DNA of 64,000 nucleotides, taken from an uncultured Carboxylicivirga sp. Lineage in GTDB: Bacteria; Bacteroidota; Bacteroidia; Bacteroidales; Marinilabiliaceae. The DNA is taken from positions 992,001 through 1,056,000 of the forward strand of contig CANNEA010000002.1 of NCBI GenBank assembly GCA_947503525.1. Reading direction: 5' to 3'. The notes beneath the pieces are model-generated. The model was not told the origin of the DNA and made no database searches. It saw nothing but the letters and a program-made list of their open reading frames with translations. The first letter of the stretch is position 1; every line of letters starts with the position of its first letter. The position numbers were made by a program, and so were the translations under genes. Shown here piece by piece: positions 1 to 64,000 of the stretch.

Positions 1-1194
1 TACCTTGAGCCGGGTATGAAATACCAGTTGGTATTACCGCCATTTGAACCCCGAACTGATGCCGAACGTTTTAATCCGTATTTCATTCCGGAAGATGTTG
101 TATTGGGCATTGCAAATGAAGAGGCTCAGAAACTTAACCAAACGATTATTCGCTTTGATGATGCTTTGAAGACCTTTTATAATGATAATGCAGTTAAGAT
201 TTTTTCCAGAGGAGATGCAAAAAAAGCAGCATCTATTATTCATCAGTTAGATAGTTTATATCCTACCACAGATAATTCTTATTTTAAGCTTTACAAACAA
301 TATGCTTACGGTGAGCTTAAGTCACTTGCGTATAAACGACAAAAAAGAAGAGTGATGAAGGAAGTATTTACTCCAGATTCACTTAATATAAACATGCCAA
401 GTTTCCATGTGGCTTTTAATACGATTTACAAAAGTTTTTTCACCTCTTATTTTTCGTCATCAAAAGGAAAAGCATTAAGAGATGCCTATAATCAAAGGGC
501 TTCATTTGATAGCTTGTCGCTTGTTATCCAAAATGATGATTTATTTGCTAATGCTGAATTTGCAGAAGTCGTTTTATTAAAGGGCCTTTATGATGCATAT
601 TATTCAGGAAGGTACGATGAATTGCGTATAATTAATTTATATAAGCAGGCCGAAACAGTTGGGAATACCCAACTTGTACGAGAATTAGCCATTGGTTTGC
701 ATCGTAAAGTAAATAAATTAAGAGCTGGAAGTAAGGCTCCAACATTTACCTTATTTCGATTAGATGGCAAGGAGAAATCGTTGGAAGATTATAAGCGGCG
801 TTTTGTATACTTAAGTTTTATCCATACCGAGAACCACGCATGTAAACAGGATTTGGAATTGCTCAATGTAATTTCCAAGCGGATGAAACGTGACGTGACA
901 TTATTGACCATTATTCTGGATGAAGATCCGAGTCGTGCTAAGGCCATGATAAAGGAAAAAAAATATAAGTGGGACTTCCTGCATTATGCATTGATGCCTC
1001 AGGTGGTTCTCGATTATGATATTAAAGCCTTGCCTGTCTATTACGTTATCGATCCGGATGGTAATCTCAGGTTGACTCCTGCTCCTGCGCCAGGCGAAAA
1101 TTTTGGACCTGTCTTTCAAGAAGCCGTGCGAAAGTATAATTACGATCAGTTGAGAAAAAACAGGCCTAAGGAGAAATCGATTTACGATTTTTAG
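1..1194 (+). CDS. Thioredoxin-fold (TlpA/AhpC-TSA-like) protein, 5'-truncated
   Basis: The frame is open from base 1 (Tyr-Leu-Glu-Pro-Gly before the first Met at 16), so the true start lies upstream of the window and Met16 is probably internal. The visible part has an alpha-helical middle region and a C-terminal thioredoxin-like domain (codons from about base 735 to 1130), with the usual 'GSKAPTFTLFRLDGKEKSL' entry strand and a 'LPVYYVIDPDGNLR' cis-Pro-type segment. The expected CxxC is replaced by Asn-His-Ala-Cys; only the second Cys (codon 841-843) is kept, so disulfide reductase activity is doubtful. Such proteins in Bacteroidota are usually periplasmic. A role in envelope redox or as a degenerate relative is inference. 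Confidence 0.7.
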   Translation, partial: YLEPGMKYQLVLPPFEPRTDAERFNPYFIPEDVVLGIANEEAQKLNQTIIRFDDALKTFYNDNAVKIFSRGDAKKAASIIHQLDSLYPTTDNSYFKLYKQYAYGELKSLAYKRQKRRVMKEVFTPDSLNINMPSFHVAFNTIYKSFFTSYFSSSKGKALRDAYNQRASFDSLSLVIQNDDLFANAEFAEVVLLKGLYDAYYSGRYDELRIINLYKQAETVGNTQLVRELAIGLHRKVNKLRAGSKAPTFTLFRLDGKEKSLEDYKRRFVYLSFIHTENHACKQDLELLNVISKRMKRDVTLLTIILDEDPSRAKAMIKEKKYKWDFLHYALMPQVVLDYDIKALPVYYVIDPDGNLRLTPAPAPGENFGPVFQEAVRKYNYDQLRKNRPKEKSIYDF

Positions 1195-1224
1195 GGTAGT
1201 ATTGACTTAATGTAATAGGGAAAT

Positions 1225-1992
1225 ATGATAAAGCGTACTCCGGATTATTACAGAGTTGTACTTTTTGTTATAAGTATAATGATTTCCATGTCAGTTACTG
1301 CTCAAACTTTTAAAGAAGATCAAAAAAGATATCCAAGAGTGCGACAAGCGTATGCAGACAAAGAGTATAAGGTCTTGGCTTTATTGGAATCAAATCATCT
1401 TAGTGCGGAGAATTTAACACTGTATTTAAGAGCCTTTAAGCAAGAGAAGGAGTTGGAGTTATGGGCAAAATGTAATACGGATTCTAAATTTGTATTATTA
1501 AAGACGTATTCTATTTGCTCAACTTGTGGAGTGCTTGGCCCCAAGCGAAAACAGGGTGATATGCAAATACCGGAAGGGTTTTATCATATCAATATATTCA
1601 ATCCATCGAGCAATTTTTACCTTTCACTGGGAATAAATTATCCCAATAAATCAGATAAGATATTAGGCGTTAAGGGTAAACTGGGAGGAGATATTTATAT
1701 ACATGGAGATTGTGTTACTATAGGTTGTTTACCCATCACTGATGATCAAATTAAGGAATTGTATGTGTTCTGCGTTGAGGCGAGAACCGGAGGACAAAAA
1801 ACAATCCCGGTTAGTTTCTTTCCGGCGAAATTAAATAAGGAGACATACTTCGACTTGAAAACAAAATATGCTAATCAAACTACTACTTTAAGTTTATGGA
1901 AAGACCTTAAAGATGCGTATGATTTTTTTGAACTCAATAAACAATTACCATCCATCCAATTTCTTTCAAACGGTCAACACTCCATTAAATAA
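1225..1992 (+). CDS. L,D-transpeptidase (YkuD domain, YafK-like)
   Basis: A 255-residue exported protein with an N-terminal hydrophobic segment (about residues 9-26, ending V-T-A-Q, a likely signal peptide). The YkuD active-site motif is present as H160-G-D-C-V-T-I-G-C168, where His160 and Cys168 fit the catalytic pair, followed by L-P-I-T-D. The 'GPKRKQGDMQIPEGFYHI' stretch is the usual substrate-strand region of the YafK branch. Such enzymes make 3-3 peptidoglycan cross-links, attach proteins to peptidoglycan or, in the YafK branch, can cleave such links; which applies here is not visible. It starts 30 bp after the preceding thioredoxin-fold gene and may be co-transcribed with it. Confidence 0.85.
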   Translation: MIKRTPDYYRVVLFVISIMISMSVTAQTFKEDQKRYPRVRQAYADKEYKVLALLESNHLSAENLTLYLRAFKQEKELELWAKCNTDSKFVLLKTYSICSTCGVLGPKRKQGDMQIPEGFYHINIFNPSSNFYLSLGINYPNKSDKILGVKGKLGGDIYIHGDCVTIGCLPITDDQIKELYVFCVEARTGGQKTIPVSFFPAKLNKETYFDLKTKYANQTTTLSLWKDLKDAYDFFELNKQLPSIQFLSNGQHSIK

Positions 1993-2084
1993 ACGTATCC
2001 ATCATTAGAACTAATCTATTGTCGTCATCTTGTGTAAAAAATGACTAATTTGAAGTAATAAATCAGTTTATTAAAATAATTAAA

Positions 2085-2825
2085 GTGCAAAGATCAGAAC
2101 TTAAAACACTAATTGAGGATAATTCAACCCCTAAAGGGCGTCGTTTCGATTACTTCATTCAGATATTGATTTTAATCTCCTTATTGTCCTTTTCTTTAGA
2201 AACTCTCCCAAATTTACCAAAGGAGATAATTAATTTACTTGAGCTTGTTGAATTATTCTGTGTTATCATATTTTCAATTGAATACATACTACGATTATTT
2301 GTTGCCGATAAGCCCTTTAAATATGCATTTAGTTTCTATGGGATTATCGACTTATTGGCTATACTGCCATTCTATTTACGGTTTGCCGTTGATTTGAGAG
2401 TACTGCGTGCATTTAGGATTTTTCGCGTTTTTAGGGCGCTAAAGCTTATACGATATAATAAGGCATTGAATCGCTTTCATATTGCCTTTAAGATTATTAA
2501 AGAAGAGCTGGTTCTGTTTTTTATGACAACAAGTATTCTGATTTTTCTATCAGCTTCGGGGATTTACTATTTCGAGAATGAAGCACAGCCCGAATTATTC
2601 AGTTCCATTTTTCATAGTCTTTGGTGGGCCATTGTTACACTTACAACCGTTGGTTATGGCGACGTATATCCAATAACAATGGGTGGGAAGATATTTACCT
2701 TTTTTGTCTTAATTATTGGAGTGGGAATTGTAACCGTGCCGGCCGGTCTTGTTTCATCTTCTCTTTCAAAGGCGCGTGAAATACAGGATGATGGTTTGAC
2801 TGATTTTATTGATGAAGATGACTAA
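2085..2825 (+). CDS. Voltage-gated-type potassium channel (six-TM ion transporter)
   Basis: A 246-residue membrane protein with a GTG start; no in-frame ATG fits better. The K+ selectivity filter is T-T-V-G-Y-G-D (residues 187-193). The S4 voltage-sensor helix is clear: R105, R108, R111, R114, R117 and K120 recur at every third position. Hydrophobic segments near 24-40, 52-75, 85-100, 143-163 and 203-223 complete an S1-S6 plan of one subunit; channels of this family act as tetramers in the inner membrane. There is no cytoplasmic RCK or cyclic-nucleotide domain, only a short acidic C-terminus. Confidence 0.92.
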   Translation: MQRSELKTLIEDNSTPKGRRFDYFIQILILISLLSFSLETLPNLPKEIINLLELVELFCVIIFSIEYILRLFVADKPFKYAFSFYGIIDLLAILPFYLRFAVDLRVLRAFRIFRVFRALKLIRYNKALNRFHIAFKIIKEELVLFFMTTSILIFLSASGIYYFENEAQPELFSSIFHSLWWAIVTLTTVGYGDVYPITMGGKIFTFFVLIIGVGIVTVPAGLVSSSLSKAREIQDDGLTDFIDEDD

Positions 2826-2922
2826 TCTCTTACTCGAATTTTTTCCAACTATTGACATTTACTATATTTATTTCAATCTTCTGTTAGCTAAGAAATATTC
2901 CAAATCATCAATTCTAATAATA

Positions 2923-3726
2923 ATGAAGACTTTTCATATACTAGTTGTTTTTCTTTTGGTTCATGAATGTGTTTCGGCGCAGGAACATGAAACGCAGCCT
3001 TTAAAAATACATCACGCTGAACCATTGTATATTGATTTGATTCGTGACTTGGGAGCTCATAAAGGTGAGAAAGAATGGAATGTGGGTTTTGGTTTAACCG
3101 ATAAACTTTCCTTTGATGAATATGAAGCCCTTGTGGAGTACGAGTTTGCTGTTATCGATCGCTTAGGTATTGAATTTGAATTACCATTCTTGTTTTATTC
3201 TCCAATAAGCGGTACACCAAGCGAAGATGTTCCTCCCAATAGAATGGAGAGTATAAAAATGGGTTTGCAATGGTCGTTTTACGTATCTGATAAGCATCAA
3301 ACATCCATGGCTTTGGCATATTTAAATGAATTGGAAGTAAGTGATTTTAAAAACTTCGGGAATCCCTTATTTACGGGAAATGTGTACAATCCTATATTCA
3401 TTATTGCCAAACGCTGGTTGCAAAACTGGCATTCTCTAATTTATACCGGACCACTATTCGAACAACATTTTAAGAGCCAGGAATGGCATACACGATACGA
3501 CATTAATACAAGCATTCATTATACCATTCCGCATAGCGATAATTTTGTGGGAGTTGAGTTCAATAAGCATTTTGAAGACAATCATTTCGATATGGTAATT
3601 CGGCCACAAATGCGCCTTGGAATTTCAGAGGGATTAATGTTAGGCATTGTCACCGGTATTCCCGTTAATAGGGAGTATGAGCGTTTTAGTACCTTTCTTC
3701 GTCTGATTTGGGAACCATCGCATTAA
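2923..3726 (+). CDS. Exported protein, probable outer-membrane beta-barrel
   Basis: I start this gene at the ATG at 2923, because translation from there gives a clean signal peptide (M-K-T-F-H-I-L-V-V-F... to V-S-A-Q-E). An upstream in-frame ATG at 2809 would overlap the channel gene and add an unlikely N-terminus. The mature part (about 250 residues) alternates polar and hydrophobic residues with aromatic girdles and short turns, for example around 'EWNVGFGLTDKLSFDEYEAL', and ends in W-E-P-S-H, all consistent with a beta-barrel. I do not recognise a named family with certainty. It sits alone between the K+ channel and ABC-F genes. Confidence 0.65.
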   Translation: MKTFHILVVFLLVHECVSAQEHETQPLKIHHAEPLYIDLIRDLGAHKGEKEWNVGFGLTDKLSFDEYEALVEYEFAVIDRLGIEFELPFLFYSPISGTPSEDVPPNRMESIKMGLQWSFYVSDKHQTSMALAYLNELEVSDFKNFGNPLFTGNVYNPIFIIAKRWLQNWHSLIYTGPLFEQHFKSQEWHTRYDINTSIHYTIPHSDNFVGVEFNKHFEDNHFDMVIRPQMRLGISEGLMLGIVTGIPVNREYERFSTFLRLIWEPSH

Positions 3727-3738
3727 TCATTATTAACC

Positions 3739-3769
3739 TTGCCTCTATTAATGAATAATCTATCTTTGC
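3739..3769 (+). promoter_or_regulatory. Bacteroidetes-type sigma-70 promoter for the ABC-F gene
   Basis: A TTG (3739-3741) is followed after 19 bp by TATCTTTGC (3761-3769), matching the known Bacteroidetes -33/-7 pattern TTTG / TAnnTTTG. Transcription would start near 3775, giving a leader of about 15 nt before the ATG at 3790. Confidence 0.6.
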
Positions 3770-3789
3770 GCCGCAAATAGGTAGGAAGT

Positions 3790-5427
3790 ATGATTTCAGT
3801 AGATGCATTGACAGTAGAGTTTGGGGCAACAACTCTTTTTAAGAATATTTCGTTTGTTATAAATGAGAAGGATCGAATTGCCTTAATGGGTAAGAACGGG
3901 GCTGGTAAATCAACTTTGTTGAAGATTTTGGCGGGAGCCAGAGAAGCCAGTAAAGGTAAGGTGTCAGTACCTAAAGATAAGGTGGTGGCTTATTTGCCAC
4001 AGCATTTAATGACCGAAGACAATCGTACTGTTTTTGAAGAGGCCTCACAGGCTTTTGCTGAAATTCATGAAATGGAAAAGCAAATAGCCGATTTAAATGC
4101 GCAGCTTTCTACGCGGACCGATTACGAATCGGAAGAGTATTACAAAGTCATTGAAGATGTTTCCTCCTTAAGTGAAAAATTCTATTCGATTGAAGAAACC
4201 AACTTTGACGCTAAAGTAGAGCAGATATTATTGGGATTGGGTTTTGTGCGCAATGACTTTGAGAAACCAACCAGTACCTTCAGTGGAGGCTGGCGCATGC
4301 GCATTGAATTGGCCAAGATTTTATTGCGTAATCCTGATTTAATTCTATTAGATGAGCCTACTAATCACTTGGATATTGAATCAATACAATGGTTGGAAGA
4401 ATTCCTTATTAATTGTGGAAAGGCTGTGATTGTGATATCTCATGATAGGGCTTTTGTTGATAATATCACCACCCGAACCATTGAAGTTACCATGGGACGG
4501 ATTTACGATTATAAAGTCAATTATTCAAAATATTTAGTGTTACGCCAGGAACGGCGCGAACAACAGCAAAAGGCCTTTGATGAACAGCAAAAAATGATTG
4601 CTGATAATCAGGCTTTCATTGAACGTTTTAAAGGGACATATTCTAAGACCTTGCAGGTTCAGAGTAGGAGTAAGATGCTTGAAAAATTGGAAATTGTTGA
4701 GGTGGATGAGGAAGATTCATCTGCTTTACGTTTGAAATTTCCACCGGCTCCTCGTTCAGGAACCTATCCGGTTATATTGAATGAGGTAAGCAAAAGCTAT
4801 GGTGATCATCTGGTGTTTAAAGAAGCATCATTAACCATTGAACGAGGCGAGAAAGTGGCCTTTGTGGGCAAAAATGGCGAAGGAAAATCTACTTTGGTGA
4901 AAGCCATTATGGATGAGATTGATTTTGAAGGTGAATTACAATTGGGGCACAAAACCATGGTAGGCTACTTTGCACAAAATCAGGCTTCGTTGATGGATGA
5001 GAATTTATCGGTTTTCCAGACTATCGATGATGTAGCAGTTGGTGATGTACGTACAAAAGTGAAAGATCTTCTTGGAGCCTTTATGTTTGGTGGCGAAGAA
5101 TCCACTAAAAAGGTAAAAGTACTGTCTGGAGGAGAACGTACCCGTCTGGCTATGATCAAACTTTTACTCGAACCGGTTAATCTTTTGATTCTGGATGAGC
5201 CAACCAATCACCTCGATATGAAAACCAAAGACATTCTTAAGTCTGCTTTAATGGCTTACGATGGCACATTGATATTGGTATCGCACGATCGTGACTTCCT
5301 CGACGGATTGGTGGATAAGGTCTACGAATTTGGTAACAAAAAAGTAAAAGCCCATCTGGGAGGTATACAAAGTTTCCTAAGCACCAAAAAGATGGAGCAT
5401 CTAACCGAGTTGGAGAAGAAGGGATAA
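3790..5427 (+). CDS. ABC-F family ATPase (ribosome-associated type)
   Basis: 545 residues with two ABC ATPase domains and no membrane segment. Domain 1 has Walker A G-K-N-G-A-G-K-S-T (about residue 36), signature F-S-G-G-W-R and Walker B L-I-L-L-D-E-P-T-N-H-L-D. Domain 2 has G-K-N-G-E-G-K-S-T, L-S-G-G-E-R and L-L-I-L-D-E-P-T-N-H-L-D. The inter-domain linker (about 240-310) is charged and helical, as in the P-site-tRNA interaction motif of ABC-F proteins. Such proteins bind the ribosomal E site and relieve stalling or confer antibiotic resistance; which role applies is not visible. Single gene with its own promoter. Confidence 0.93.
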   Translation: MISVDALTVEFGATTLFKNISFVINEKDRIALMGKNGAGKSTLLKILAGAREASKGKVSVPKDKVVAYLPQHLMTEDNRTVFEEASQAFAEIHEMEKQIADLNAQLSTRTDYESEEYYKVIEDVSSLSEKFYSIEETNFDAKVEQILLGLGFVRNDFEKPTSTFSGGWRMRIELAKILLRNPDLILLDEPTNHLDIESIQWLEEFLINCGKAVIVISHDRAFVDNITTRTIEVTMGRIYDYKVNYSKYLVLRQERREQQQKAFDEQQKMIADNQAFIERFKGTYSKTLQVQSRSKMLEKLEIVEVDEEDSSALRLKFPPAPRSGTYPVILNEVSKSYGDHLVFKEASLTIERGEKVAFVGKNGEGKSTLVKAIMDEIDFEGELQLGHKTMVGYFAQNQASLMDENLSVFQTIDDVAVGDVRTKVKDLLGAFMFGGEESTKKVKVLSGGERTRLAMIKLLLEPVNLLILDEPTNHLDMKTKDILKSALMAYDGTLILVSHDRDFLDGLVDKVYEFGNKKVKAHLGGIQSFLSTKKMEHLTELEKKG

Positions 5428-5559
5428 GATGAGTGATATTTAGCTAGTCGAAATGTTGAGATGTTCGAAATGTACTTTCTTAGTTAGCGCCGATTTGTAA
5501 TCCATGTTAGCTATGAAATTATTTATTAATTTTAGTACTTCAATTTAAGCGAAAAAACA

Positions 5560-5922
5560 TTGACATCTCGATTTAAATATACTCTTTCCTTTGTGTTGTT
5601 GTTGAGTCTGATAGGACTTGGTCAGGATATATTTATCTCTTGCCCCGAAGTAAAAAATTATGTAGAAACAGAATTGCTTAATACTACCAATGAGCAAGAA
5701 AAGGATTCAAGCTGTTTCTATTATTATCAAGATTACGATGTTGCCATTACTGATTTGAATGTGCAACTGTGGTCAGATGAGTGCATTTTATATTACAATC
5801 GAAAAGTTGATGTTAAAATCATTTCACGAACAAAACTGTTCAGTGAGATTAGCCCGTTTAATTTATTAATCAATAAATCATATTTTCCACGAAATTCCAT
5901 TGAGCAGCATTGTATTTCTTAA
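5560..5922 (+). CDS. Small exported protein of unknown function
   Basis: 120 residues, read from a TTG start (ATG-less frame). The N-terminus (about residues 7-22) is a hydrophobic signal peptide, followed by a short polar domain with four Cys residues that could form disulfides. I recognise no family. The TTG start and lack of a conserved domain keep confidence moderate. It opens a small pocket of poorly conserved genes between the ABC-F and GH97 genes. Confidence 0.45.
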   Translation: MTSRFKYTLSFVLLLSLIGLGQDIFISCPEVKNYVETELLNTTNEQEKDSSCFYYYQDYDVAITDLNVQLWSDECILYYNRKVDVKIISRTKLFSEISPFNLLINKSYFPRNSIEQHCIS

Positions 5923-6012
5923 ATAGTCAGATTTCTAAATAAGAAACTGTCTTTCAAGTAAACTTGATTACGAGATTAGAAATATATTGTGCAATTCTTT
6001 ACTCAAAAGAAA

Positions 6013-6204
6013 ATGGATAAATCAAAATATAAAACCTTCCTGGTTTTTAAAGGAATTAAAAGTTTTTTTAAAAGGATTAGACGGCTGGCATTTATAATTA
6101 TAGCTGCGTTTTTGATAGGTTTTAACAATGCCTTTTATGACGAATGTAGAATGGTTAATGATTCGAAGAGCTTTGATAAGCAGGAACAAGTTTTTGATGA
6201 TTAA
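6013..6204 (+). CDS. Small single-pass membrane protein, unknown
   Basis: I place the start at the ATG at 6013, which follows a purine-rich AAAAGAAA stretch; an in-frame GTG at 5989 is less likely. The product is 63 residues: a basic stretch (F-K-G-I-K-S-F-F-K-R-I-R-R) then one hydrophobic helix (A-F-I-I-I-A-A-F-L-I-G-F) and a short acidic tail with one Cys. The basic-then-hydrophobic pattern predicts an N-in inner-membrane anchor. No family recognised; coding status rests on this coherent design. Confidence 0.5.
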   Translation: MDKSKYKTFLVFKGIKSFFKRIRRLAFIIIAAFLIGFNNAFYDECRMVNDSKSFDKQEQVFDD

Positions 6205-6354
6205 AATACAAACGGAATATGCCCGAACGCAATAAACAGGCCAATGGGTGGTCGGCACGATTCCGCAATATTATGATGTCAATATCTTTGCATAGACTAC
6301 AAAGAATAATACATAGGCGAATAAATTTGATTGCTAATTCTGGCCCTGTTGTAT

Positions 6355-6381
6355 AAGACTGTTATATTTATCATACGAAGA
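6355..6381 (+). repeat. 27-bp direct repeat, left copy, flanking the GNAT gene
   Basis: Matches the segment at 6903-6929 at 23 of 27 positions in the same orientation (shared blocks AAGACTG, ATATTTATCA and CGAAGA). The two copies bracket the acetyltransferase gene. Confidence 0.55.
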
Positions 6382-6414
6382 AAAAACTTTGCTTAGCCTA
6401 AAGACAACAGTGAT

Positions 6415-6882
6415 ATGTTGAGAATTGAGAAAATAATAGACAATAAGAAACGGTTTCTTGACTTATTGTTGTTGGCTGACGAACAGGAAAATATGATTGA
6501 CAAGTATTTGCCCAATGGAGACTTGTTTGCTTTATATGACAATGATCCGTTAGCTTTCGGATTGAAAAGCGTATGTGTTGTAGTGCCTATAAATAGTGAA
6601 TCCTGCGAGTTGAAAAACATAGCAACATACGAGAAATATCAAGGCAAAGGCTACGGTAGAACGTTAATCAATTTTATTTCTAACTTCTACAAAAACGACT
6701 ACAAAACAATGCTTGTCGGAACAGGCGAAACGCCGGCAATCTTGTCGTTTTATGAAAGTTGTAGATTTGAAAGGTCACATAGGGTAAAGAATTTTTTTAC
6801 CGATAATTATAACCACCTTATTTTTGATGGCGAGATACAACTTGTGGATATGATATATCTTAAAAAGAGTTTAAAGGAATAG
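6415..6882 (+). CDS. GNAT family N-acetyltransferase
   Basis: 155 residues. The acetyl-CoA-binding motif A is seen as [11 protein letters not shown] (about residues 74-84), preceded by the L-K-N-I-A-T-Y-E strand, and a motif-B-like '[19 protein letters not shown]' occurs near 115-130. The overall layout resembles the YvbK type, but the substrate cannot be inferred. The gene is bracketed by imperfect 27-bp direct repeats (6355-6381 and 6903-6929), which suggests it entered or moved as a unit. Confidence 0.85.
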
Positions 6883-6902
6883 TAGTTAAGATACGTTAGT
6901 CA

Positions 6903-6929
6903 AAGACTGCAATATTTATCAATCGAAGA
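6903..6929 (+). repeat. 27-bp direct repeat, right copy, flanking the GNAT gene
   Basis: Right partner of 6355-6381 (23 of 27 identical), starting 20 bp after the acetyltransferase stop codon. Confidence 0.55.
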
Positions 6930-6994
6930 TACAATGCGATGGCTTTTGCACTTCAATGAGGTTAAGTGTTTTCTAGCGTGTAATAATAAGCAGA

Positions 6995-7687
6995 ATGAAA
7001 AAGAGACATAAACATGGTATAGTTTTTATACTAGGATTAATTGGTATTATATTTTTTTTTGGCAAATACGGTAAGCAAATTGGAGGGTCTGATATTATAG
7101 AATACCAATGGTCTTTTTATGGCTTAAATAGTAATGTTCAATTGGATGAGGAAATAGATTTTAAACCTGAACTTAATGGAAAAATTAAATTAATAAAGGA
7201 CTATACCAATGAAGGAGACTATTTGAAGCTTTACAATATTAATGATTCAGTAAGGTTAGTGGTTTGGAAACTTTATCAATTAGATAAAATAAACTTAGAG
7301 GAATTGACTTGCCATCCCAAAAGATTAGGACGAAATATTAAAAAGTTTGCTCGTTGGTATTATGGGTGTCAATTAAGAGAGAACTCCCGGATTGATTATC
7401 GTTTTACTAAACGGAACATGGAATCAAGAATTGATTTGAATGTTTCATCTATAAATCAAAGCTTGTGTGAGGTTTCAAATCCCAGGAAGGTGGCATATAG
7501 AATCAATTGTGGAGTATGGGGATTAGCCGACAAAGATGATCACAGTCAAATAATTTTTGATGCAGCTGAACGGTCCGGAGACGTTTCTTTTGCCATTATT
7601 AAAAAAGAATCGGGTGTTTTCATTGCATATTGCTATCCATTTATATCAAATGATTATGTAAGTATCTTGGATGTTCTTGAAGAGTAA
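6995..7687 (+). CDS. Hypothetical single-pass membrane or exported protein
   Basis: 230 residues starting at ATG 6995. The N-terminus is basic (K-K-R-H-K-H) followed by one hydrophobic helix (about residues 8-25), so it is membrane-anchored or exported. The rest is a mixed alpha/beta domain of no family known to me, with five Cys residues. It is the last gene of the accessory pocket and appears to have no partner gene. Confidence 0.6.
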   Translation: MKKRHKHGIVFILGLIGIIFFFGKYGKQIGGSDIIEYQWSFYGLNSNVQLDEEIDFKPELNGKIKLIKDYTNEGDYLKLYNINDSVRLVVWKLYQLDKINLEELTCHPKRLGRNIKKFARWYYGCQLRENSRIDYRFTKRNMESRIDLNVSSINQSLCEVSNPRKVAYRINCGVWGLADKDDHSQIIFDAAERSGDVSFAIIKKESGVFIAYCYPFISNDYVSILDVLEE

Positions 7688-7767
7688 TAATGTCCCCACT
7701 GATCAAAGTCTCAGACTTCCTTTTTACTAGGTGTAACAAACAGAGCGAAACGGTTTTTAAAATCAAA

Positions 7768-7795
7768 AAAGCCACACTGGTTATGGCGTGGCTTT
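7768..7795 (-). terminator. Rho-independent terminator of the GH97 gene
   Basis: Stem AAAGCCAC / GTGGCTTT with a 12-nt loop. Read on the minus strand the stem runs into a T-run (GGCTTTTTTGATTTT), 27 bp after the GH97 stop codon. Confidence 0.8.
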
Positions 7796-7821
7796 AATAT
7801 AAATATATTCTTGTAGTGAAA

Positions 7822-9960
<2,139 letters not shown>

Positions 9961-10117
9961 TCAGAATTTTACATTATTACTATCACTTACATTTTGAGCA
10001 GCGAAAATAATGTTTCAGATATTTAACGCACAGTTATGAGGACAAACAACCAAAAAAAGGGTTTGTTTAACATGAATTTAATAACCAATGAATGTGATCT
10101 TAATTTGAAGTTTTCAA

Positions 10118-10630
10118 TTAATCCCCTCCCAGATACTTTGGTGGTAGTTTATTTTCATTCTCCATTTGTGTCATCCAGCTTGCTATCCACCATCTGCCTT
10201 CGGAGAAATAGAGCTCAATACTATTGACGCCCCTCAAGGAGGAGGGAACTTTTGGATTGGTGCGTATTTCAAAGGTACTCCAAATCTGGGCCAGATTACC
10301 GTAAGTATTTACAATTCGATGTAATTCTATTTCATAAAAATCTTCTCTGGGAACAGATAAAACAGTAACATATTCTGCCTCTAAGGAATGAGATGTTGCA
10401 ATTCCATCTTCATCGATACGTGTAATCATTGCATCTGGGGCATGCAGATATTTATCGCGTTCAAACTGCCAAGGATCATCCTTTGAGCCAGAGAAGACAT
10501 CGTAATAGGCTTTAATAATAGAATCGATTGATTTAACATCTTTAGCATATTTGTCATTTTCATTCTGGCCTGATACAACACTTACGATATAGAGCAGGCT
10601 TAATATAATTAAAGATGTTTTCATGATCAT
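10118..10630 (-). CDS. Exported SnoaL/NTF2-like (DUF4440-type) protein
   Basis: 170 residues with a signal peptide (about 1-21, ending V-V-S-G-Q). The mature part has the length and pattern of a cystatin-like NTF2 fold: a helix with 'VKSIDSIIKAYYDVFSGSKD', a strand region with 'HAPDAMI', and a terminal 'GRWWIASWMTQ' strand. Such domains bind small molecules or act as enzymes; nothing here fixes the substrate. Its ATG follows the stop codon of the aldo/keto reductase without a gap (a second ATG is two codons in), so the two are translated from one transcript. Confidence 0.75.
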   Translation of the reverse strand: MIMKTSLIILSLLYIVSVVSGQNENDKYAKDVKSIDSIIKAYYDVFSGSKDDPWQFERDKYLHAPDAMITRIDEDGIATSHSLEAEYVTVLSVPREDFYEIELHRIVNTYGNLAQIWSTFEIRTNPKVPSSLRGVNSIELYFSEGRWWIASWMTQMENENKLPPKYLGGD

Positions 10631-11632
10631 TTAGATTTTTTTATAATACTCAACTTTTTCATTGCTCACATCAGCAAGACGTTCAACTAAAGCAATTCGT
10701 TGTGATTCAGACATGTTGGTGAATTGATTTGCTAGATCTATTTTCTCCTGTAACATTTTTTTGTTCTCAGCTCCGGTAATCAATACACTAATTGGCAATG
10801 ACCAGGAGTAATACAAGGCCTCACGAATTGATAAGTGATCTGGTGTAACCGGTTTTTCCGTTTTCCAAATTACTTTATCTTTCATTTTCTTTTCTTTGAA
10901 AAAGCGACCATCAGCTAATGTTTTCATGGCTAAAACTCCAAAGTTTCGATCGAGTGCAATTGGCATTGCATTTTTTATAAAACTATGGAAATGTGGGTCT
11001 ATTGCGTTAATCGGTATTTGAATTGTTTCAAAAATATCCTTCTGCACTGTGGCTTCAAACATTCTTTTATGAGCAAATGGGTTTTGATGCCCGGTAAATC
11101 CAATATGTTTGACTTTGCCTTGAGATTTTGCTTTTTCAAAAACTTCCAGAACTTCGTTTTCTATTCTTCTGTCAACATCATCGGGTGTTGATAAGGAATG
11201 GACTTGCCACAGATCGAGATAATCACAATTTAAGCGCTTTAATGATTCATCGAGATGTTTAGCGGCTGTGGCAGAATCAACAGCAGTAGTTTTTGACATC
11301 AGGAAGATCTGGTCTCTGTACTTAGGGATAAGATACTTGCCATATTTAATTTCACTTCCTCCTTTATCGTAGGATTCAGCGGTATCAAAAAAGCGGATGC
11401 CTCCAGCCATGGCGGTTTCAATAACTTCCTGCGCATCTCTCTTGGTAGTCCAGCCTATATGATATCCACCTACACCAAGCATTGTAACGTATTCGCCGGT
11501 TTTACCGAGTTTACGAAGAGGTAGAATCTTGCCCCATTTATCTTCATTGGGTTTTGCTCCAACATGAATTGGAAGCATTAAACTTCCGGTTATCAAAGCC
11601 AGTTGTTTTAAAAAATCCCTTCTTTCCTGCAT
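10631..11632 (-). CDS. Aldo/keto reductase with Tat-type signal
   Basis: I prefer the ATG at 11632, which gives M-Q-E-R-R-D-F-L-K-Q followed by a hydrophobic segment: a twin-arginine signal. An upstream in-frame ATG at 11656 would add eight residues. In numbering from that upstream ATG, the catalytic tetrad is Asp91 and Tyr96 (in F-F-D-T-A-E-S-Y), Lys122 (L-M-S-K-T) and His153 (W-Q-V-H-S). A Tat signal on an NAD(P)H-type enzyme is common in Bacteroidota and may mean export with cofactor. Forms an operon with the following SnoaL-like gene. Confidence 0.9.
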   Translation of the reverse strand: MQERRDFLKQLALITGSLMLPIHVGAKPNEDKWGKILPLRKLGKTGEYVTMLGVGGYHIGWTTKRDAQEVIETAMAGGIRFFDTAESYDKGGSEIKYGKYLIPKYRDQIFLMSKTTAVDSATAAKHLDESLKRLNCDYLDLWQVHSLSTPDDVDRRIENEVLEVFEKAKSQGKVKHIGFTGHQNPFAHKRMFEATVQKDIFETIQIPINAIDPHFHSFIKNAMPIALDRNFGVLAMKTLADGRFFKEKKMKDKVIWKTEKPVTPDHLSIREALYYSWSLPISVLITGAENKKMLQEKIDLANQFTNMSESQRIALVERLADVSNEKVEYYKKI

Positions 11633-11769
11633 GGTTAGTGTATTTATTTGAATCATAATGAGCCATATAAATGTAAGGAAACAAACTCAAAAAGGAAATA
11701 GGGAAAATTAATACAATAATTTGAACAGATCTAATATTTAGAGGGTGATGTTTTTATTAATCCTTGTGA

Positions 11770-11796
11770 TTGTTAATAGGTATAATATTAACTTTG
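11770..11796 (+). promoter_or_regulatory. Candidate Bacteroidetes-type promoter
   Basis: TAACTTTG (11789-11796) matches the -7 consensus TAnnTTTG, with TTG triplets 16 and 22 bp upstream (11770 and 11764). The leader to the ATG at 11818 would be about 15 nt. Confidence 0.45.
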
Positions 11797-11817
11797 GGCC
11801 CAAAGATTTTTAGAAAG

Positions 11818-12333
11818 ATGGTGACAAAAATATTGCGATTTGTATTAGGAGCAGCACTTTTAGCGGTGGCTGTTTGGCAGTTTATTGAAGGGAATATTGG
11901 AACGGGCATTTTAATGACCTTTTTATCTGGATTAGCTATCCTGAGTTATTTTAAAAACGAGAAGCTGATTCTTGCATTTTGGTTTGTGAGAAAAGAGAAA
12001 TTGGAAACTGCGGGTAAATTTCTTGGCATGCTTAAAAAGCCTGAAGAAAGTTTGATTAAAAGACAATTGGCCTACTATTATTTTTTGAATGGAATTGTAA
12101 ATAGTCAAAAGAATTTAAATGATGCAGAACGTTTTTTCAAGAAAGCCATATCTACCGGTTTAAAGATGGATCATGATGTGGCAATGGCTAAATTACAATT
12201 GGCAGCCGCATGTATACAGAAGCGAAGAAAAAACGAAGCCAAACGATATTTAGCCGATGTTAAAAAGCTGGATAAGGGTAAAGTCTTTACAGAGCAGGTA
12301 AAGATGTTAAAGGTTAATTTGGGAAGGATATAA
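11818..12333 (+). CDS. Membrane-anchored TPR-like protein
   Basis: I start at the ATG at 11818; an upstream in-frame TTG at 11770 would overlap the likely promoter. The product has about 171 residues. Two hydrophobic helices lie at the N-terminus (the first in 'LRFVLGAALLAVAVW', the second in 'GTGILMTFLSGLAILSYF'), followed by helical repeats with TPR character, such as 'AYYYFLNGIVNSQKNLNDAE' and 'AKLQLAAACIQKRRKNEAKR'. It is probably an inner-membrane protein with a cytoplasmic TPR domain for protein contacts. No partner is obvious. Confidence 0.65.
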   Translation: MVTKILRFVLGAALLAVAVWQFIEGNIGTGILMTFLSGLAILSYFKNEKLILAFWFVRKEKLETAGKFLGMLKKPEESLIKRQLAYYYFLNGIVNSQKNLNDAERFFKKAISTGLKMDHDVAMAKLQLAAACIQKRRKNEAKRYLADVKKLDKGKVFTEQVKMLKVNLGRI

Positions 12334-12349
12334 TAAGCGGAAAAAGACG

Positions 12350-12376
12350 ACCATAGTATTGAAGCAATGCTATGGT
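12350..12376. terminator. Bidirectional terminator hairpin between convergent genes
   Basis: A 12-bp stem ACCATAGTATTG / CAATGCTATGGT (one G-U pair) with a 3-nt loop, placed between the TPR gene and the convergent carboxypeptidase-regulatory gene, whose TAG stop lies inside the right arm. Pyrimidine-rich runs follow on the minus strand. Confidence 0.65.
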
Positions 12377-13437
12377 TTGTAGTTTTCAGGTAGTGAGTTT
12401 ACAGGAGAATCTTGTGCCATTGCACCTAAAAGTTCAAAGGATAGCTCCGGTGAAGTTCCATTTGAACGAATCCAAAAATTATTTCCCAGAGAAATCAATT
12501 TAGATTTGGAGTATCTAAAGGATATAAATTTCTTATCCAAATTGATTGGTTCGCCAAGTTCATTGTGAATGTATGTAATTGAAACTTCATCTGATAAAAA
12601 TAGATATTGTTTTATTCCATTTTCGCTGGAAACGACTTGAAATGCTTGCTTCAAAGAGTCAGTTGTGTTTTCAACTGAAAAACCATTTATTCTTAATTTG
12701 TCATGATAAAGGCTTGAAAGAAAATGCCGTAGTGATCCTTGGTAGTGAGCCTTCCTATTCTTAGTTACTTGTATTTCTCTTGAAGCATGGCTTGATTCAG
12801 TCTCTTTGTAGTAGTGATAGCCTTTTAGTTGAAATAAAGCTGTGCCGCTGGCCGAATTAAGTTTAACTTTTTCACCATTACTTCTTTTTTTATAGATATG
12901 AAAGTCATGAATGATGAGCTTTATCTCATAACCCAAATGTTTATTCAGAACTAAAAGGGGTGACTCGCATGAGGTATGAAGATCTGTATTGCTTCTATCA
13001 AATTGAAGTACGGAATCGTTAAGAATTTTCACATCATGATTAGAGGTATTCCAAAGAAAATATTTGTAAAACAAACGAAGGTTTCTTTTTCGCATATTTT
13101 TACCACTTATACTCACTTCGTTTATGGCATGAACCTGATGCTTTAATTCAATAGTTAATTGCTTCGTTGTGTTGACCGGTAAAACGACTAATCTGTAACT
13201 AAGATGCATTACCACTATTTTGCAGGGAAGGTAAGGCGATTTTAGGGTGAATTTTCCGTCCGGCCCTGAAATTGTTCCGATGGTTGAACCACTAATGAAT
13301 ACTTCAACATTACTAAGTGGAAGCTTCGTTTCATTATCAACAATTATTCCGACAATTGTATGTTTGTCTTCCTTTTCATTGGCATGCACTGCAATAGAAA
13401 TAAGACACAATTGGAGGAGAAGTGTGAATTTGTTCAT
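12370..13437 (-). CDS. Exported protein with CarboxypepD_reg-like (CNA-B-type) domain
   Basis: The ATG at 13437 gives a good signal peptide (M-N-K-F-T-L-L-L... to A-V-H-A-N-E); a frame extension to 13554 adds an implausible N-terminus. After the signal, residues about 25-110 form the beta-sandwich seen in TonB receptors and related proteins ('VGIIVDNETKLPLSNVEVFI', 'GTISGPDGKFTLKSP'). The remaining 240 residues are of a type common in Bacteroidota and without a known role. There is no TonB barrel. Substrate or partner unknown. Confidence 0.75.
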   Translation of the reverse strand: MNKFTLLLQLCLISIAVHANEKEDKHTIVGIIVDNETKLPLSNVEVFISGSTIGTISGPDGKFTLKSPYLPCKIVVMHLSYRLVVLPVNTTKQLTIELKHQVHAINEVSISGKNMRKRNLRLFYKYFLWNTSNHDVKILNDSVLQFDRSNTDLHTSCESPLLVLNKHLGYEIKLIIHDFHIYKKRSNGEKVKLNSASGTALFQLKGYHYYKETESSHASREIQVTKNRKAHYQGSLRHFLSSLYHDKLRINGFSVENTTDSLKQAFQVVSSENGIKQYLFLSDEVSITYIHNELGEPINLDKKFISFRYSKSKLISLGNNFWIRSNGTSPELSFELLGAMAQDSPVNSLPENYKP

Positions 13438-13553
13438 TTTGATCAGCTTGTTCTTTAATAAAGTTAAACAAAGCAAAGGAACAAACAAACAGGACGAGGC
13501 AAAATATAAGGTCTCTATTGGACGATTGTCGTAATGAATAGCGAGGTAAAGCA

Positions 13554-13579
13554 AAGGCTGCCTCTTAGTTGGCAGTCTT
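13554..13579. terminator. Terminator hairpin after the Moco-biosynthesis operon
   Basis: Stem AAGGCTGCC / GGCAGTCTT with an 8-nt loop, 14 bp beyond the stop codon of the MOSC-MogA gene. The stem is fully paired on the plus strand (one G-U) and has one mismatch on the minus strand, which is the direction of the operon. Confidence 0.5.
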
Positions 13580-13592
13580 AAATATTTTTTAT

Positions 13593-14522
13593 TTAATGAC
13601 TATCAATTCCTTCAATCATTCGTATACAATGCATAAAGGTTTTAAATATCTCATCAGCATATTCTTTCACGGCTTTTGGACTTCCCGGGATAGCGTAAAT
13701 TAAAGTTTTTGATGCAAGGCCGGCAACGCTTCTACTTAGCAAGGCACCCGGTTTACCTTGTCCATACTTCATACGAATCATTTCCATGATACCCGGAATT
13801 TCTTTATCGATTATTTTACGAACTGCCTCTGGAGTAATATCCTTTGGACCGATTCCTGTTCCTCCGGTAATAAATATCATGTCAATGCCATCGCTAATAC
13901 TACTTATCAATGTTGTTTCCAGCATTCGGCTATCATCCGGTAAAATTAGACTTGAAATCTCAACAGGATATTGTTGTTTTTCAAAATAGTCAGCGCAAAG
14001 TTGATTCAGGAGTGGGCCACTTTTATCATGATATACCCCGCTATAAGCTCTGTCGCTCATGGTTATAATCTGGCATTTAAAAGTACGGGGAAAGTGCATA
14101 AAAGAATCACCTTGCTGCAATTCTCCGCCTTTCAACACTCTTGCAAATATTCCCTCTTTTGGCATTACACAGTTGCCAACTTCTTTGAAAATATTACAAT
14201 TATCGCCATGACATTTTTTGCCAATCTGTGTTACCTCCAGTTCAGTATTTGACCCAACCAGCCTATCAAAAGGACGTAGCTTATGTAGTTCAATACCTTT
14301 GGTTGTTATGTTTTCAGCAAACTCACCAAAGTTGATTTTTCGGCCTGCTTCTTTTTCAAATTTATCAATGCTCTCCTGAGCCAGTAAACTTACTTGGCGA
14401 TGCCATGGTCCACTATGGGCATCACCTGATACACCATTGACATCAAGGATGATTTGATTCTGAGGCTTTTTGATGGTGCCCTTTTTCTCGGAAATATTTA
14501 CGGCTAAAACATCTATCTTCAT
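13593..14522 (-). CDS. MOSC domain - MogA/MoaB fusion protein (molybdopterin adenylyltransferase)
   Basis: The ATG at 14522 gives the natural MOSC start M-K-I-D-V-L-A-V-N-I-S; a frame extension to 14564 is unlikely. The N-terminal MOSC domain (about residues 1-145) has 'GVSGDAHSGPWHRQVSLLAQ' and the Cys of G-K-K-C-H, which in MOSC proteins is linked to sulfur or Moco handling. The C-terminal part (about 150-308) is a MogA/MoaB domain, with 'TMSDRAYSGVYHDKSGPLL', 'FITGGTGIGPKDITPEAV' and 'AIPGSPKAVKEY'; this domain adenylylates molybdopterin before MoeA inserts molybdate. Last gene of the operon, 148 bp after moaC. Confidence 0.9.
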   Translation of the reverse strand: MKIDVLAVNISEKKGTIKKPQNQIILDVNGVSGDAHSGPWHRQVSLLAQESIDKFEKEAGRKINFGEFAENITTKGIELHKLRPFDRLVGSNTELEVTQIGKKCHGDNCNIFKEVGNCVMPKEGIFARVLKGGELQQGDSFMHFPRTFKCQIITMSDRAYSGVYHDKSGPLLNQLCADYFEKQQYPVEISSLILPDDSRMLETTLISSISDGIDMIFITGGTGIGPKDITPEAVRKIIDKEIPGIMEMIRMKYGQGKPGALLSRSVAGLASKTLIYAIPGSPKAVKEYADEIFKTFMHCIRMIEGIDSH

Positions 14523-14670
14523 AATTTTAAGTATCAAGTACAAAGTATCAAGATTGACCGACAAGATTTAGAATATTTGTCCTACCCAAGTATGGTTAAT
14601 TATCCATTTATGAATGAATGTAGGACAGTTTTTGAGTTAACTTTTCTAGTCAGTGATACTGTTTGTTTTA

Positions 14671-15120
14671 TTATTCTTTTGTTTTACTATCCAGTTTTAT
14701 ATCTGACATCACCATATGTTTATCAACAGCCTTACACATATCATAAACTGTTAATAGGGCTACGTTAACGGCAGTTAAAGCTTCCATCTCAACTCCGGTT
14801 TCGCCTTTGCATTTTACTTCTGAACTAGCCCTTACGCCATTGTCCAGAAGAGTGCATTTGACAGCCACCTTTGAGAGAAGAAGTGTATGACATAGAGGAA
14901 TTAATTCATAAGTACGCTTAGCGGCTTGAATGCCGGCTATTTCGGCAACCGTTAGCACATCACCTTTTTTCAGGTTATTCTCCTTAATCTGTTTAATGGT
15001 TTCAACATTAAGACTGATGAATCCACTGGCCTTAGCCGTTCTTTTCTGAATGGGCTTATCACCAACATCTACCATGTTGGCCTTACCATGTTCATCGATA
15101 TGTGATAGTTTATTTGCCAT
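14671..15120 (-). CDS. moaC: Cyclic pyranopterin monophosphate synthase MoaC
   Basis: 149 residues, near the usual 150-160. Family motifs are clear: 'HIDEHGKANMVDVGDK' at the N-terminus, 'AAKRTYELIPLCHTLLLSKV' in the middle and 'TGVEMEALTAVNVALLTVYD' then M-C-K-A-V-D-K at the active site. MoaC converts the MoaA product (3',8-cyclo-7,8-dihydro-GTP) into cPMP, the first stable Moco precursor. It starts 2 bp after the moaA stop codon, so the two are coupled. Confidence 0.96.
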   Translation of the reverse strand: MANKLSHIDEHGKANMVDVGDKPIQKRTAKASGFISLNVETIKQIKENNLKKGDVLTVAEIAGIQAAKRTYELIPLCHTLLLSKVAVKCTLLDNGVRASSEVKCKGETGVEMEALTAVNVALLTVYDMCKAVDKHMVMSDIKLDSKTKE

Positions 15121-15122
15121 GC

Positions 15123-15923
15123 TTATCCTCCTATTTGATTAAACCGACCCGACTTGTTTCGCGTACCTTCTTTAGGTTTGTTACTGATGGCTTTATCAAA
15201 TGCTCCATCATGTCCATGTTCTTTTATATTGAAACCTGCTTCATTAAAAAGACAAGGTTTAAATGATCCATCTGCGGTTAATCGAAGTCTGTTGCAGGTT
15301 TCGCATTTGCCGCCTTCACCACCTTCTACTTTCGAGAATGAACCGTCTTCAAGATTCATTTGATGAATGTAACGGATGGATAAATCATTCTCATCACAGA
15401 ATTTTTTTACCTCCAGGGCATCAGGTTCATCAGCTGAGTTACGCACAACGCAGTTAATTTTAACTGGATTTAGTCCAGCGCGTTTGGCCGCCTCAATGCC
15501 GTAAAATACCTTATTAATATCTCCACCTCGTGTAATGTAGCTGAACTTTTCAGGATCCATTGTATCCAGACTAATATTTACCCGATGAAGTCCGTTTTGC
15601 TTTAGAGCTTCTGCAAATTGATCTAATAAAATTCCATTGGTGGTCATGGCTAAATCTTCAACCCCTGGTATGCTGGCAATTAATCGAACTAAATCCACTA
15701 TACCTTTTCTCACAAGCGGTTCTCCACCTGTCAAGCGTATCTTTGTTATTCCTTTTTCAACCCCTAGCTTTACCAAGGTTTCTATCTCCTCAAAACTTAG
15801 AATATCGTCATGAGCCATCATGTCAATGCCTTCTTCAGGCATGCAGTATCGGCATCGAAGGTTACAACGATCGGTTACCGAAATGCGCAAATAATTAATA
15901 TGACGCTTAAAAGGGTCTAACAT
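15123..15923 (-). CDS. moaA: GTP 3',8-cyclase MoaA, compact form
   Basis: The ATG at 15923 gives M-L-D-P-F-K-R-H-I-N-Y-L-R-I-S, the normal MoaA start, and overlaps the moeA end by 17 bp. The radical SAM cluster motif is C-N-L-R-C-R-Y-C; the second cluster motif is C-E-T-C-N-R-L-R-L-T followed by P-C-L-F, and the protein ends in the family's Gly-Gly. Length is only about 266 residues versus about 330 usual: some 45-50 residues are missing between 'SIRYIHQM' and the second cluster. All catalytic features I can name are kept, so I call it functional but compact. Confidence 0.92.
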   Translation of the reverse strand: MLDPFKRHINYLRISVTDRCNLRCRYCMPEEGIDMMAHDDILSFEEIETLVKLGVEKGITKIRLTGGEPLVRKGIVDLVRLIASIPGVEDLAMTTNGILLDQFAEALKQNGLHRVNISLDTMDPEKFSYITRGGDINKVFYGIEAAKRAGLNPVKINCVVRNSADEPDALEVKKFCDENDLSIRYIHQMNLEDGSFSKVEGGEGGKCETCNRLRLTADGSFKPCLFNEAGFNIKEHGHDGAFDKAISNKPKEGTRNKSGRFNQIGG

Positions 15924-17106
15924 ATACTTTGTCTCCTTTTTTAAGATCATTTACACCAATTGGAATTTCTAGTAAGGCATTGGCTATGGAAATAGCATGC
16001 ATATGTGCTGAGCCATGATAGCTGAGGCTTTCAACTTTGCCATCATCATTTATTCTTACCGGAAATAATTCAAAACGATCATTACGTTTTCTGTAATGAT
16101 CACAGGCCATAATAGATTTAATCCGTAGTGCTTTGAATGCTGAATTATTAAAAGCACTTAGTATCCACCGCCCGCATTCTTCAAATTGAATAAGAGTTGA
16201 TACCGGATTTCCGGGCAAGCCAAGGATATATTTATCATCCTTCGATGCAAATACAGTGTGTTTGCCTGGTTTTGCACTTATCTTTGAAAAGTGAATTTCC
16301 AATCCCAGTTCTTCAATGATGGCAGGGACATAGTCATAATCACCCACAGAAACACCACCTGTCAGAACCAATAAATCATTGGCTTTAAATGCTTTTTCTA
16401 TATTGCCTTTTAATGAGTCATAGTCGTCCGGGCTAACGCCATAGTTAGAGGCATCAATATTTAATTCATTTAATCGGGCTTTAAGTTGGTGGCCGTTACT
16501 ATTGTAAATCTGGCCTTTATCCAAATCAATTCCTGGCTCAATCAATTCGCTTCCAGTGGAGATAATTCCAACTTTTGGCAGATTATAAACTTCTACCTGA
16601 GTAATTCCTGATGAAGCTAAGAGTGCTATCTGTGAAGATTTTAAAGGAGTACCCGCTTTGATTAATAGATCTCCAGGTTTCAAATCATCACCTTTAGGAC
16701 TAATGTTGGATTTGGTGAACTCTTTTGTAAATAAGATTTGATCATCGCTTGCTATGGTGTGCTCTATCATAATGACTGTGTCGGCTCCATCCGGAACCGG
16801 AGCGCCTGTCATGATTCGATAACAATGCTCAGCCTCTAATTTATCCTCTATTTGAACCCCTGCAGCAATTGTTGCAACTACTTTAAACGGACCTGGCAGA
16901 TCCTCCTTTCGGCAAGCAAATCCATCCATCGCTGAACGGTTAAATGGCGGAATATATACTGTAGAATATACATTGGAAGCCAGAGTCCGACCATTTGCAT
17001 GAGACAGATCAATAGTTTCTGATTTTAAAGCTTTAACCATACTTTCTACAATGGTTTTAGCTTCTTCAACAGTTATCAGTTTATTGTCCAATTGCTCTTG
17101 TCCCAT
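15907..17106 (-). CDS. moeA: Molybdopterin molybdenumtransferase MoeA
   Basis: 399 residues, the usual length for MoeA. Seen in order: the N-terminal 'SVEEA'-like start (I-T-V-E-E-A), 'IPPFNRSAMDGFA', 'RIMTGAPVPDGADTVIM' and, in the MogA-like core, G-I-I-S-T-G-S-E-L, 'VLTGGVSVGDYDYVPAII' and 'ILGLPGNPVSTLIQFEE'. MoeA inserts molybdate into adenylylated molybdopterin, which the MogA domain of the last operon gene would supply. It overlaps the MobB-like gene by 31 bp and moaA by 17 bp, so the cluster is tightly translationally coupled. Confidence 0.96.
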   Translation of the reverse strand: MGQEQLDNKLITVEEAKTIVESMVKALKSETIDLSHANGRTLASNVYSTVYIPPFNRSAMDGFACRKEDLPGPFKVVATIAAGVQIEDKLEAEHCYRIMTGAPVPDGADTVIMIEHTIASDDQILFTKEFTKSNISPKGDDLKPGDLLIKAGTPLKSSQIALLASSGITQVEVYNLPKVGIISTGSELIEPGIDLDKGQIYNSNGHQLKARLNELNIDASNYGVSPDDYDSLKGNIEKAFKANDLLVLTGGVSVGDYDYVPAIIEELGLEIHFSKISAKPGKHTVFASKDDKYILGLPGNPVSTLIQFEECGRWILSAFNNSAFKALRIKSIMACDHYRKRNDRFELFPVRINDDGKVESLSYHGSAHMHAISIANALLEIPIGVNDLKKGDKVYVRPF

Positions 17107-17615
17107 TTTATCGATTTAGGAAGGTTCGTAATTCTGGAGTGCTCTGAATGGAGTTCAAGGTATTCAAAATCCCAGATGCAGGTCTTTTCATTTAGTTTAC
17201 TATCTTGAACAAAAAAAGCTAGTCCGGGAATAATAAACTGGCCTATAGCGGCAGATTCACAAATTACAATTTGATCTTCTTTTATATGACCATTCAGGTA
17301 ACTCAGTATTTCCGGAATATATTGATCCGATTTTAGTTGGGCATAATAGGAATGGCTTGCTCCTGCCGCTAACATTCGTCCGCTATCCTTTAATGAATGT
17401 CTGTTGGTTTCTTTTCCCAGCATCCAGTTATCCTGGTCGCCATCAATCCATTTTATATCAGCCGAAAGTTTATGGATATGAGATGCGATCTTTAAACTAA
17501 TAACATCATATTGAAAGGCTAATTGTTGAATGCAATATTCGGCCAACCATGTTTTGCCCACATTACGACCATTACCTGCAATAATTAACCAGTTATTTAA
17601 TTTCGATCTCACCAT
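17076..17615 (-). CDS. MobB-like P-loop GTPase, Moco maturation
   Basis: 179 residues. The P-loop is G-N-G-R-N-V-G-K-T (about residues 14-22). A 'KDSGRMLAAGASHSYY' segment aligns with the K-D-T-x-R-H-x-x-A-G-A motif of MobB, the GTP-binding helper of MobA in Moco dinucleotide formation. Later motifs diverge from classical MobB, so the name is by similarity and context. First gene of the Moco operon; its ATG lies directly behind the riboswitch and hairpin described at 17627-17794. Confidence 0.75.
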   Translation of the reverse strand: MVRSKLNNWLIIAGNGRNVGKTWLAEYCIQQLAFQYDVISLKIASHIHKLSADIKWIDGDQDNWMLGKETNRHSLKDSGRMLAAGASHSYYAQLKSDQYIPEILSYLNGHIKEDQIVICESAAIGQFIIPGLAFFVQDSKLNEKTCIWDFEYLELHSEHSRITNLPKSIKWDKSNWTIN

Positions 17616-17626
17616 ATTATATACAA

Positions 17627-17664
17627 AATGCCTGATCTATACGTATACGCAGAGACCAGGCATT
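17627..17664 (-). promoter_or_regulatory. Hairpin before mobB-like gene, possible riboswitch expression platform
   Basis: On the minus strand AATGCCTG and CAGGCATT pair over 8 bp (plus TCT/AGA inside), followed by TTTTGTATATAAT and then the ATG at 17615. The left arm can instead pair with an adjacent GCATT just upstream (GCATTATTAATGC), so the two structures exclude each other. This is what an expression platform that ends transcription or hides the start region would look like. Confidence 0.55.
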
Positions 17665-17681
17665 AATAATGCTTTTATCCT

Positions 17682-17794
17682 AATCTCTCCTTTCCAAATT
17701 ATTCCGATAAAAATCGAAATCGGGAGGCTAATCTGTTTCCGGATTAACCCATCGGCCGAAGAACCATTTTACAGGTTCATAAGCTCGGAGATAT
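17682..17794 (-). ncRNA. Moco riboswitch (MOCO RNA motif), upstream of the Moco operon
   Basis: Read on the minus strand, this leader holds the conserved blocks I know from the E. coli moaA leader, in order: GGTTCTTCGGCCG (E. coli GGTGCTTTGGCCG), then GCCTCCCG, then TTTGGAAAGG (E. coli CTGGAAAGG). Supporting stems: GAACC/GGTTC; GGTTAATC/GATTAGCC (8 bp, one G-U) closed by a CGGAAACA loop; CCGAT/ATCGG; and an outer helix CTCC/GGAG. The RNA family senses molybdenum cofactor (or the tungsten form) and controls Moco genes; placement directly before a Moco operon fits. Not checked against a covariance model. Confidence 0.8.
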
Positions 17795-17862
17795 TTTGTT
17801 TCTATTCAACGGATGAATAAGCTAACTTGTTTATTTATCCTTTGTCTAAAAGTACTTATTTT

Positions 17863-18483
17863 TTAACAACCACCAGCTACCCTTTTCTTTTTAGGCCGTT
17901 TTTTAATGGTTGGTTTTGGTGCCGAAGGTGCCCCTTCGGTTAATGAATTTAAGTTACCTCCACCAAGGGCAGCACTTGCGCCTTTACGAAAATCATATTT
18001 AGCAAATTCATCATCAGGACTTGTTGATGCTGGTTTGCTGGGATTCATAATGGTTTCGGCGTAATAATTTAATCCACCCTGCAGTACATAGTTGTTAATG
18101 TATCCCAACTGACGTGTGATCATCCAGGCCTCATTAGCAGTGGTTGAACCATTTGAATAAAAAACATTCATCTTCACATCCTGATTAAGATAATCTTCGT
18201 TTTCAACAGAAAGAATATCAGCTAAAGGAATGTTGATTGCTCCCGGTAAATGGTATTTATCGTAGCTATCCTTGTCGCGAACATCAATCAATTGTAAGGA
18301 CGGATCTTTTTGAATCAACATGTCTGCAATCTCGTCGGTAGATACAAACTGAATGCCCTCTTTCACCTCTTCCAGCATTTGTGGAGCGGTTAATTTATAT
18401 GGTCGTGTTGTGTTTTCTGGAACAGCAGCAATAATAATTCCCAAAGGAATGATTGCTAAAGCCAGTTTTAATCGCATATTCAT
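17863..18483 (-). CDS. Exported rhodanese-like protein with C-terminal Gly-Gly-Cys arm
   Basis: The ATG at 18483 (M-N-M-R-L-K-L-A-L-A) gives a short basic start and one hydrophobic export or anchor segment; a longer frame reaches 18516. A rhodanese fold follows ('LQLIDVRDKDSYDKYHLPGA', 'VLQGGLNYY'), but the active-site loop reads F-Y-S-N-G-S-T-T: the catalytic Cys is Ser. After the domain come about 50 flexible residues rich in Pro and Lys, ending K-K-K-R-V-A-G-G-C-stop. That terminal Cys is the only Cys in the protein. It is the last gene of the molybdoenzyme/YeeE operon. I infer a sulfane-sulfur carrier in the periplasm; catalysis by the rhodanese domain itself is unlikely. Confidence 0.85.
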   Translation of the reverse strand: MNMRLKLALAIIPLGIIIAAVPENTTRPYKLTAPQMLEEVKEGIQFVSTDEIADMLIQKDPSLQLIDVRDKDSYDKYHLPGAINIPLADILSVENEDYLNQDVKMNVFYSNGSTTANEAWMITRQLGYINNYVLQGGLNYYAETIMNPSKPASTSPDDEFAKYDFRKGASAALGGGNLNSLTEGAPSAPKPTIKKRPKKKRVAGGC

Positions 18484-18539
18484 ATCGTAGATATTAGCTG
18501 CCAGTTTTATAATCACTAGCTGGTTAATATATATAGTAT

Positions 18540-19130
18540 TTAATATTCTTCTCTAGGGAATTTTCGTTCAGCCCACTCACCAATAAAAAACATAGCCAAA
18601 GCTGCCAATATTAATATCAAGCCAAAAGTTCCTCTAGACATTCCTAACAATTCATTAATTGTTGGGGTTCCCATATTTTCCGCATAGAACAGTTCTTCCC
18701 AAAGTGGAAATCCTTCGGTAAAAATAACTACTCCAAGAATCAAGCCACCAATAAAAACCAAGGCATCAAGTTTACCAATAGATACGGCACAAAATGCTGT
18801 GCCCGGGCAGAAGCCGCCTAAAATAAATCCGACTCCCATTATTGCCCCACCAACTATGGCAGACCATAGAAATGTTGGGTTGATGTAGATTAAACTTAAA
18901 TCAATCCAGCCAAATAAACTGAAGAACAATAAGCCTAACATAGCCACTATGGCAGCCGTAAAAAACACTTTTAATACTGTAGTGTCGTAGCCGTAAAACA
19001 TGCCAGCTAACTTTCGTGATGATGAAAATCCGCTGCGCTCAAGTACAAATCCAAATCCAATGCCGATGATGAATGCCATCAAAAGATTGGTGTTAGCTGA
19101 AATATATTCGTATACAATTAAAGGTCCCAT
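18540..19130 (-). CDS. YeeE/YedE family membrane protein, second half-size subunit
   Basis: 196 residues, about half of full-length YeeE/YedE. Four or five hydrophobic helices are visible. Family motifs: F-V-L-E-R-S-G-F-S-S-S-R near residue 30-39 and G-G-F-C-P-G-T-A-F-C at 106-114, with Cys108 at the position where YeeE proteins relay thiosulfate by a conserved Cys. The Ser after R-S-G-F is often Cys in relatives. It lies 13 bp after the first half-size gene, and the two probably assemble into one transporter for a sulfur compound. Confidence 0.9.
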   Translation of the reverse strand: MGPLIVYEYISANTNLLMAFIIGIGFGFVLERSGFSSSRKLAGMFYGYDTTVLKVFFTAAIVAMLGLLFFSLFGWIDLSLIYINPTFLWSAIVGGAIMGVGFILGGFCPGTAFCAVSIGKLDALVFIGGLILGVVIFTEGFPLWEELFYAENMGTPTINELLGMSRGTFGLILILAALAMFFIGEWAERKFPREEY

Positions 19131-19143
19131 ATCTGTCTCTTTA

Positions 19144-19668
19144 TTAAATCCATAATTTACGTGCGAAATAAGCTAAGGCGAAGGCTGTTCCGAAAATAAA
19201 AGCCATGGTGATAAATCCACCAAGCGATAAAACAGCCATTCCGCTTAAGGCTGACCCACTGGTACATCCTCTTCCAAGCTGCGAGCCAAATCCAAAGAAT
19301 ATTCCTCCGATTGCAGCAAATAGTAAGCGTATTTTGCTCGTTACTTTTGGGCTGTGTTCCACCTTAAAATTCAAACGGCCGGCAAAAGCTCCTGATATAA
19401 AGCCGCCGACTAATACCCCTAACATTTCCCAAACTAACCAGTCTTTCAAAGGACCGCCAGCATGTGATTCCTTGTAATTTTTATAAAAATCTGTTGTTTC
19501 AACATGAGAAGGAGAAATTGTTTCCACACTAGCTACTACAGCACTTTTAACAGCGCCACTGGCGCCTAGTCCTCTTCCGGAGAAATAAAATGCAGTGAGT
19601 AGCACTAAACCAAGTAGTACACCTCCTAAGTAGGGATTCATGTACTTTTTACTTCGATCTTCGTTCAT
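19144..19668 (-). CDS. YeeE/YedE family membrane protein, first half-size subunit
   Basis: 174 residues with an N-terminal hydrophobic helix (about 14-32), a periplasmic-type loop, and two to three further helices. The hallmark motif is Q-L-G-R-G-C-T-S-G-S-A-L-S-G (130-143) with Cys135. Family members import thiosulfate or related sulfur species through stacked conserved Cys residues. Pairing with the adjacent half-size gene, and the downstream sulfur-carrier-like protein, makes sulfur transport the likely role. 74 bp after the NrfD gene. Confidence 0.9.
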   Translation of the reverse strand: MNEDRSKKYMNPYLGGVLLGLVLLTAFYFSGRGLGASGAVKSAVVASVETISPSHVETTDFYKNYKESHAGGPLKDWLVWEMLGVLVGGFISGAFAGRLNFKVEHSPKVTSKIRLLFAAIGGIFFGFGSQLGRGCTSGSALSGMAVLSLGGFITMAFIFGTAFALAYFARKLWI

Positions 19669-19741
19669 ATAACTATGTTTTGTTGATTATCGGGTTTTAA
19701 ATTCACCGATTTAATCATTTGTCATTAATCTTTAATCCTAT

Positions 19742-20683
19742 TTAGTACAGCCATCGGCTCATTTGACCAGCATAAGCCATAATGAATCGGAATAATAATC
19801 CACCCATAAGAACCAAGGCCGGCGCAACCATATATGGTACCTTTTTATTTCGCATTTCCATTACTTCCAGGGCCGCCGGAATAACCAAGCCTAAGCCGAC
19901 CACAAATACCCAAAATGGAGCAGTGAAATCTCCGCCAAGAAACATTTCCGATGCATCAATCTGAACCTGTGAACTGGCCCTGAAACCCATGAACATATGA
20001 ACAATAAGGAAAAGCTCAATGGCAATTAAAAGTAAATCGATTTGAGCAAAAGTATGTCTTTCCTTTTTTGATTTGGATAAAATAATTATGGCTGCAGCAC
20101 CTGTTGACATTCCGGATACAAGGAACAATGGTCCAAGTATTGACGTGTTCCATAAAGGACGAGCATTAAATGCCGATAGCAATATACCGGTATAGATACC
20201 CAGGATAACCGATAAAATCATCATGGCCCATGCAATAGGCTTCTGATAATTCCTTAACCATTTGATGGCATTTTTTACAAAATCAAATTTCCAATCCCAT
20301 TTAGGAAAAAGTGATTCTATATTAAGAGCAGCCCATATACCGGAGAGAGGCATGATGAACATTAAAGTCCATGCACCCCAACTCATGGGAGATTCTAACT
20401 TAATAGCGGTATACAAACGCCAGAAATAAAGTTTGTGTTTCAGATCAAGAAACAGGAATACCAAACCAAGCACAATTAATACGGGGGTAATAATTGGAGC
20501 TAGTTTTACGGCTGTAGGATATTCTTCGCTTTTCCCTTTTATAAAAAAGTATCCGGCAAAAAATAATATACCTGCAGCTAAACCACCCAAAAACAGGTAG
20601 GCAGGAATATGCCATTCCCAGATTTGTAATTGCGGATCAATATGTGGATTCATTCGTCCGCTAACGATTAATTCTTCTCTCAT
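19742..20683 (-). CDS. NrfD/PsrC-type membrane subunit (quinone-interacting)
   Basis: 313 residues with eight or more predicted membrane helices, the usual size for NrfD/PsrC. Features include the N-terminal 'WEWHIPAYLFLGGLAAGILF' helix and a 'SPMSWGAWTLMFIMPLSGIW' segment, both typical of this family. The protein exchanges electrons between menaquinone and the ferredoxin subunit. It begins 19 bp after the ferredoxin gene and completes a three-subunit Psr-type complex. The direction (quinol oxidation or quinone reduction) cannot be read from the sequence. Confidence 0.93.
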   Translation of the reverse strand: MREELIVSGRMNPHIDPQLQIWEWHIPAYLFLGGLAAGILFFAGYFFIKGKSEEYPTAVKLAPIITPVLIVLGLVFLFLDLKHKLYFWRLYTAIKLESPMSWGAWTLMFIMPLSGIWAALNIESLFPKWDWKFDFVKNAIKWLRNYQKPIAWAMMILSVILGIYTGILLSAFNARPLWNTSILGPLFLVSGMSTGAAAIIILSKSKKERHTFAQIDLLLIAIELFLIVHMFMGFRASSQVQIDASEMFLGGDFTAPFWVFVVGLGLVIPAALEVMEMRNKKVPYMVAPALVLMGGLLFRFIMAYAGQMSRWLY

Positions 20684-20701
20684 CTTCGTCTTTTGAATGG
20701 T

Positions 20702-21235
20702 TTATATCAAAAAGTATAATTGAGGTTTAGTTCCTGCTTCAGGGATCAAGGTCTTGTATTTACGTTTCTTGATCACCTTGCTTACATCTGAATTTGGATC
20801 GTCCAAATCACCAAAATACATACACTTGGTTGGACATACTGCCACACAGGCCGGTTGCTGTCCTTTTTGTACCCGATGAATGCAAAATGTGCATTTGTCT
20901 ACATAACCTTTTGGATGTGTATAGCGCGCATCGTATGGGCAAGAAGCAATACAAGCTCCACAACCAATACATTTATTTTTTGTGACCATTACGATGCCAC
21001 CATCGCTGTAATGACTGGCTCCCGTCGGGCAGCATCTTACACATGGTGAATTTTCACAGTGGTTGCATCGTTCCGATCGATGTTCTAACTCTAATTGTGG
21101 ATAGGTGCCATCAGTTACTTCTACAATCCAATCGCGACAGTATCCTATAGGTACATCATTTTCGGTCTGACAAGCTACCACACAGTCACTGCAGCCCACA
21201 CATTTTTTCGTATCTACGGCCATTGCATATCTCAT
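20702..21235 (-). CDS. Four-[4Fe-4S] ferredoxin subunit of a Psr-type complex
   Basis: 177 residues with four cysteine groups: C-V-G-C-S-D-C (12-18), C-N-H-C-x4-C-V-R-C-C (57-69), C-I-G-C-G-A-C-I-A-S-C (89-99) and C-T-F-C with C-V-A-V-C (115-134). This is the DmsB/PsrB/PhsB pattern with four [4Fe-4S] clusters that wire the membrane subunit to the molybdenum site. There is no signal peptide; such subunits ride with the Tat-exported catalytic subunit. 12 bp after the catalytic gene. Confidence 0.95.
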   Translation of the reverse strand: MRYAMAVDTKKCVGCSDCVVACQTENDVPIGYCRDWIVEVTDGTYPQLELEHRSERCNHCENSPCVRCCPTGASHYSDGGIVMVTKNKCIGCGACIASCPYDARYTHPKGYVDKCTFCIHRVQKGQQPACVAVCPTKCMYFGDLDDPNSDVSKVIKKRKYKTLIPEAGTKPQLYFLI

Positions 21236-21247
21236 AGCTGTCTCTCC

Positions 21248-23482
21248 TTATGCTTTATTAAATCTAAATGTGATAAAATTACCTCTCATTCCGGTTCCTC
21301 CCATAATCGGATCCATCATTATATTGGTGATCAATTCAGTATCACTGGCTCCACGTCCATAAGCACGTGTCAGTTGTTTTTTAGAATGACCAAAACCGTG
21401 TACCATATATACTGAGTCCCAACGTATGCGTTCTGTAACTCTTACTTTAATTGGGAAAGTCGAAACCACATTATCTTGATTTTGAAGATAAACTTCCTGT
21501 CCATTTTTCAGATCCCATTCTTTAGCCACCTTAGGGTTAACCCAAACTGTATTCTCATCCATTAAATCCGTCAAATTAGGATTGTTGGCTGTTCGGGAAA
21601 AAGTATGCATAGGGGCTCGTCCATATATCAGGCGATAGTAGCCTGCCGGAGGTTCGGGATGAGCAGTGTATTTGGGCATAGGATCAAAACCATACTCTTC
21701 TAAAGACGTAGAATACAATTCAATTTTTCCTGTGTTAGTGTTGAATTCAATTTCTTCTCCATCCTTATAGTATAAATCATCATAAGGACGATCCATTTTC
21801 TTTACACCAATGCGCTGCATTTCTTCCAAAGATGAACCTACTTTTTTAAGCTGATAATCCAATTCTTCTTCAATGGAATCAAAAGGGAAATAATCACCTT
21901 TGCCCAATCTGTCTGCTAAATTCTTAGCCATCCACCACGCTGGTTTTGAATCGTATTTAGGTGTCATGGCCGGCATTCGTAAGGAAATGGTTGGCTCACG
22001 ATGCTGCGTTACACGTAAAGAATCATATCGCTCGAGATAAGTACATTCGGGTAATATTACATCTGCATAGCCTGTAATCTCCATAGGCATGGTATCAACC
22101 ACCACCATTAAATCAAGAGCGTTGATTGCTTCCAGGGTATTAGGTCTGTTTGGCAATGTTTCAATGAGATTAGTGCCATTTACAATCCAGGCTTTAATGC
22201 CACAATCTGTTGTAGCTGATGGAACAGTTGCATCACATACGCCATTGGCTAAAGCTAAATCGGCCAATTCATATTTTCCACCCATAGCATCTCGCCAGGT
22301 TCTGGCAGGTTTTGGATATGGTGGGTGCGGAACTCCCGGAACTTTAGCTTTATCCGGAATGTAAAATCCACCTCTTCGTCCCCATGAGCCTAATAAGGCA
22401 TTTAAAATGGCTACAGCTCTTAGTCGCTGTGTGTCATCTCCATACCAGGTAACATGTCTTCCCGGATGAATTATCGTAGCCGGTGAGGCATATGACATTT
22501 CACGGGCGGTTTCACGAATAACCTGCGGTTTAATTGTAGTTATTCCATAAGCCCATTCAGGAGTCATGTGCTTAACATGTGCTTTTAGCTGTTCAAAACC
22601 AAAAGTATACTGTTCAACGTATTTTTTATCATATCGCTCTTCATAGATCAATACATGAATCCATGCCATAAGAAGCGCTAAATCGGTACTTGGTTTTATG
22701 GGCAGCCAGTATTTTGATTTTCCTGCTGCTGTTGAGAAACGAGGGTCAACAGTTATAATGGTGGCACCTTTGTCAATGGCATCCGACATTTCCTGGACAT
22801 GACCATTGTGCATGTTTTCACCTATGTGAGAACCGATTAATACCATGCATTTGGTGTCTCTGATGTCAGTAGGTTCTGGAGAACTCAACCCATCTCCAAA
22901 AGTAGCGATGAATCCCACTTCACGAGGGCCTCTGCACTGGGCGTACGAAGGGGCAGTAATGTTTTGTGAGCCGAGTGCCTTTAGTAGATTGCCGAAATAA
23001 GTTCCGCCAGATCCATGTGTGAAAAGTGCGATGCACTCCGGGCCGTGCTCTTCAATAACCTTTTCGAGCTTGAGTTGTATGTAGTCAAAAGCTTCATCCC
23101 ACGAAGCTTTTTTAAACGATTGTGTTCCGTCGGCATTTTTTATGCGAATCAAAGGATGTTTAAGGCGGTCCTCATCGAAGTACATCCCGACGCCTCCTGT
23201 GCCACGGGGGCAGAAGCGTCCATTACTGTTAGGATCGTCATCATTTCCAATGATTTTCTGAATCTGCCCATTTGCATTTTTGTATGTCCAACCCGCACAT
23301 TTCCAAAAGCAGACTTCACAATAGGTTGGCGTCCGTTCCAAATCCTTTGGCATCATCCAGGGGCCTTTAGGATTTTCCAGAATCGACTGTTGACCTTGGG
23401 CCAATAAATACTTTGAACCTACAATGGTACCTGCTGTGCCAAGTGTCGAAATTTTAATAAAATCTCTTCTACTGTTACCCAT
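21248..23482 (-). CDS. Molybdopterin oxidoreductase, polysulfide/thiosulfate reductase-like catalytic subunit
   Basis: 744 residues. Tat signal: S-R-R-D-F-I-K near the N-terminus, then a hydrophobic stretch ending L-L-A-Q. The N-terminal [4Fe-4S] ligands are C55, C58, C62 and C91. The Mo ligand is probably Cys183 in S-Y-A-Q-C-R-G-P-R-E, at the place where PsrA/PhsA have their Cys. The C-terminal Moco-binding domain is present ('YGRAPMHTFSRTANNP'). The family also contains tetrathionate and arsenate reductases; neighbouring sulfur transporters and rhodanese favour a sulfur substrate. First gene of the operon; it needs the Moco made by the adjacent riboswitch-linked operon. Confidence 0.93.
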   Translation of the reverse strand: MGNSRRDFIKISTLGTAGTIVGSKYLLAQGQQSILENPKGPWMMPKDLERTPTYCEVCFWKCAGWTYKNANGQIQKIIGNDDDPNSNGRFCPRGTGGVGMYFDEDRLKHPLIRIKNADGTQSFKKASWDEAFDYIQLKLEKVIEEHGPECIALFTHGSGGTYFGNLLKALGSQNITAPSYAQCRGPREVGFIATFGDGLSSPEPTDIRDTKCMVLIGSHIGENMHNGHVQEMSDAIDKGATIITVDPRFSTAAGKSKYWLPIKPSTDLALLMAWIHVLIYEERYDKKYVEQYTFGFEQLKAHVKHMTPEWAYGITTIKPQVIRETAREMSYASPATIIHPGRHVTWYGDDTQRLRAVAILNALLGSWGRRGGFYIPDKAKVPGVPHPPYPKPARTWRDAMGGKYELADLALANGVCDATVPSATTDCGIKAWIVNGTNLIETLPNRPNTLEAINALDLMVVVDTMPMEITGYADVILPECTYLERYDSLRVTQHREPTISLRMPAMTPKYDSKPAWWMAKNLADRLGKGDYFPFDSIEEELDYQLKKVGSSLEEMQRIGVKKMDRPYDDLYYKDGEEIEFNTNTGKIELYSTSLEEYGFDPMPKYTAHPEPPAGYYRLIYGRAPMHTFSRTANNPNLTDLMDENTVWVNPKVAKEWDLKNGQEVYLQNQDNVVSTFPIKVRVTERIRWDSVYMVHGFGHSKKQLTRAYGRGASDTELITNIMMDPIMGGTGMRGNFITFRFNKA

Positions 23483-23675
23483 CAGTTTTCTTTTTTAGAG
23501 AGTTGTACGCACAAAATTAGCAAAATATACAGATAACTAGATGTTTGGATTAATTCATATTTAGACTTAATATCAATAAGGATACTTTTCTTGTATATCT
23601 TTCAGTAATTGAGCGGTATAGTGAATACGGGTCTGCTTAAAAAACTTTACTACTTTTGATGTAAAGCGTATAGGT

Positions 23676-24239
23676 ATGAAAAGAAAGTATACCGGTTTAA
23701 TTCTGTCAGGTGGAAAGAGCAGTAGGATGGGAAGTGATAAGGGCTTGATCGATTATAAAGGCAAACCTATGATTGAATATGCAATTGATGCATTAAGTCC
23801 ACATTGTCATGAGCTTCTGATAAGTGCTAATCAGGGCGGTTACGAACAGTATGGCGTGCCGGTAATTAATGATTCGTATAGTGAAATGGGCCCAATGGGA
23901 GGATTGTACGAGGGCTTACGTTCTGCAAATAATCAATGGGTGGTTGTTTTGTCCTGTGATTTGCCTAATGTTAGTGCTCAAATTATTGGCAAATTAATTT
24001 CCAATATTTCTGATGAATTTGAAGCGATAGTTTCTTCCCGGGAAAAAAGAGTTCAGCCTTTATGTGCTTGTTATTCTAAAAAGCTTGTTGCTAAAGTGGA
24101 GGATGATTTGAATAATCAAAAACTTAAAATGATGAAATTCCTGGAGGAGATAAAGGTGAATTACGTTTTGTTTGACGAAAAGGAAGAGCAATGCGTTAAT
24201 GTTTTTGACAATATAAATTCACAAGCAGACCTGAGATAA
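23676..24239 (+). CDS. mobA: Molybdenum cofactor guanylyltransferase MobA
   Basis: 187 residues. The nucleotidyltransferase signature is L-I-L-S-G-G-K-S-S-R-M-G-S-D-K-G (residues 8-23), followed by 'MGPMGGLYEGLRSA' and L-S-C-D-L-P-N, the metal-binding Asp motif. MobA attaches GMP to Moco to form the bis-MGD cofactor that the PsrA-type enzyme requires. The gene is divergent from the molybdoenzyme operon, which it borders. A TACTTTTG box (23651-23658) just upstream may be its -7 element, but no clear -33 is seen. Confidence 0.93.
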   Translation: MKRKYTGLILSGGKSSRMGSDKGLIDYKGKPMIEYAIDALSPHCHELLISANQGGYEQYGVPVINDSYSEMGPMGGLYEGLRSANNQWVVVLSCDLPNVSAQIIGKLISNISDEFEAIVSSREKRVQPLCACYSKKLVAKVEDDLNNQKLKMMKFLEEIKVNYVLFDEKEEQCVNVFDNINSQADLR

Positions 24240-24502
24240 TAGCAATAAATCCGCATTACAGATCATATCTAAATAGCTACATTAATAATTTCATCAAGTC
24301 TCTTCGATGCCGAAAAAATTAACAAAAGCAATGAGCTTTTGACTAATTGAACCTTTTTGTTTACAAACACCGTATTAGGTATGTTAAAAAACAATGCCGT
24401 TTGTTAATTAATATTTATGTTTGTAGTAGTGACTTATAGTGTTTTGATAGGTAACTGTTTGGGGGTTGCTAGTAATGCCAGCATTATAATAAAAACTTGG
24501 GG

Positions 24503-26854
24503 ATGAAATTAAAAATACTTTTGATCGGAATAGTCCTACTGGGCTCTTCATTTATATGCCTATATGCTCAGCCTACAGCTACTATTATAAGTGCGGATGG
24601 AACGATTGATGCAGATACCGCCATTTGTGAAAGTGGTCAAATCAATTTGAGAATTAAATTTGAAGGTTCAGCACCTTTTGGAGTTGTATGGCAACATGAG
24701 AATTTGGAAACTGGTAGCATAATTAAACTACCTCAACTTGATCCGATTTTTGAAAACAATCTTGATAATGGTGTGTGGACAACATCTTTTACGTTTTCTG
24801 ATACAAGTAAGATCACATTAGTTGAAGTGTTTGATGATACATCTCAAAAGCCATGGAGTATTAATAATGGTTCCGAAGAAGTGTATGGTGAAATGTTTGT
24901 TTTGGTCAATGGAATGCCTACGCCTGAAGCCGGATCTTTCCTGCCCCAATGTGGATATGAGGCACAGTTAAATGCCACCCCGTCTGATATTAATAATGTT
25001 ATTTATTGGGATGATGTAGCAGGAGGTTCGTTTAATGATAAAAACATTGCCAATCCAATTTTTATTGCAGAAGCTCAAGGAACATATACACTTATTTTAA
25101 CTGAAGAAAGTGGAGTTTGTAAAGCAACAGATGATATTGATGTGGAATTATGGGGAAGTCCTGAATCACTGATATCAGGAATTGATTCCATATGTTCAAA
25201 CGATGGAATTAACTACAAGCTAAATGTGACTACTAACATTTCAAATGGAACAGCTCCTTACAGTTATAAAATAACAAATAGCAAAGATACTTGGCCTAGA
25301 AATAACGTTGGAACAATAGACAATTTTACATTGCCAGCTACAGAGGAAACTACTTGGAGAGTGAGCGATTTAATAGATGCAAGAGGATGTTTAGCCCCTT
25401 TAGATAGTATGAAAGGTTCTGCTAGAGTTGTAGATAAAAAACCAAATGCATTTGCCGGAAGAGATACTGTTGGATGTGATAAAAACACGCTTCTAAAAGC
25501 TGAAATGGATAAGGCAGGAACAGGATTATGGACTGGAGACCTTTCTAAACTAACATTTGCAGATCCTACAGATCCAGAAACCAATGTAGTATCAAATGTA
25601 GCAGGGATAGAAACCTTGACATGGACAGAAACTTTTAATCGCTGCAGTGAATCAAGTACTGTTGATATTATTTTTGTGGAATTGCCGGTCTTAACCATAA
25701 CTGATCCAACAGAATCAATTTGCAGCGAGCCGGGTAAGGAAAAAGGTGTGGCAACCTTAAAAACGGATATAGTTAGTATCAACCCTCCCTATATTCTAAC
25801 GTACAAAGACGGCGTTGCACAAGATACAATAGATTATAATGGAAAACACATTCTCTTAGATCTTGAAAATTTTGGCTTAACTACATTTCGATTGGATACT
25901 ATTACAGATAATAAGGGATGTTTTTCAATAGTGAATGACTCATTTAAAGCTTCTCTCTTAGAAACTCCAAAAGCAATTATTTTAGAAGATGAAATTTCCA
26001 ACTGTGGCAATGAATCTGAATTAGAAGCCGTTTTATATGGAGACTCGAATGCTGGCTTGTGGACGATTCTAAATACAGATGACAGATTTGAAATTGAAAA
26101 TTCAGTATCTCCCTACACAATGTTATTTGTTGATGCGGATACACAAAATGTTAAGGACACATGTAAAGTTCAATGGAAGGAAATAAATTCCATTAACACT
26201 AAGGAATGTGTGGATGCTGATACTGTTGTGGTGGCATTTAATAAACAACCTGTAAATGTCTCTGCAAAATATATTGAAGATTTTAAAGATGAATCTTTAA
26301 TTGATACAGTGTATTTGGTAAATGAACTTCAGTTATTTCCAACTGGCTGGGAGGAAGGTATGACTGGGCAATGGACTTCAGACCCTGATGTAGTGCAATT
26401 CCCGAACGCTGAGGATGGTTCTGGTAAAGCAACAGGTATACCAAGTGGTGATAGTTTTTTAACATGGAAAGTTTCAAATGGAGTGTGTGAAGAATCAAGT
26501 ACGCTTAATGTTCTGCAATTCCCGTTAACAACTCCTAGGGGGTTTTCACCTAATGGGGATGGAATAAATGATTTATTTGTAATTGGGGGGGCTCAGCACT
26601 TGAATAATTCAAAACTGGCTGTATTTAATGTTAATGGCTATTTGGTGTACGATAAAAGTGATTATGGTGTAGATGAGGATCCTGAATTAGAAGGCTGGGA
26701 TAAAGAAGTTTGGTGGGACGGTAAAGGAAGCGATGGCCAAGTAGTTCCGCCAGGTACTTATTATTATACGTTTACCGGTGTGCGGCTGAAAGATGATGGA
26801 ACGAGTGAACCAATTACAAAACAAGATTACCTGGTAATTAAATATTCGAAATAA
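24503..26854 (+). CDS. Large exported protein with T9SS type-B C-terminal sorting domain
   Basis: The ATG at 24503 is preceded by GG; a TTG two codons upstream is ignored. Signal peptide about residues 1-25. The mature protein (about 760 residues) is built from immunoglobulin-like repeats with conserved Cys pairs and phrases such as 'WTGDLSKLTF' and 'WTILNTDDRF', typical of gliding/adhesin-type secreted proteins. The C-terminal ~95 residues are the type-B (CHU_C) sorting signal: 'PRGFSPNGDGINDLFVI', 'LAVFNVNGYLVYDK', 'WDGKGSDGQVVPPGTYYYTF'. It should be secreted through the type IX system and bound at the surface. First gene of a five-gene operon. Confidence 0.88.
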   Translation: MKLKILLIGIVLLGSSFICLYAQPTATIISADGTIDADTAICESGQINLRIKFEGSAPFGVVWQHENLETGSIIKLPQLDPIFENNLDNGVWTTSFTFSDTSKITLVEVFDDTSQKPWSINNGSEEVYGEMFVLVNGMPTPEAGSFLPQCGYEAQLNATPSDINNVIYWDDVAGGSFNDKNIANPIFIAEAQGTYTLILTEESGVCKATDDIDVELWGSPESLISGIDSICSNDGINYKLNVTTNISNGTAPYSYKITNSKDTWPRNNVGTIDNFTLPATEETTWRVSDLIDARGCLAPLDSMKGSARVVDKKPNAFAGRDTVGCDKNTLLKAEMDKAGTGLWTGDLSKLTFADPTDPETNVVSNVAGIETLTWTETFNRCSESSTVDIIFVELPVLTITDPTESICSEPGKEKGVATLKTDIVSINPPYILTYKDGVAQDTIDYNGKHILLDLENFGLTTFRLDTITDNKGCFSIVNDSFKASLLETPKAIILEDEISNCGNESELEAVLYGDSNAGLWTILNTDDRFEIENSVSPYTMLFVDADTQNVKDTCKVQWKEINSINTKECVDADTVVVAFNKQPVNVSAKYIEDFKDESLIDTVYLVNELQLFPTGWEEGMTGQWTSDPDVVQFPNAEDGSGKATGIPSGDSFLTWKVSNGVCEESSTLNVLQFPLTTPRGFSPNGDGINDLFVIGGAQHLNNSKLAVFNVNGYLVYDKSDYGVDEDPELEGWDKEVWWDGKGSDGQVVPPGTYYYTFTGVRLKDDGTSEPITKQDYLVIKYSK

Positions 26855-26865
26855 AGTAAGGATCA

Positions 26866-27795
26866 ATGAAAAGAATAACTATAGTAATAGTAATCTGTCT
26901 ATCGTTTCTGGAAGTTGCCGTCTTTGCTCAAAAGGATTTGGTGATGAGCCAGTATATGCATAATCGCTACTCCATAAACCCGGCCTTTGCTGGTAATAGG
27001 GAAGCTATTTCAGTATACGGAGGTTTTCGAAAAAAATGGGTGGGTTTTAATGGAGCACCAACTTCACAATATTTCAGTGGTCACGGACCTTTGCGTAATA
27101 AAAATGTAGCACTTGGATTAGATGTTTATAACCAGAAGTATGGAGTAACCAGCCAGACGGGCTTTACCTTATCCTATACTTACCGTGTATTGGTTAAGGA
27201 AGGGCAGCGTTTAAGTTTTGGATTAAATGCAGGTTATTTGTCTCAGAATTCAAATTGGTCTTCCATAAATACCATAGAAGGAAGGTCTGAGGATGGTATA
27301 GATCCTGAATTTGCTTCCAACGAAAGTGGAGGAAGTCCAATGTTTGGTTTTGGAGTAGCATGGTATAGTAATCAGTTTTTCTTAGGCTTATCTGCAATTA
27401 ATCTGTTTAATTTTGATATTAATAATAACAGCTCTGAGTTTGCACCTGATAAATCTGATTATATTTTCACAGGGGGGTATATGTTTGCTTTAGGTAAGAA
27501 GTTTGATCTTCAGCCAAGTGTGCTTGCAAGATACAATCCACAGTTCGATCCTATTGCGGATGCCAACTTGACTTTAATATACGATAAGATGATTTGGCTG
27601 GGAGCTTCTTATCGAAATACGCAAGACATTGTTGCATTGGTCGGGTATCAGATCACACCCCAATTGCGTTTCTCATATAGTTTTGATTATTCTATGGGCA
27701 ATGATATTAAATCATACAATGACGGGACTCATGAGATTGCTTTGCAATTTGATTTCGGATATAAAATCAAAACACCTAATCCTAAATTCTTTTAA
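26866..27795 (+). CDS. PorP/SprF family type IX secretion outer-membrane protein
   Basis: 309 residues with a signal peptide (about 1-21, ending V-F-A-Q). The family start 'DLVMSQYMHNRYSINPAFAG' is plain, and the rest is alternating beta-barrel sequence ending 'EIALQFDFGYKI'. PorP/SprF proteins are partners of type-B sorted cargo, and sprF-type genes commonly sit beside them, exactly as here (11 bp after the cargo gene). It is expected to be an outer-membrane anchor or partner for that cargo. Confidence 0.93.
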   Translation: MKRITIVIVICLSFLEVAVFAQKDLVMSQYMHNRYSINPAFAGNREAISVYGGFRKKWVGFNGAPTSQYFSGHGPLRNKNVALGLDVYNQKYGVTSQTGFTLSYTYRVLVKEGQRLSFGLNAGYLSQNSNWSSINTIEGRSEDGIDPEFASNESGGSPMFGFGVAWYSNQFFLGLSAINLFNFDINNNSSEFAPDKSDYIFTGGYMFALGKKFDLQPSVLARYNPQFDPIADANLTLIYDKMIWLGASYRNTQDIVALVGYQITPQLRFSYSFDYSMGNDIKSYNDGTHEIALQFDFGYKIKTPNPKFF

Positions 27796-27805
27796 TCTGG
27801 TCACT

Positions 27806-29209
27806 ATGCGATTAATACTAATAATTTTTTCAACGATCCTATTGCATGCTGGCATGGTGGCACAAGATGTTAAAGTAACTAAGCTGCCGCTTAATACCAG
27901 AGCTAGTCAAATGGCTCCCTTGTTAATTGATTCTGTACTTTATTATAGCTCTAATCAATCGGTTAATTTCCTTAAGCGCTATTTCGATGAAAACAGGAAC
28001 GCTTTATATCATATGTTTAGTTCAGAATTAAAGGCTGATTCAACTTTTAGTAAACCACAGCAATTTCAAAAAGGCTATTTGTCGCCATTTAATACTGCTT
28101 CTATTGCATTTTCACCTGATGGACAAAAAATGTATGTCGGGCAGAACCATTACGATACTTACAAGCGTAGCCAAAAAAGCAGAAGTGGTAATTTAATGGG
28201 TGTTTATGAGGCCAATATGGGAAGCCGTGGATGGTCCAGAAAAAGTAACCTGCCTTTTAATTCACGACGAGACTATAATACAGCACATCCTACGATTAGT
28301 GATGATGGGCGATTTTTGTTTTTTGTCTCGGATATGGAAAACGGATATGGGAAAACCGATATTTATTTTTCAGAAAATATAAATGGAGAATGGGGGCCTG
28401 CTGAGAATTTAGGAGCTAATATTAACTCTGCTGAAGTGGAGGTGTTTCCATTTTATCACTCAAGTGGTAAATTAATCTTCGCCTCCAACGGACATGGAGG
28501 TCAGGGGGGACTGGATTTATTTTATACCATAAAAACAGCTTCCGGATGGACCAATCCAGTAGCATTTGACGAGACCGTAAATACAGAGGCCAACGAATTT
28601 AGTTGTTACATAAGTGATGACGAGCAATGGGGTATTTTCGCATCTGATCGATCGGGTAATGACAATCTCTATCGTTTCGATCGTACTTTCCCAACTTTTG
28701 AGGCTTGTAATTTGCAGGAGGAGGATAGTTTCTGTTATGAATTTTTTGATGATGAAACAGAAGATGATGCTCAAAAAGGACCATATATTTATCGCTGGAC
28801 TTTTGGTGATACAGAAATAGCCGAAGGAGATACCGTTATTCATTGTTTTCCGGGTGTTGGAGAGTATAAGGTGAAACTTAGCATGGTTGATACTTCAATC
28901 GATCAGGAGGTATTTGCCTTATCTGAATATTCGATTGCTGTTGAACGGATGGAACAAGTATATATTTCATGCCCCGATACGGTAAAAGTTAATGAATTAA
29001 TTAAGCTTGATGCCTCCAAATCGAATACCGGTGACTTTGCCGTTAGAGACTATTATTGGGAGCTTGAAGATGGAACTTTACAAAAAGGTGAAACTATTCA
29101 GCATATTTTTCGAACAAAGGGTAAATACCTTGTTAAATGTGGAGCTGTTTCAAGTAGGCATCCACAATTAAAAATGTGTTCGGTTAAAGAAATAATTGTA
29201 AGCGATTAA
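27806..29209 (+). CDS. Exported PD40 beta-propeller / PKD-domain protein
   Basis: The ATG at 27806 gives a signal peptide (M-R-L-I-L-I-I-F... to M-V-A-Q); an upstream frame extension overlaps the sprF-like gene in another frame and is discarded. The protein has about 467 residues. Four PD40-type blade motifs are seen ('ASIAFSPDGQKMYV', 'HPTISDDGRFLFFVSD', 'VFPFYHSSGKLIFASNG', 'FSCYISDDEQWGIFASD'), then two PKD-like domains ('YRWTFGDTEIAEGDTVIHCF' and a second near 430). Related T9SS proteins end in an OmpA domain, which is absent here. Gap to the upstream gene 10 bp. Confidence 0.82.
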   Translation: MRLILIIFSTILLHAGMVAQDVKVTKLPLNTRASQMAPLLIDSVLYYSSNQSVNFLKRYFDENRNALYHMFSSELKADSTFSKPQQFQKGYLSPFNTASIAFSPDGQKMYVGQNHYDTYKRSQKSRSGNLMGVYEANMGSRGWSRKSNLPFNSRRDYNTAHPTISDDGRFLFFVSDMENGYGKTDIYFSENINGEWGPAENLGANINSAEVEVFPFYHSSGKLIFASNGHGGQGGLDLFYTIKTASGWTNPVAFDETVNTEANEFSCYISDDEQWGIFASDRSGNDNLYRFDRTFPTFEACNLQEEDSFCYEFFDDETEDDAQKGPYIYRWTFGDTEIAEGDTVIHCFPGVGEYKVKLSMVDTSIDQEVFALSEYSIAVERMEQVYISCPDTVKVNELIKLDASKSNTGDFAVRDYYWELEDGTLQKGETIQHIFRTKGKYLVKCGAVSSRHPQLKMCSVKEIIVSD

Positions 29210-29211
29210 TT

Positions 29212-30189
29212 ATGTCCAAACTACTCAGACTTATACTGCCTCTATTATTGATAACATTCTTATCAAATGCTCAGCCTGTTCCAGGTGAGGATGAAAATAT
29301 TCCTAATTTGGTAACTTTCGGTGGTGACGCTGAAACCTATTGGGGAGACGATAATTTCTGTCAAATTATATTTTTTGCGGTTCCCGAAGGATTTAATGAG
29401 CCTATTTATATTCGTATTTTCGATCCAAGTACAGGAGGGAAAAATGATGAACAGCAGGGAGAATGGAATACGCGGACTCGATTCAGTATTTATGGAGGTG
29501 AAGGAAGTTGTTCAAATCAGGATGCGCGTGATGGAAATCTTGATGGAGACTATGATAGTGGAGCCATGCTGGATTCAAAGATATTTAGTGACGAAGCGGA
29601 GTATGATTTGAACTGGTATACATTTGGACCTTATAACCCATCGGAAGGTGAATATTTGCCGGATGACGGTGGATATATCTTTAAGGTAATTGTTGAAGGG
29701 GTATCAGGAGATGACGGTAACCTTTATCGAATGTATTTGAGTAATGCTGAAAATACAAATCATGATGTGGAAGGCGCTTTCGCCTACTATTTTAAATATA
29801 AGTTCAGGTTACATGATGATGTGACTCAAACATCACATATATACCCTTATATCAACGATCCATCAACAGTGTACATTAAGCAGTCTAATTTTGATTGGGA
29901 TAATGATGGCATTATTCTGGTAAGATCTGTAGACAGGGCTGGAACAACTATGATTATATCAAAAGATGATGATTGGTCGCATAGTAATTTTAAGATAAGA
30001 GAGAAGGAATATCATTCATCACTTGATATTCGGATGGTTAAAAATAAAAATGCAAATATCATTAATAATAATGTTGTGATTCGTCTTGAAAATCAAGATG
30101 GAGAAGGTTTGAAGTTGTACAGTGTTCCAATTGGTGGTGTTCCTAAGTATATACCAAAACCGAAACACCGTTCAGTAAAAGCCCAATAG
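29212..30189 (+). CDS. Exported protein of unknown function in the T9SS-linked operon
   Basis: 325 residues; signal peptide about 1-20 (ending S-N-A-Q). The mature part is rich in Asp, Gly and Tyr and looks all-beta, with phrases such as 'GDAETYWGDDNFCQIIFFAV' and 'NLDGDYDSGAMLDSKIFS'. It ends in a basic stretch (K-P-K-H-R-S-V-K). I recognise no family and no sorting domain. Its stop codon is one base before the start of the next gene and it starts 2 bp after the previous one, so it is a fixed operon member. Confidence 0.75.
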   Translation: MSKLLRLILPLLLITFLSNAQPVPGEDENIPNLVTFGGDAETYWGDDNFCQIIFFAVPEGFNEPIYIRIFDPSTGGKNDEQQGEWNTRTRFSIYGGEGSCSNQDARDGNLDGDYDSGAMLDSKIFSDEAEYDLNWYTFGPYNPSEGEYLPDDGGYIFKVIVEGVSGDDGNLYRMYLSNAENTNHDVEGAFAYYFKYKFRLHDDVTQTSHIYPYINDPSTVYIKQSNFDWDNDGIILVRSVDRAGTTMIISKDDDWSHSNFKIREKEYHSSLDIRMVKNKNANIINNNVVIRLENQDGEGLKLYSVPIGGVPKYIPKPKHRSVKAQ

Positions 30190-30190
30190 T

Positions 30191-33100
30191 ATGTCACATA
30201 AAAGATTATTAATGGGTAAGCGATGTACAGTGGCACTTCTAGTGCAGCTATTTGTCAGCAGTGTATTTGCTCAATCCTTCGACTTTAAGACTTATAATAG
30301 TGAAGTAGGTTTACCTCAAAACTATGTGTACAGCATAGAACAAGGTAAAAATGGTTACTTGTGGATTGCAACCGGAGAAGGCTTGGTGCGATATGATGGA
30401 TTTGACTTTAAGGTTTATACCGAAGCTGATTCTTTAGCGCATGATTTTGTAAATACCTTACATGTAGACCAACAAGGACACATATGGACTGGTCATAAAA
30501 ATGGAGACTTATCGTATTATAAAGATGGTCGTTTTTCTAAAATTGTGATTGCTGAGACCAACCAAAAAATCAATGACATCAACGAGGATGAAAGTGGTAA
30601 TGTGTGGGCTGTAGAGCAACGTAAAGGATTAATCAAAGTAGATCCTGAAGGAGAAGTAAGTACATTTTTCGGGCGTAAAAAATATGGGATACGCAACTAT
30701 TACTCTGTAATGCCTATCACACCGTGGAAATTCTTAATTGGTACAGGTGAAGGACTTTATGAGTTGACATTTAATGATGCCAGCTATGGAGATGTTATTG
30801 TAAGTCGCATAATGGATATTCCGGAAGTGCGTATCAATACAATTGTTGCTTGTAAGGGCTCAGATAATGCCTATTGGATAGGAACAGATGGTGAAGGATT
30901 TTATCGTTATGAGTTAGGAGCCACAGAAGCAGAGCATATCAGTGATAATAGGTTGTGTCTTAGATTCAATATTGAAAAGGAAACTGTAAACGATATTTTC
31001 GAAGATCAGGACGGACACCTTTTGATCGCGACAAAAAGCAACGGTGTCATTAAATTATTCTTTAATACAGATAAAGGGCAGTTTGATGAATCCATGAATT
31101 TCTCGACGATTAATGGCTTAAACGTTGATTATGTAACTCAAATCCTTAGTGATAGAGAAGGTAATTATTGGTTTGGCACTTATGGTGGAGGTGTAGCTTC
31201 GCTGGTTAATCAATTTTTTGTCTTTTACAATTTGGAGGAAATTGGTTTTAAAAGTCAGAAGGTTCATTCTGTTTTAAAGTCGGGTAATGATTTGTGGTTG
31301 GGCTTGGATAATGGTTTGATCAAACATGATCCTTTATGTTTTACTGATTTCGAATTTTATGATCCTGCTTTAGGAATTCCACGTGATAAAATTACTCAAC
31401 TCTATGAGGATAAAAATGGAATGCTATGGGTAGCTTCTGAGAATAGTGGTCTTTACTACAGGAAAAAAGGCGATTTAAAATTTAAGTCTTATTTCTATAC
31501 CAATTCAACCTCGGGTAAAAAAATAAATGATATTCTGGGAGATGAAGATTTATTATATCTGGCAACCAGCGAAGGATTATTTGTATTAAACACCCAGGAG
31601 AAAAAGCAGAAATTTTATGATATGGGAAGTGGTCTTTCTCATAATACCATAAACTTTATCTACAAGGATAAAGAAGGTATTATCTGGGTTGGGACCAAGG
31701 ATAATGGCATTTGTAGTGTTGCTGATGATAAAATTGAGCGCCATAAGTTGATGCAGGCTGCAGTGAATGTGGTGGACATGACGGAAGATAAAGATGGAAA
31801 TAAATGGCTGGCGACTAAAAACAAAGGGGTACTTTTTTATTCTGTTGATAGTATTAAAACCATTACCGTTGAACATGGCTTAAAGAAAAATTACTGTTAC
31901 AGTATTAATTGCGATAGTCAAAACCGGCTTTGGGTTTGTCATCATGTAGGCTTGAGTAGTATTGAATTAGAAACGGGTCAAGTCCGAACTTTTGATCACA
32001 ATGACAATATGGACGGTGAGTTCAATCGTGTTGTGAAAGGCAATGATGGTACCTTATGGTTTGCATCCAGTGAAGGAGCAGTTAATTATGATCCGAATAC
32101 AGATGTTGTAAATGGTGTTGCGCCATTGCTAAACCTAACGTCTCTAACTATTGATGGTGAGAAGTATTCTACCAGTGAAACGATTAAACTACCTTTCCCG
32201 TATGGCGAGGGATCATATAATTTAAGAATTGATTTTAGAGCAATCAGCTTTGTTAATCCCGAAGGAGTAAGCTACGAATTCCGAATTGATGACGTTGGAT
32301 CAAAACGCAAGCGCGAAAAGGCATGGACTGAGTTAGGAGGGATCAATTTTAAGGAAATTGATTACCTGGGTTCTGGTGAGCACAAAATCCGTATTCGCGC
32401 CTATAATGCTGATGGAATTGGGACTGGTACTCCAATGACATTGAGTGTATCTGTAGCTAAACATTTTATGAGCAGTATTTGGTTCATTGTATTGGCCATA
32501 ATTTTCATAGGATTTTTAGTTTACTTATTAGTTAAGTATCGTGAGCGCAAACTGCAGCAACAAAAGCAAATTTTACAGCGTGAGGTAGACTCTCAGACTG
32601 TTGTGTTACGTGAACAAAAGGACGAGATTGAGAAAAAGAATAGAGATATTACGGATAGTATCAATTACGCCAAAAAGATACAATCTTCTATTTTACCTCC
32701 GATGAGCGAGCTGACTCACTCAATCCCTGATTCTTTCATATATTTCTTACCTCGAGATATTGTAAGTGGCGATTTCTATTGGTTTAATAGAAGTGGTGAC
32801 TATATGATTGTATGTTGTGCTGATTGTACAGGACATGGCGTGCCAGGAGCCTTTATGTCAATGATTGGAACAACTATCCTTAATGATATTTTCCGAATTC
32901 CAGAAGTGAATTCTCCGGCAGCGCTTCTCGAAAGACTGGATGAGGAGATTAAGAAGTTATTACAAAGCAGCGATGAGGCAGAAAGTAAGGATGGTATGGA
33001 TATTTCCGTAATGGAAGTGCATTTGCCAACTCGAAAAGTGAGAATAGCCTCGGCAAGGCGCCCTGTTTATCTGGTTATGAATAATGAGATGACAGTTTAT

Positions 33101-33400
33101 AAGGGTAATCGACGAAGTATTGGAGATGCCTATCTGGACGGAGGACAAAATGCCTTTGTTAATATTGAATACAATTGCTCTAAAGGCGATCAGGTCTATA
33201 TGTTTTCAGATGGTTATCCCGATCAGTTTGGTGGACCATTAGGTAAGAAATTCATGAAAGTTGGAGTTCATAATTTGATTGAAGAAATTTATGAGATGCC
33301 AATGGATGATCAATTCGACAAAGTCAAGTCTAATTTTGAAAATTGGATGGGAGAACTAGATCAAATTGATGATGTCCTGTTTATGAGTGTGAAATTATAA
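30191..33400 (+). CDS. Two-component-regulator propeller protein with SpoIIE/PP2C phosphatase domain
   Basis: 1069 residues. After a signal peptide (about 1-28), residues 30-640 hold repeated Reg_prop blades (for example 'YLWIATGEGLVRYDG', 'YWIGTDGEGFYRYE', 'IIWVGTKDNGICS'), then a Y_Y_Y-type beta-sandwich (about 655-755). One membrane helix lies near 762-781, then a coiled coil (about 785-825) with 'SINYAKKIQSSILPP', and a SpoIIE-type PP2C phosphatase domain with 'VSGDFYWF', 'CADCTGHGVPGAFMSMIG' and D-G-Y-P-D-Q-F. So a periplasmic sensor drives a cytoplasmic Ser/Thr phosphatase. Hybrid kinases usually occupy this slot; here the output is a phosphatase. Confidence 0.92.
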   Translation: MSHKRLLMGKRCTVALLVQLFVSSVFAQSFDFKTYNSEVGLPQNYVYSIEQGKNGYLWIATGEGLVRYDGFDFKVYTEADSLAHDFVNTLHVDQQGHIWTGHKNGDLSYYKDGRFSKIVIAETNQKINDINEDESGNVWAVEQRKGLIKVDPEGEVSTFFGRKKYGIRNYYSVMPITPWKFLIGTGEGLYELTFNDASYGDVIVSRIMDIPEVRINTIVACKGSDNAYWIGTDGEGFYRYELGATEAEHISDNRLCLRFNIEKETVNDIFEDQDGHLLIATKSNGVIKLFFNTDKGQFDESMNFSTINGLNVDYVTQILSDREGNYWFGTYGGGVASLVNQFFVFYNLEEIGFKSQKVHSVLKSGNDLWLGLDNGLIKHDPLCFTDFEFYDPALGIPRDKITQLYEDKNGMLWVASENSGLYYRKKGDLKFKSYFYTNSTSGKKINDILGDEDLLYLATSEGLFVLNTQEKKQKFYDMGSGLSHNTINFIYKDKEGIIWVGTKDNGICSVADDKIERHKLMQAAVNVVDMTEDKDGNKWLATKNKGVLFYSVDSIKTITVEHGLKKNYCYSINCDSQNRLWVCHHVGLSSIELETGQVRTFDHNDNMDGEFNRVVKGNDGTLWFASSEGAVNYDPNTDVVNGVAPLLNLTSLTIDGEKYSTSETIKLPFPYGEGSYNLRIDFRAISFVNPEGVSYEFRIDDVGSKRKREKAWTELGGINFKEIDYLGSGEHKIRIRAYNADGIGTGTPMTLSVSVAKHFMSSIWFIVLAIIFIGFLVYLLVKYRERKLQQQKQILQREVDSQTVVLREQKDEIEKKNRDITDSINYAKKIQSSILPPMSELTHSIPDSFIYFLPRDIVSGDFYWFNRSGDYMIVCCADCTGHGVPGAFMSMIGTTILNDIFRIPEVNSPAALLERLDEEIKKLLQSSDEAESKDGMDISVMEVHLPTRKVRIASARRPVYLVMNNEMTVYKGNRRSIGDAYLDGGQNAFVNIEYNCSKGDQVYMFSDGYPDQFGGPLGKKFMKVGVHNLIEEIYEMPMDDQFDKVKSNFENWMGELDQIDDVLFMSVKL

Positions 33401-33485
33401 TAGCTTCGTATTTTAACTTAAATAACCTAAAGTGAGTTGATGATTAGAGATGGAGAGTTGAGGTTGTTTACTTAACGATCCATGG

Positions 33486-34778
33486 ATGAAAAAAAACTTG
33501 CTAAATGAGCTTGATCGATTACGGAAAGCCGAGGTAATAAATAATGAGGTCCTTGAGTCGATCAAGGCATTCTATGCCGAAGAGCAATCAAAATCCAATA
33601 ATCGATTATACACCGTATTTTCAATATTTGGAGCCTGTCTAATTGGATTAGGCATAATTTTACTGATTGCGCACAATTGGGACGATTTATCGCGAATTAC
33701 TAAAACAATACTAGCCATTCTTCCTCTTGTATTCGGTCAAGGCGTTGGATTTTACGTAATGCGAAAAAAGAGTAGCAGTAAAGCATGGACAGAGGGCAGT
33801 TCCAGTTTTTTATTCTTCGCAATTGGTGCTTCAATAGCTTTGATATCTCAGATTTATAATATTCCAGGAAACCTTGGGAATTATCTTTTTACCTGGATGA
33901 TTTTAAGTCTGCCAATCATATACCTATTGAAATCCTCAATGGTATCCTTATTGTACTTGCTTGGTATTAGTTGGTTTGTTGGAGAAGCCGGTTATTGGGG
34001 GCACAGTGATACATCGGAATATTTCTATTGGCTTTTGCTTTTTGCTATTCTTCCTGATTATTATCAACTGATAAAAAACAATCCCAAAAGTAATTTCACC
34101 AAACTATACAACTGGTTTGTGCCGGCGTCTGTCACCTTTTCGTTAGGACTGATTAATTCAGGTCATGAAGAGTGGCTATTTGTGGCATACCTGGCATTGT
34201 TTTGCATGTTTTATTTGATTGGCAGTTCAAAGTGGATAGCTGAAGATAATCCAAGAGTTAATCCATTTAAAATTATTGGTTCACTGGGGAGTGTAATTAT
34301 CCTACTTATCTTGAGTTTTGAATGGCTGTGGGACGATCTTGAAAGAGGTGAGTTTGATATCATCCAAATTGCAAGTTCACAAGAGTTTATATTAACTCTG
34401 GTTTTAAGTGTACTGATTCTGCTTTTATATAGGAAAATTAAAAGTCACGAAACTGTTGACGCTTTACATCCTTTAAACTTACTGTATCTTCTGTTTTTCT
34501 TTACTTTTATTCTGGGCTTCTTCAACGCTTTTGCCGCTCAGGTACTTATAAATGTTTTTGCCTTCGGATTGGGTTTATATTATATTCTAACAGGATCTCG
34601 TGCCATTCATCTGACTCAGTTAAATTTTGGGCTTCTGATTATAACCGCTTTAATTATTTGCCGATTTTTCGATTCCAATATAACATTCATCATTCGAGGA
34701 TTATTGTTTATTGTAATTGGTGTTGGATTTTTCATGCTTAATTATCGACTTCTTAAAAAAAGGCAAAATGAAGAATAG
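33486..34778 (+). CDS. DUF2157 polytopic membrane protein
   Basis: 430 residues starting at ATG 33486. The N-terminal helical segment (L-L-N-E-L-D-R-L-R-K-A... about 1-40) is cytoplasmic, and the rest has about twelve hydrophobic helices, beginning 'FSIFGACLIGLGIILLIAHN', the DUF2157 signature. Function of the family is unknown. The last 11 bp overlap the next gene (GDYXXLXY protein); this DUF2157-GDYXXLXY pairing is common in bacteria and suggests one complex. Confidence 0.9.
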   Translation: MKKNLLNELDRLRKAEVINNEVLESIKAFYAEEQSKSNNRLYTVFSIFGACLIGLGIILLIAHNWDDLSRITKTILAILPLVFGQGVGFYVMRKKSSSKAWTEGSSSFLFFAIGASIALISQIYNIPGNLGNYLFTWMILSLPIIYLLKSSMVSLLYLLGISWFVGEAGYWGHSDTSEYFYWLLLFAILPDYYQLIKNNPKSNFTKLYNWFVPASVTFSLGLINSGHEEWLFVAYLALFCMFYLIGSSKWIAEDNPRVNPFKIIGSLGSVIILLILSFEWLWDDLERGEFDIIQIASSQEFILTLVLSVLILLLYRKIKSHETVDALHPLNLLYLLFFFTFILGFFNAFAAQVLINVFAFGLGLYYILTGSRAIHLTQLNFGLLIITALIICRFFDSNITFIIRGLLFIVIGVGFFMLNYRLLKKRQNEE

Positions 34779-35355
34779 AACCAATATAGCAGCGTTTTTG
34801 TTTTTGGCCTTTGCTGTTGTGCAATTAGCTGTTCCCTTAAGTATGATATATCAGCGGGAACTTACTTTAAGGCAAGGAGCGGAATATCATTTTAAAACAC
34901 GGCCAATAGATCCAACTGATCCTTTTAGAGGGAAATATGTCAGGCTCCATTTTGAAAACGAATCATGGATAACTGATACAACCTGCACTTTAGAGAGAGA
35001 GGATAAGGTATACGCATTGCTTTCAACTGATAGCATTGGTATGGCACAAATAGACAGTTTAGTTCGAGAGAAACCATCTGATAATGTTGATTATTTGGCT
35101 GCGTGGGTAAGTTATCAATATGAGCGAAATAACGATAGTATTGAAGTTCAATTAAAATGGCCATTTGATCGCTTTTATATGGAAGAATCAAAAGCGAAAG
35201 CTGCTGAGCTTAGAGTGAATCGTAACCGAAGGACGGATACTTTATCAACCTATGCCGTAGTAAAGATACGTCAAGGCAATGCTGTATTGGATGATGTCAA
35301 AGTTGATGGGATCTCTCTAAAAACCTGGGTTGAGCAACTTCAGGAAGAAGAATAA
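34768..35355 (+). CDS. GDYXXLXY domain protein (membrane-anchored)
   Basis: The ATG at 34768 (M-K-N-R-T-N-I-A-A-F) overlaps the DUF2157 gene by 11 bp and gives a clean N-terminal membrane helix (about 6-24). The family motif is present as D-P-F-R-G-K-Y-V-R-L-H-F-E (about 50-62), where the canonical Gly-Asp-Tyr is Gly-Lys-Tyr. The domain is extracytoplasmic, about 170 residues. Function unknown, but the link with DUF2157 is well known and is repeated here. Confidence 0.85.
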   Translation: MKNRTNIAAFLFLAFAVVQLAVPLSMIYQRELTLRQGAEYHFKTRPIDPTDPFRGKYVRLHFENESWITDTTCTLEREDKVYALLSTDSIGMAQIDSLVREKPSDNVDYLAAWVSYQYERNNDSIEVQLKWPFDRFYMEESKAKAAELRVNRNRRTDTLSTYAVVKIRQGNAVLDDVKVDGISLKTWVEQLQEEE

Positions 35356-35357
35356 AA

Positions 35358-35378
35358 AAAGGAGCAATCTGCTCCTTT
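35358..35378 (-). terminator. Terminator hairpin between the GDYXXLXY and chemoreceptor genes
   Basis: Stem AAAGGAGCA / TGCTCCTTT with a 3-nt loop, immediately beyond the end of the chemoreceptor gene. On the minus strand it runs into TTTTTTTATT, a strong T-run, so it mainly serves that gene; the convergent plus-strand gene may share it. Confidence 0.85.
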
Positions 35379-35387
35379 AGTGATATC

Positions 35388-37268
35388 TTATTGCAGCTTA
35401 AATTTCCCGACCATTTCAGTAAGCTTATTGGCTTGTATTTTCATTTCTGACGAACTGGAAGCCAATTCTTCGGAGGCTGCAGCATTGGATTGAGTAACTT
35501 GGTTTAATTCATTAATTGCATGATTGACTTGTTGTGCTCCAACGGCTTGTTCCTTACTGGATGCAGATATTTCTTGAACCATTTTAGCAGTTTTACTTAC
35601 TTCTTTCAGTGAATTTCTAAGTTTTTCTCCTGCAATTACAGCATCTGTTACGCCTTTATCAATTAAACTACTAATCTCTTCAGAAGCATCTTTGCTGCGT
35701 TCGGCAAGTTTTCTTACTTCGCCTGCAACAACAGCAAACCCTCTTCCTTGTTCGCCAGCCCTTGCCGCTTCTACGGCCGCATTAAGTGCCAGAATATTGG
35801 TTTGTTGTGTTATCTCTTTGATAATGGTTACCTTTTCTGAAATTTGTTTCATGACCTCCTCACTTTGGTCAGATGCTTTACTCCCCTCTTTGATGCTTTT
35901 GGCCATTAGAAGGCTAATCTGTTCTGTTTGTTCGCTATAATCTTTGTTCTGATTTATGGAGGCTCCCATTTCTTCCATAGAGGCTGATACTTCCTCAGTA
36001 GAAGAAGCTTGTTCACTTGCTCCCGATGAAATTCCTTGGGATGTAGTGCTCATTTGCCCACTTGCCGATGCCAATGTATCGGAGCTAGTCTTTATTTCCG
36101 ATATTAGTGAGCCTATGCCTTCAACCATTTCATTTAAGGCTTTTGCTAAGTCGCCTATTTCATCTTTCTGATTTATTTTGATCTGTTCACTTAGGTTGCC
36201 TTTTGCAATTTGTTGAGCGAAAGAAACGCCTTGCTTTATACCTTTAACTATAAAAGCAGAGATAAATAAAGCCAGGAAAATTCCAAAACCGATGGATGCC
36301 AATAGGATTATAAAAGAGATTGTTCCGGTACTTTTAGCATTGGAAACCAATTTATCTTCGGATAAAATATTGTCTTGTGATATTGCAATTGATTTTGAGA
36401 ATAATTTGCCAATGGTATCCAATTGAACCAAAGTGTTGGCATAGAATATTCGATTTGCTTCTTTGGATTGTTCCAGTTGAGATTGATTTTTAGAAATTAG
36501 TTCATTAAGGTTGTCTAAGACTCCATCTCCAGCTTTCTTGGTATTATTTATATAGTGTTTGAGTGCGCCATCATAATTTCCTCGTGAAATCAAGCTTTGA
36601 ATTACTCGAGAAGAATTATGAAGCTTCTCGTGAGGAGTCTGAATTTCCTCAAAGTAATGATTTAAGATGTCATCTTTTTCCAATAGCTCAATTGTAGTTG
36701 CCTGCTGAAGCCAAGTGCCAAGCCCACATTTTTGATGATCCATTTGAACTCCCAATGAGTTTTTTTTAAATAATATGGCTTCTTCAACTTTAAGCATCCA
36801 CAGTAAGTGATCTGATTTGGCTTTGTTAAGTGCAATAGATAAACCTATGTCAACATGAGTATGTAATTCTTCAATGCGTATAGCAGAAGCATGCAATTCC
36901 TGATGTGGGATTTCAAAATCATGAAGTATAGCTTTTAATTCCGGGACTAAAGATTCTGCATTTTTTCTCCCCTCACCGTAATACCATTTCCCAAAATCAC
37001 ACTGATGATGATCTGTTTGTACTTTAAGGTCAGTCGCTTCGGGGCTGGTTAAGAACTCGCTGACTTGCTTGGCCCATAATAAATGTTGAGTATATCGTGT
37101 TTCTAGTTCTGCTTTTAATTTGTTACCATCAATCACCTGATTAGCATCGTTAACGATGCTGAATATTCCGAGATTTGAAATAAGACCAACGGTCAATAAT
37201 AGTAGAAGAAGAGAACCAAAACTAATAAGTAGCTTTGTTCTGATCTTAAATGCGTTCCAGATTTTCAT
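35388..37268 (-). CDS. Methyl-accepting chemotaxis protein with two extracytoplasmic CZB-like modules
   Basis: 626 residues. TM1 about 12-34, TM2 about 320-345, a HAMP-type linker, then the cytoplasmic signalling domain with the conserved hairpin ('[20 protein letters not shown]'). The sensory part carries two tandem modules with the CZB (chemoreceptor zinc-binding) layout. Module 1: H62-L-L-W, Q-C90-D-F-G-K-W, P-H-Q-E-L-H126. Module 2: H154-L-L-W, K-C181-G-L-G-T-W, P-H-E-K-L-H217. Each offers three His and one Cys for zinc. CZB domains usually follow the signalling domain in the cytoplasm. It may sense zinc or oxidants such as hypochlorous acid (inference). Confidence 0.9.
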
Positions 37269-37434
37269 TCTATAAAGTATTGAATTTCTGGAATGAAGTT
37301 AACAGTACTTTGTTTTAGATACAATCTAAATAATTAGAACAGTGAATCTCCTATGTTAAGTGATTTGGTATGCTATAAATGTTGATTTTATCCGTATTGG
37401 CAAGTTAAGCATTAAGTCATGGATTTGATATCGT

Positions 37435-38253
37435 TCAATAGGAAAGTTCCACTATGTTTGCTTCAGAATTAATAAGTGATATTTTTTTGAGGTCCTCAAT
37501 AATTGAGTTAATGCTATTAAAGCTGTTCAAAATAGGTTCAAAACTCAACGATTCTTTTTCTTCTAATTCAATACTCATGATATTCCTGTTGATAGGAATG
37601 CTTAGGTATGTATATTTATCACTAAGGGTAATTTTGAAGGGCTTATTAATAATGGTTTGCTCGCTAAGTATTGAGTTTAAATGATCAAGATTAATAGGTT
37701 TGGAGTTTTCACAATCAATAATAACAAATAGGCCTTCAAATACTTTCTTTAGATTGCCATAAACAACGGTATGTGATAGACATATCTTTTGACTTCTGTT
37801 CCAAATAATTAAACCATCGCTTTCTTTTTCAACCTTAAAATCAGAACCAAACAATCCACTATTTATAAAATGTTTTTGCTGTGTCTTGTATATTGGTTTG
37901 TAAGTCCATTCCTTATTAAGAATAGAAAATCCTTTACTAAATAGCTTTTTGGCATCATTATTAAAATCAGAGATACGATATTGTGCTATCATCGAGAGTG
38001 GTTTCAGTCGAATGTAGGTCAGTAGGATGGAAATAGATAAACCAGCAAGAATGAAGTAGTGTACCGTGCTATTTTCGATCCAATCTAATAAACCGACGGA
38101 TTCAATGGGAATCAAAAGAAGAAAAGCCAATAAGAAATAGTTCTTATTTCGTGAACCTATTTTTACATATCGCAATCGCTTGTGTTCTAAATCAAGAATA
38201 TCATCTTGAAGCGCTTCGCTTAATATGTTTTTTAACCCATTTTCATTTTTCAT
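37435..38253 (-). CDS. DUF3137-like two-TM membrane protein
   Basis: 272 residues. Two hydrophobic helices near 40-57 and 65-85 follow a charged N-terminus. The soluble C-terminal part has the DUF3137-type progression 'YKTQQKHFINSGLFGSDFKV', a strand 'ICLSHTVVYG', and 'VFEGLFVIIDCENSKPI'. The family's role is unknown. It stands alone upstream of a 588-bp gene-free gap. Confidence 0.6.
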   Translation of the reverse strand: MKNENGLKNILSEALQDDILDLEHKRLRYVKIGSRNKNYFLLAFLLLIPIESVGLLDWIENSTVHYFILAGLSISILLTYIRLKPLSMIAQYRISDFNNDAKKLFSKGFSILNKEWTYKPIYKTQQKHFINSGLFGSDFKVEKESDGLIIWNRSQKICLSHTVVYGNLKKVFEGLFVIIDCENSKPINLDHLNSILSEQTIINKPFKITLSDKYTYLSIPINRNIMSIELEEKESLSFEPILNSFNSINSIIEDLKKISLINSEANIVELSY

Positions 38254-38840
38254 GACAAGTAACGTTTTTACAAGCTAAGCTTTTGAAATCTTAACTCTAA
38301 TAGCTTCTGTTCGTGTTATCTCTTGTTTACATATTTCTATACTACTCTTTGTTAGAGTCTACTACAGAGGGCTAACACAGTTAGAATATTCTAATGCTCT
38401 TAGGTTCTAGGGCTAATGAATTGCAATATATAATTTTAACGTTAATTAACAATTAATATTATGCGATTCACTGTGTATTTAGATTGGATTTAAAATACTT
38501 CACTGATTTGTGATCGAAATTAAGGTGTCTTTGATCAGTGTTTTTAATCAACTGTATGCTTAGATTTCTCTGAAAAATGACTTTCAATTTAATAGCAGGA
38601 AGATGTTAATTGTTCATAAATAGCCTGTTTGCGGCTATAAAGAATCGCTATAGGTAATAGATTAATACAGTCGTAAAGGTGTATGTATTAAAACTATTAG
38701 GCGATTAATGTGTTAATGTATGTACAATTGTGTTCTATATTGAAAGATGAATTGGTGTAAATTGTGTTGAAAAAGATATAAGAGTTTGGTATCTTAATAT
38801 AGATTACTTAGTTTTATTAGCACACATTTAAAGAAAAAGC
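38254..38840. other. 587-bp gene-free region upstream of the acyl-CoA oxidation operon
   Basis: No convincing ORF on either strand. It holds a cluster of AT-rich palindromes: GTTAG (38351) with CTAAC (38372), TTAGAATATTCTAA (38381-38394) and the overlapping TTAACGTTAA / GTTAATTAAC (38436-38450). A weak promoter-like TTTG (38785) with TAGTTTTA (38809-38816) lies 25 bp before the operon. The palindromes could be regulator-binding sites or a remnant repeat; nothing more is visible. Confidence 0.4.
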
Positions 38841-39602
38841 ATGCAACATCTTACCTATTTCGAGAATCAATCGACGGCCTTAATTACTTTTTCCAGACCG
38901 CAGGCTTTAAATGCACTAAACAGTGAGGTGTTTGCTGAGCTAAATATTTTGCTGGATAAGATAGAAAAATCGGATACCATTAAAGTGGTTCTACTCACTG
39001 GGGAAGGAAAGGCTTTTATTGCAGGTGCTGATATTGCCGAAATGAAAGGCAAATCGGAGGAAGAAGGGCGTCAGTTCTCAAAAATAGGACAAGATACATT
39101 CACGCGAATTGAAAATATGCCTGTGCCATTTATTGGAGTGATTAATGGATTTGCTCTGGGAGGAGGATTGGAGACTGCCTTAGCCTGCGACTTTCTATTG
39201 GCATCAGACAAGGCTAAGTTTAGTGCCCCTGAAGTCAACTTAGGATTGATTCCCGGATTTGCTGGTACGCAAAGGTTGGCGAGAGTTATAGGCCTGAACA
39301 ATGCTCGTTATTATTTATATACCGCCCATATGTTTGATGCCTATGAAGCGCAACGGATGGGTTTGGTTCAGCAGGTTTTTTCAGTAGACGACTTAATGAA
39401 TGAAGCGATGAAACTAGCAGAATTAATTGCCAGTAAAGGACCTTCTGCGATTAAAGCATTGACCTCTGTAATGCAGGTTGGACAACTTAATGGATTTAAA
39501 GCCGGAAGTGAAAAAGAAAATGAAGTCTTTGGGCAATTATTTACTACCGAATCACAGGAAGGCATGTTAGCCTTTTTAGAAAAAAGAAATCCCAATTGGT
39601 AA
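38841..39602 (+). CDS. Enoyl-CoA hydratase (crotonase family)
   Basis: 253 residues, the normal crotonase length. The oxyanion-hole and active-site regions are clear: 'LLTGEGKAFIAGADIAEM' and 'VINGFALGGGLETALACDF', followed by 'SAPEVNLGLIPGFAGTQRL' with the catalytic Glu positions. It hydrates trans-2-enoyl-CoA to 3-hydroxyacyl-CoA in the cytoplasm. First gene of an eight-gene acyl-CoA oxidation set, 21 bp before the dehydrogenase gene. Confidence 0.94.
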   Translation: MQHLTYFENQSTALITFSRPQALNALNSEVFAELNILLDKIEKSDTIKVVLLTGEGKAFIAGADIAEMKGKSEEEGRQFSKIGQDTFTRIENMPVPFIGVINGFALGGGLETALACDFLLASDKAKFSAPEVNLGLIPGFAGTQRLARVIGLNNARYYLYTAHMFDAYEAQRMGLVQQVFSVDDLMNEAMKLAELIASKGPSAIKALTSVMQVGQLNGFKAGSEKENEVFGQLFTTESQEGMLAFLEKRNPNW

Positions 39603-39623
39603 CTAAAAATTATAATCTTTCAC

Positions 39624-40952
39624 ATGAAGAATTTAGATAGATACAAAAACATAAGTGTGCTTGGGGCTGCCGGGAAGATGGGCAGTGGCATACTGTTATT
39701 AAATGTGCTGCATTCTGCCAAAATGATGCACCATCCCGATTACGTTGGGCAAGTGTTTGTTATTAATGCCATTGATCGCTCGTTCGAACAGTTGGATGGT
39801 TTGAACCTTTACCTTAAGAATCAAGTGTTAAAGTGGGCTGAGAAAAACATAGTCTGGTTGCGAAAGGCCTATAATAATCGACCACATTTAATTGACAATA
39901 AAGATATCATAGACACCTTCGTTTTTGAAGCATTGTCATTGGTTAAGCCTTCAATAAATATTGAATCAGCATTTCAATCGTCCTTGGTTTTTGAAGCCAT
40001 TATTGAAGATGAAACGATTAAGTCAGATGTGTTAAAGCAAATAAATGACAACAACCCCAATCAACCGTTCTTTCTTTCAAATACAAGTTCCATTCCAATT
40101 GAGGTCTTAAATACGAAGGCTGGATTAAATGGAAATATAATTGGTTGTCATTTTTATAATCCGCCGGCAGTACAGAAACTAATTGAAGTTATTGAAACCG
40201 AAAATGGTAATAGTGAATTAACTCAATTGGTATATGGCTTTGGTAAACAGATGGGTAAAGTAATGGTGCCATCCAGTGATGTTGCTGGATTTATTGGCAA
40301 TGGCTTTTTTATGCGCGACATTCTTTATGCTGAGAGTCAGGTGACTTCACTTAATAATGATATGGATCTGGAGCAGGCAATTGGAACCATGGATTGGGTA
40401 AGTAGAGAGCTTTTAGTTCGTCCAATGGGTATTTTCCAGTTGGTCGATTATGTCGGCTTGGATGTATGTGCATTCATCATGAAGGTAATGAATTCGCATT
40501 TGAAAGAAGAATTATCCAGTCCATTGCTGAACAGGTTTCTAGAAAAAGGGATTAAAGGTGGACAGAACCCTGATGGTTCTCAGAAGGATGGGATTTTTAA
40601 ATATGAAAAAGGAGTGCCAATTGCCATTTACAATTTGGATAATGATGAATATACCAGTCTGACAGAATATACCGCGAAAATTGTCGATGATCTGGCTGTG
40701 ATGACTGAAGGTTATTCCTGGAAGCAACTGAGCCGATCGAAACGTACCAAACAACATTTGACTGATTTTTTTAGTCATCTAAGTTTGGAAAAAGGAAAGG
40801 GTGCCACGATGGCTAAAAACTATATGATGGCGATGAAAGAAATTGGCAAGAAGCTTCAATCTGATGGTGTCACTGAATCAACGGAACATGTAAATACGGT
40901 AATGATGAATGGTTTTTTCCATTTGTACGGACCTGTTAACGATTTTATCTAA
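39624..40952 (+). CDS. 3-hydroxyacyl-CoA dehydrogenase
   Basis: 442 residues, longer than the usual 280-residue type and with an insert in the N-terminal Rossmann part. The NAD site is V-L-G-A-A-G-K-M-G-S-G near residue 13. The catalytic His is in I-I-G-C-H-F-Y-N-P-P, followed by 'VQKLIEVIETENG'. The C-terminal helical domain includes 'GFIGNGFFMRDI' and 'DYVGLDVCAFIMKVMN'. It oxidises 3-hydroxyacyl-CoA with NAD+. Flanked by enoyl-CoA hydratase and thiolase genes with 21- and 9-bp gaps. Confidence 0.9.
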   Translation: MKNLDRYKNISVLGAAGKMGSGILLLNVLHSAKMMHHPDYVGQVFVINAIDRSFEQLDGLNLYLKNQVLKWAEKNIVWLRKAYNNRPHLIDNKDIIDTFVFEALSLVKPSINIESAFQSSLVFEAIIEDETIKSDVLKQINDNNPNQPFFLSNTSSIPIEVLNTKAGLNGNIIGCHFYNPPAVQKLIEVIETENGNSELTQLVYGFGKQMGKVMVPSSDVAGFIGNGFFMRDILYAESQVTSLNNDMDLEQAIGTMDWVSRELLVRPMGIFQLVDYVGLDVCAFIMKVMNSHLKEELSSPLLNRFLEKGIKGGQNPDGSQKDGIFKYEKGVPIAIYNLDNDEYTSLTEYTAKIVDDLAVMTEGYSWKQLSRSKRTKQHLTDFFSHLSLEKGKGATMAKNYMMAMKEIGKKLQSDGVTESTEHVNTVMMNGFFHLYGPVNDFI

Positions 40953-40961
40953 ACCCCCAAT

Positions 40962-42197
40962 ATGCAAAAGCGAGTATTTTTAGTTGCCGGATATAATACC
41001 ATCTCCCTTGGTACCGGCCGTAAAGAATTTAATCCAAAGAAAGAACGTCCCGGCCTTGAGCATTATATGCAAGAAGCCGGAAGAGCAACTTTGGAGAAGA
41101 TAGGTGGAGCAAAAAATGTAGATGAGAGCGTGGTAGGTAACTTTATGGCCTCCCGATTTAATAATCAGGCCCACCTGGCAGCCTTCATACCATCAATCGA
41201 TAAGGATTTACGTTATAAACCATCCATCCGTGTAGAAGGCGCTTGTGCCTCTGGAGGATTAGCTATGGTTACAGGAATTAAATCTGTTTTGGCAGGTACG
41301 GCTGATGTAGTTTTGGCACTGGGAGTTGAAGTTCAAAACACAGTGAAGGCTATGTATGGTGCAGATCATTTGGCTTTAGCCGGGTTTTATAAAAATCGTA
41401 AAACCGGACATGCTTTCTTTTTTCCAGGTGAATTTAGTGATCGGGCTGGAAGTTATTCCGAAGCCTATGGTGAGGAGTATGCGCGAAAGGGCATGGCACA
41501 ATGGTATGCCAATTGTGTTGAGAATGCCCGCCTTTGCGATACAGCACAGGAATATGAGAACAAAAATGAAGACTTGATTTCTATTGGAATGATGCCTCCA
41601 AATGGAAATCGATTTGTGGATCATTTGAATTTTGCGGATTGTTCTAAGGTGTCAGATGGGGCGTCATCCATTGCAATTGTATCCGAAGATGGATTGAAGC
41701 GAGTTGGAATTCCTGCCAATCAAGCTATAGAATTAGTTGGTTTTGCTCAAGCCGAAGAAAACATAATGGAAGATCCTGTTGATCCTGTTGAATTAAGCAC
41801 AACCAAAGTTGCTGTTCGGAAAGCGCTTGATATGGCTGCAATTAAGAAAGAGCAATTGGCTACCGTTGAAACTCATGACTGCTTTACCATTGCCGGAGTT
41901 TTGGCTACCGAAGCCATCGGTTTTGCGGACAAAGGTAAGGGGGCGCAGTTTGTAGCAGATGGTCATACAGCACGTGATGGACAGATTCCATTTAATACCA
42001 CTGGCGGATTAATTGGTTGGGGGCATCCAACCGGAGCCACTGGAGTGCATCAAGCTGTTACCATTTGGGAGCAATTAACCCATCAAGCCGGAAATGCCCA
42101 AATCAATATCCCCGCTGATAAACCTTATGGCTTGACAGTAAATATGGGAGGCAATGATAAAACAGTAGTCACCATGGTATTTAAACAAACAAATTAA
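40962..42197 (+). CDS. Thiolase (acetyl-CoA C-acyltransferase family)
   Basis: 411 residues. The nucleophile is Cys95 in V-E-G-A-C-A-S-G-G. Later motifs are E-T-H-D-C-F-T and G-W-G-H-P-T-G-A-T-G, with the catalytic His. The H-D-C-F-T form is more like the SCP2/SCPx thiolase branch than the classical AtoB type. It should split 3-ketoacyl-CoA to acetyl-CoA plus the shortened acyl-CoA, or run in reverse. 37 bp before the acyl-CoA dehydrogenase gene. Confidence 0.9.
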   Translation: MQKRVFLVAGYNTISLGTGRKEFNPKKERPGLEHYMQEAGRATLEKIGGAKNVDESVVGNFMASRFNNQAHLAAFIPSIDKDLRYKPSIRVEGACASGGLAMVTGIKSVLAGTADVVLALGVEVQNTVKAMYGADHLALAGFYKNRKTGHAFFFPGEFSDRAGSYSEAYGEEYARKGMAQWYANCVENARLCDTAQEYENKNEDLISIGMMPPNGNRFVDHLNFADCSKVSDGASSIAIVSEDGLKRVGIPANQAIELVGFAQAEENIMEDPVDPVELSTTKVAVRKALDMAAIKKEQLATVETHDCFTIAGVLATEAIGFADKGKGAQFVADGHTARDGQIPFNTTGGLIGWGHPTGATGVHQAVTIWEQLTHQAGNAQINIPADKPYGLTVNMGGNDKTVVTMVFKQTN

Positions 42198-42234
42198 TCA
42201 ATGTAAAAATCAGTTTCTCCCTAAATCCCTTTAT

Positions 42235-43383
42235 ATGAATTTCCAATTAACAGAAGAACAGATAATGATTCAGCAGGCTGCTCGTGACTATGCGCAGCGT
42301 GAGCTGATACAGGATGTGATTGAGCGTGATGAAAAAGCGATCTACCCCACTGAGCATATGCGAAATCTGGCAGAGCTTGGCTTTCTTGGTATGCTGGTGG
42401 ATCCAAAATATGATGGAGGAGGTATGGATACCGTTTCATATGTTCTGGCCATGGAAGAGCTATCTAAAGTAGATTCATCCGTTGGAGTAATTATTTCAGT
42501 TAATAATTCACTGGTCTGCTATGGTATTGAAAAGTATGGCACCGAAGAGCAGAAAGTAAAGTATTTAAAGCCCTTAGCCCGTGGGGAAGTCACCGGAGCA
42601 TTCTTACTCTCCGAGCCTGGTGCAGGATCCGATGCGACATCTCAACAAACTACTGCCATTGACAAAGGTGATCATTATCTGGTTAATGGCGTAAAAAACT
42701 GGATTACCAACGGTAATACGGCATCAACCTATCTGGTTATTGCTCAAACCGACAGAGCAAAAGGTCATCACGGTATTAACGCTATAATTATAGATCGTCA
42801 TGCCGAAGGCGTTAGTGTTGGACCCCATGAGAATAAAATGGGAATGCGCAGTTCTGACACGCATTCAGTTCAATTTACCGATGTAAAAGTGCCCAAAGAA
42901 AACCGTATTGGTGAGGATGGCTTCGGTTTTAAGTTTGCCATGAAAACGCTTGAAGGTGGGCGAATAGGTATCGCTTCACAAGCCTTGGGTATTGCTTCAG
43001 GTGCTTATGAATTGGCAGTTAAATATGCCAAGGAGAGAAAAACTTTTGGCAAGCCAATTATTAATCATCAGGCCATTGCTTTTAAATTGTCAGATATGGC
43101 CACACAGATTGAAGCTGCTCGCTTTTTATGTATGAAAGCGGCTTGGCTTAAAGATCAGGGGCAAGCCTATGGAACTGCAAGTGCCATGGCAAAGCAATAT
43201 GCAGCGGATATGGCTATGCAAGTCACTACTGAAGCAGTTCAAATACATGGTGGATATGGCTATGTGAAAGAATACCATGTGGAGCGTCTAATGCGAGATG
43301 CCAAATTAACACAGATTTACGAAGGCACATCCGAGATACAAAAGATTGTAATCTCCAGAGCCATTGCCAATGGTGATATTTAG
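42235..43383 (+). CDS. Acyl-CoA dehydrogenase (short-chain, Bcd-like)
   Basis: 382 residues, as in butyryl-CoA dehydrogenase-type enzymes. FAD/acyl-CoA motifs: 'GAFLLSEPGAGSDATSQQTT', 'NGVKNWITNGNTASTYLVIA' and 'GGYGYVKEYHVERLMRDAKL'. The catalytic base is probably Glu363 in I-Y-E-G-T-S-E-I-Q, the position used by short- and medium-chain enzymes. It passes electrons to the EtfBA pair encoded just downstream (24 bp later), so butyryl- or similar acyl-CoA oxidation is the likely reaction. Confidence 0.95.
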   Translation: MNFQLTEEQIMIQQAARDYAQRELIQDVIERDEKAIYPTEHMRNLAELGFLGMLVDPKYDGGGMDTVSYVLAMEELSKVDSSVGVIISVNNSLVCYGIEKYGTEEQKVKYLKPLARGEVTGAFLLSEPGAGSDATSQQTTAIDKGDHYLVNGVKNWITNGNTASTYLVIAQTDRAKGHHGINAIIIDRHAEGVSVGPHENKMGMRSSDTHSVQFTDVKVPKENRIGEDGFGFKFAMKTLEGGRIGIASQALGIASGAYELAVKYAKERKTFGKPIINHQAIAFKLSDMATQIEAARFLCMKAAWLKDQGQAYGTASAMAKQYAADMAMQVTTEAVQIHGGYGYVKEYHVERLMRDAKLTQIYEGTSEIQKIVISRAIANGDI

Positions 43384-43406
43384 TTTCTAACCTTAAAACA
43401 ACGATT

Positions 43407-44150
43407 ATGCGAATACTTGTTTGTATTAGTAATGTACCTGATACCACAACCAAGATAAAGTTTACTGACAGTGATTCTAAATTGGACGATGCTAATATTC
43501 AATGGGTGATTAATCCTTGGGATGAACTAGCCTTAAGTCGTGCTGTTGAACTAAAAGAAGATGCAGGCAGTCCGGTTTCGGAAGTTGAAGTAATTACAGT
43601 TGGATTGGCTCATACTGAACCCACTTTACGAAAATGTTTGGCTATTGGTGCTGATAAAGCTGTTCGCATTGATATGGAGCCTCTTGATGCGTATCAGACA
43701 GCGGCACAGTTAGACGCATACATTAAAAATGAAGATTTTGGGTTTCTCGTCTGTGGAATTGAGTCAGGCGATTATAACGAAGCTGCTGTTGGAGGAATGT
43801 TGGCTGAAAGGCTCGACTTTGTTTCCGTATCCTCAGTCTCTTCTATTCGTTTCGAAGGTGATACGCCAATATTTCAACGCGATGTTGCCAATGGAAAAGA
43901 AGAACTTAAAGTGAATGGAACCGCTGTACTTATCGTACAAAAAGGATTTGCCCGGGTGCCTAAAATACCCAATATGCGTGGTATCATGACTGCCAGGTCC
44001 AAACCTCTGCAGATCATAAAAGCAGTTTCGAAAAGCCCATTAGTTGAATTTAAAACCTACAATACACCTCCGGCCAGGGAAAGTGTAAAAATGGTAGATA
44101 ATTCGAAGGAACTGGTAGAACGATTAAGTCAGGAAGCAAAAGTGATATAG
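43407..44150 (+). CDS. etfB: Electron transfer flavoprotein beta subunit
   Basis: 247 residues. The EtfB signature region is seen as 'VNGTAVLIVQKGFARVPKIP' with 'MRGIMTARSKPL', and the N-terminus 'ILVCISNVPDTTTKIKF' with 'WVINPWDELALSRAVEL' matches the family. With EtfA it carries electrons from acyl-CoA dehydrogenase. The neighbourhood (no ferredoxin or NADH-binding partner) argues for the plain electron-carrier type over a bifurcating one, though that is inference. Followed by etfA after 28 bp. Confidence 0.94.
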   Translation: MRILVCISNVPDTTTKIKFTDSDSKLDDANIQWVINPWDELALSRAVELKEDAGSPVSEVEVITVGLAHTEPTLRKCLAIGADKAVRIDMEPLDAYQTAAQLDAYIKNEDFGFLVCGIESGDYNEAAVGGMLAERLDFVSVSSVSSIRFEGDTPIFQRDVANGKEELKVNGTAVLIVQKGFARVPKIPNMRGIMTARSKPLQIIKAVSKSPLVEFKTYNTPPARESVKMVDNSKELVERLSQEAKVI

Positions 44151-44178
44151 TAAGCCTGTCGAACTAAAAACTAATAAA

Positions 44179-45153
44179 ATGTCAATACTCGTATATATAA
44201 GAAATATAGGTGGAAAAATTAAAAAGCAAAGCCTTGAGTTAACGTCATATGCCAATGCAATGTCTCAGTCGACAGGTATACCTGTGGTGGGTGTAGTAAT
44301 TGGTGAAATAGAGAATAGTGTGCTTTCCGAATTGGGTAAGTATGGAATGAGCAAGGTGCTGAAGGCTGGAGATGCTCAGTTTAATAATCGTGTGAATCGG
44401 GTTTATACACGAATTGTTGAGCAAGCAGCTCTTAAGTTAGATGCTAAATATGTTTTGTTCCCCGATAATAATCAGGGTAAGGCCATCGCTCCCCGACTGT
44501 CTGTTAGGTTAAGGGCCGGTTTTGTGCCACAGGTGTTGGATTTACCATCGTCCTATGAGCCTTTAGTGGTTGTTAAGCGTGCTTTCACCGGTAAGGCCCT
44601 GGCAACTGTTGAGGTAAAAACGGAACGGAAGATTATGTCTCCAATGTTGAATAGTTTTGGTCTCTCAGAAAGTCCTGCTGAAATAGTCATTGAAGACTTT
44701 ACGCCTGACATTGATGAACCTCAATCGCGTTTAGAAATAGTAGATAAAAAGCTGGATAATGATGCCGTTAGTTTAGCTGATGCTGAAATTGTAGTTAGTG
44801 GAGGCAGAGGGCTTAAATCGGCTGAGAACTTTAATTTACTTGAAAAACTGTCTGACACCCTTGGAGGTGCTGTGGCTTGTAGCCGTCCTGTAGCGGATGA
44901 TGGCTGGAGACCAGCCGATGAGCATGTGGGACAAACCGGTAAGGTTATCGCACCCAATATTTATTTTGCCATTGGAATTTCAGGAGCCATTCAACATGTG
45001 GCCGGAGTAAGCGGATCGAAGTGCATCGTTGCCATTAATGCCGATCCGGAAGCGCCCATCTTTGATGTGGCTGACTATGGAATGGTGGGAGATGCCTTAA
45101 CCATTGTGCCGGAATTAAACGAAGCCTTTAAGAATCACCTTTCTGAAAAGTAA
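44179..45153 (+). CDS. etfA: Electron transfer flavoprotein alpha subunit
   Basis: 324 residues. The FAD-binding C-terminal domain is clear: 'VVSGGRGLKSAENFNLLEKL', 'GGAVACSRPVADDGWRPADE', 'VGQTGKVIAPNIYFAIGISG' and 'AINADPEAPIFDVADYGMVGD'. The heterodimer takes electrons from acyl-CoA dehydrogenase and hands them to a membrane acceptor, probably the Fe-S/heme pair encoded next (48 bp later). Confidence 0.95.
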   Translation: MSILVYIRNIGGKIKKQSLELTSYANAMSQSTGIPVVGVVIGEIENSVLSELGKYGMSKVLKAGDAQFNNRVNRVYTRIVEQAALKLDAKYVLFPDNNQGKAIAPRLSVRLRAGFVPQVLDLPSSYEPLVVVKRAFTGKALATVEVKTERKIMSPMLNSFGLSESPAEIVIEDFTPDIDEPQSRLEIVDKKLDNDAVSLADAEIVVSGGRGLKSAENFNLLEKLSDTLGGAVACSRPVADDGWRPADEHVGQTGKVIAPNIYFAIGISGAIQHVAGVSGSKCIVAINADPEAPIFDVADYGMVGDALTIVPELNEAFKNHLSEK

Positions 45154-45201
45154 GACCCGAGTGAATGGCCAAATGGAAAGATATGATCTAATTTAATTAC
45201 T

Positions 45202-46464
45202 ATGAATCAATTTCTCTTTGCGATAGTTTTAATGATTAGCATAGGTCTGTTGTTATGGACTTTTAGGCGAATTCAAGCCAATTTTAAAAGAACTAAAGCC
45301 GTTCCTTTTGATAGCAAAATCAAAGAGCGTTTAAACTTAACGTTTAAGGTAGCCTTTGGCCAGACTAAAATATTACGAAAACCGATTATCGGCTTGCTTC
45401 ATGCTCTGGTATTTTGGGGTTTTATAGTAATTACTATCGGAAGCCTCGAAATGGTCGTTGACGGACTGACTGGCTTGCACCGTTCCTTTGGTGTATTGGG
45501 TATCGTTTATGATGTTATTTCAGCAAGTGGAGATGTGTTTGCGTTTGTAGTGCTGATGGGTATAATGGTGTTTCTTTTTCGTCGATTGGCCTTGTCTATT
45601 AAGCGATTTAAGGGCATAGAGGTGAAAACGAAAAACAAACTGGATGCCAATATTGCCTTGACATTTATCCTACTCTTAATGGTGTCCTTAATAGGGATGA
45701 ACAGCTTTGATATTTTGCTTCATGAAGAAGGATTGGCAGGGATATATCCTCTTTCATCTATTGTGGCAAGTGGGCTTTCCGACAACAATGGGGTGATAGC
45801 AGCATTATTTCATTTTTTTTGGTGGCTGCATATTCTATTGATTTTTGCATTTGCAAACTACCTGCCTTATTCTAAGCACTTCCATGTTTTTATGTCGGTG
45901 CCAAATGTGTTCTTTAGTAATCTGAAGCCCTTAACCTTTCTGCCTTCGATGCCGGAAGTACAAAAGGAAGTGCAGCTAATGATGAGTGGTGATGCCTTCA
46001 ATGCACCTGCAGATGAAGCGCCTTCCAGGTTTGGAGTTAAAGATGTGGAGGATGTCAGTTGGAAGAATTATATGGATGCTTTGACATGTACCCAATGCGG
46101 AAGATGTACAGAGGTGTGTCCTGCTAATATTACAGGTAAAAAGTTGTCGCCTCGAAAAATATTTGTGGATTTACGAAGCAGAATGGATGAAAAAGGCAAG
46201 TTAAAGGCAGAAGATTCTAAAGCTTTGCTTGGTGACTATATTTCGAAAGAAGAGCTATGGGCTTGTACCACCTGTAATGCTTGTGCTCAGGAATGTCCTT
46301 TAAATATCAGTCATCCAAACTTAATTATGGATATGCGACGCTTTTTGGTATTAGAAGAAGGCTCAGCACCTGAAGAATTGAATACCATGTTTGCCAATAT
46401 TGAAAACAATGGAGCTCCATGGAAATATTCACCAGAAGACAGGTTAAAATGGACCGAAGGGTAA
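45202..46464 (+). CDS. Membrane Fe-S/b-type-heme protein, ETF:menaquinone oxidoreductase-like (NarI/HdrC type)
   Basis: 420 residues. Six or so helices fill the first 250 residues with His in membrane positions (L-L-H-A-L-V-F-W-G-F, L-F-H-F-F-W-W-L-H, Y-S-K-H-F-H), as in NarI-type heme b domains. The C-terminal half has two [4Fe-4S] motifs, C-T-Q-C-G-R-C-x3-C-P and C-T-T-C-N-A-C-x3-C-P-L, in the HdrC style. Together with the next gene it forms the two halves of the EMO-type enzyme described in syntrophic and metal-reducing bacteria that moves electrons from ETF to menaquinone. Assignment is by architecture and position after etfBA. Confidence 0.85.
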   Translation: MNQFLFAIVLMISIGLLLWTFRRIQANFKRTKAVPFDSKIKERLNLTFKVAFGQTKILRKPIIGLLHALVFWGFIVITIGSLEMVVDGLTGLHRSFGVLGIVYDVISASGDVFAFVVLMGIMVFLFRRLALSIKRFKGIEVKTKNKLDANIALTFILLLMVSLIGMNSFDILLHEEGLAGIYPLSSIVASGLSDNNGVIAALFHFFWWLHILLIFAFANYLPYSKHFHVFMSVPNVFFSNLKPLTFLPSMPEVQKEVQLMMSGDAFNAPADEAPSRFGVKDVEDVSWKNYMDALTCTQCGRCTEVCPANITGKKLSPRKIFVDLRSRMDEKGKLKAEDSKALLGDYISKEELWACTTCNACAQECPLNISHPNLIMDMRRFLVLEEGSAPEELNTMFANIENNGAPWKYSPEDRLKWTEG

Positions 46465-46518
46465 TTGAGCTCTAAGTTTCATTAATCATGTAAGCTTAAA
46501 CAATAATAATTGAAAACA

Positions 46519-47307
46519 ATGTCAAAAATAGATGTGCCGGTAATGGCAGATATACAAGCAAAAGGCGAAAGGGCAGAATATTTATTCTGGGTAGGTTGTG
46601 CCGGAGCTTTTGATAAACGTTATCAAAAAGTGACCCGTTCCTTTGCTAAAATATTAAATGAAGTGGGCATTAGCTATGCTGTATTAGGAACAGAAGAAAC
46701 CTGTACTGGTGATCCGGCCAAACGGGCAGGAAACGAAATGCTCTTTCAGATGCAGGCCATGCAGGTTATCGAAACCTTAAATGCCTATCAGGTTAAAAAG
46801 GTGATTTGTACCTGTCCGCATTGTTTTAACATTATTAAAAATGAATATCCTGAATTGGGCGGAGATTATGAGGTTATTCATTATTCCAGTTTTTTGCAGG
46901 ACTTAATAGACTCGGGTAGAATCAATATTAAAAAAGAAGCTTTTAAAAATAAAAATATCACCTTTCATGATCCTTGTTATTTGGGCAGGGGAAACGGGAT
47001 TTATGATGCTCCTCGTAAAGTAATCGGAGCCATGGATGTGAATTATAAAGAAATGAAACGCGCTAAAAGCTTCTCATTGTGCTGTGGTGCAGGAGGTGCG
47101 CAGATGTTTAAGGAAGCCGAGAAAGGCGATTCTGAGGTATTTGAAGAACGAACAAAAGATGTCCTGGCCACAGGTGCAGATATCGTTGCAACAGCCTGCC
47201 CTTTTTGCATGACCATGCTAAGTGATGGATTAAAATTTGCCGGACAGGAAAAGAAAGTCGTCAATATGGATTTGGCTGAATTGATCGCTGAGAATATGGA
47301 TTTGTAA
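46519..47307 (+). CDS. CCG-domain Fe-S protein (HdrB/HdrD-like), partner of the membrane heme protein
   Basis: The ATG at 46519 is used; a TTG nine bases upstream is less likely. 262 residues with two CCG cysteine-rich domains: the first with 'LFWVGCAGAFDKRYQKVTRS' and C-T-C-P-H-C-F-N, the second with F-H-D-P-C-Y-L-G-R, L-C-C-G-A-G-G and T-A-C-P-F-C. Such domains hold the non-cubane clusters of heterodisulfide reductase. In EMO proteins this part is fused to the NarI-type domain; here it is a separate gene, 54 bp downstream. Likely the subunit that receives electrons from EtfAB. Confidence 0.88.
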   Translation: MSKIDVPVMADIQAKGERAEYLFWVGCAGAFDKRYQKVTRSFAKILNEVGISYAVLGTEETCTGDPAKRAGNEMLFQMQAMQVIETLNAYQVKKVICTCPHCFNIIKNEYPELGGDYEVIHYSSFLQDLIDSGRINIKKEAFKNKNITFHDPCYLGRGNGIYDAPRKVIGAMDVNYKEMKRAKSFSLCCGAGGAQMFKEAEKGDSEVFEERTKDVLATGADIVATACPFCMTMLSDGLKFAGQEKKVVNMDLAELIAENMDL

Positions 47308-47369
47308 TCGACTAAATCAAGTTCTTGTTAAGCGCTTAAGTTCTCGAATTCTATGTTTTTTGCTTTCAT

Positions 47370-47443
47370 TTTTTGTGTCATGACAAAAAGTGAAGTTGAG
47401 TTGGGCGAAGCGCCATTTGTAATATTTCTTTCAATACCGGTCT
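47370..47443 (+). repeat. Palindromic AT-rich intergenic element
   Basis: Between the CCG-protein and icmF genes lies a near-palindrome TTTTGTGTCATGACAAAA followed by a GGCG-AAG-CGCC hairpin; upstream is also TTAAGCGCTTAA (47328-47339). It resembles short palindromic elements dispersed in Bacteroidota genomes, but only one clear copy is in this window. Confidence 0.35.
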
Positions 47444-47470
47444 GCGTGATCAAGATAATAAATTAAATAG

Positions 47471-50400
47471 ATGCAAAATCAATCCCCATATACAAGTCAA
47501 AATAAAATCAGAATTGTAACGGCAACTTCATTGTTTGATGGTCATGATGCTTCCATTAACATTATGCGTCGCATATTGCAATCTTCCGGAGCCGAAATCA
47601 TTCATCTGGGGCATAACCGTTCGGTGCAGGAAATTGTGGACTGTGCTATTCAGGAGGATGTGCAAGCCATAGCCATTACTTCTTATCAAGGGGGGCACAT
47701 CGAATTTTTTAAATATATGTATGACCTGCTGGAAAAAGAAGGGGCAGGGCATATTCGTATTTTTGGTGGTGGGGGCGGTGTTATCTTGCTGCAAGAAATT
47801 GAGGAACTACATGAGTATGGTATAGCACGTATATTTTCACCTGATGAAGGGCGTCAGTTAGGTTTGCAGGGTATGATCAATCAGGTGCTCGAGTTGGCTG
47901 ATTATGTACCAGAGACATCCTCCATGCTGTTGGGTGAAGTACCTGCCTTTGAAAACCAGGGCACATTGGCCCGATGGATTTCTATTCTGGAAAATAACCG
48001 GGATGAAGCCGGCAGTCTGCGAGCTATACTTAAAAGTCATCAGTCAATAAACCGAGTGCCTGTGATTGGCATAACCGGGACTGGTGGTGCAGGCAAGTCA
48101 TCTTTGATTGATGAGCTGATTCGTCGTTTTATTCTGGACTCCCCACACCTGAAGATCGGAATTGTATCTGTTGATCCGAGTAAACGTAAGTCGGGCGGTG
48201 CCTTACTTGGTGATCGCATTCGTATGAACAGTATTAATCACCCCAATATATTTATGCGATCAATGGCAACCCGGGGTGCTAACCTCTCTTTATCCACACA
48301 TGTGAACGATACGGTTGCTTTGCTTAAGGCTTCAGGAGCTGATTTTATCATCCTGGAAACATCAGGCATTGGTCAGTCCGACACGCAAATCGTCGATCAT
48401 TGTGATTTATCTTTATATGTGATGACACCTGAATTTGGAGCGCCTTCTCAGTTGGAAAAAATTGACATGCTTGATTTTGCGGATTTGGTGGTGATCAATA
48501 AAAGTGATAAGCGAGGTGCGGAGGATGCCTTACGAGATGTGAAAAAGCAGGTGCAACGCAACCGACAAGCATTTGATACACTGCCGGATGATATGCCGGT
48601 TTATTTGGCTCATGCTTCACAGTTTTTCGATGCCGGTGTGAATCAGTTTTATTCGGCATTAAAAGAAGAGCTGCAAACGCGCTATACCTATTTAACTTTA
48701 TCAGTTGGAAAGCCTTTGAAAGAGCAAGAATATACCGAAGCCATTATTCCCGGTGGACGTGTTCGTTATCTGGCTGAAATTGCAGATACGGTTCGTCAGT
48801 ATAATAAGGAGGCCATTGATCAAAGCGCTATTGCCGGTCAAGTATATGCTTTGAAAGTAAGTTGGGATTTAATAAATGCAGCGGGAGCTGATACTAGCAG
48901 TCTCGATAAGGAAATTACCTACAGGGAATCACAATTAACATCTGCTAATCGCAACCTTCTTGATAATTGGCAACAAAAAAAAGCCGAATATGGAAGTGAT
49001 GTCTTTTCTTTCAAATCGCGAAATAAGGAGATTAAAATACAAACCAGGATAGAGTCAGTATCTCATTTAAAGATTCCTAAAATTGCCATTCCTCAGTATA
49101 ATAACTGGGAAGATATACTTAAGTGGCAACTGAAGGAGAATTTCCCGGGGCATTTCCCTTATGCAGCTGGTGTGTTTCCTTTTAAACGCGAATATGAAGA
49201 TCCGACTCGAATGTTTGCCGGAGAAGGCAGTCCTGAACGAACCAATAAACGTTTTCATTACCTCTCAAAAGGACAGAAGGCCAAACGGCTTTCCACCGCA
49301 TTTGATTCGGTTACTTTATACGGAGAGAATCCTGATCTACGTCCTGATATTTACGGTAAGGTAGGTAATTCCGGAGTCTCGATTGCCACCTTGGATGATG
49401 CCAAAAAACTCTACTCAGGATTTGACCTATGTGATCCTTTAACATCGGTGAGTATGACCATTAATGGTCCGGCTCCAATCCTGATGGCTTTCTTTTTAAA
49501 TGCCGCCATTGATCAGGCTTGTGAAAAGTACATCACGGAGAACAACATTATAATTCCCAAATCGATTGCTAAAAATCAAGCTGAGTATAATGGTGACTTG
49601 CCAGAAGGAAACGATGGCTTAGGCTTGCTTTTATTAGGATTAAATAGTGAAGAGTTGCTTGAAGCATCGGTTTATGAAGAGATAAAAGCAAAAACCTTAA
49701 ATACGGTTAGAGGAACGGTTCAGGCCGATATCTTAAAGGAAGATCAGGCGCAGAATACCTGTATTTTTTCCATCGATTTTTCATTAAAACTAATGGGTGA
49801 TGTGCAGGAATATTTTATCCGGCAACAGGTACAGAATTTTTATTCAGTATCCATCTCGGGTTATCATATTGCTGAAGCAGGTGCTAATCCCGTAACGCAG
49901 CTTGCGCTTACCTTAGCCAATGGTTTTACCTATGTGGAGTATTACCTCTCCAAAGGCATGCATATCGATGAGTTTGCTCCCAACTTGTCCTTTTTCTTTT
50001 CGAATGGTATCGATCCTGAATTTTCGGTCATTGGTCGAGTGGCGCGTTTAATATGGGCCAAGGCCATCAAGTTAAAATATGGTGGCAATGAGCGTTCGCA
50101 AAAGCTTAAGTATCATATTCAAACTTCTGGTCGTTCGCTGCATGCACAGGAAATAGAGTTTAACGATATTCGAACGACCCTGCAGGCTTTATATGCCATT
50201 TACGACAATTGTAATTCACTGCATACCAATGCCTATGATGAAGCTATTACTACGCCTACTGAAGAATCGGTGCGAAGAGCCATGGCCATTCAGCTGATTA
50301 TTAATCATGAGTTGGGGCTGGCTAAAAATCAGAATCCTCTGCAAGGATCCTTTATTATTGAAGAACTGACGAACCTGGTGGAAGAAGCCGTAATGGCCGA

Positions 50401-50809
50401 GTTTGATCGCCTCAATGACCGTGGAGGAGTTTTGGGAGCCATGGAGACCAATTATCAGCGAAGTAAAATACAAGAAGAGTCGCTGCATTACGAAAGCATG
50501 AAAAATAGTGGGAAACTGCCTTTGATGGGTGTAAATACTTTTCTATCCAAGACTGGTTCACCTACCGTATTGCCACAGGAAGTAATACGCAGTGCCGAAG
50601 ACGAGAAACAAAATCAACTCAAAGAATTAGAGCTCTTTCATGAGCGACATATTAATGAGAAGGATACAGCAATTAGTCGACTTAAGGAAGTGGCCTTGGC
50701 CAATGGAAATTTATTTGCCGAACTAATGGAAACCGTTAAACATTGCTCCATGGGTCAGATAACGCAGGCGCTTTATGAAGTTGGTGGGCAGTATAGGAGG
50801 AATATGTAG
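47471..50809 (+). CDS. icmF: Fused isobutyryl-CoA mutase IcmF (B12-dependent)
   Basis: 1112 residues with the full IcmF order. N-terminal B12-binding domain: '[16 protein letters not shown]', with D23-G-H25-D-A-S holding the cobalt-ligand His. Central MeaI-type G-protein chaperone: P-loop [12 protein letters not shown] at about 200-211. C-terminal mutase barrel: '[20 protein letters not shown]' and '[20 protein letters not shown]'. The M-F-A-G-E-G form marks the IcmF group rather than methylmalonyl-CoA mutase. It interconverts isobutyryl-CoA and n-butyryl-CoA, which would feed the butyryl-CoA-type oxidation genes upstream. No B12 riboswitch is seen in the 163-bp leader. Confidence 0.95.
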
Positions 50810-51412
50810 GAGTGCATTTTTATTATCAGCAAGATATTGAATGATAATATTTTCTATAGAATCAGTTGATTTTTCCTTTTTATTAGTGAAAAACGCAAAC
50901 AGCTTCAGTTGACAATGGATTTGTTGAAAAAAAACCTTTCCTCATTTAAGGAATCATTACGAATTTGTTTTTTGTCAAGAGTGAAATAATGCAAAGCTTA
51001 TTGTTTATGTCACGTCTAGTGCATTATTCTGACCACCTTCCCGGATTGTGTGCTTTTTATTAATATAAGGTGGGATGTTGCTAAGGATAGTTGCTTCATT
51101 TGAGTGATTTCATGCATGATAAAGAGTGCTTTAATTCGTTATCTTTTTATCCTGTAAGAGGTCGTTTAAGTTGTTATGCGAGCTAATATCAAGTATTTGT
51201 TTCGATTAACCCGTCATGTTAACTAATGACATGAGAGTAAAAAATGTCGATTGTAACAAACCCGGTCAGTATGTTGTAAATAACTGGTTGCTTAGCTCAT
51301 AGAGTCTTGGTAATTCTGTGTCTTTTAATTTGTTATAGATACTGGAAATCTTAACATTTTTTCATATATTTAATTGATATTCTGGCAACTGAAAAGACCT
51401 TGATTTATTTTT
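50810..51412. other. 603-bp gene-free region between icmF and the AraC-TPR regulator
   Basis: AT-rich, with no credible ORF on either strand. Only weak structure is visible: a TCATGT/ACATGA inverted repeat (51213-51233) and poly-T/A tracts. No terminator with a convincing T-run follows icmF. It may hold the regulator's promoter and operator. Confidence 0.35.
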
Positions 51413-53278
51413 ATGCCTGAAATTTTTCTTCATAAGATCAGAAAAATTATTCTGGAGAATATTGAAAACGATAAGTTTGGTGTTAGTGATTTAGCAGAGA
51501 AATTAAACTTAAGTCGTTCTCAATTGCTCCGGAAAATTAAAGCAGACGCTGATATCTCGGCCAATCAATATATTCGTGATATTCGTCTTGAACAGGCGGT
51601 TGAGTTATTGAAGAAAGCAGAGTTAAACGCTTCAGAAATTGCTTATAAAACTGGTTTTAGCAGTCCGTCTTATTTTAATAAATGTTTTCATGAAAAATTT
51701 GGATATACACCAGGCGATTTCAAAAGAAACAGGGAAAAGCTAGAGCCTGAACCGGAAAAGAAGAATATTAAAATTAATAGAGGGTGGTATTGGATGGGAG
51801 CCGCTCTTGCTATATGCACTTTATTAGCTTTTTTCATCTTTAATATACTTGTTGCGGAAAAAAAGGAGGTAGCCAAGTATAAATCGATTGCTGTTCTCCC
51901 TTTGCTCGATTTATCTGAAAATAAAAATAAAGACTTCTTATCTATTGGTTTAACCGATGCAATTACTTTACAGCTTTCGCATTTAAAAGGACTACGTGTT
52001 ATATCTCGTGGTTCTTCCATGTTGTATCGGGATTCTCTGCAACTGTATTCAGAGATAGCAAGGAAACTGGGTGTTGATTTATTGCTGGAAGGATCAATAA
52101 TCTATGGAGGAGATAGTTTACGCGTTACGGTTCAGTTAATTCATCCGTATCCTCAGGAAGGACATGTTTGGGCCAATAGTTACGACCAGAGAGCAACTAA
52201 TATTCTTCAATTATCACATGATATTTCAAGTCAGATAGCCAAAGAAATTCATTTTGTATTAAACAGAGATCAAAACAAAGCTTCTCAAAGACAGTTTTCA
52301 GCAGAAGCTTTGGAATCTTATTTAAGAGGAAAGATGTTGTGGCAGAAACAGAATCCCGAATCAGTTGAAGATGCCATTCAATATTTAAATGAGGCCATTA
52401 AGTTGGAACCTGATTTTGCACAGGCCTACTGTACTCTAGCTGAGGCCTACATGTCGAAAAATAAAATGTTTCCGGGGAATAATGAGGAGAAACTAAAAAA
52501 TAAGATGCAGAGTAAAAATGCCATTAATCATGCTCTGAATAGGGCTCTTGAGTTAGACGGTTCTTTGGCTGAAGCCTACATTACAAAGGGTATGATGTTA
52601 AGAAAAATTGATTGGGATTGGGAGGGTATGAAAAAAATGGCAGAAAAGGGGCTACAACTTAATCCTAATAATAAAGATGGATATATGCTTCTATCTGATT
52701 ACTATCTGGTAAAGGGTATGTTAAAAAAGTCGATACAGAACGCTTTGCTGGCAGAGGATTACGATCCCTTAAATCCCCGAATTGGTTGTCTCGTAGCCGA
52801 GCGCTATATGTATGCCGGACTGTATGAAGAAGCAATTCGCCAATACAGAAAAGTGTTTGAATTATATCCACGATACAGCTTTGCGTGGGATGGAGTGGGA
52901 TTTGCTCATTTTCTTAATGGAGATAAAGAACAGGCAAAAAACTCGTGGCTAGAACTTCACAAGACAATGGGTAATAATCATATGGCGGAGTATTTCCAGC
53001 AAAATGATTTTAATAATTCAGTGAATTACATTATTTCAAAATTTGCAGCCGGTGATAAGTTGTATTGCTCTAATCCTCCCATTATTGCCATGGCACATAT
53101 TTTAGTAAACAGAAAAGAAGGGGCGCTTAAATACCTTGAAATTGCAAGAGAGTATCGTAATGAAGATCTGCCGGTGCTAATGTTAAGTCCGGTATTCGAA
53201 CCTTTGTATTCTGAAGAGCGCTATTTAGGCTTAGCCAACCAGCTTAATGTTTCAATTAATCACCAGTTAATTAATTGA
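51413..53278 (+). CDS. Membrane-anchored AraC-type regulator with FlgO/TolB-like and TPR domains
   Basis: 621 residues. The AraC HTH is at the N-terminus (about 5-108), with 'FGVSDLAEKLNLSRSQLLRK' and 'ASEIAYKTGFSSPSYFNKCF'. One membrane helix (about 128-150) leads to an extracytoplasmic part: a FlgO/TolB-N-like domain (about 155-275, 'SIAVLPLLDLSENKNKDFLS', 'LLLEGSIIYGGDSLRVTVQL'), then TPR repeats (about 300-560). So DNA binding would be controlled directly by a periplasmic sensor without phosphorylation. It is divergent in layout from classical AraC proteins, whose HTH is C-terminal. The two unknown exported proteins downstream are candidate targets. Confidence 0.87.
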   Translation: MPEIFLHKIRKIILENIENDKFGVSDLAEKLNLSRSQLLRKIKADADISANQYIRDIRLEQAVELLKKAELNASEIAYKTGFSSPSYFNKCFHEKFGYTPGDFKRNREKLEPEPEKKNIKINRGWYWMGAALAICTLLAFFIFNILVAEKKEVAKYKSIAVLPLLDLSENKNKDFLSIGLTDAITLQLSHLKGLRVISRGSSMLYRDSLQLYSEIARKLGVDLLLEGSIIYGGDSLRVTVQLIHPYPQEGHVWANSYDQRATNILQLSHDISSQIAKEIHFVLNRDQNKASQRQFSAEALESYLRGKMLWQKQNPESVEDAIQYLNEAIKLEPDFAQAYCTLAEAYMSKNKMFPGNNEEKLKNKMQSKNAINHALNRALELDGSLAEAYITKGMMLRKIDWDWEGMKKMAEKGLQLNPNNKDGYMLLSDYYLVKGMLKKSIQNALLAEDYDPLNPRIGCLVAERYMYAGLYEEAIRQYRKVFELYPRYSFAWDGVGFAHFLNGDKEQAKNSWLELHKTMGNNHMAEYFQQNDFNNSVNYIISKFAAGDKLYCSNPPIIAMAHILVNRKEGALKYLEIAREYRNEDLPVLMLSPVFEPLYSEERYLGLANQLNVSINHQLIN

Positions 53279-53355
53279 TCTTTGAATAAGACCTGCTGCT
53301 ACAAATTTTAAAGTACTGCTTCAAAATTAAAAGTTTATGCTACACAATTGATAAG

Positions 53356-53384
53356 TTGCCATTGAACTTATAGCTGATCTTTGC
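53356..53384 (+). promoter_or_regulatory. Candidate Bacteroidetes-type promoter for the exported-protein pair
   Basis: TTG (53356-53358), 17 bp, then GATCTTTGC (53376-53384), one base off TAnnTTTG. The leader to the ATG at 53410 would be about 20 nt. Confidence 0.4.
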
Positions 53385-53409
53385 ATCATTAACTTAAAAT
53401 TTTAGTGAT

Positions 53410-53847
53410 ATGAAAACTTTAGGATCTGTTTTAATGGTGTGTCTGTTTATTGGTATTTCCTTTTCTAATACCAAGGCACAAAACGACGCAAGTAATGTTT
53501 ATCAAGCTTGGGTTGAGAGTACTTTTTGGTCGCCAGTATTTTGCGATGGAGTAATGGTTGATGCGCTGGAAGGTGGTACAATAAGAGTTCATGTTGTTGA
53601 GCGGTATTTACCAGGTGTTAGTTTTACACGAATTGCACAAATAAAAGGTGAAGTAACCAGTGATTTGACGGGTGAAGTTTTTAAAATTAGAGAAACTGAC
53701 AAATATTCTTGGTCACCGGGTTCTCCCTACATTGTTAAGTGGCGTTACAATCTGATTGGCAATATGGGTACTCATTATCATGGAACTATAACCTATGATA
53801 TTTGGGCTGGCGTAATACTTGAGGTTAGTCAGACGGTTTGCAACTAA
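53410..53847 (+). CDS. Small exported protein, unknown
   Basis: 145 residues with a signal peptide (about 1-23, ending T-K-A-Q). The mature domain (about 120 residues) has Cys near its start (P-V-F-C-D-G) and the second-last residue (V-C-N), possibly a disulfide, and a strand-rich pattern ('GGTIRVHVVERYLPGVSFTR', 'YIVKWRYNLIGNMGTHYHG'). I know no family. It sits 131 bp behind the membrane-anchored regulator and 28 bp before a lipoprotein gene, so the two exported proteins are probably co-expressed. Confidence 0.7.
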   Translation: MKTLGSVLMVCLFIGISFSNTKAQNDASNVYQAWVESTFWSPVFCDGVMVDALEGGTIRVHVVERYLPGVSFTRIAQIKGEVTSDLTGEVFKIRETDKYSWSPGSPYIVKWRYNLIGNMGTHYHGTITYDIWAGVILEVSQTVCN

Positions 53848-53875
53848 TATATAACTGGACTTAATTTCCTTGAAT

Positions 53876-54556
53876 ATGAAAGCATATGTTTTATTCTTAA
53901 TGGTCACACTTGCAATGGTTTTTGCTGGCTGTGAAAAGGAGTTTATTCACGAGACTGAAAATCAGGCAGAATTGAAAAATGGAAAATCAGACCATGATAA
54001 ATTAATCGGCTTTGACGAATGGGGGTTTAATTTTAATGCCCAGCTGTTTGATAACTATCTGATAAATGTAATGTTTGGCGATCCTAAGTTTGCGGGTATG
54101 CCTCATTATAGACAAATGATATACCAGGGTGAAGGTGAGGAGTTCTGGGATGAGGTTATAAACAATTATCCATATTTTGTTAATTTTATGCCTCCGGATT
54201 TGCTTGATTGTCAGATGAAAATGAAATGGAATGAAGATCTATTATCGAAATCAGGTATTTATCCCGAAAGCTGGGTTGATTCAGAAGCTTGGATCGTTTT
54301 TCACTACAAGATGAATACGGAATTTCAAAAATGGACTCAAATAAGAACCTTGGTCGCTCGTCAAAGTACAGATTATCTTGAAGGGGATAGATGGTATGAT
54401 AAAGACGGCAATGAAATAGGCAAAAAATCTTATTACTGGAACGATCTCATCATTATAAGGGTAATCAATAATGGAGATAATCCTTTTGTGCCGGATGTGA
54501 TGCCGGATGATTATATCAGGCCCAAAGGAGAAGTCATGGGTAAATATTCACTATGA
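53876..54556 (+). CDS. Lipoprotein of unknown function
   Basis: I use the ATG at 53876; a TTG six bases upstream also opens the frame. The N-terminus is a lipobox signal (M-V-F-A-G-C-E-K), so the mature protein would be a lipidated periplasmic or surface protein of about 208 residues. The rest is rich in aromatics and acidic residues ('DEWGFNFNAQLFDNYLINVM', 'FWDEVINNYPYFVNFMPPDL') with no family I recognise. Partner of the small exported protein upstream. Confidence 0.72.
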   Translation: MKAYVLFLMVTLAMVFAGCEKEFIHETENQAELKNGKSDHDKLIGFDEWGFNFNAQLFDNYLINVMFGDPKFAGMPHYRQMIYQGEGEEFWDEVINNYPYFVNFMPPDLLDCQMKMKWNEDLLSKSGIYPESWVDSEAWIVFHYKMNTEFQKWTQIRTLVARQSTDYLEGDRWYDKDGNEIGKKSYYWNDLIIIRVINNGDNPFVPDVMPDDYIRPKGEVMGKYSL

Positions 54557-54586
54557 ACCAACTAAATTCGGGATTCATAAAATTAT

Positions 54587-54621
54587 GATCTGTAACGCCT
54601 AAGGAATGGGTGTTGCAGATC
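54587..54621. terminator. Hairpin between convergent lipoprotein and membrane-protein genes
   Basis: A 10-bp stem GATCTGTAAC / GTTGCAGATC (one G-U) with a 15-nt loop between two converging genes. There is no strong T-run on either side, so termination is likely but not sure. Confidence 0.5.
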
Positions 54622-54673
54622 GTAATAGAAATTCAGACCCCTTCCAATTTGTTTCAATTGCTCTGGAGCGTTA

Positions 54674-55174
54674 CTAATTTGTTTTTTTTAATGCCTGATA
54701 AAGCTTCTTTCCATTAAATCGTTTCTTCCATTTACCAATTTCCACTACCTTATTTTTATACTTAAAAGAAATAACTTCGTTGTGATAATAGTAATTTTTA
54801 GAACTCTCTGCTGTAACATCAATTCCCATGATTTTTATACTTGATGTTGAGGTGTAGTGATTTGATTTAACGTGCTTATTGTATTTCAGATTTGTAATCT
54901 CATTTAAGTTATAGGTTTTTACCAGTGTTTTTCCAAATACGTATTTCTCAATCATCAATTGATTTCCTCTTACTCGAACAGTTATCTTATTGTTGTTTAA
55001 TAATCCGGTTAAAATTAGAAAGCCGGAAATCAAAAGTGCAAATGTTTTAACTTCAAAATCAATTATTTGCGTGAGAGTTATGGCTCCTATGAATAAACCT
55101 GCGAAGATTAAATATATCGATTTGCTGAAGTAAAATTTATCATTGATAAGTTCCTGTTTCAATCGCTCATGCAT
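54674..55174 (-). CDS. Two-TM membrane protein with PH-like C-terminal domain
   Basis: 166 residues. A charged N-terminus is followed by two hydrophobic helices (about 20-38 and 45-60, 'FALLISGFLILTGLL'). The remainder forms strands ending in a helix ('WKKRFNGKKLYQAL'), a bacterial-PH-like layout of the kind found in small membrane proteins. Function is unknown. Converges on the lipoprotein gene and is bordered upstream by an 800-bp gene-free stretch. Confidence 0.6.
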   Translation of the reverse strand: MHERLKQELINDKFYFSKSIYLIFAGLFIGAITLTQIIDFEVKTFALLISGFLILTGLLNNNKITVRVRGNQLMIEKYVFGKTLVKTYNLNEITNLKYNKHVKSNHYTSTSSIKIMGIDVTAESSKNYYYHNEVISFKYKNKVVEIGKWKKRFNGKKLYQALKKTN

Positions 55175-55463
55175 ATTTGTACTGTTCTTGATTTTATAGT
55201 ATAAATTATAATGTGTCTTTTAATAAAACATAATAGCAAGTCAATTAATTTGTCACATGTCTATGAAAAGAATAATTTAAAAACTAGATATGAACTTTCG
55301 CCAAAGAAGAGTAGAGGGCTAAGTATTCTAACTGTCGGTGGCATATAGATGTAAACCCACATTCTTATTATTTTCACTAAGCTCCATTTTGATTTAAGTA
55401 TTTACACTTTTGTTTTAGATAATTCCAGAAAGGTTTTAACATCTATCACTTTTTAGGGTGCGG

Positions 55464-55630
55464 ACTTCCAAAGGGAGTTTAAGTCATTTCAGTTTTTTGA
55501 CACTCAACTCCCATCGTAGTTTTGATCAAAACTTTTTGAAAGAACTCAACTTCAAATGGGTTTGAAGAGATTTTCTTTCTTAAGAACAAACTTCCTCTTG
55601 GGTTTTAGTCAAAACTATTTCTTAGAGTAG
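55464..55630. repeat. Four degenerate tandem repeats of 41-43 bp
   Basis: Units begin at 55464, 55507, 55549 and 55590, each opening ACTTCC/ACTCCC/ACTTCA/ACTTCC, followed after 6-7 bases by GTTT- and then T/A-rich sequence (GTTTTGATCAAAACT in unit 2, GTTTTAGTCAAAACT in unit 4). Spacings are 43, 42 and 41 bp. The units are diverged, so this is an old array. Confidence 0.5.
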
Positions 55631-55910
55631 TATTTCCTTTATTAAGATGAAACAAATAAAAATGATAAGGAGGATTAATGTCAAGTGACTATAATGTTGC
55701 TAGATTTTATATTTCCATTGCGATGATCAGATATGATAAAAGATAGAACCTAAAGCAGAACATGTTTTATCTGTAAAGTAGGACGGATCTGTAGCTTGTT
55801 AGATAATACGGCATAATATTTATTGACAACATAGTATCAATTGGATATACAGTGTATTATGTGTTTTTATTTAAAAACATTTTAAATAAGATTTTTCAAT
55901 ACTATAATAT

Positions 55911-55967
55911 TGACTTTAACAATAATTGTTCTGAACTTTTTATATCCATTTTATTATAAACTTAAAC
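55911..55967 (+). repeat. 57-bp segment upstream of DUF6261 gene, copy A
   Basis: Matches 56975-57032 in the same orientation, at roughly three quarters of positions by eye; the longest shared block is ATTGTTCTGAACTT. It ends 8 bp before the DUF6261 start codon. Confidence 0.55.
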
Positions 55968-55974
55968 TATTGCT

Positions 55975-56700
55975 ATGAAACTACTAAGTTTAAAACATTA
56001 TTTAGTAACAGAGCTTCATCAGTTACTATTACAAATTTTGGCAATATTAAAGCCATATGTGGAAAGTAATGAAGAAATAGGACGCTTGTATTCGAAATTA
56101 GAATTGTATTTTGAAGAGTTCAATACGGCATTACAGAAAAAACGAATTAGTGATTTTACACAAGAAAAAAAGCGCTTAGATCAAATTCAGGATGATGCTT
56201 TTATGTGTTGGCGCGAATATATTTCGTCTTGTTCTTATCAGGTACTTCATCCTGAATTTCGTGAGCCGGCAGAAAATCTGAAAGAAGCCATTACTCGTCA
56301 TGGATGGAGTTTGCATCGCGAAGGTTACCATAAACAATCTTCAGCATCGCATAGCTTAATTGATGAGGTTGAGTCAACTCATTTAAAGGCTTATCAAGAG
56401 CAGGTTGGAGCTCAGGAATTATTTGAATCATGGAAAGAGGCGCTTAGCCAATTCGAAAATGTACAACAGGAAGATTTGGAAGATCAATCTAAAGATAAAG
56501 GCAAATCGGCAACAGAATTAAGAACAAATATTATTCGATGGATTGATAAAACCATTCACCTGGTCAGTGTTAAAGTTGATATGGAAAGCGCGATAGAATG
56601 GGCTGAAATAAAGGGGAAATTGGAGGTTTTGATTGAAAATACCAACGCAGATATTAAACGCAGAATGACTCTCCATAATAAAAAGGCGGAAATGAATTAG
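55975..56700 (+). CDS. DUF6261 family protein
   Basis: 241 residues, mostly helical, with no signal peptide or membrane segment. The start 'LLSLKHYLVTELHQLL' and the pattern of charged helices ('YFEEFNTALQKKRISDFTQEK', 'ITRHGWSLHREGYHKQSSAS', 'LFESWKEALSQFENV') match the DUF6261 proteins common in Bacteroidales, usually in several paralogues. Function unknown. It has a strong terminator 70 bp after its stop codon, and its upstream sequence is repeated downstream (56975), as if a second copy once followed. Confidence 0.8.
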   Translation: MKLLSLKHYLVTELHQLLLQILAILKPYVESNEEIGRLYSKLELYFEEFNTALQKKRISDFTQEKKRLDQIQDDAFMCWREYISSCSYQVLHPEFREPAENLKEAITRHGWSLHREGYHKQSSASHSLIDEVESTHLKAYQEQVGAQELFESWKEALSQFENVQQEDLEDQSKDKGKSATELRTNIIRWIDKTIHLVSVKVDMESAIEWAEIKGKLEVLIENTNADIKRRMTLHNKKAEMN

Positions 56701-56770
56701 TTGCCAGATGAGGATTCATCTCAATTTTGATTACGCTGTATTTAGATTGCTTTGTTGATTTTGGCGCTAG

Positions 56771-56806
56771 GGCCTTGATTCAAGTCTGGGAATCAAGGCC
56801 TTTTTT
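56771..56806 (+). terminator. Rho-independent terminator of the DUF6261 gene
   Basis: Perfect 10-bp stem GGCCTTGATT / AATCAAGGCC with a 10-nt loop, directly followed by TTTTTT. Confidence 0.92.
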
Positions 56807-56974
56807 GCACCATTGTTTCCAGAGAAATACTGTTGAAGTTCCATACTCTAATTAAAACGGTTTATTACTCCCTCTCTGTTTGGAGAACTTCGATATCTGA
56901 TAGATAAATTTACCTGTAATTCTCCTTGGCTTCTCTTAAAATGCTATAAACAAGATAATTTAAAAGTTAAAACT

Positions 56975-57032
56975 TGATTTTAATAATTATTGTTCTGAAC
57001 TTATTATTTCAATTCTAATGTTTGACTTAAAC
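56975..57032 (+). repeat. 58-bp segment downstream of DUF6261 gene, copy B
   Basis: Second copy of the segment at 55911-55967; both end in CTTAAAC or AACTTAAAC. Confidence 0.55.
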
Positions 57033-57156
57033 AATCATTATTAATCAAATGGATTCATAAGACTTTCTTGAAAAACTGAGCCATATCTATGTCTAAAGTA
57101 ATGATATGATTAAAGAGCTTAATAGTTAGGTTTTTATAATGAGATAAATGTGAGAT

Positions 57157-58461
57157 GTGAAACGTAAACTTATCTTCATGGCATATATTATACTAATTAT
57201 TCTGGTTATCTTCTTTATAGGGTCTTTTATTGCTTACCATCAATACTGGCCTAAGGACAGGACTATCGAAGCCCCGGAAGAAAGTGAGGCCTTCTTTAAG
57301 GAATCGTATAAAGATTGTCGATTGGCATTTGTAAATAGGACGTTAGCTTTATCCGGGAATTTTCATTCTGTTGAAAATGGCAGTATTAAAGTTGACAGTC
57401 ATCGGGATGATGATCTGTATATCGATTGGTGTTACCTTCCCGCACAGGTATATAAACGGAAGTTATTAATCATTAATTCCGGCTTACATGGCATTGAAGG
57501 CTATACAGGGAGTGCTATTCAAAGTGCTTTTATCGAAAGGTTTTTGGACAATTCGTGGCCCGATGATACCGGTGTTTTGCTTATTCATGGAATTAACCCT
57601 TATGGCTTCAAGAACGATAGAAAAGTAACGGAAAACAATATCGACTTAAATCGAAATTGTGTTTTAGGACATCAAATGTTTGATATAGAAAACGAAGGCT
57701 ATAATAAGCTTTATGATTTTTTTGTGCCTAATTACCCTGTTGAGCTCCACAATTTCAACAACCGTTTATTTCACGTATTAACAATTGAGAAAATTGTTAA
57801 AGAAACCATGCCGGTAATGCGACAAGCGGCTTTACAAGGTCAATACAAATATCCAAATGGATTTTATTATGGCGGAAAGAATTTTGAGCCACAAATCATT
57901 GCCTTGAAAGATTTGCTTATTGAGAAAACCAAAGCGTATCAAATGATGGTTAATTTGGATTTGCATACAGCTTATGGTGAGCGAGGTAAGTTACACCTAT
58001 TTATTAGTCGACCCGAATCGAAGCTTGTGGAAAAAGCTGTTGAAACTTTGTTTGAGGAGAAGAATATTGATTGGGGAGATAGTGACGATTTCTATACTGT
58101 TAATGGAGATTACGTCAATTGGGCTAATAATTTAGTTCCTGATGTTTTTTGTATACCTGCTGTCTTTGAATTTGGAACAATGAATAGTCAAAAATTATTC
58201 GGTTCAATTAAGTCATTGCAAATAATGATAATAGAGAATCAAGGTCATCAGTTTGGGTACACTGACAAGAAGAATGAAAAGGAAGTAAAAGAATTGTTCC
58301 GTGAGATGTATTACCCAAAGTCAGCTCAGTGGCGTGCTTCGGTATTGCAGGAGTCATATGAAACTATTCGATTGATGTTGGATAATTTGGACAAAATGAA
58401 AGTGGAGGATTATAATAATGCTAGGACATTGGTAAAGCAAGCCGAAAAAATTTACAATTAG
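57157..58461 (+). CDS. DUF2817 protein, M14-type carboxypeptidase-like, membrane-anchored
   Basis: 434 residues with a GTG start and an N-terminal hydrophobic helix (about 6-27). Putative zinc motif: N-S-G-L-H-G-I-E-G (His and Glu), then D-L-N-R-N, and a later L-D-L-H-T-A-Y-G-E-R-G with a His, followed by F-E-F-G-T-M, which contributes the Glu expected for the catalytic base. This is the M14 succinylglutamate-desuccinylase-like layout of DUF2817. It would act on a peptide or amide outside the cytoplasm. Substrate unknown; it stands alone. Confidence 0.85.
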   Translation: MKRKLIFMAYIILIILVIFFIGSFIAYHQYWPKDRTIEAPEESEAFFKESYKDCRLAFVNRTLALSGNFHSVENGSIKVDSHRDDDLYIDWCYLPAQVYKRKLLIINSGLHGIEGYTGSAIQSAFIERFLDNSWPDDTGVLLIHGINPYGFKNDRKVTENNIDLNRNCVLGHQMFDIENEGYNKLYDFFVPNYPVELHNFNNRLFHVLTIEKIVKETMPVMRQAALQGQYKYPNGFYYGGKNFEPQIIALKDLLIEKTKAYQMMVNLDLHTAYGERGKLHLFISRPESKLVEKAVETLFEEKNIDWGDSDDFYTVNGDYVNWANNLVPDVFCIPAVFEFGTMNSQKLFGSIKSLQIMIIENQGHQFGYTDKKNEKEVKELFREMYYPKSAQWRASVLQESYETIRLMLDNLDKMKVEDYNNARTLVKQAEKIYN

Positions 58462-58522
58462 CTTAGATCGATTGGTGCCATGTATGATCTACTATGTCCA
58501 AGATGGACTTTACCTGTATTTA

Positions 58523-59008
58523 TTATTGCTTTAGTCGCTCAAATACAAAAGGAATTACCATTTCTCCACCGGAAACTGAGGCATTGAGTTGAGCTCCTTC
58601 TATCCAGTACTTTATTTCAGTTGGGAAGTCATGAGTTATGTTTTCGCAAATAAATGAACTGTCCGTTTGTGCACTCATTTTAAATAGCACTTCATCTCCA
58701 TCGGCTGTGGTTTTCACAATTAAGGCCCAGGTCCTACCCTTTAGTTGCAGTTTGATTTGTTCCTGTTGAAGAGTATCCCCATCTTTAATCGTAAATCCCA
58801 GACCGGCATATTCATCGGAGCTAACCTTATGCCAGTATTCATAGGTGGCTCTGTCTTCTTTTTCGTTCACTCGTTGCCATTCTCCAAGTAACCAATCAAA
58901 ATTAACTACCGTATTTGTTTCATCTTTGGCGGCTTCATCCTGCCTAGGTTTAATATTACAGGAGATCGAGCTTATTGATAGTAAAAGAAGAAGGAACAGC
59001 TTACTCAT
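58523..59008 (-). CDS. DUF6265 lipoprotein
   Basis: 161 residues. Signal with lipobox I-S-S-I-S-C-N (about residue 17), then a beta-rich domain with the family's W-L-L-G-E-W start, 'YEYWHKVSSDEYAGLGFTIK', 'GDTLQQEQIKL', and H-D-F-P-T-E-I-K-Y-W near the end. Function of the family is unknown. Convergent with the DUF2817 gene; only a short GTCCA/TGGAC hairpin (58496-58508) lies between them. Confidence 0.82.
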   Translation of the reverse strand: MSKLFLLLLLSISSISCNIKPRQDEAAKDETNTVVNFDWLLGEWQRVNEKEDRATYEYWHKVSSDEYAGLGFTIKDGDTLQQEQIKLQLKGRTWALIVKTTADGDEVLFKMSAQTDSSFICENITHDFPTEIKYWIEGAQLNASVSGGEMVIPFVFERLKQ

Positions 59009-59207
59009 AATGCACTTGTTTTAAAATATTGCAGTGTGAAATAGGTCGCTATCGATTGCAAGAGATAGCTTGAAAATATACAAAAACAATATAAATCGAT
59101 TGAGCTTTTGATTTTTTAAATAAGTTTAAGCCACGGTCATTTGAAATAGTTTACTTTATTAAAGATGTGAATTAAAGCCAGCATAAGCAAGATCATGTGT
59201 TTATGTG

Positions 59208-59924
59208 CTAAAATAATTTCTCTAATTTACCAATTACCTCATTTTTATATCCCCTGCTAATTGGAATTGTGGCGCCTGACATTTCGATATATTCATTGGT
59301 AAAAGAATTGATATGTGATATGGCAATTATAAATGAGCGATGAGTGCGCAGAAACGCATTAGGCGGCAACTTAGCTTCAATATTTGAAATGGTTTCACGC
59401 GTAATTACACTTTGATCTTGCAAATGAATCTTAATGTAATCGCTCAGGCTTTCAATATAGAGGATATGCTTAAAATCAATCTTTATCATTTTGCGTTCCG
59501 ATCTCACAAAAAAGAAGTCACTTGGTTCGGCTTCAATGGTTTCATTGTTTTGAGTAAGGCCGGCAGTTTCATCCAGATATTTCTGTACCGATTGCAAGAG
59601 TCGATTAAATGCAATGGGCTTAAGTAAATAATCAACTGCTTTTAAGTCAAATCCTTCAACAGCATAGTCGCGATAAGCTGTGGTAAAAATGATTTTAATA
59701 TTAGGGTTAATGGTTTTGGCAAAGTCCAGTCCTGATATTTCAGGCATATTAATATCTAAAAACACCAAATCAACCGAATGAGAACTAATCCATTTAAAGG
59801 CATCCAAAGCATTTTTACAAGAAGCAAGAATATGGATCTGGTCAATTTTGTTTAAATGTGTTTCTATGACTTCGCGGGCTGTAGCTTCATCATCAACAAT
59901 CAAACAATTTATAATCTTACTCAT
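59208..59924 (-). CDS. LytTR-type response regulator
   Basis: 238 residues. Receiver domain (about 1-120) with the acidic pocket D11-D12, phosphoryl-acceptor Asp57 in L-V-F-L-D-I-N-M-P, and Lys in L-L-K-P-I. The C-terminal LytTR DNA-binding domain (about 135-238) has 'FFFVRSERKMIKIDFKHILY' and 'RTHRSFIIAISHINSF'. Overlaps the sensor kinase gene by 8 bp. Target genes are unknown. Confidence 0.95.
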   Translation of the reverse strand: MSKIINCLIVDDEATAREVIETHLNKIDQIHILASCKNALDAFKWISSHSVDLVFLDINMPEISGLDFAKTINPNIKIIFTTAYRDYAVEGFDLKAVDYLLKPIAFNRLLQSVQKYLDETAGLTQNNETIEAEPSDFFFVRSERKMIKIDFKHILYIESLSDYIKIHLQDQSVITRETISNIEAKLPPNAFLRTHRSFIIAISHINSFTNEYIEMSGATIPISRGYKNEVIGKLEKLF

Positions 59925-60984
59925 GTTCCGATGGTTTTAGGTCGATGATTAATTGTACTTCATATTTTCCGTTATTATGCCTGGAGCTCAATTGATATTT
60001 GTTTTTGTAATTAAGGTCGAGTCGTTTTTTGATATTACTTAAACCAATTCCTTCCTTGCATTCTTCCTCTTCATGAGAGCGTATGCTATTGACAATGTTA
60101 AATTCTAATTGGTGATTTATTAATTTTACGCTGGCATCAATACTTAAGAAACCATCAAGCAATTCTCCATGCTTAAAGGCGTTTTCCACAAAGGGAATCA
60201 GTAACATCGGAGCTACTTCTATGGAAGAGTCAATTGCTGGCGTGTTAAAACTAATTTTCAAACTGTCCTTAAAGCGGATTTTTTCCAATTCAATATATTC
60301 CTTAATGTGCAGAACCTCTTCCTTTAAAGCTACCTTGGGCTGATTAATTTGGTAAAGTATATAGTCCAATAGATTCGACAGTTTAAGAATGATCTCAGGC
60401 GTGTGTTTCGATTGTTGAAGGGCAAAGCCGTAGATCGTATTCAGGGTGTTAAATAAAAAGTGAGGATGAATCTGACGTTTAAGGTAGTGCAACTCTTGTT
60501 CTTTTAATTGCAGTTGAGTGGCCAGGATTTTATTCTCCAGCTCCTTGTTTTTCGCATCTGTTTTTAAGGTATTACTCAACACGCTTATAAAACTGATCAC
60601 GCCAACCACCAAATAAACCAATATGAGAATAAACATGAAGTTTTTACTCATAGGTGGCATAATTGCTACATTAAATTTCAGAAGAAATATCAAACATCCA
60701 TACAGGGCTAAAACAATAAGATAGGATGATATCACAAAAGTATAAAAGGTATATAAAGCAAATAACTGATACTGGCGTTTTAGCAGAAACCTGGGAATCA
60801 GTATCCGTTCCATAAAGTAAGTCACACCCATAGTTAAGGGTAATAGGCAACTTGAAAACCAAATGATATAATTACTGTCGTTGGAATTGTAACTAAAAAA
60901 ATAGTAAAAGAAGAACCATACACCTATCCAGAATAACAGGTGTAAACTTATGGTTTGAACAATTTTTGGCAGGCGCAATGTCAT
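59917..60984 (-). CDS. LytS/YehU-like sensor histidine kinase
   Basis: 355 residues. Four hydrophobic helices fill the first 135 residues; a coiled coil (about 140-165) follows. The phosphorylation motif is Q-I-H-P-H-F-L-F-N-T-L-N with His175 the likely acceptor, then the ATPase part with 'PFVENAFKHGELLDGFLSI' and G-I-G-L-S-N-I-K-K-R-L. Such kinases often sense membrane or cell-wall state. It precedes its LytTR partner with an 8-bp overlap. Confidence 0.93.
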   Translation of the reverse strand: MTLRLPKIVQTISLHLLFWIGVWFFFYYFFSYNSNDSNYIIWFSSCLLPLTMGVTYFMERILIPRFLLKRQYQLFALYTFYTFVISSYLIVLALYGCLIFLLKFNVAIMPPMSKNFMFILILVYLVVGVISFISVLSNTLKTDAKNKELENKILATQLQLKEQELHYLKRQIHPHFLFNTLNTIYGFALQQSKHTPEIILKLSNLLDYILYQINQPKVALKEEVLHIKEYIELEKIRFKDSLKISFNTPAIDSSIEVAPMLLIPFVENAFKHGELLDGFLSIDASVKLINHQLEFNIVNSIRSHEEEECKEGIGLSNIKKRLDLNYKNKYQLSSRHNNGKYEVQLIIDLKPSEHE

Positions 60985-61139
60985 TATTACAATATTACTA
61001 TTTTTTAACTTGAGTCGAATACTTTATCGACCAATGACTGATTTAGTTTGTGATTTTGCATTTTGAGTTATAATTTTCAACTTACAGATGAAAACTGATG
61101 ATATAGAGATGCAGATTGGTTAGTGGTCGCTTTAGAAAA

Positions 61140-61167
61140 TTTGGTGTGAGATGAGCTCTTATATTTG
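61140..61167 (+). promoter_or_regulatory. Bacteroidetes-type promoter for the MotA/TolQ-like gene
   Basis: TTTG (61140-61143), 16 bp, then TATATTTG (61160-61167), a full match to TAnnTTTG. The leader to the ATG at 61196 would be about 20 nt. Confidence 0.5.
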
Positions 61168-61195
61168 ATTCAGTATTCATTAAAAACCAGAAATC

Positions 61196-61573
61196 ATGAT
61201 TGACAAACTTAACGACGGAGGCCCATTTTTTACTTATCCGATAATGATATTGTTGGTGGTCATTGTAGTCTTAATTATTAGAGGCTGCATCAAATCAAAG
61301 AGTAATGGAAAAGTAATAGCACTTATCAAATCTTTAAGCTGGTTCACCTTGGCATGGGGCTTTTTAGGTCGGACATTTGGTTTAATTGTGGCCTTTGATA
61401 ATGTGCAGGCAAGTGGAGAACTTACGCCTCGACTATTGGCTGGCGGTTTGAAGATGGCTATTCTTAATCCTCTTTTTGCGATTGTCGTGTTTCTCATAGC
61501 ACGTGCCGGTATTTTGTATATGTTATCGGTTAAAAAGGATTCAGACTTTGAACCCAACGGAGAGTTAAAGTAA
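61196..61573 (+). CDS. Small MotA/TolQ/ExbB-like membrane protein
   Basis: 125 residues. Three hydrophobic helices: about 12-30, 42-65 and 85-110. The last two carry the loose pattern of the MotA/TolQ proton-channel core ('WGFLGRTFGLIVAFDNVQAS' and 'LAGGLKMAILNPLFAIVVFL'). It is much shorter than MotA or TolQ and lacks a partner gene, so whether it forms a channel is doubtful. It lies divergently upstream of the LytS/LytTR pair. Confidence 0.65.
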   Translation: MIDKLNDGGPFFTYPIMILLVVIVVLIIRGCIKSKSNGKVIALIKSLSWFTLAWGFLGRTFGLIVAFDNVQASGELTPRLLAGGLKMAILNPLFAIVVFLIARAGILYMLSVKKDSDFEPNGELK

Positions 61574-61591
61574 AAATGTATTTGAAACACT

Positions 61592-61745
61592 AGAGGATGT
61601 CCAAAAACTTTGTTTCACGCTAAAATCGCAAAGATTTTCGCTAAGCTCGCAAAAGCTGTATGTGTTACATATTAATCATTTGCGTATTTTGCGATAAGTA
61701 ATTTTGCGCTCTAAGAAGATAGAAGTTTTGTTTTGGACATCCTCT
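61592..61745. mobile_element. Miniature inverted-repeat element (MITE-like), 154 bp
   Basis: Perfect 15-bp terminal inverted repeats: AGAGGATGTCCAAAA (61592-61606) and TTTTGGACATCCTCT (61731-61745). The interior has cgcaaa/cgctaa-type repeats in partly mirrored order, so the whole folds into a long imperfect hairpin. There is no transposase. No clear target-site duplication is visible. Confidence 0.6.
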
Positions 61746-61931
61746 TTTAAAGGCCTAAGCTTTTTAACATTGTGTGCATTCATCAACAGTATTAGCTTTG
61801 GATTTACTCTGATCAACTTAAGGTTTATACAGATCTACATATTAGCTCCAATTGCAGCAACAAGTATCACTACTCTTTTCTATGTGAAAATCAATGAGCC
61901 AGTAATGTCTATGGCAAATTCAGAAGCTTAA
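61704..61931 (+). pseudogene. Short membrane-protein fragment overlapping the inverted-repeat element
   Basis: A 75-codon TTG-started frame whose first 14 codons come from the right arm of the element. The rest (from about 61746) encodes two plausible hydrophobic helices ('GLSFLTLCAFINSISFGFTL', 'IQIYILAPIAATSITTLFYV') and an orderly C-terminus. It may be the tail of a membrane protein cut by the element, or a chance frame. Confidence 0.3.
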
Positions 61932-61995
61932 GCGTAAAATATGGGTGTCCCGATTCTTTTCGCCATTTTTACAATCCTAATTCAAATGCGGTCAA

Positions 61996-64000
61996 TTGAA
62001 AAAAGCACTCCTTCTGATATATTTATGCTGTCAATCTATCTTGCTTTCCGCGCAAAATATTGAATTGACAGGCTTTATTAGGGATGCCAATACTTTGGAG
62101 GCCTTGCCTGGTGCCAACGTTGTGATTAAAGAGAAAGCCATGGGAACCATCACTCAGGTGGATGGTTCGTTTACTCTTGAATTGCGTGACCCGGAGATCA
62201 GTTTAATTTTTTCGTTTATTGGTTATGAAACTCTAGAGCAGCGTTACGTCTTTAGCCAAGATTCTACCCTTCAAATATTTCTGAAACCATTAAGTATTTT
62301 ACAAGGGCAAGTTGATGTGGTTGCTGATCTGACTCAGCCCGAATCGGGGCGCTTAAAGCTTAAATCCAAGGAGATAGATGTGCTTCCTCGTTTTCTGGGC
62401 GAGGCTGATGCCATAAAGGCCTTACAAATGAGTGCAGGCGTACAAACGGCAACAGAAGGAGATGCAGGTATATACGTGAGGGGCGGGGGACCCGGACAGA
62501 ACCTAATTCTATTGGATGATATGCCCATTCATTCGGCTAATCACTTATTGGGTATACAATCGGTTTTTAATCCCAATACTATTAGTTCGATTGAGCTGCA
62601 TAAAGGTGGGATGCCTGCTGAATATGGAGGACGATTATCATCATTAATTGATGTGCGTAGTAATTTAAGACTGGACACCAGTTTGCATGCCAATCTATCA
62701 TTAGGATCTTTAACTTCCGGTGCAGCTTTAAAAGTACCGATTGGAAAAAAGGCCACATTACTTTTGGGAGGGCGATACAGTCAATTGTCCGTATACAAAG
62801 CCATTGCTGAGCTAGCTAATTTATCGAATAGTTTCTACCGAAAAACGGACTATAGTATGTATGATATTAATGGTGCATTTACTATAAAACCCGGCACGAA
62901 ACATAGTGTTACACTTTCAGCATTGCATACCGGAGATCATTACGACTACGATCAGCCCGAACAAGCATTTAACAATTCTATTGATTGGGGTAATAAGGCT
63001 TATGGTTTAAAATGGAATTATAATGTCACAACTGATTATACAATTAAGCAAAATGTTGGCTACAGTCATTACAAGTCAGATATGAAGGCCAAATTTCAGG
63101 AGTATGGTGTACAGCTTTATTCTGAGATAAATGACTACTATTATAAGCAAAATCATTTGTTTAATATTGGGGATGTATTTGTAAAATCAGGTTTGGAATA
63201 TCACAAATACGAAGTAGTACCTGATCGCCTGGATATTACAAGTACAGATAATGCCGTCTCCTTTCAATCGGAGTTGCATGGCCATGAGGCATCCTTATAT
63301 GTTCAAGCCGAATGGAATATAAAGCCAAAGTGGACCTTAAATACAGGTCTGCGGTTAAATTGGTATGTACATACAGGGCCATACGCCGAGCCAATAAGGA
63401 ATGAATTTGGTCAGATCAATGATACGATTCAATACGGCAAGGGAGATTTATTGCAGCAATACCTGACACTGGATCCTAGAATAATGGCATCTTATCAGTT
63501 AGATGAGATGCAGAGTTTAAAAGCTAGTTATACCTATACTAGCCAAAATCTTCATTTAGCAACAGTTTCAAGTGTATCTATGCCCACTGATATATGGTTG
63601 CCAAGTACAGTTAATGTTCGTCCGCAACGAGCGCATCAAATTTCGGCAGGTTATTATTATCGAATACCAAGCTGGTCATTTTCTGCAGAGTTATATTACA
63701 AACGCATGAATAATCTTATTGAGTTTAAAGGTGGTTTATTTGCGAAATCAAATGAATTGGCTGTTGATCAGAATATGGAACAGGGAAAAGGAAATGCCTA
63801 TGGCATGGAGCTGTATGCTCAAAAAAGAATGGGGCGTATTACGGGATGGGCTTCATATACCTTGGCTCGGTCTGATAGACAATTTGAGGGCTTGAATAAT
63901 GGTAAGGTGTTTCCTGCAAAATATGATCGAAGACATGACTTATCTGTCATTGCCAATTACAAATTGAATCCTCAACTAAGTTTTTCTGCAGCCTTCATCT
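61996..64000 (+). CDS. TonB-dependent receptor with CarboxypepD_reg domain, 3'-truncated by window end
   Basis: The frame starts at a TTG at 61996; an in-frame TAA 15 bases upstream leaves no earlier start. The signal peptide is L/M-K-K-A-L-L-L-I-Y-L... to L-L-S-A-Q. Next is a carboxypeptidase-regulatory-like domain ('IELTGFIRDANTLEALPGAN', 'DGSFTLEL'), then the plug ('ADAIKALQMSAGVQTATEGD', 'IYVRGGGPGQNLILLDDMPI') and the barrel start ('GGMPAEYGGRLSSLIDVRSN'). About 668 residues are visible. No SusD-like gene is upstream, so the substrate is open. The protein continues beyond the window. Confidence 0.9.
   Translation, partial: MKKALLLIYLCCQSILLSAQNIELTGFIRDANTLEALPGANVVIKEKAMGTITQVDGSFTLELRDPEISLIFSFIGYETLEQRYVFSQDSTLQIFLKPLSILQGQVDVVADLTQPESGRLKLKSKEIDVLPRFLGEADAIKALQMSAGVQTATEGDAGIYVRGGGPGQNLILLDDMPIHSANHLLGIQSVFNPNTISSIELHKGGMPAEYGGRLSSLIDVRSNLRLDTSLHANLSLGSLTSGAALKVPIGKKATLLLGGRYSQLSVYKAIAELANLSNSFYRKTDYSMYDINGAFTIKPGTKHSVTLSALHTGDHYDYDQPEQAFNNSIDWGNKAYGLKWNYNVTTDYTIKQNVGYSHYKSDMKAKFQEYGVQLYSEINDYYYKQNHLFNIGDVFVKSGLEYHKYEVVPDRLDITSTDNAVSFQSELHGHEASLYVQAEWNIKPKWTLNTGLRLNWYVHTGPYAEPIRNEFGQINDTIQYGKGDLLQQYLTLDPRIMASYQLDEMQSLKASYTYTSQNLHLATVSSVSMPTDIWLPSTVNVRPQRAHQISAGYYYRIPSWSFSAELYYKRMNNLIEFKGGLFAKSNELAVDQNMEQGKGNAYGMELYAQKRMGRITGWASYTLARSDRQFEGLNNGKVFPAKYDRRHDLSVIANYKLNPQLSFSAAFI

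Follow-up and report, generated by a model that had tools for sequence, protein, structure and literature searches.

Among the described systems closest to the locus analysed here, SoxY carries sulfur in the periplasm on a terminal Gly-Gly-Cys arm. In thiosulfate uptake by YeeE-YeeD (TsuA-TsuB), a single-cysteine accessory protein is bound or fused to YeeE and a cysteine relay is formed, which in S. thermophila runs inward through C293, C91 and C22 of YeeE to a fourth cysteine, C17 of YeeD (PMC11073785; here and below, published systems are described from the available parts of the papers cited). For SoxYZ, delivery to the YeeE-like protein SoxT has been suggested. The authors of that study regarded sulfur import into the cytoplasm as poorly understood and offered models in their discussion: transfer from the SoxY cysteine to SoxT was considered conceivable, and direct persulfide hopping was doubted because the cysteines of YeeE-type channels lie about 7 Å apart (PMC11582611). 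The same paper describes PmpAB, in which YeeE is likewise encoded by two half-size genes, with one cysteine each. The selenoprotein TsoB, a rhodanese/DsbD-like protein, likewise pairs a rhodanese with a membrane protein, and SaoC, a Cys-Cys-COOH protein, is likewise a transport protein with C-terminal cysteines, of which the arm described below has one (PMC13188914). The same gene set as at our locus, with DUF395 and a rhodanese-related sulfurtransferase downstream of psrABC, is listed for Ca. Thermonerobacter thiotrophicus; the comparison is by description, and the available text of that listing makes no mention of a missing cysteine or an arm (PMC6338057). How periplasmic sulfur reaches YeeE-type channels is the question that such an arm, as a conserved partner, would address.

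The operon studied lies on the reverse strand of the window, the whole stretch of 64,000 nucleotides that was analysed. It runs from a PhsA-like gene through NrfC-like and NrfD-like genes and two genes for halves of a YeeE protein to a rhodanese gene, which is last. Its features, in positions of the window, are:

17863 to 18483, reverse strand: rhodanese-fold protein with a terminal-cysteine arm, predicted to be membrane-anchored; 206 aa, open from ATG to TAA
17866 to 17874, reverse strand: terminal Gly204-Gly205-Cys206, with C206 the sole cysteine of the protein
17866 to 18036, reverse strand: basic Lys/Pro/Gly C-terminal arm, residues 150-206
18058 to 18339, reverse strand: rhodanese domain, residues 49-142 (PF00581, E=5.7e-15)
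18145 to 18162, reverse strand: vacated active loop FYSNGS, with Ser110 at the catalytic cysteine position
18424 to 18477, reverse strand: putative N-terminal hydrophobic anchor, residues ~3-20 (hydropathy, and a charge count over the family)
18540 to 19130, reverse strand: 196-aa YeeE half, which matches PF04143 over the model's N-terminal half
19144 to 19668, reverse strand: 174-aa YeeE half, which matches PF04143 over the model's C-terminal half
19742 to 20683, reverse strand: NrfD-like membrane subunit (PF03916, E=1.1e-47)
20702 to 21235, reverse strand: NrfC-like 4Fe-4S subunit (TIGR03149, E=3.1e-51, below its cut-off)
21248 to 23482, reverse strand: PhsA-like molybdopterin oxidoreductase (best NCBIfam model NF012032 PhsA, E=5.6e-135)

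The name PhsA-like expresses resemblance only, the protein scoring 451 bits against the NF012032 cut-off of 694. Both YeeE halves scored above the PF04143 cut-off of 27 (61.4 and 79.1 bits), as did the arm protein with the rhodanese model (56.1 bits against the curated PF00581 cut-off of 22.2). An alternative GTG start at 18516 would extend the arm protein to 217 aa.

An initial annotation of this DNA had described the window protein as a rhodanese whose active-site cysteine is replaced by serine and whose single cysteine ends a flexible Gly-Gly-Cys arm, and both features were confirmed. The catalytic loop cysteine that is required for sulfurtransferase activity was not found in the window protein, its place in FYSNGS being taken by Ser110, and C206 is the only cysteine. 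The arm, which extends for about 57 residues after the domain to a KKKRVAGGC end, has a high content of K, R, P, G and A. AlphaFold2 prediction with the window protein and 35 relatives gave a poor fold (mean pLDDT 50.9, pTM 0.37).

Homologues of the rhodanese were searched for in 60 relatives, 46 of which gave a match, and in 395 Bacteroidota genomes, 152 of which matched at E <= 1e-10; many of the latter matches are ordinary rhodaneses by score and extent. Loci L001-L119, to which the 395-genome search contributed its better matches, contain 128 distinct rhodanese frames, including 100 that are complete, single-domain or fused, and at most 1.4 kb from YeeE. Three layouts were seen: the rhodanese as a separate gene after the YeeE halves, its fusion to the 196-aa half, and arm genes in tandem. 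As the initial annotation had anticipated for homologues beside YeeE, the terminal cysteine is kept, standing last or second last in 98 of the 100 YeeE-linked rhodaneses, and the loop cysteine is absent from 96 of the 98 complete arm proteins. The contrary cases it had named occur as rare exceptions: L081 and L088 have both the loop and the terminal cysteine, the second paralogue of L044 (171 aa) lacks the arm while the first beside it ends in GGCE, and L119 is an interrupted frame without a terminal cysteine. Larger or multi-domain complete rhodaneses near YeeE bear the arm in one case out of five (L032). When no YeeE was nearby in the locus, 6 of 18 complete rhodaneses ended in cysteine; four of these lie on contig pieces or at locus edges with YeeE out of view (L046, L047 and two in L055), and of the other two, one belongs to the L033 operon as its third arm protein and one is a lipoprotein of L080.

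The close relatives that carry names are Carboxylicivirga species, which makes that genus the very likely source of the window. The best 80 named loci of 381 close relatives all end in GGC or GGCS, and a sequencing or reading artefact was rejected because of this conservation. Some of these genes are the same as in the genomes searched above, so that the combined set of 179 arm proteins (the 98 YeeE-linked proteins, the L032 lipoprotein and these 80) contains some overlap. Counted from the first residue of the domain through to the C-terminus, 148 of the 179 have exactly one cysteine; the tail is GGC in 157, and one residue follows the cysteine in 27. The Gly-Gly is absent and the cysteine kept in the remaining 22 (17 EGC, 3 MGC, 1 DGC and 1 FQC). 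When 37 diverse non-fused arm proteins were aligned (down to 20% identity to the window protein), the only invariant residues besides C206 were D67 and R69; in an alignment of 24 arm-bearing sequences including fusions, the other invariants were D67, R69, P86, G204 and G205. As the 37 rows were chosen among arm-bearing sequences, they show how little else is kept and not the frequency of the cysteine. The dead rhodanese with a terminal-cysteine arm is a conserved design.

A census was also taken from the YeeE side, with the 196-aa half and not the rhodanese as the query. At E <= 1e-6, 80 of the 395 Bacteroidota genomes matched, and the 68 places at E <= 1.3e-34 were taken from this search. A rhodanese with cysteine last or second last was present at 67 of them, fused to the YeeE half at 36 and directly downstream at 31; the sole miss is an interrupted ORF (G353). 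The count includes L085, taken from an internal Met (94 aa) of a full open frame of 223 aa, and G194, which ends in NEGC and was missed by the tail-bearing profile at E <= 1e-10. By comparison, cysteine stood in the last two residues of 9 of 1229 background ORFs, and was last in 1 of 1229 (non-overlapping non-rhodanese ORFs of at least 150 aa from wide loci, with rhodanese-model hits left out). Chance occurrence of the terminal cysteine was rejected on this comparison. The 16 loci around weaker YeeE hits (L234-L249), which are mostly PmpAB-like, differ from the split-YeeE operons described here in having no arm-type rhodanese. Their YeeE halves are ~136 aa in most loci and 180-230 aa in the first four, and 7 of the 16 have instead a rhodanese-containing protein of ~470 aa, of the metallo-beta-lactamase type by eye. 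Of the 13 rhodanese proteins in the genome of the window, 4 have cysteine last or second last. They are the window protein, a YeeE fusion, a lipoprotein of an octahaem operon and a 130-aa protein ending in SCGC. The last of these (L268:1447-1839) has several cysteines around its loop, and no link to YeeE was seen.

The enzymes beside YeeE and the arm varied. An octahaem cytochrome and/or a thiosulfate-reductase-like cytochrome b was found at 36 of the 68 YeeE places (35 with the fused layout, 1 with the separate one). The octahaem cytochrome is of the tetrathionate reductase family, and the window genome's own copy matches TIGR04315 at E=4e-175. PhsA and/or NrfD occurred at 19 places (18 separate, 1 fused) and an SseA-like tandem rhodanese at 5; the remaining 8 loci did not extend far enough to show the enzyme. 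Since the enzyme changes across the 68 places, YeeE and the arm are the pair that stays. The initial annotation had the arm presenting sulfur to the neighbouring YeeE transporter or to the molybdoenzyme; the partnership with YeeE in that proposal is supported by the census and its fusions, whereas the molybdoenzyme is less supported as a receiver, being replaced elsewhere. As an obligate partner it was rejected, because other operons have octahaem cytochromes or a catalytic rhodanese. The layout was also seen on a plasmid of Gemmatirosa (Gemmatimonadota, L250), where an SseA-like gene lies upstream of both YeeE halves and a dead rhodanese that ends in RRRGC. A plasmid search with the rhodanese gave seven records, of which this one was read and the other six are known by a match over about residues 56-145; a search with the YeeE half gave four, the layout being read in Gemmatirosa.

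Two further loci bear on the pairing of arms with enzymes. A 461-aa YeeE-arm fusion (L092:3291-4676) stands beside PhsA and not beside an octahaem cytochrome, so the fusion may have arisen more than once. On the same contig as the window, L080:10220-10729 encodes a 169-aa lipoprotein rhodanese with the canonical loop CKKGKR, in which the loop cysteine is kept, and the tail HDDGGGC. An octahaem cytochrome and a cytochrome b lie beside it, a tandem-rhodanese lipoprotein is next, and no YeeE gene was present within the 20 kb read.

To place the window's YeeE cysteines, the halves were aligned to PDB 6leo/8j4c; the alignment is weak but consistent (E ~4e-4). C22 corresponds to S36 and C91 to C108 of the 196-aa half, and C293 to C135 of the 174-aa half. 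Among distinct strong-hit YeeE frames, some of which are edge-cut copies of one gene, cysteine fills the first relay position in 162 of 162 and the second relay position in 166 of 166. At the third, which faces YeeD, 0 of 163 have cysteine; Ser, Gly, Thr or Ala stands there instead, and three further rows are gapped. The weaker YeeE hits, armless and in most cases PmpAB-like, likewise lack this cysteine (0 of 12), so that its loss characterises split YeeE and not the presence of an arm. The same count weakens the view of the arm as a substitute for a cysteine lost only in arm-bearing YeeE proteins. In these respects the locus is unlike the YeeE-YeeD system: YeeE is split and without the third cysteine, and a search of 14 genomes found no TusA match in that of the window. 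With no TusA found, it is likewise unlike the YTD gene cluster, which consists of yeeE, tusA and dsrE-like genes (PMC13047784). Five of the 14 genomes have a TusA domain. Three of these five belong to the 8 other congeners in the search, and there the domain lies in frames of ~840 aa, so that TusA is not absent throughout. The window genome contains only two YeeE pairs, each with an arm.

The comparison of tandem arms covered eight operons in which two arm genes are complete, L044 with its armless second paralogue being left out. Once the final 40 residues are set aside, first and second arm proteins share 17-35% identity, whereas their last 12 residues are 80% identical within the same operon. 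Over the last 12 residues, identity was 82% for 12 within-operon pairs against 42% for 141 between-genome pairs, and when tails were re-paired, 1 of 20000 trials reached the observed value. G040 is an outlier, with 42% in the tail. The shared Gly run of G045 is written in different codons (nucleotide identity 0.56-0.69), which fits selection acting on the tail, and the last 36 bases are identical in G355, which fits a recent conversion. Two of the eight operons have a third arm protein, a tandem-rhodanese lipoprotein with a loop cysteine in at least one domain. These lipoproteins (L032:6303-7445 and L033:2903-4042) are ~380 aa long, and their tails are nearly the same as those of the two dead arm proteins of the operon. 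The sharing of tails between paralogues suggests interchangeable arms for one shared dock.

A hydrophobic segment precedes the domain in 178 of the 179 arm proteins, and judged by the charge balance around it, the domain would be periplasmic in 146 and on the opposite side in 13, with 20 ties; very short N-termini were seen in most of the 10 opposite cases shown. By these topology rules, the domain of the arm protein is likely periplasmic. Lipoprotein signals, identified by eye on paralogues, agree with the periplasmic side, and so does the RRDFIK start of the PhsA-like protein, which we take to be a Tat-type motif.

Taken with the YeeE partnership, these features are best read as a periplasmic, membrane-anchored sulfur carrier dedicated to the split YeeE, a mirror of the cytoplasmic YeeD, to which we assign a probability slightly better than even (about 0.52). 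The rhodanese fold, with its catalytic cysteine lost, would serve as a scaffold, and the flexible basic tail would present a single cysteine. C206 might be loaded with sulfur, as a persulfide or S-thiosulfonate, from periplasmic chemistry performed by the operon's own enzyme, whether a PhsA-like reductase, an octahaem cytochrome or a catalytic rhodanese. It would then exchange sulfur with the periplasm-side relay cysteine of YeeE, C135 (~ C293), from which the sulfur would pass to C108 (~ C91). Import is the preferred direction solely on the ground that the YeeE proteins characterised so far are importers. Release of thiosulfate or polysulfide at the channel mouth would avoid the problem posed by the ~7 Å spacing of the channel cysteines, which argues against direct persulfide hopping (PMC11582611). 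A bolder form of the carrier reading, possible but on balance doubtful, is that of a covalent feeding arm, in which the terminal cysteine would thread sulfur into the periplasmic mouth of YeeE as an extra relay cysteine, in a form of group translocation. Transport would thereby be coupled to interchangeable periplasmic sulfur enzymes, and the several arms of an operon, including one borne by a catalytic tandem rhodanese, could take turns at the same dock.

The arm might instead serve the periplasmic redox enzyme and carry its substrate, in the way of SoxYZ or DsrC, with the enzyme reducing or forming the sulfur adduct on C206 and YeeE merely moving a related anion. The PhsA-like protein, the octahaem cytochrome of the tetrathionate reductase family and the SseA-like protein are all plausibly sulfur-acting, and the arm-type rhodanese of L080 belongs to an octahaem operon without YeeE within 20 kb. 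This account nevertheless has to contend with the constancy of the YeeE-arm pair across changing enzyme types, and with fusions that join the arm to the YeeE half at 36 of 68 places, in a search that covered fusions on the YeeE side; we regard it as unlikely. It is quite improbable that C206 acts as a redox switch or tether, forming a disulfide, either to YeeE or to a second arm, that gates the channel or holds the complex together while no sulfur is carried. A single-cysteine arm, a basic linker suited to docking and the common tails of tandem paralogues would all fit such a role, but it leaves the repeated link with sulfur enzymes unexplained. Moreover, the best 80 named loci of the 381 relatives have one arm gene each, and in this closest clade arm-to-arm disulfides would therefore need homodimers.

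Carriers of the QbsE/ThiS type bear a thiocarboxylate and have an invariant Gly-Gly before the cleavage site. The tail could accordingly be imagined as a signal for processing or modification, the Gly-Gly-Cys becoming a thiocarboxylate carrier after removal of the cysteine or serving as a tag for sorting or lipidation. Such a signal would suit the 157 of 179 tails that are GGC and the 27 with one residue after the cysteine. We consider it highly improbable: the 22 tails without Gly-Gly still have the cysteine, the protein is predicted to be periplasmic and thus away from ATP-dependent activation, and no sorting-domain model matched. The thiocarboxylate and sorting-tag candidates were rejected on the variable Gly-Gly and the lack of a sorting model match.

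The arm protein, which we prefer to read as a periplasmic carrier dedicated to YeeE, falls outside the carrier families with which it was compared. YeeD is cytoplasmic and of the TusA fold, whereas the partner here is rhodanese-fold and predicted to be periplasmic, with its cysteine on a terminal arm; no Pfam match to the YeeD/TusA domain with its CPxP cysteine was obtained for the arm protein. It differs from SoxY in fold, has no SoxY Pfam match, and its arm ends at the cysteine or one residue past it. The Gly-rich GGC end may work in the manner of the SoxY arm, a resemblance in mode of action and not in membership. Pfam and NCBIfam scans gave no match to DsrC/TusE, and the protein has one cysteine only. 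The TsoB model NF045694 scored 29.5 bits against a cut-off of 805, which is no membership, and none of the Sao models gave a match. In the family libraries used, the arm protein is named by its rhodanese domain only, and the carrier reading would give it a likely role. With the partner present at 67 of 68 places of one YeeE group and about half of these fused, the proposal comes down to one testable atom, the last or second-last thiol.

The initial annotation had further stated that it knew of no described family with this design. No description of the arm was found in the literature searched, which comprised titles and the beginnings of abstracts with most subscription papers outside its scope, or in the available text of the cable-bacteria (PMC13047784) and selenoprotein (PMC13188914) papers. 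The operon layout itself is already in print (PMC6338057).

Other observations were made around these loci. Five consecutive rhodanese-domain proteins of 346-375 aa are encoded at L116:4046-9658; they have mostly Ser at the aligned loop residue and no arms, and the locus has no YeeE. In the window, molybdenum-cofactor genes follow the operon on the same strand (13593-17615), with MoeA identified by Pfam and the others by eye. Among them, 15123-15950 encodes a MoaA-like protein (by eye) of 275 aa, presumably some 50 residues shorter than usual. The 179-aa protein encoded at 17076-17615, between the arm gene and MoeA, had no Pfam match at E 0.001; it has an N-terminal GNGRNVGKT loop and by eye is MobB-like.
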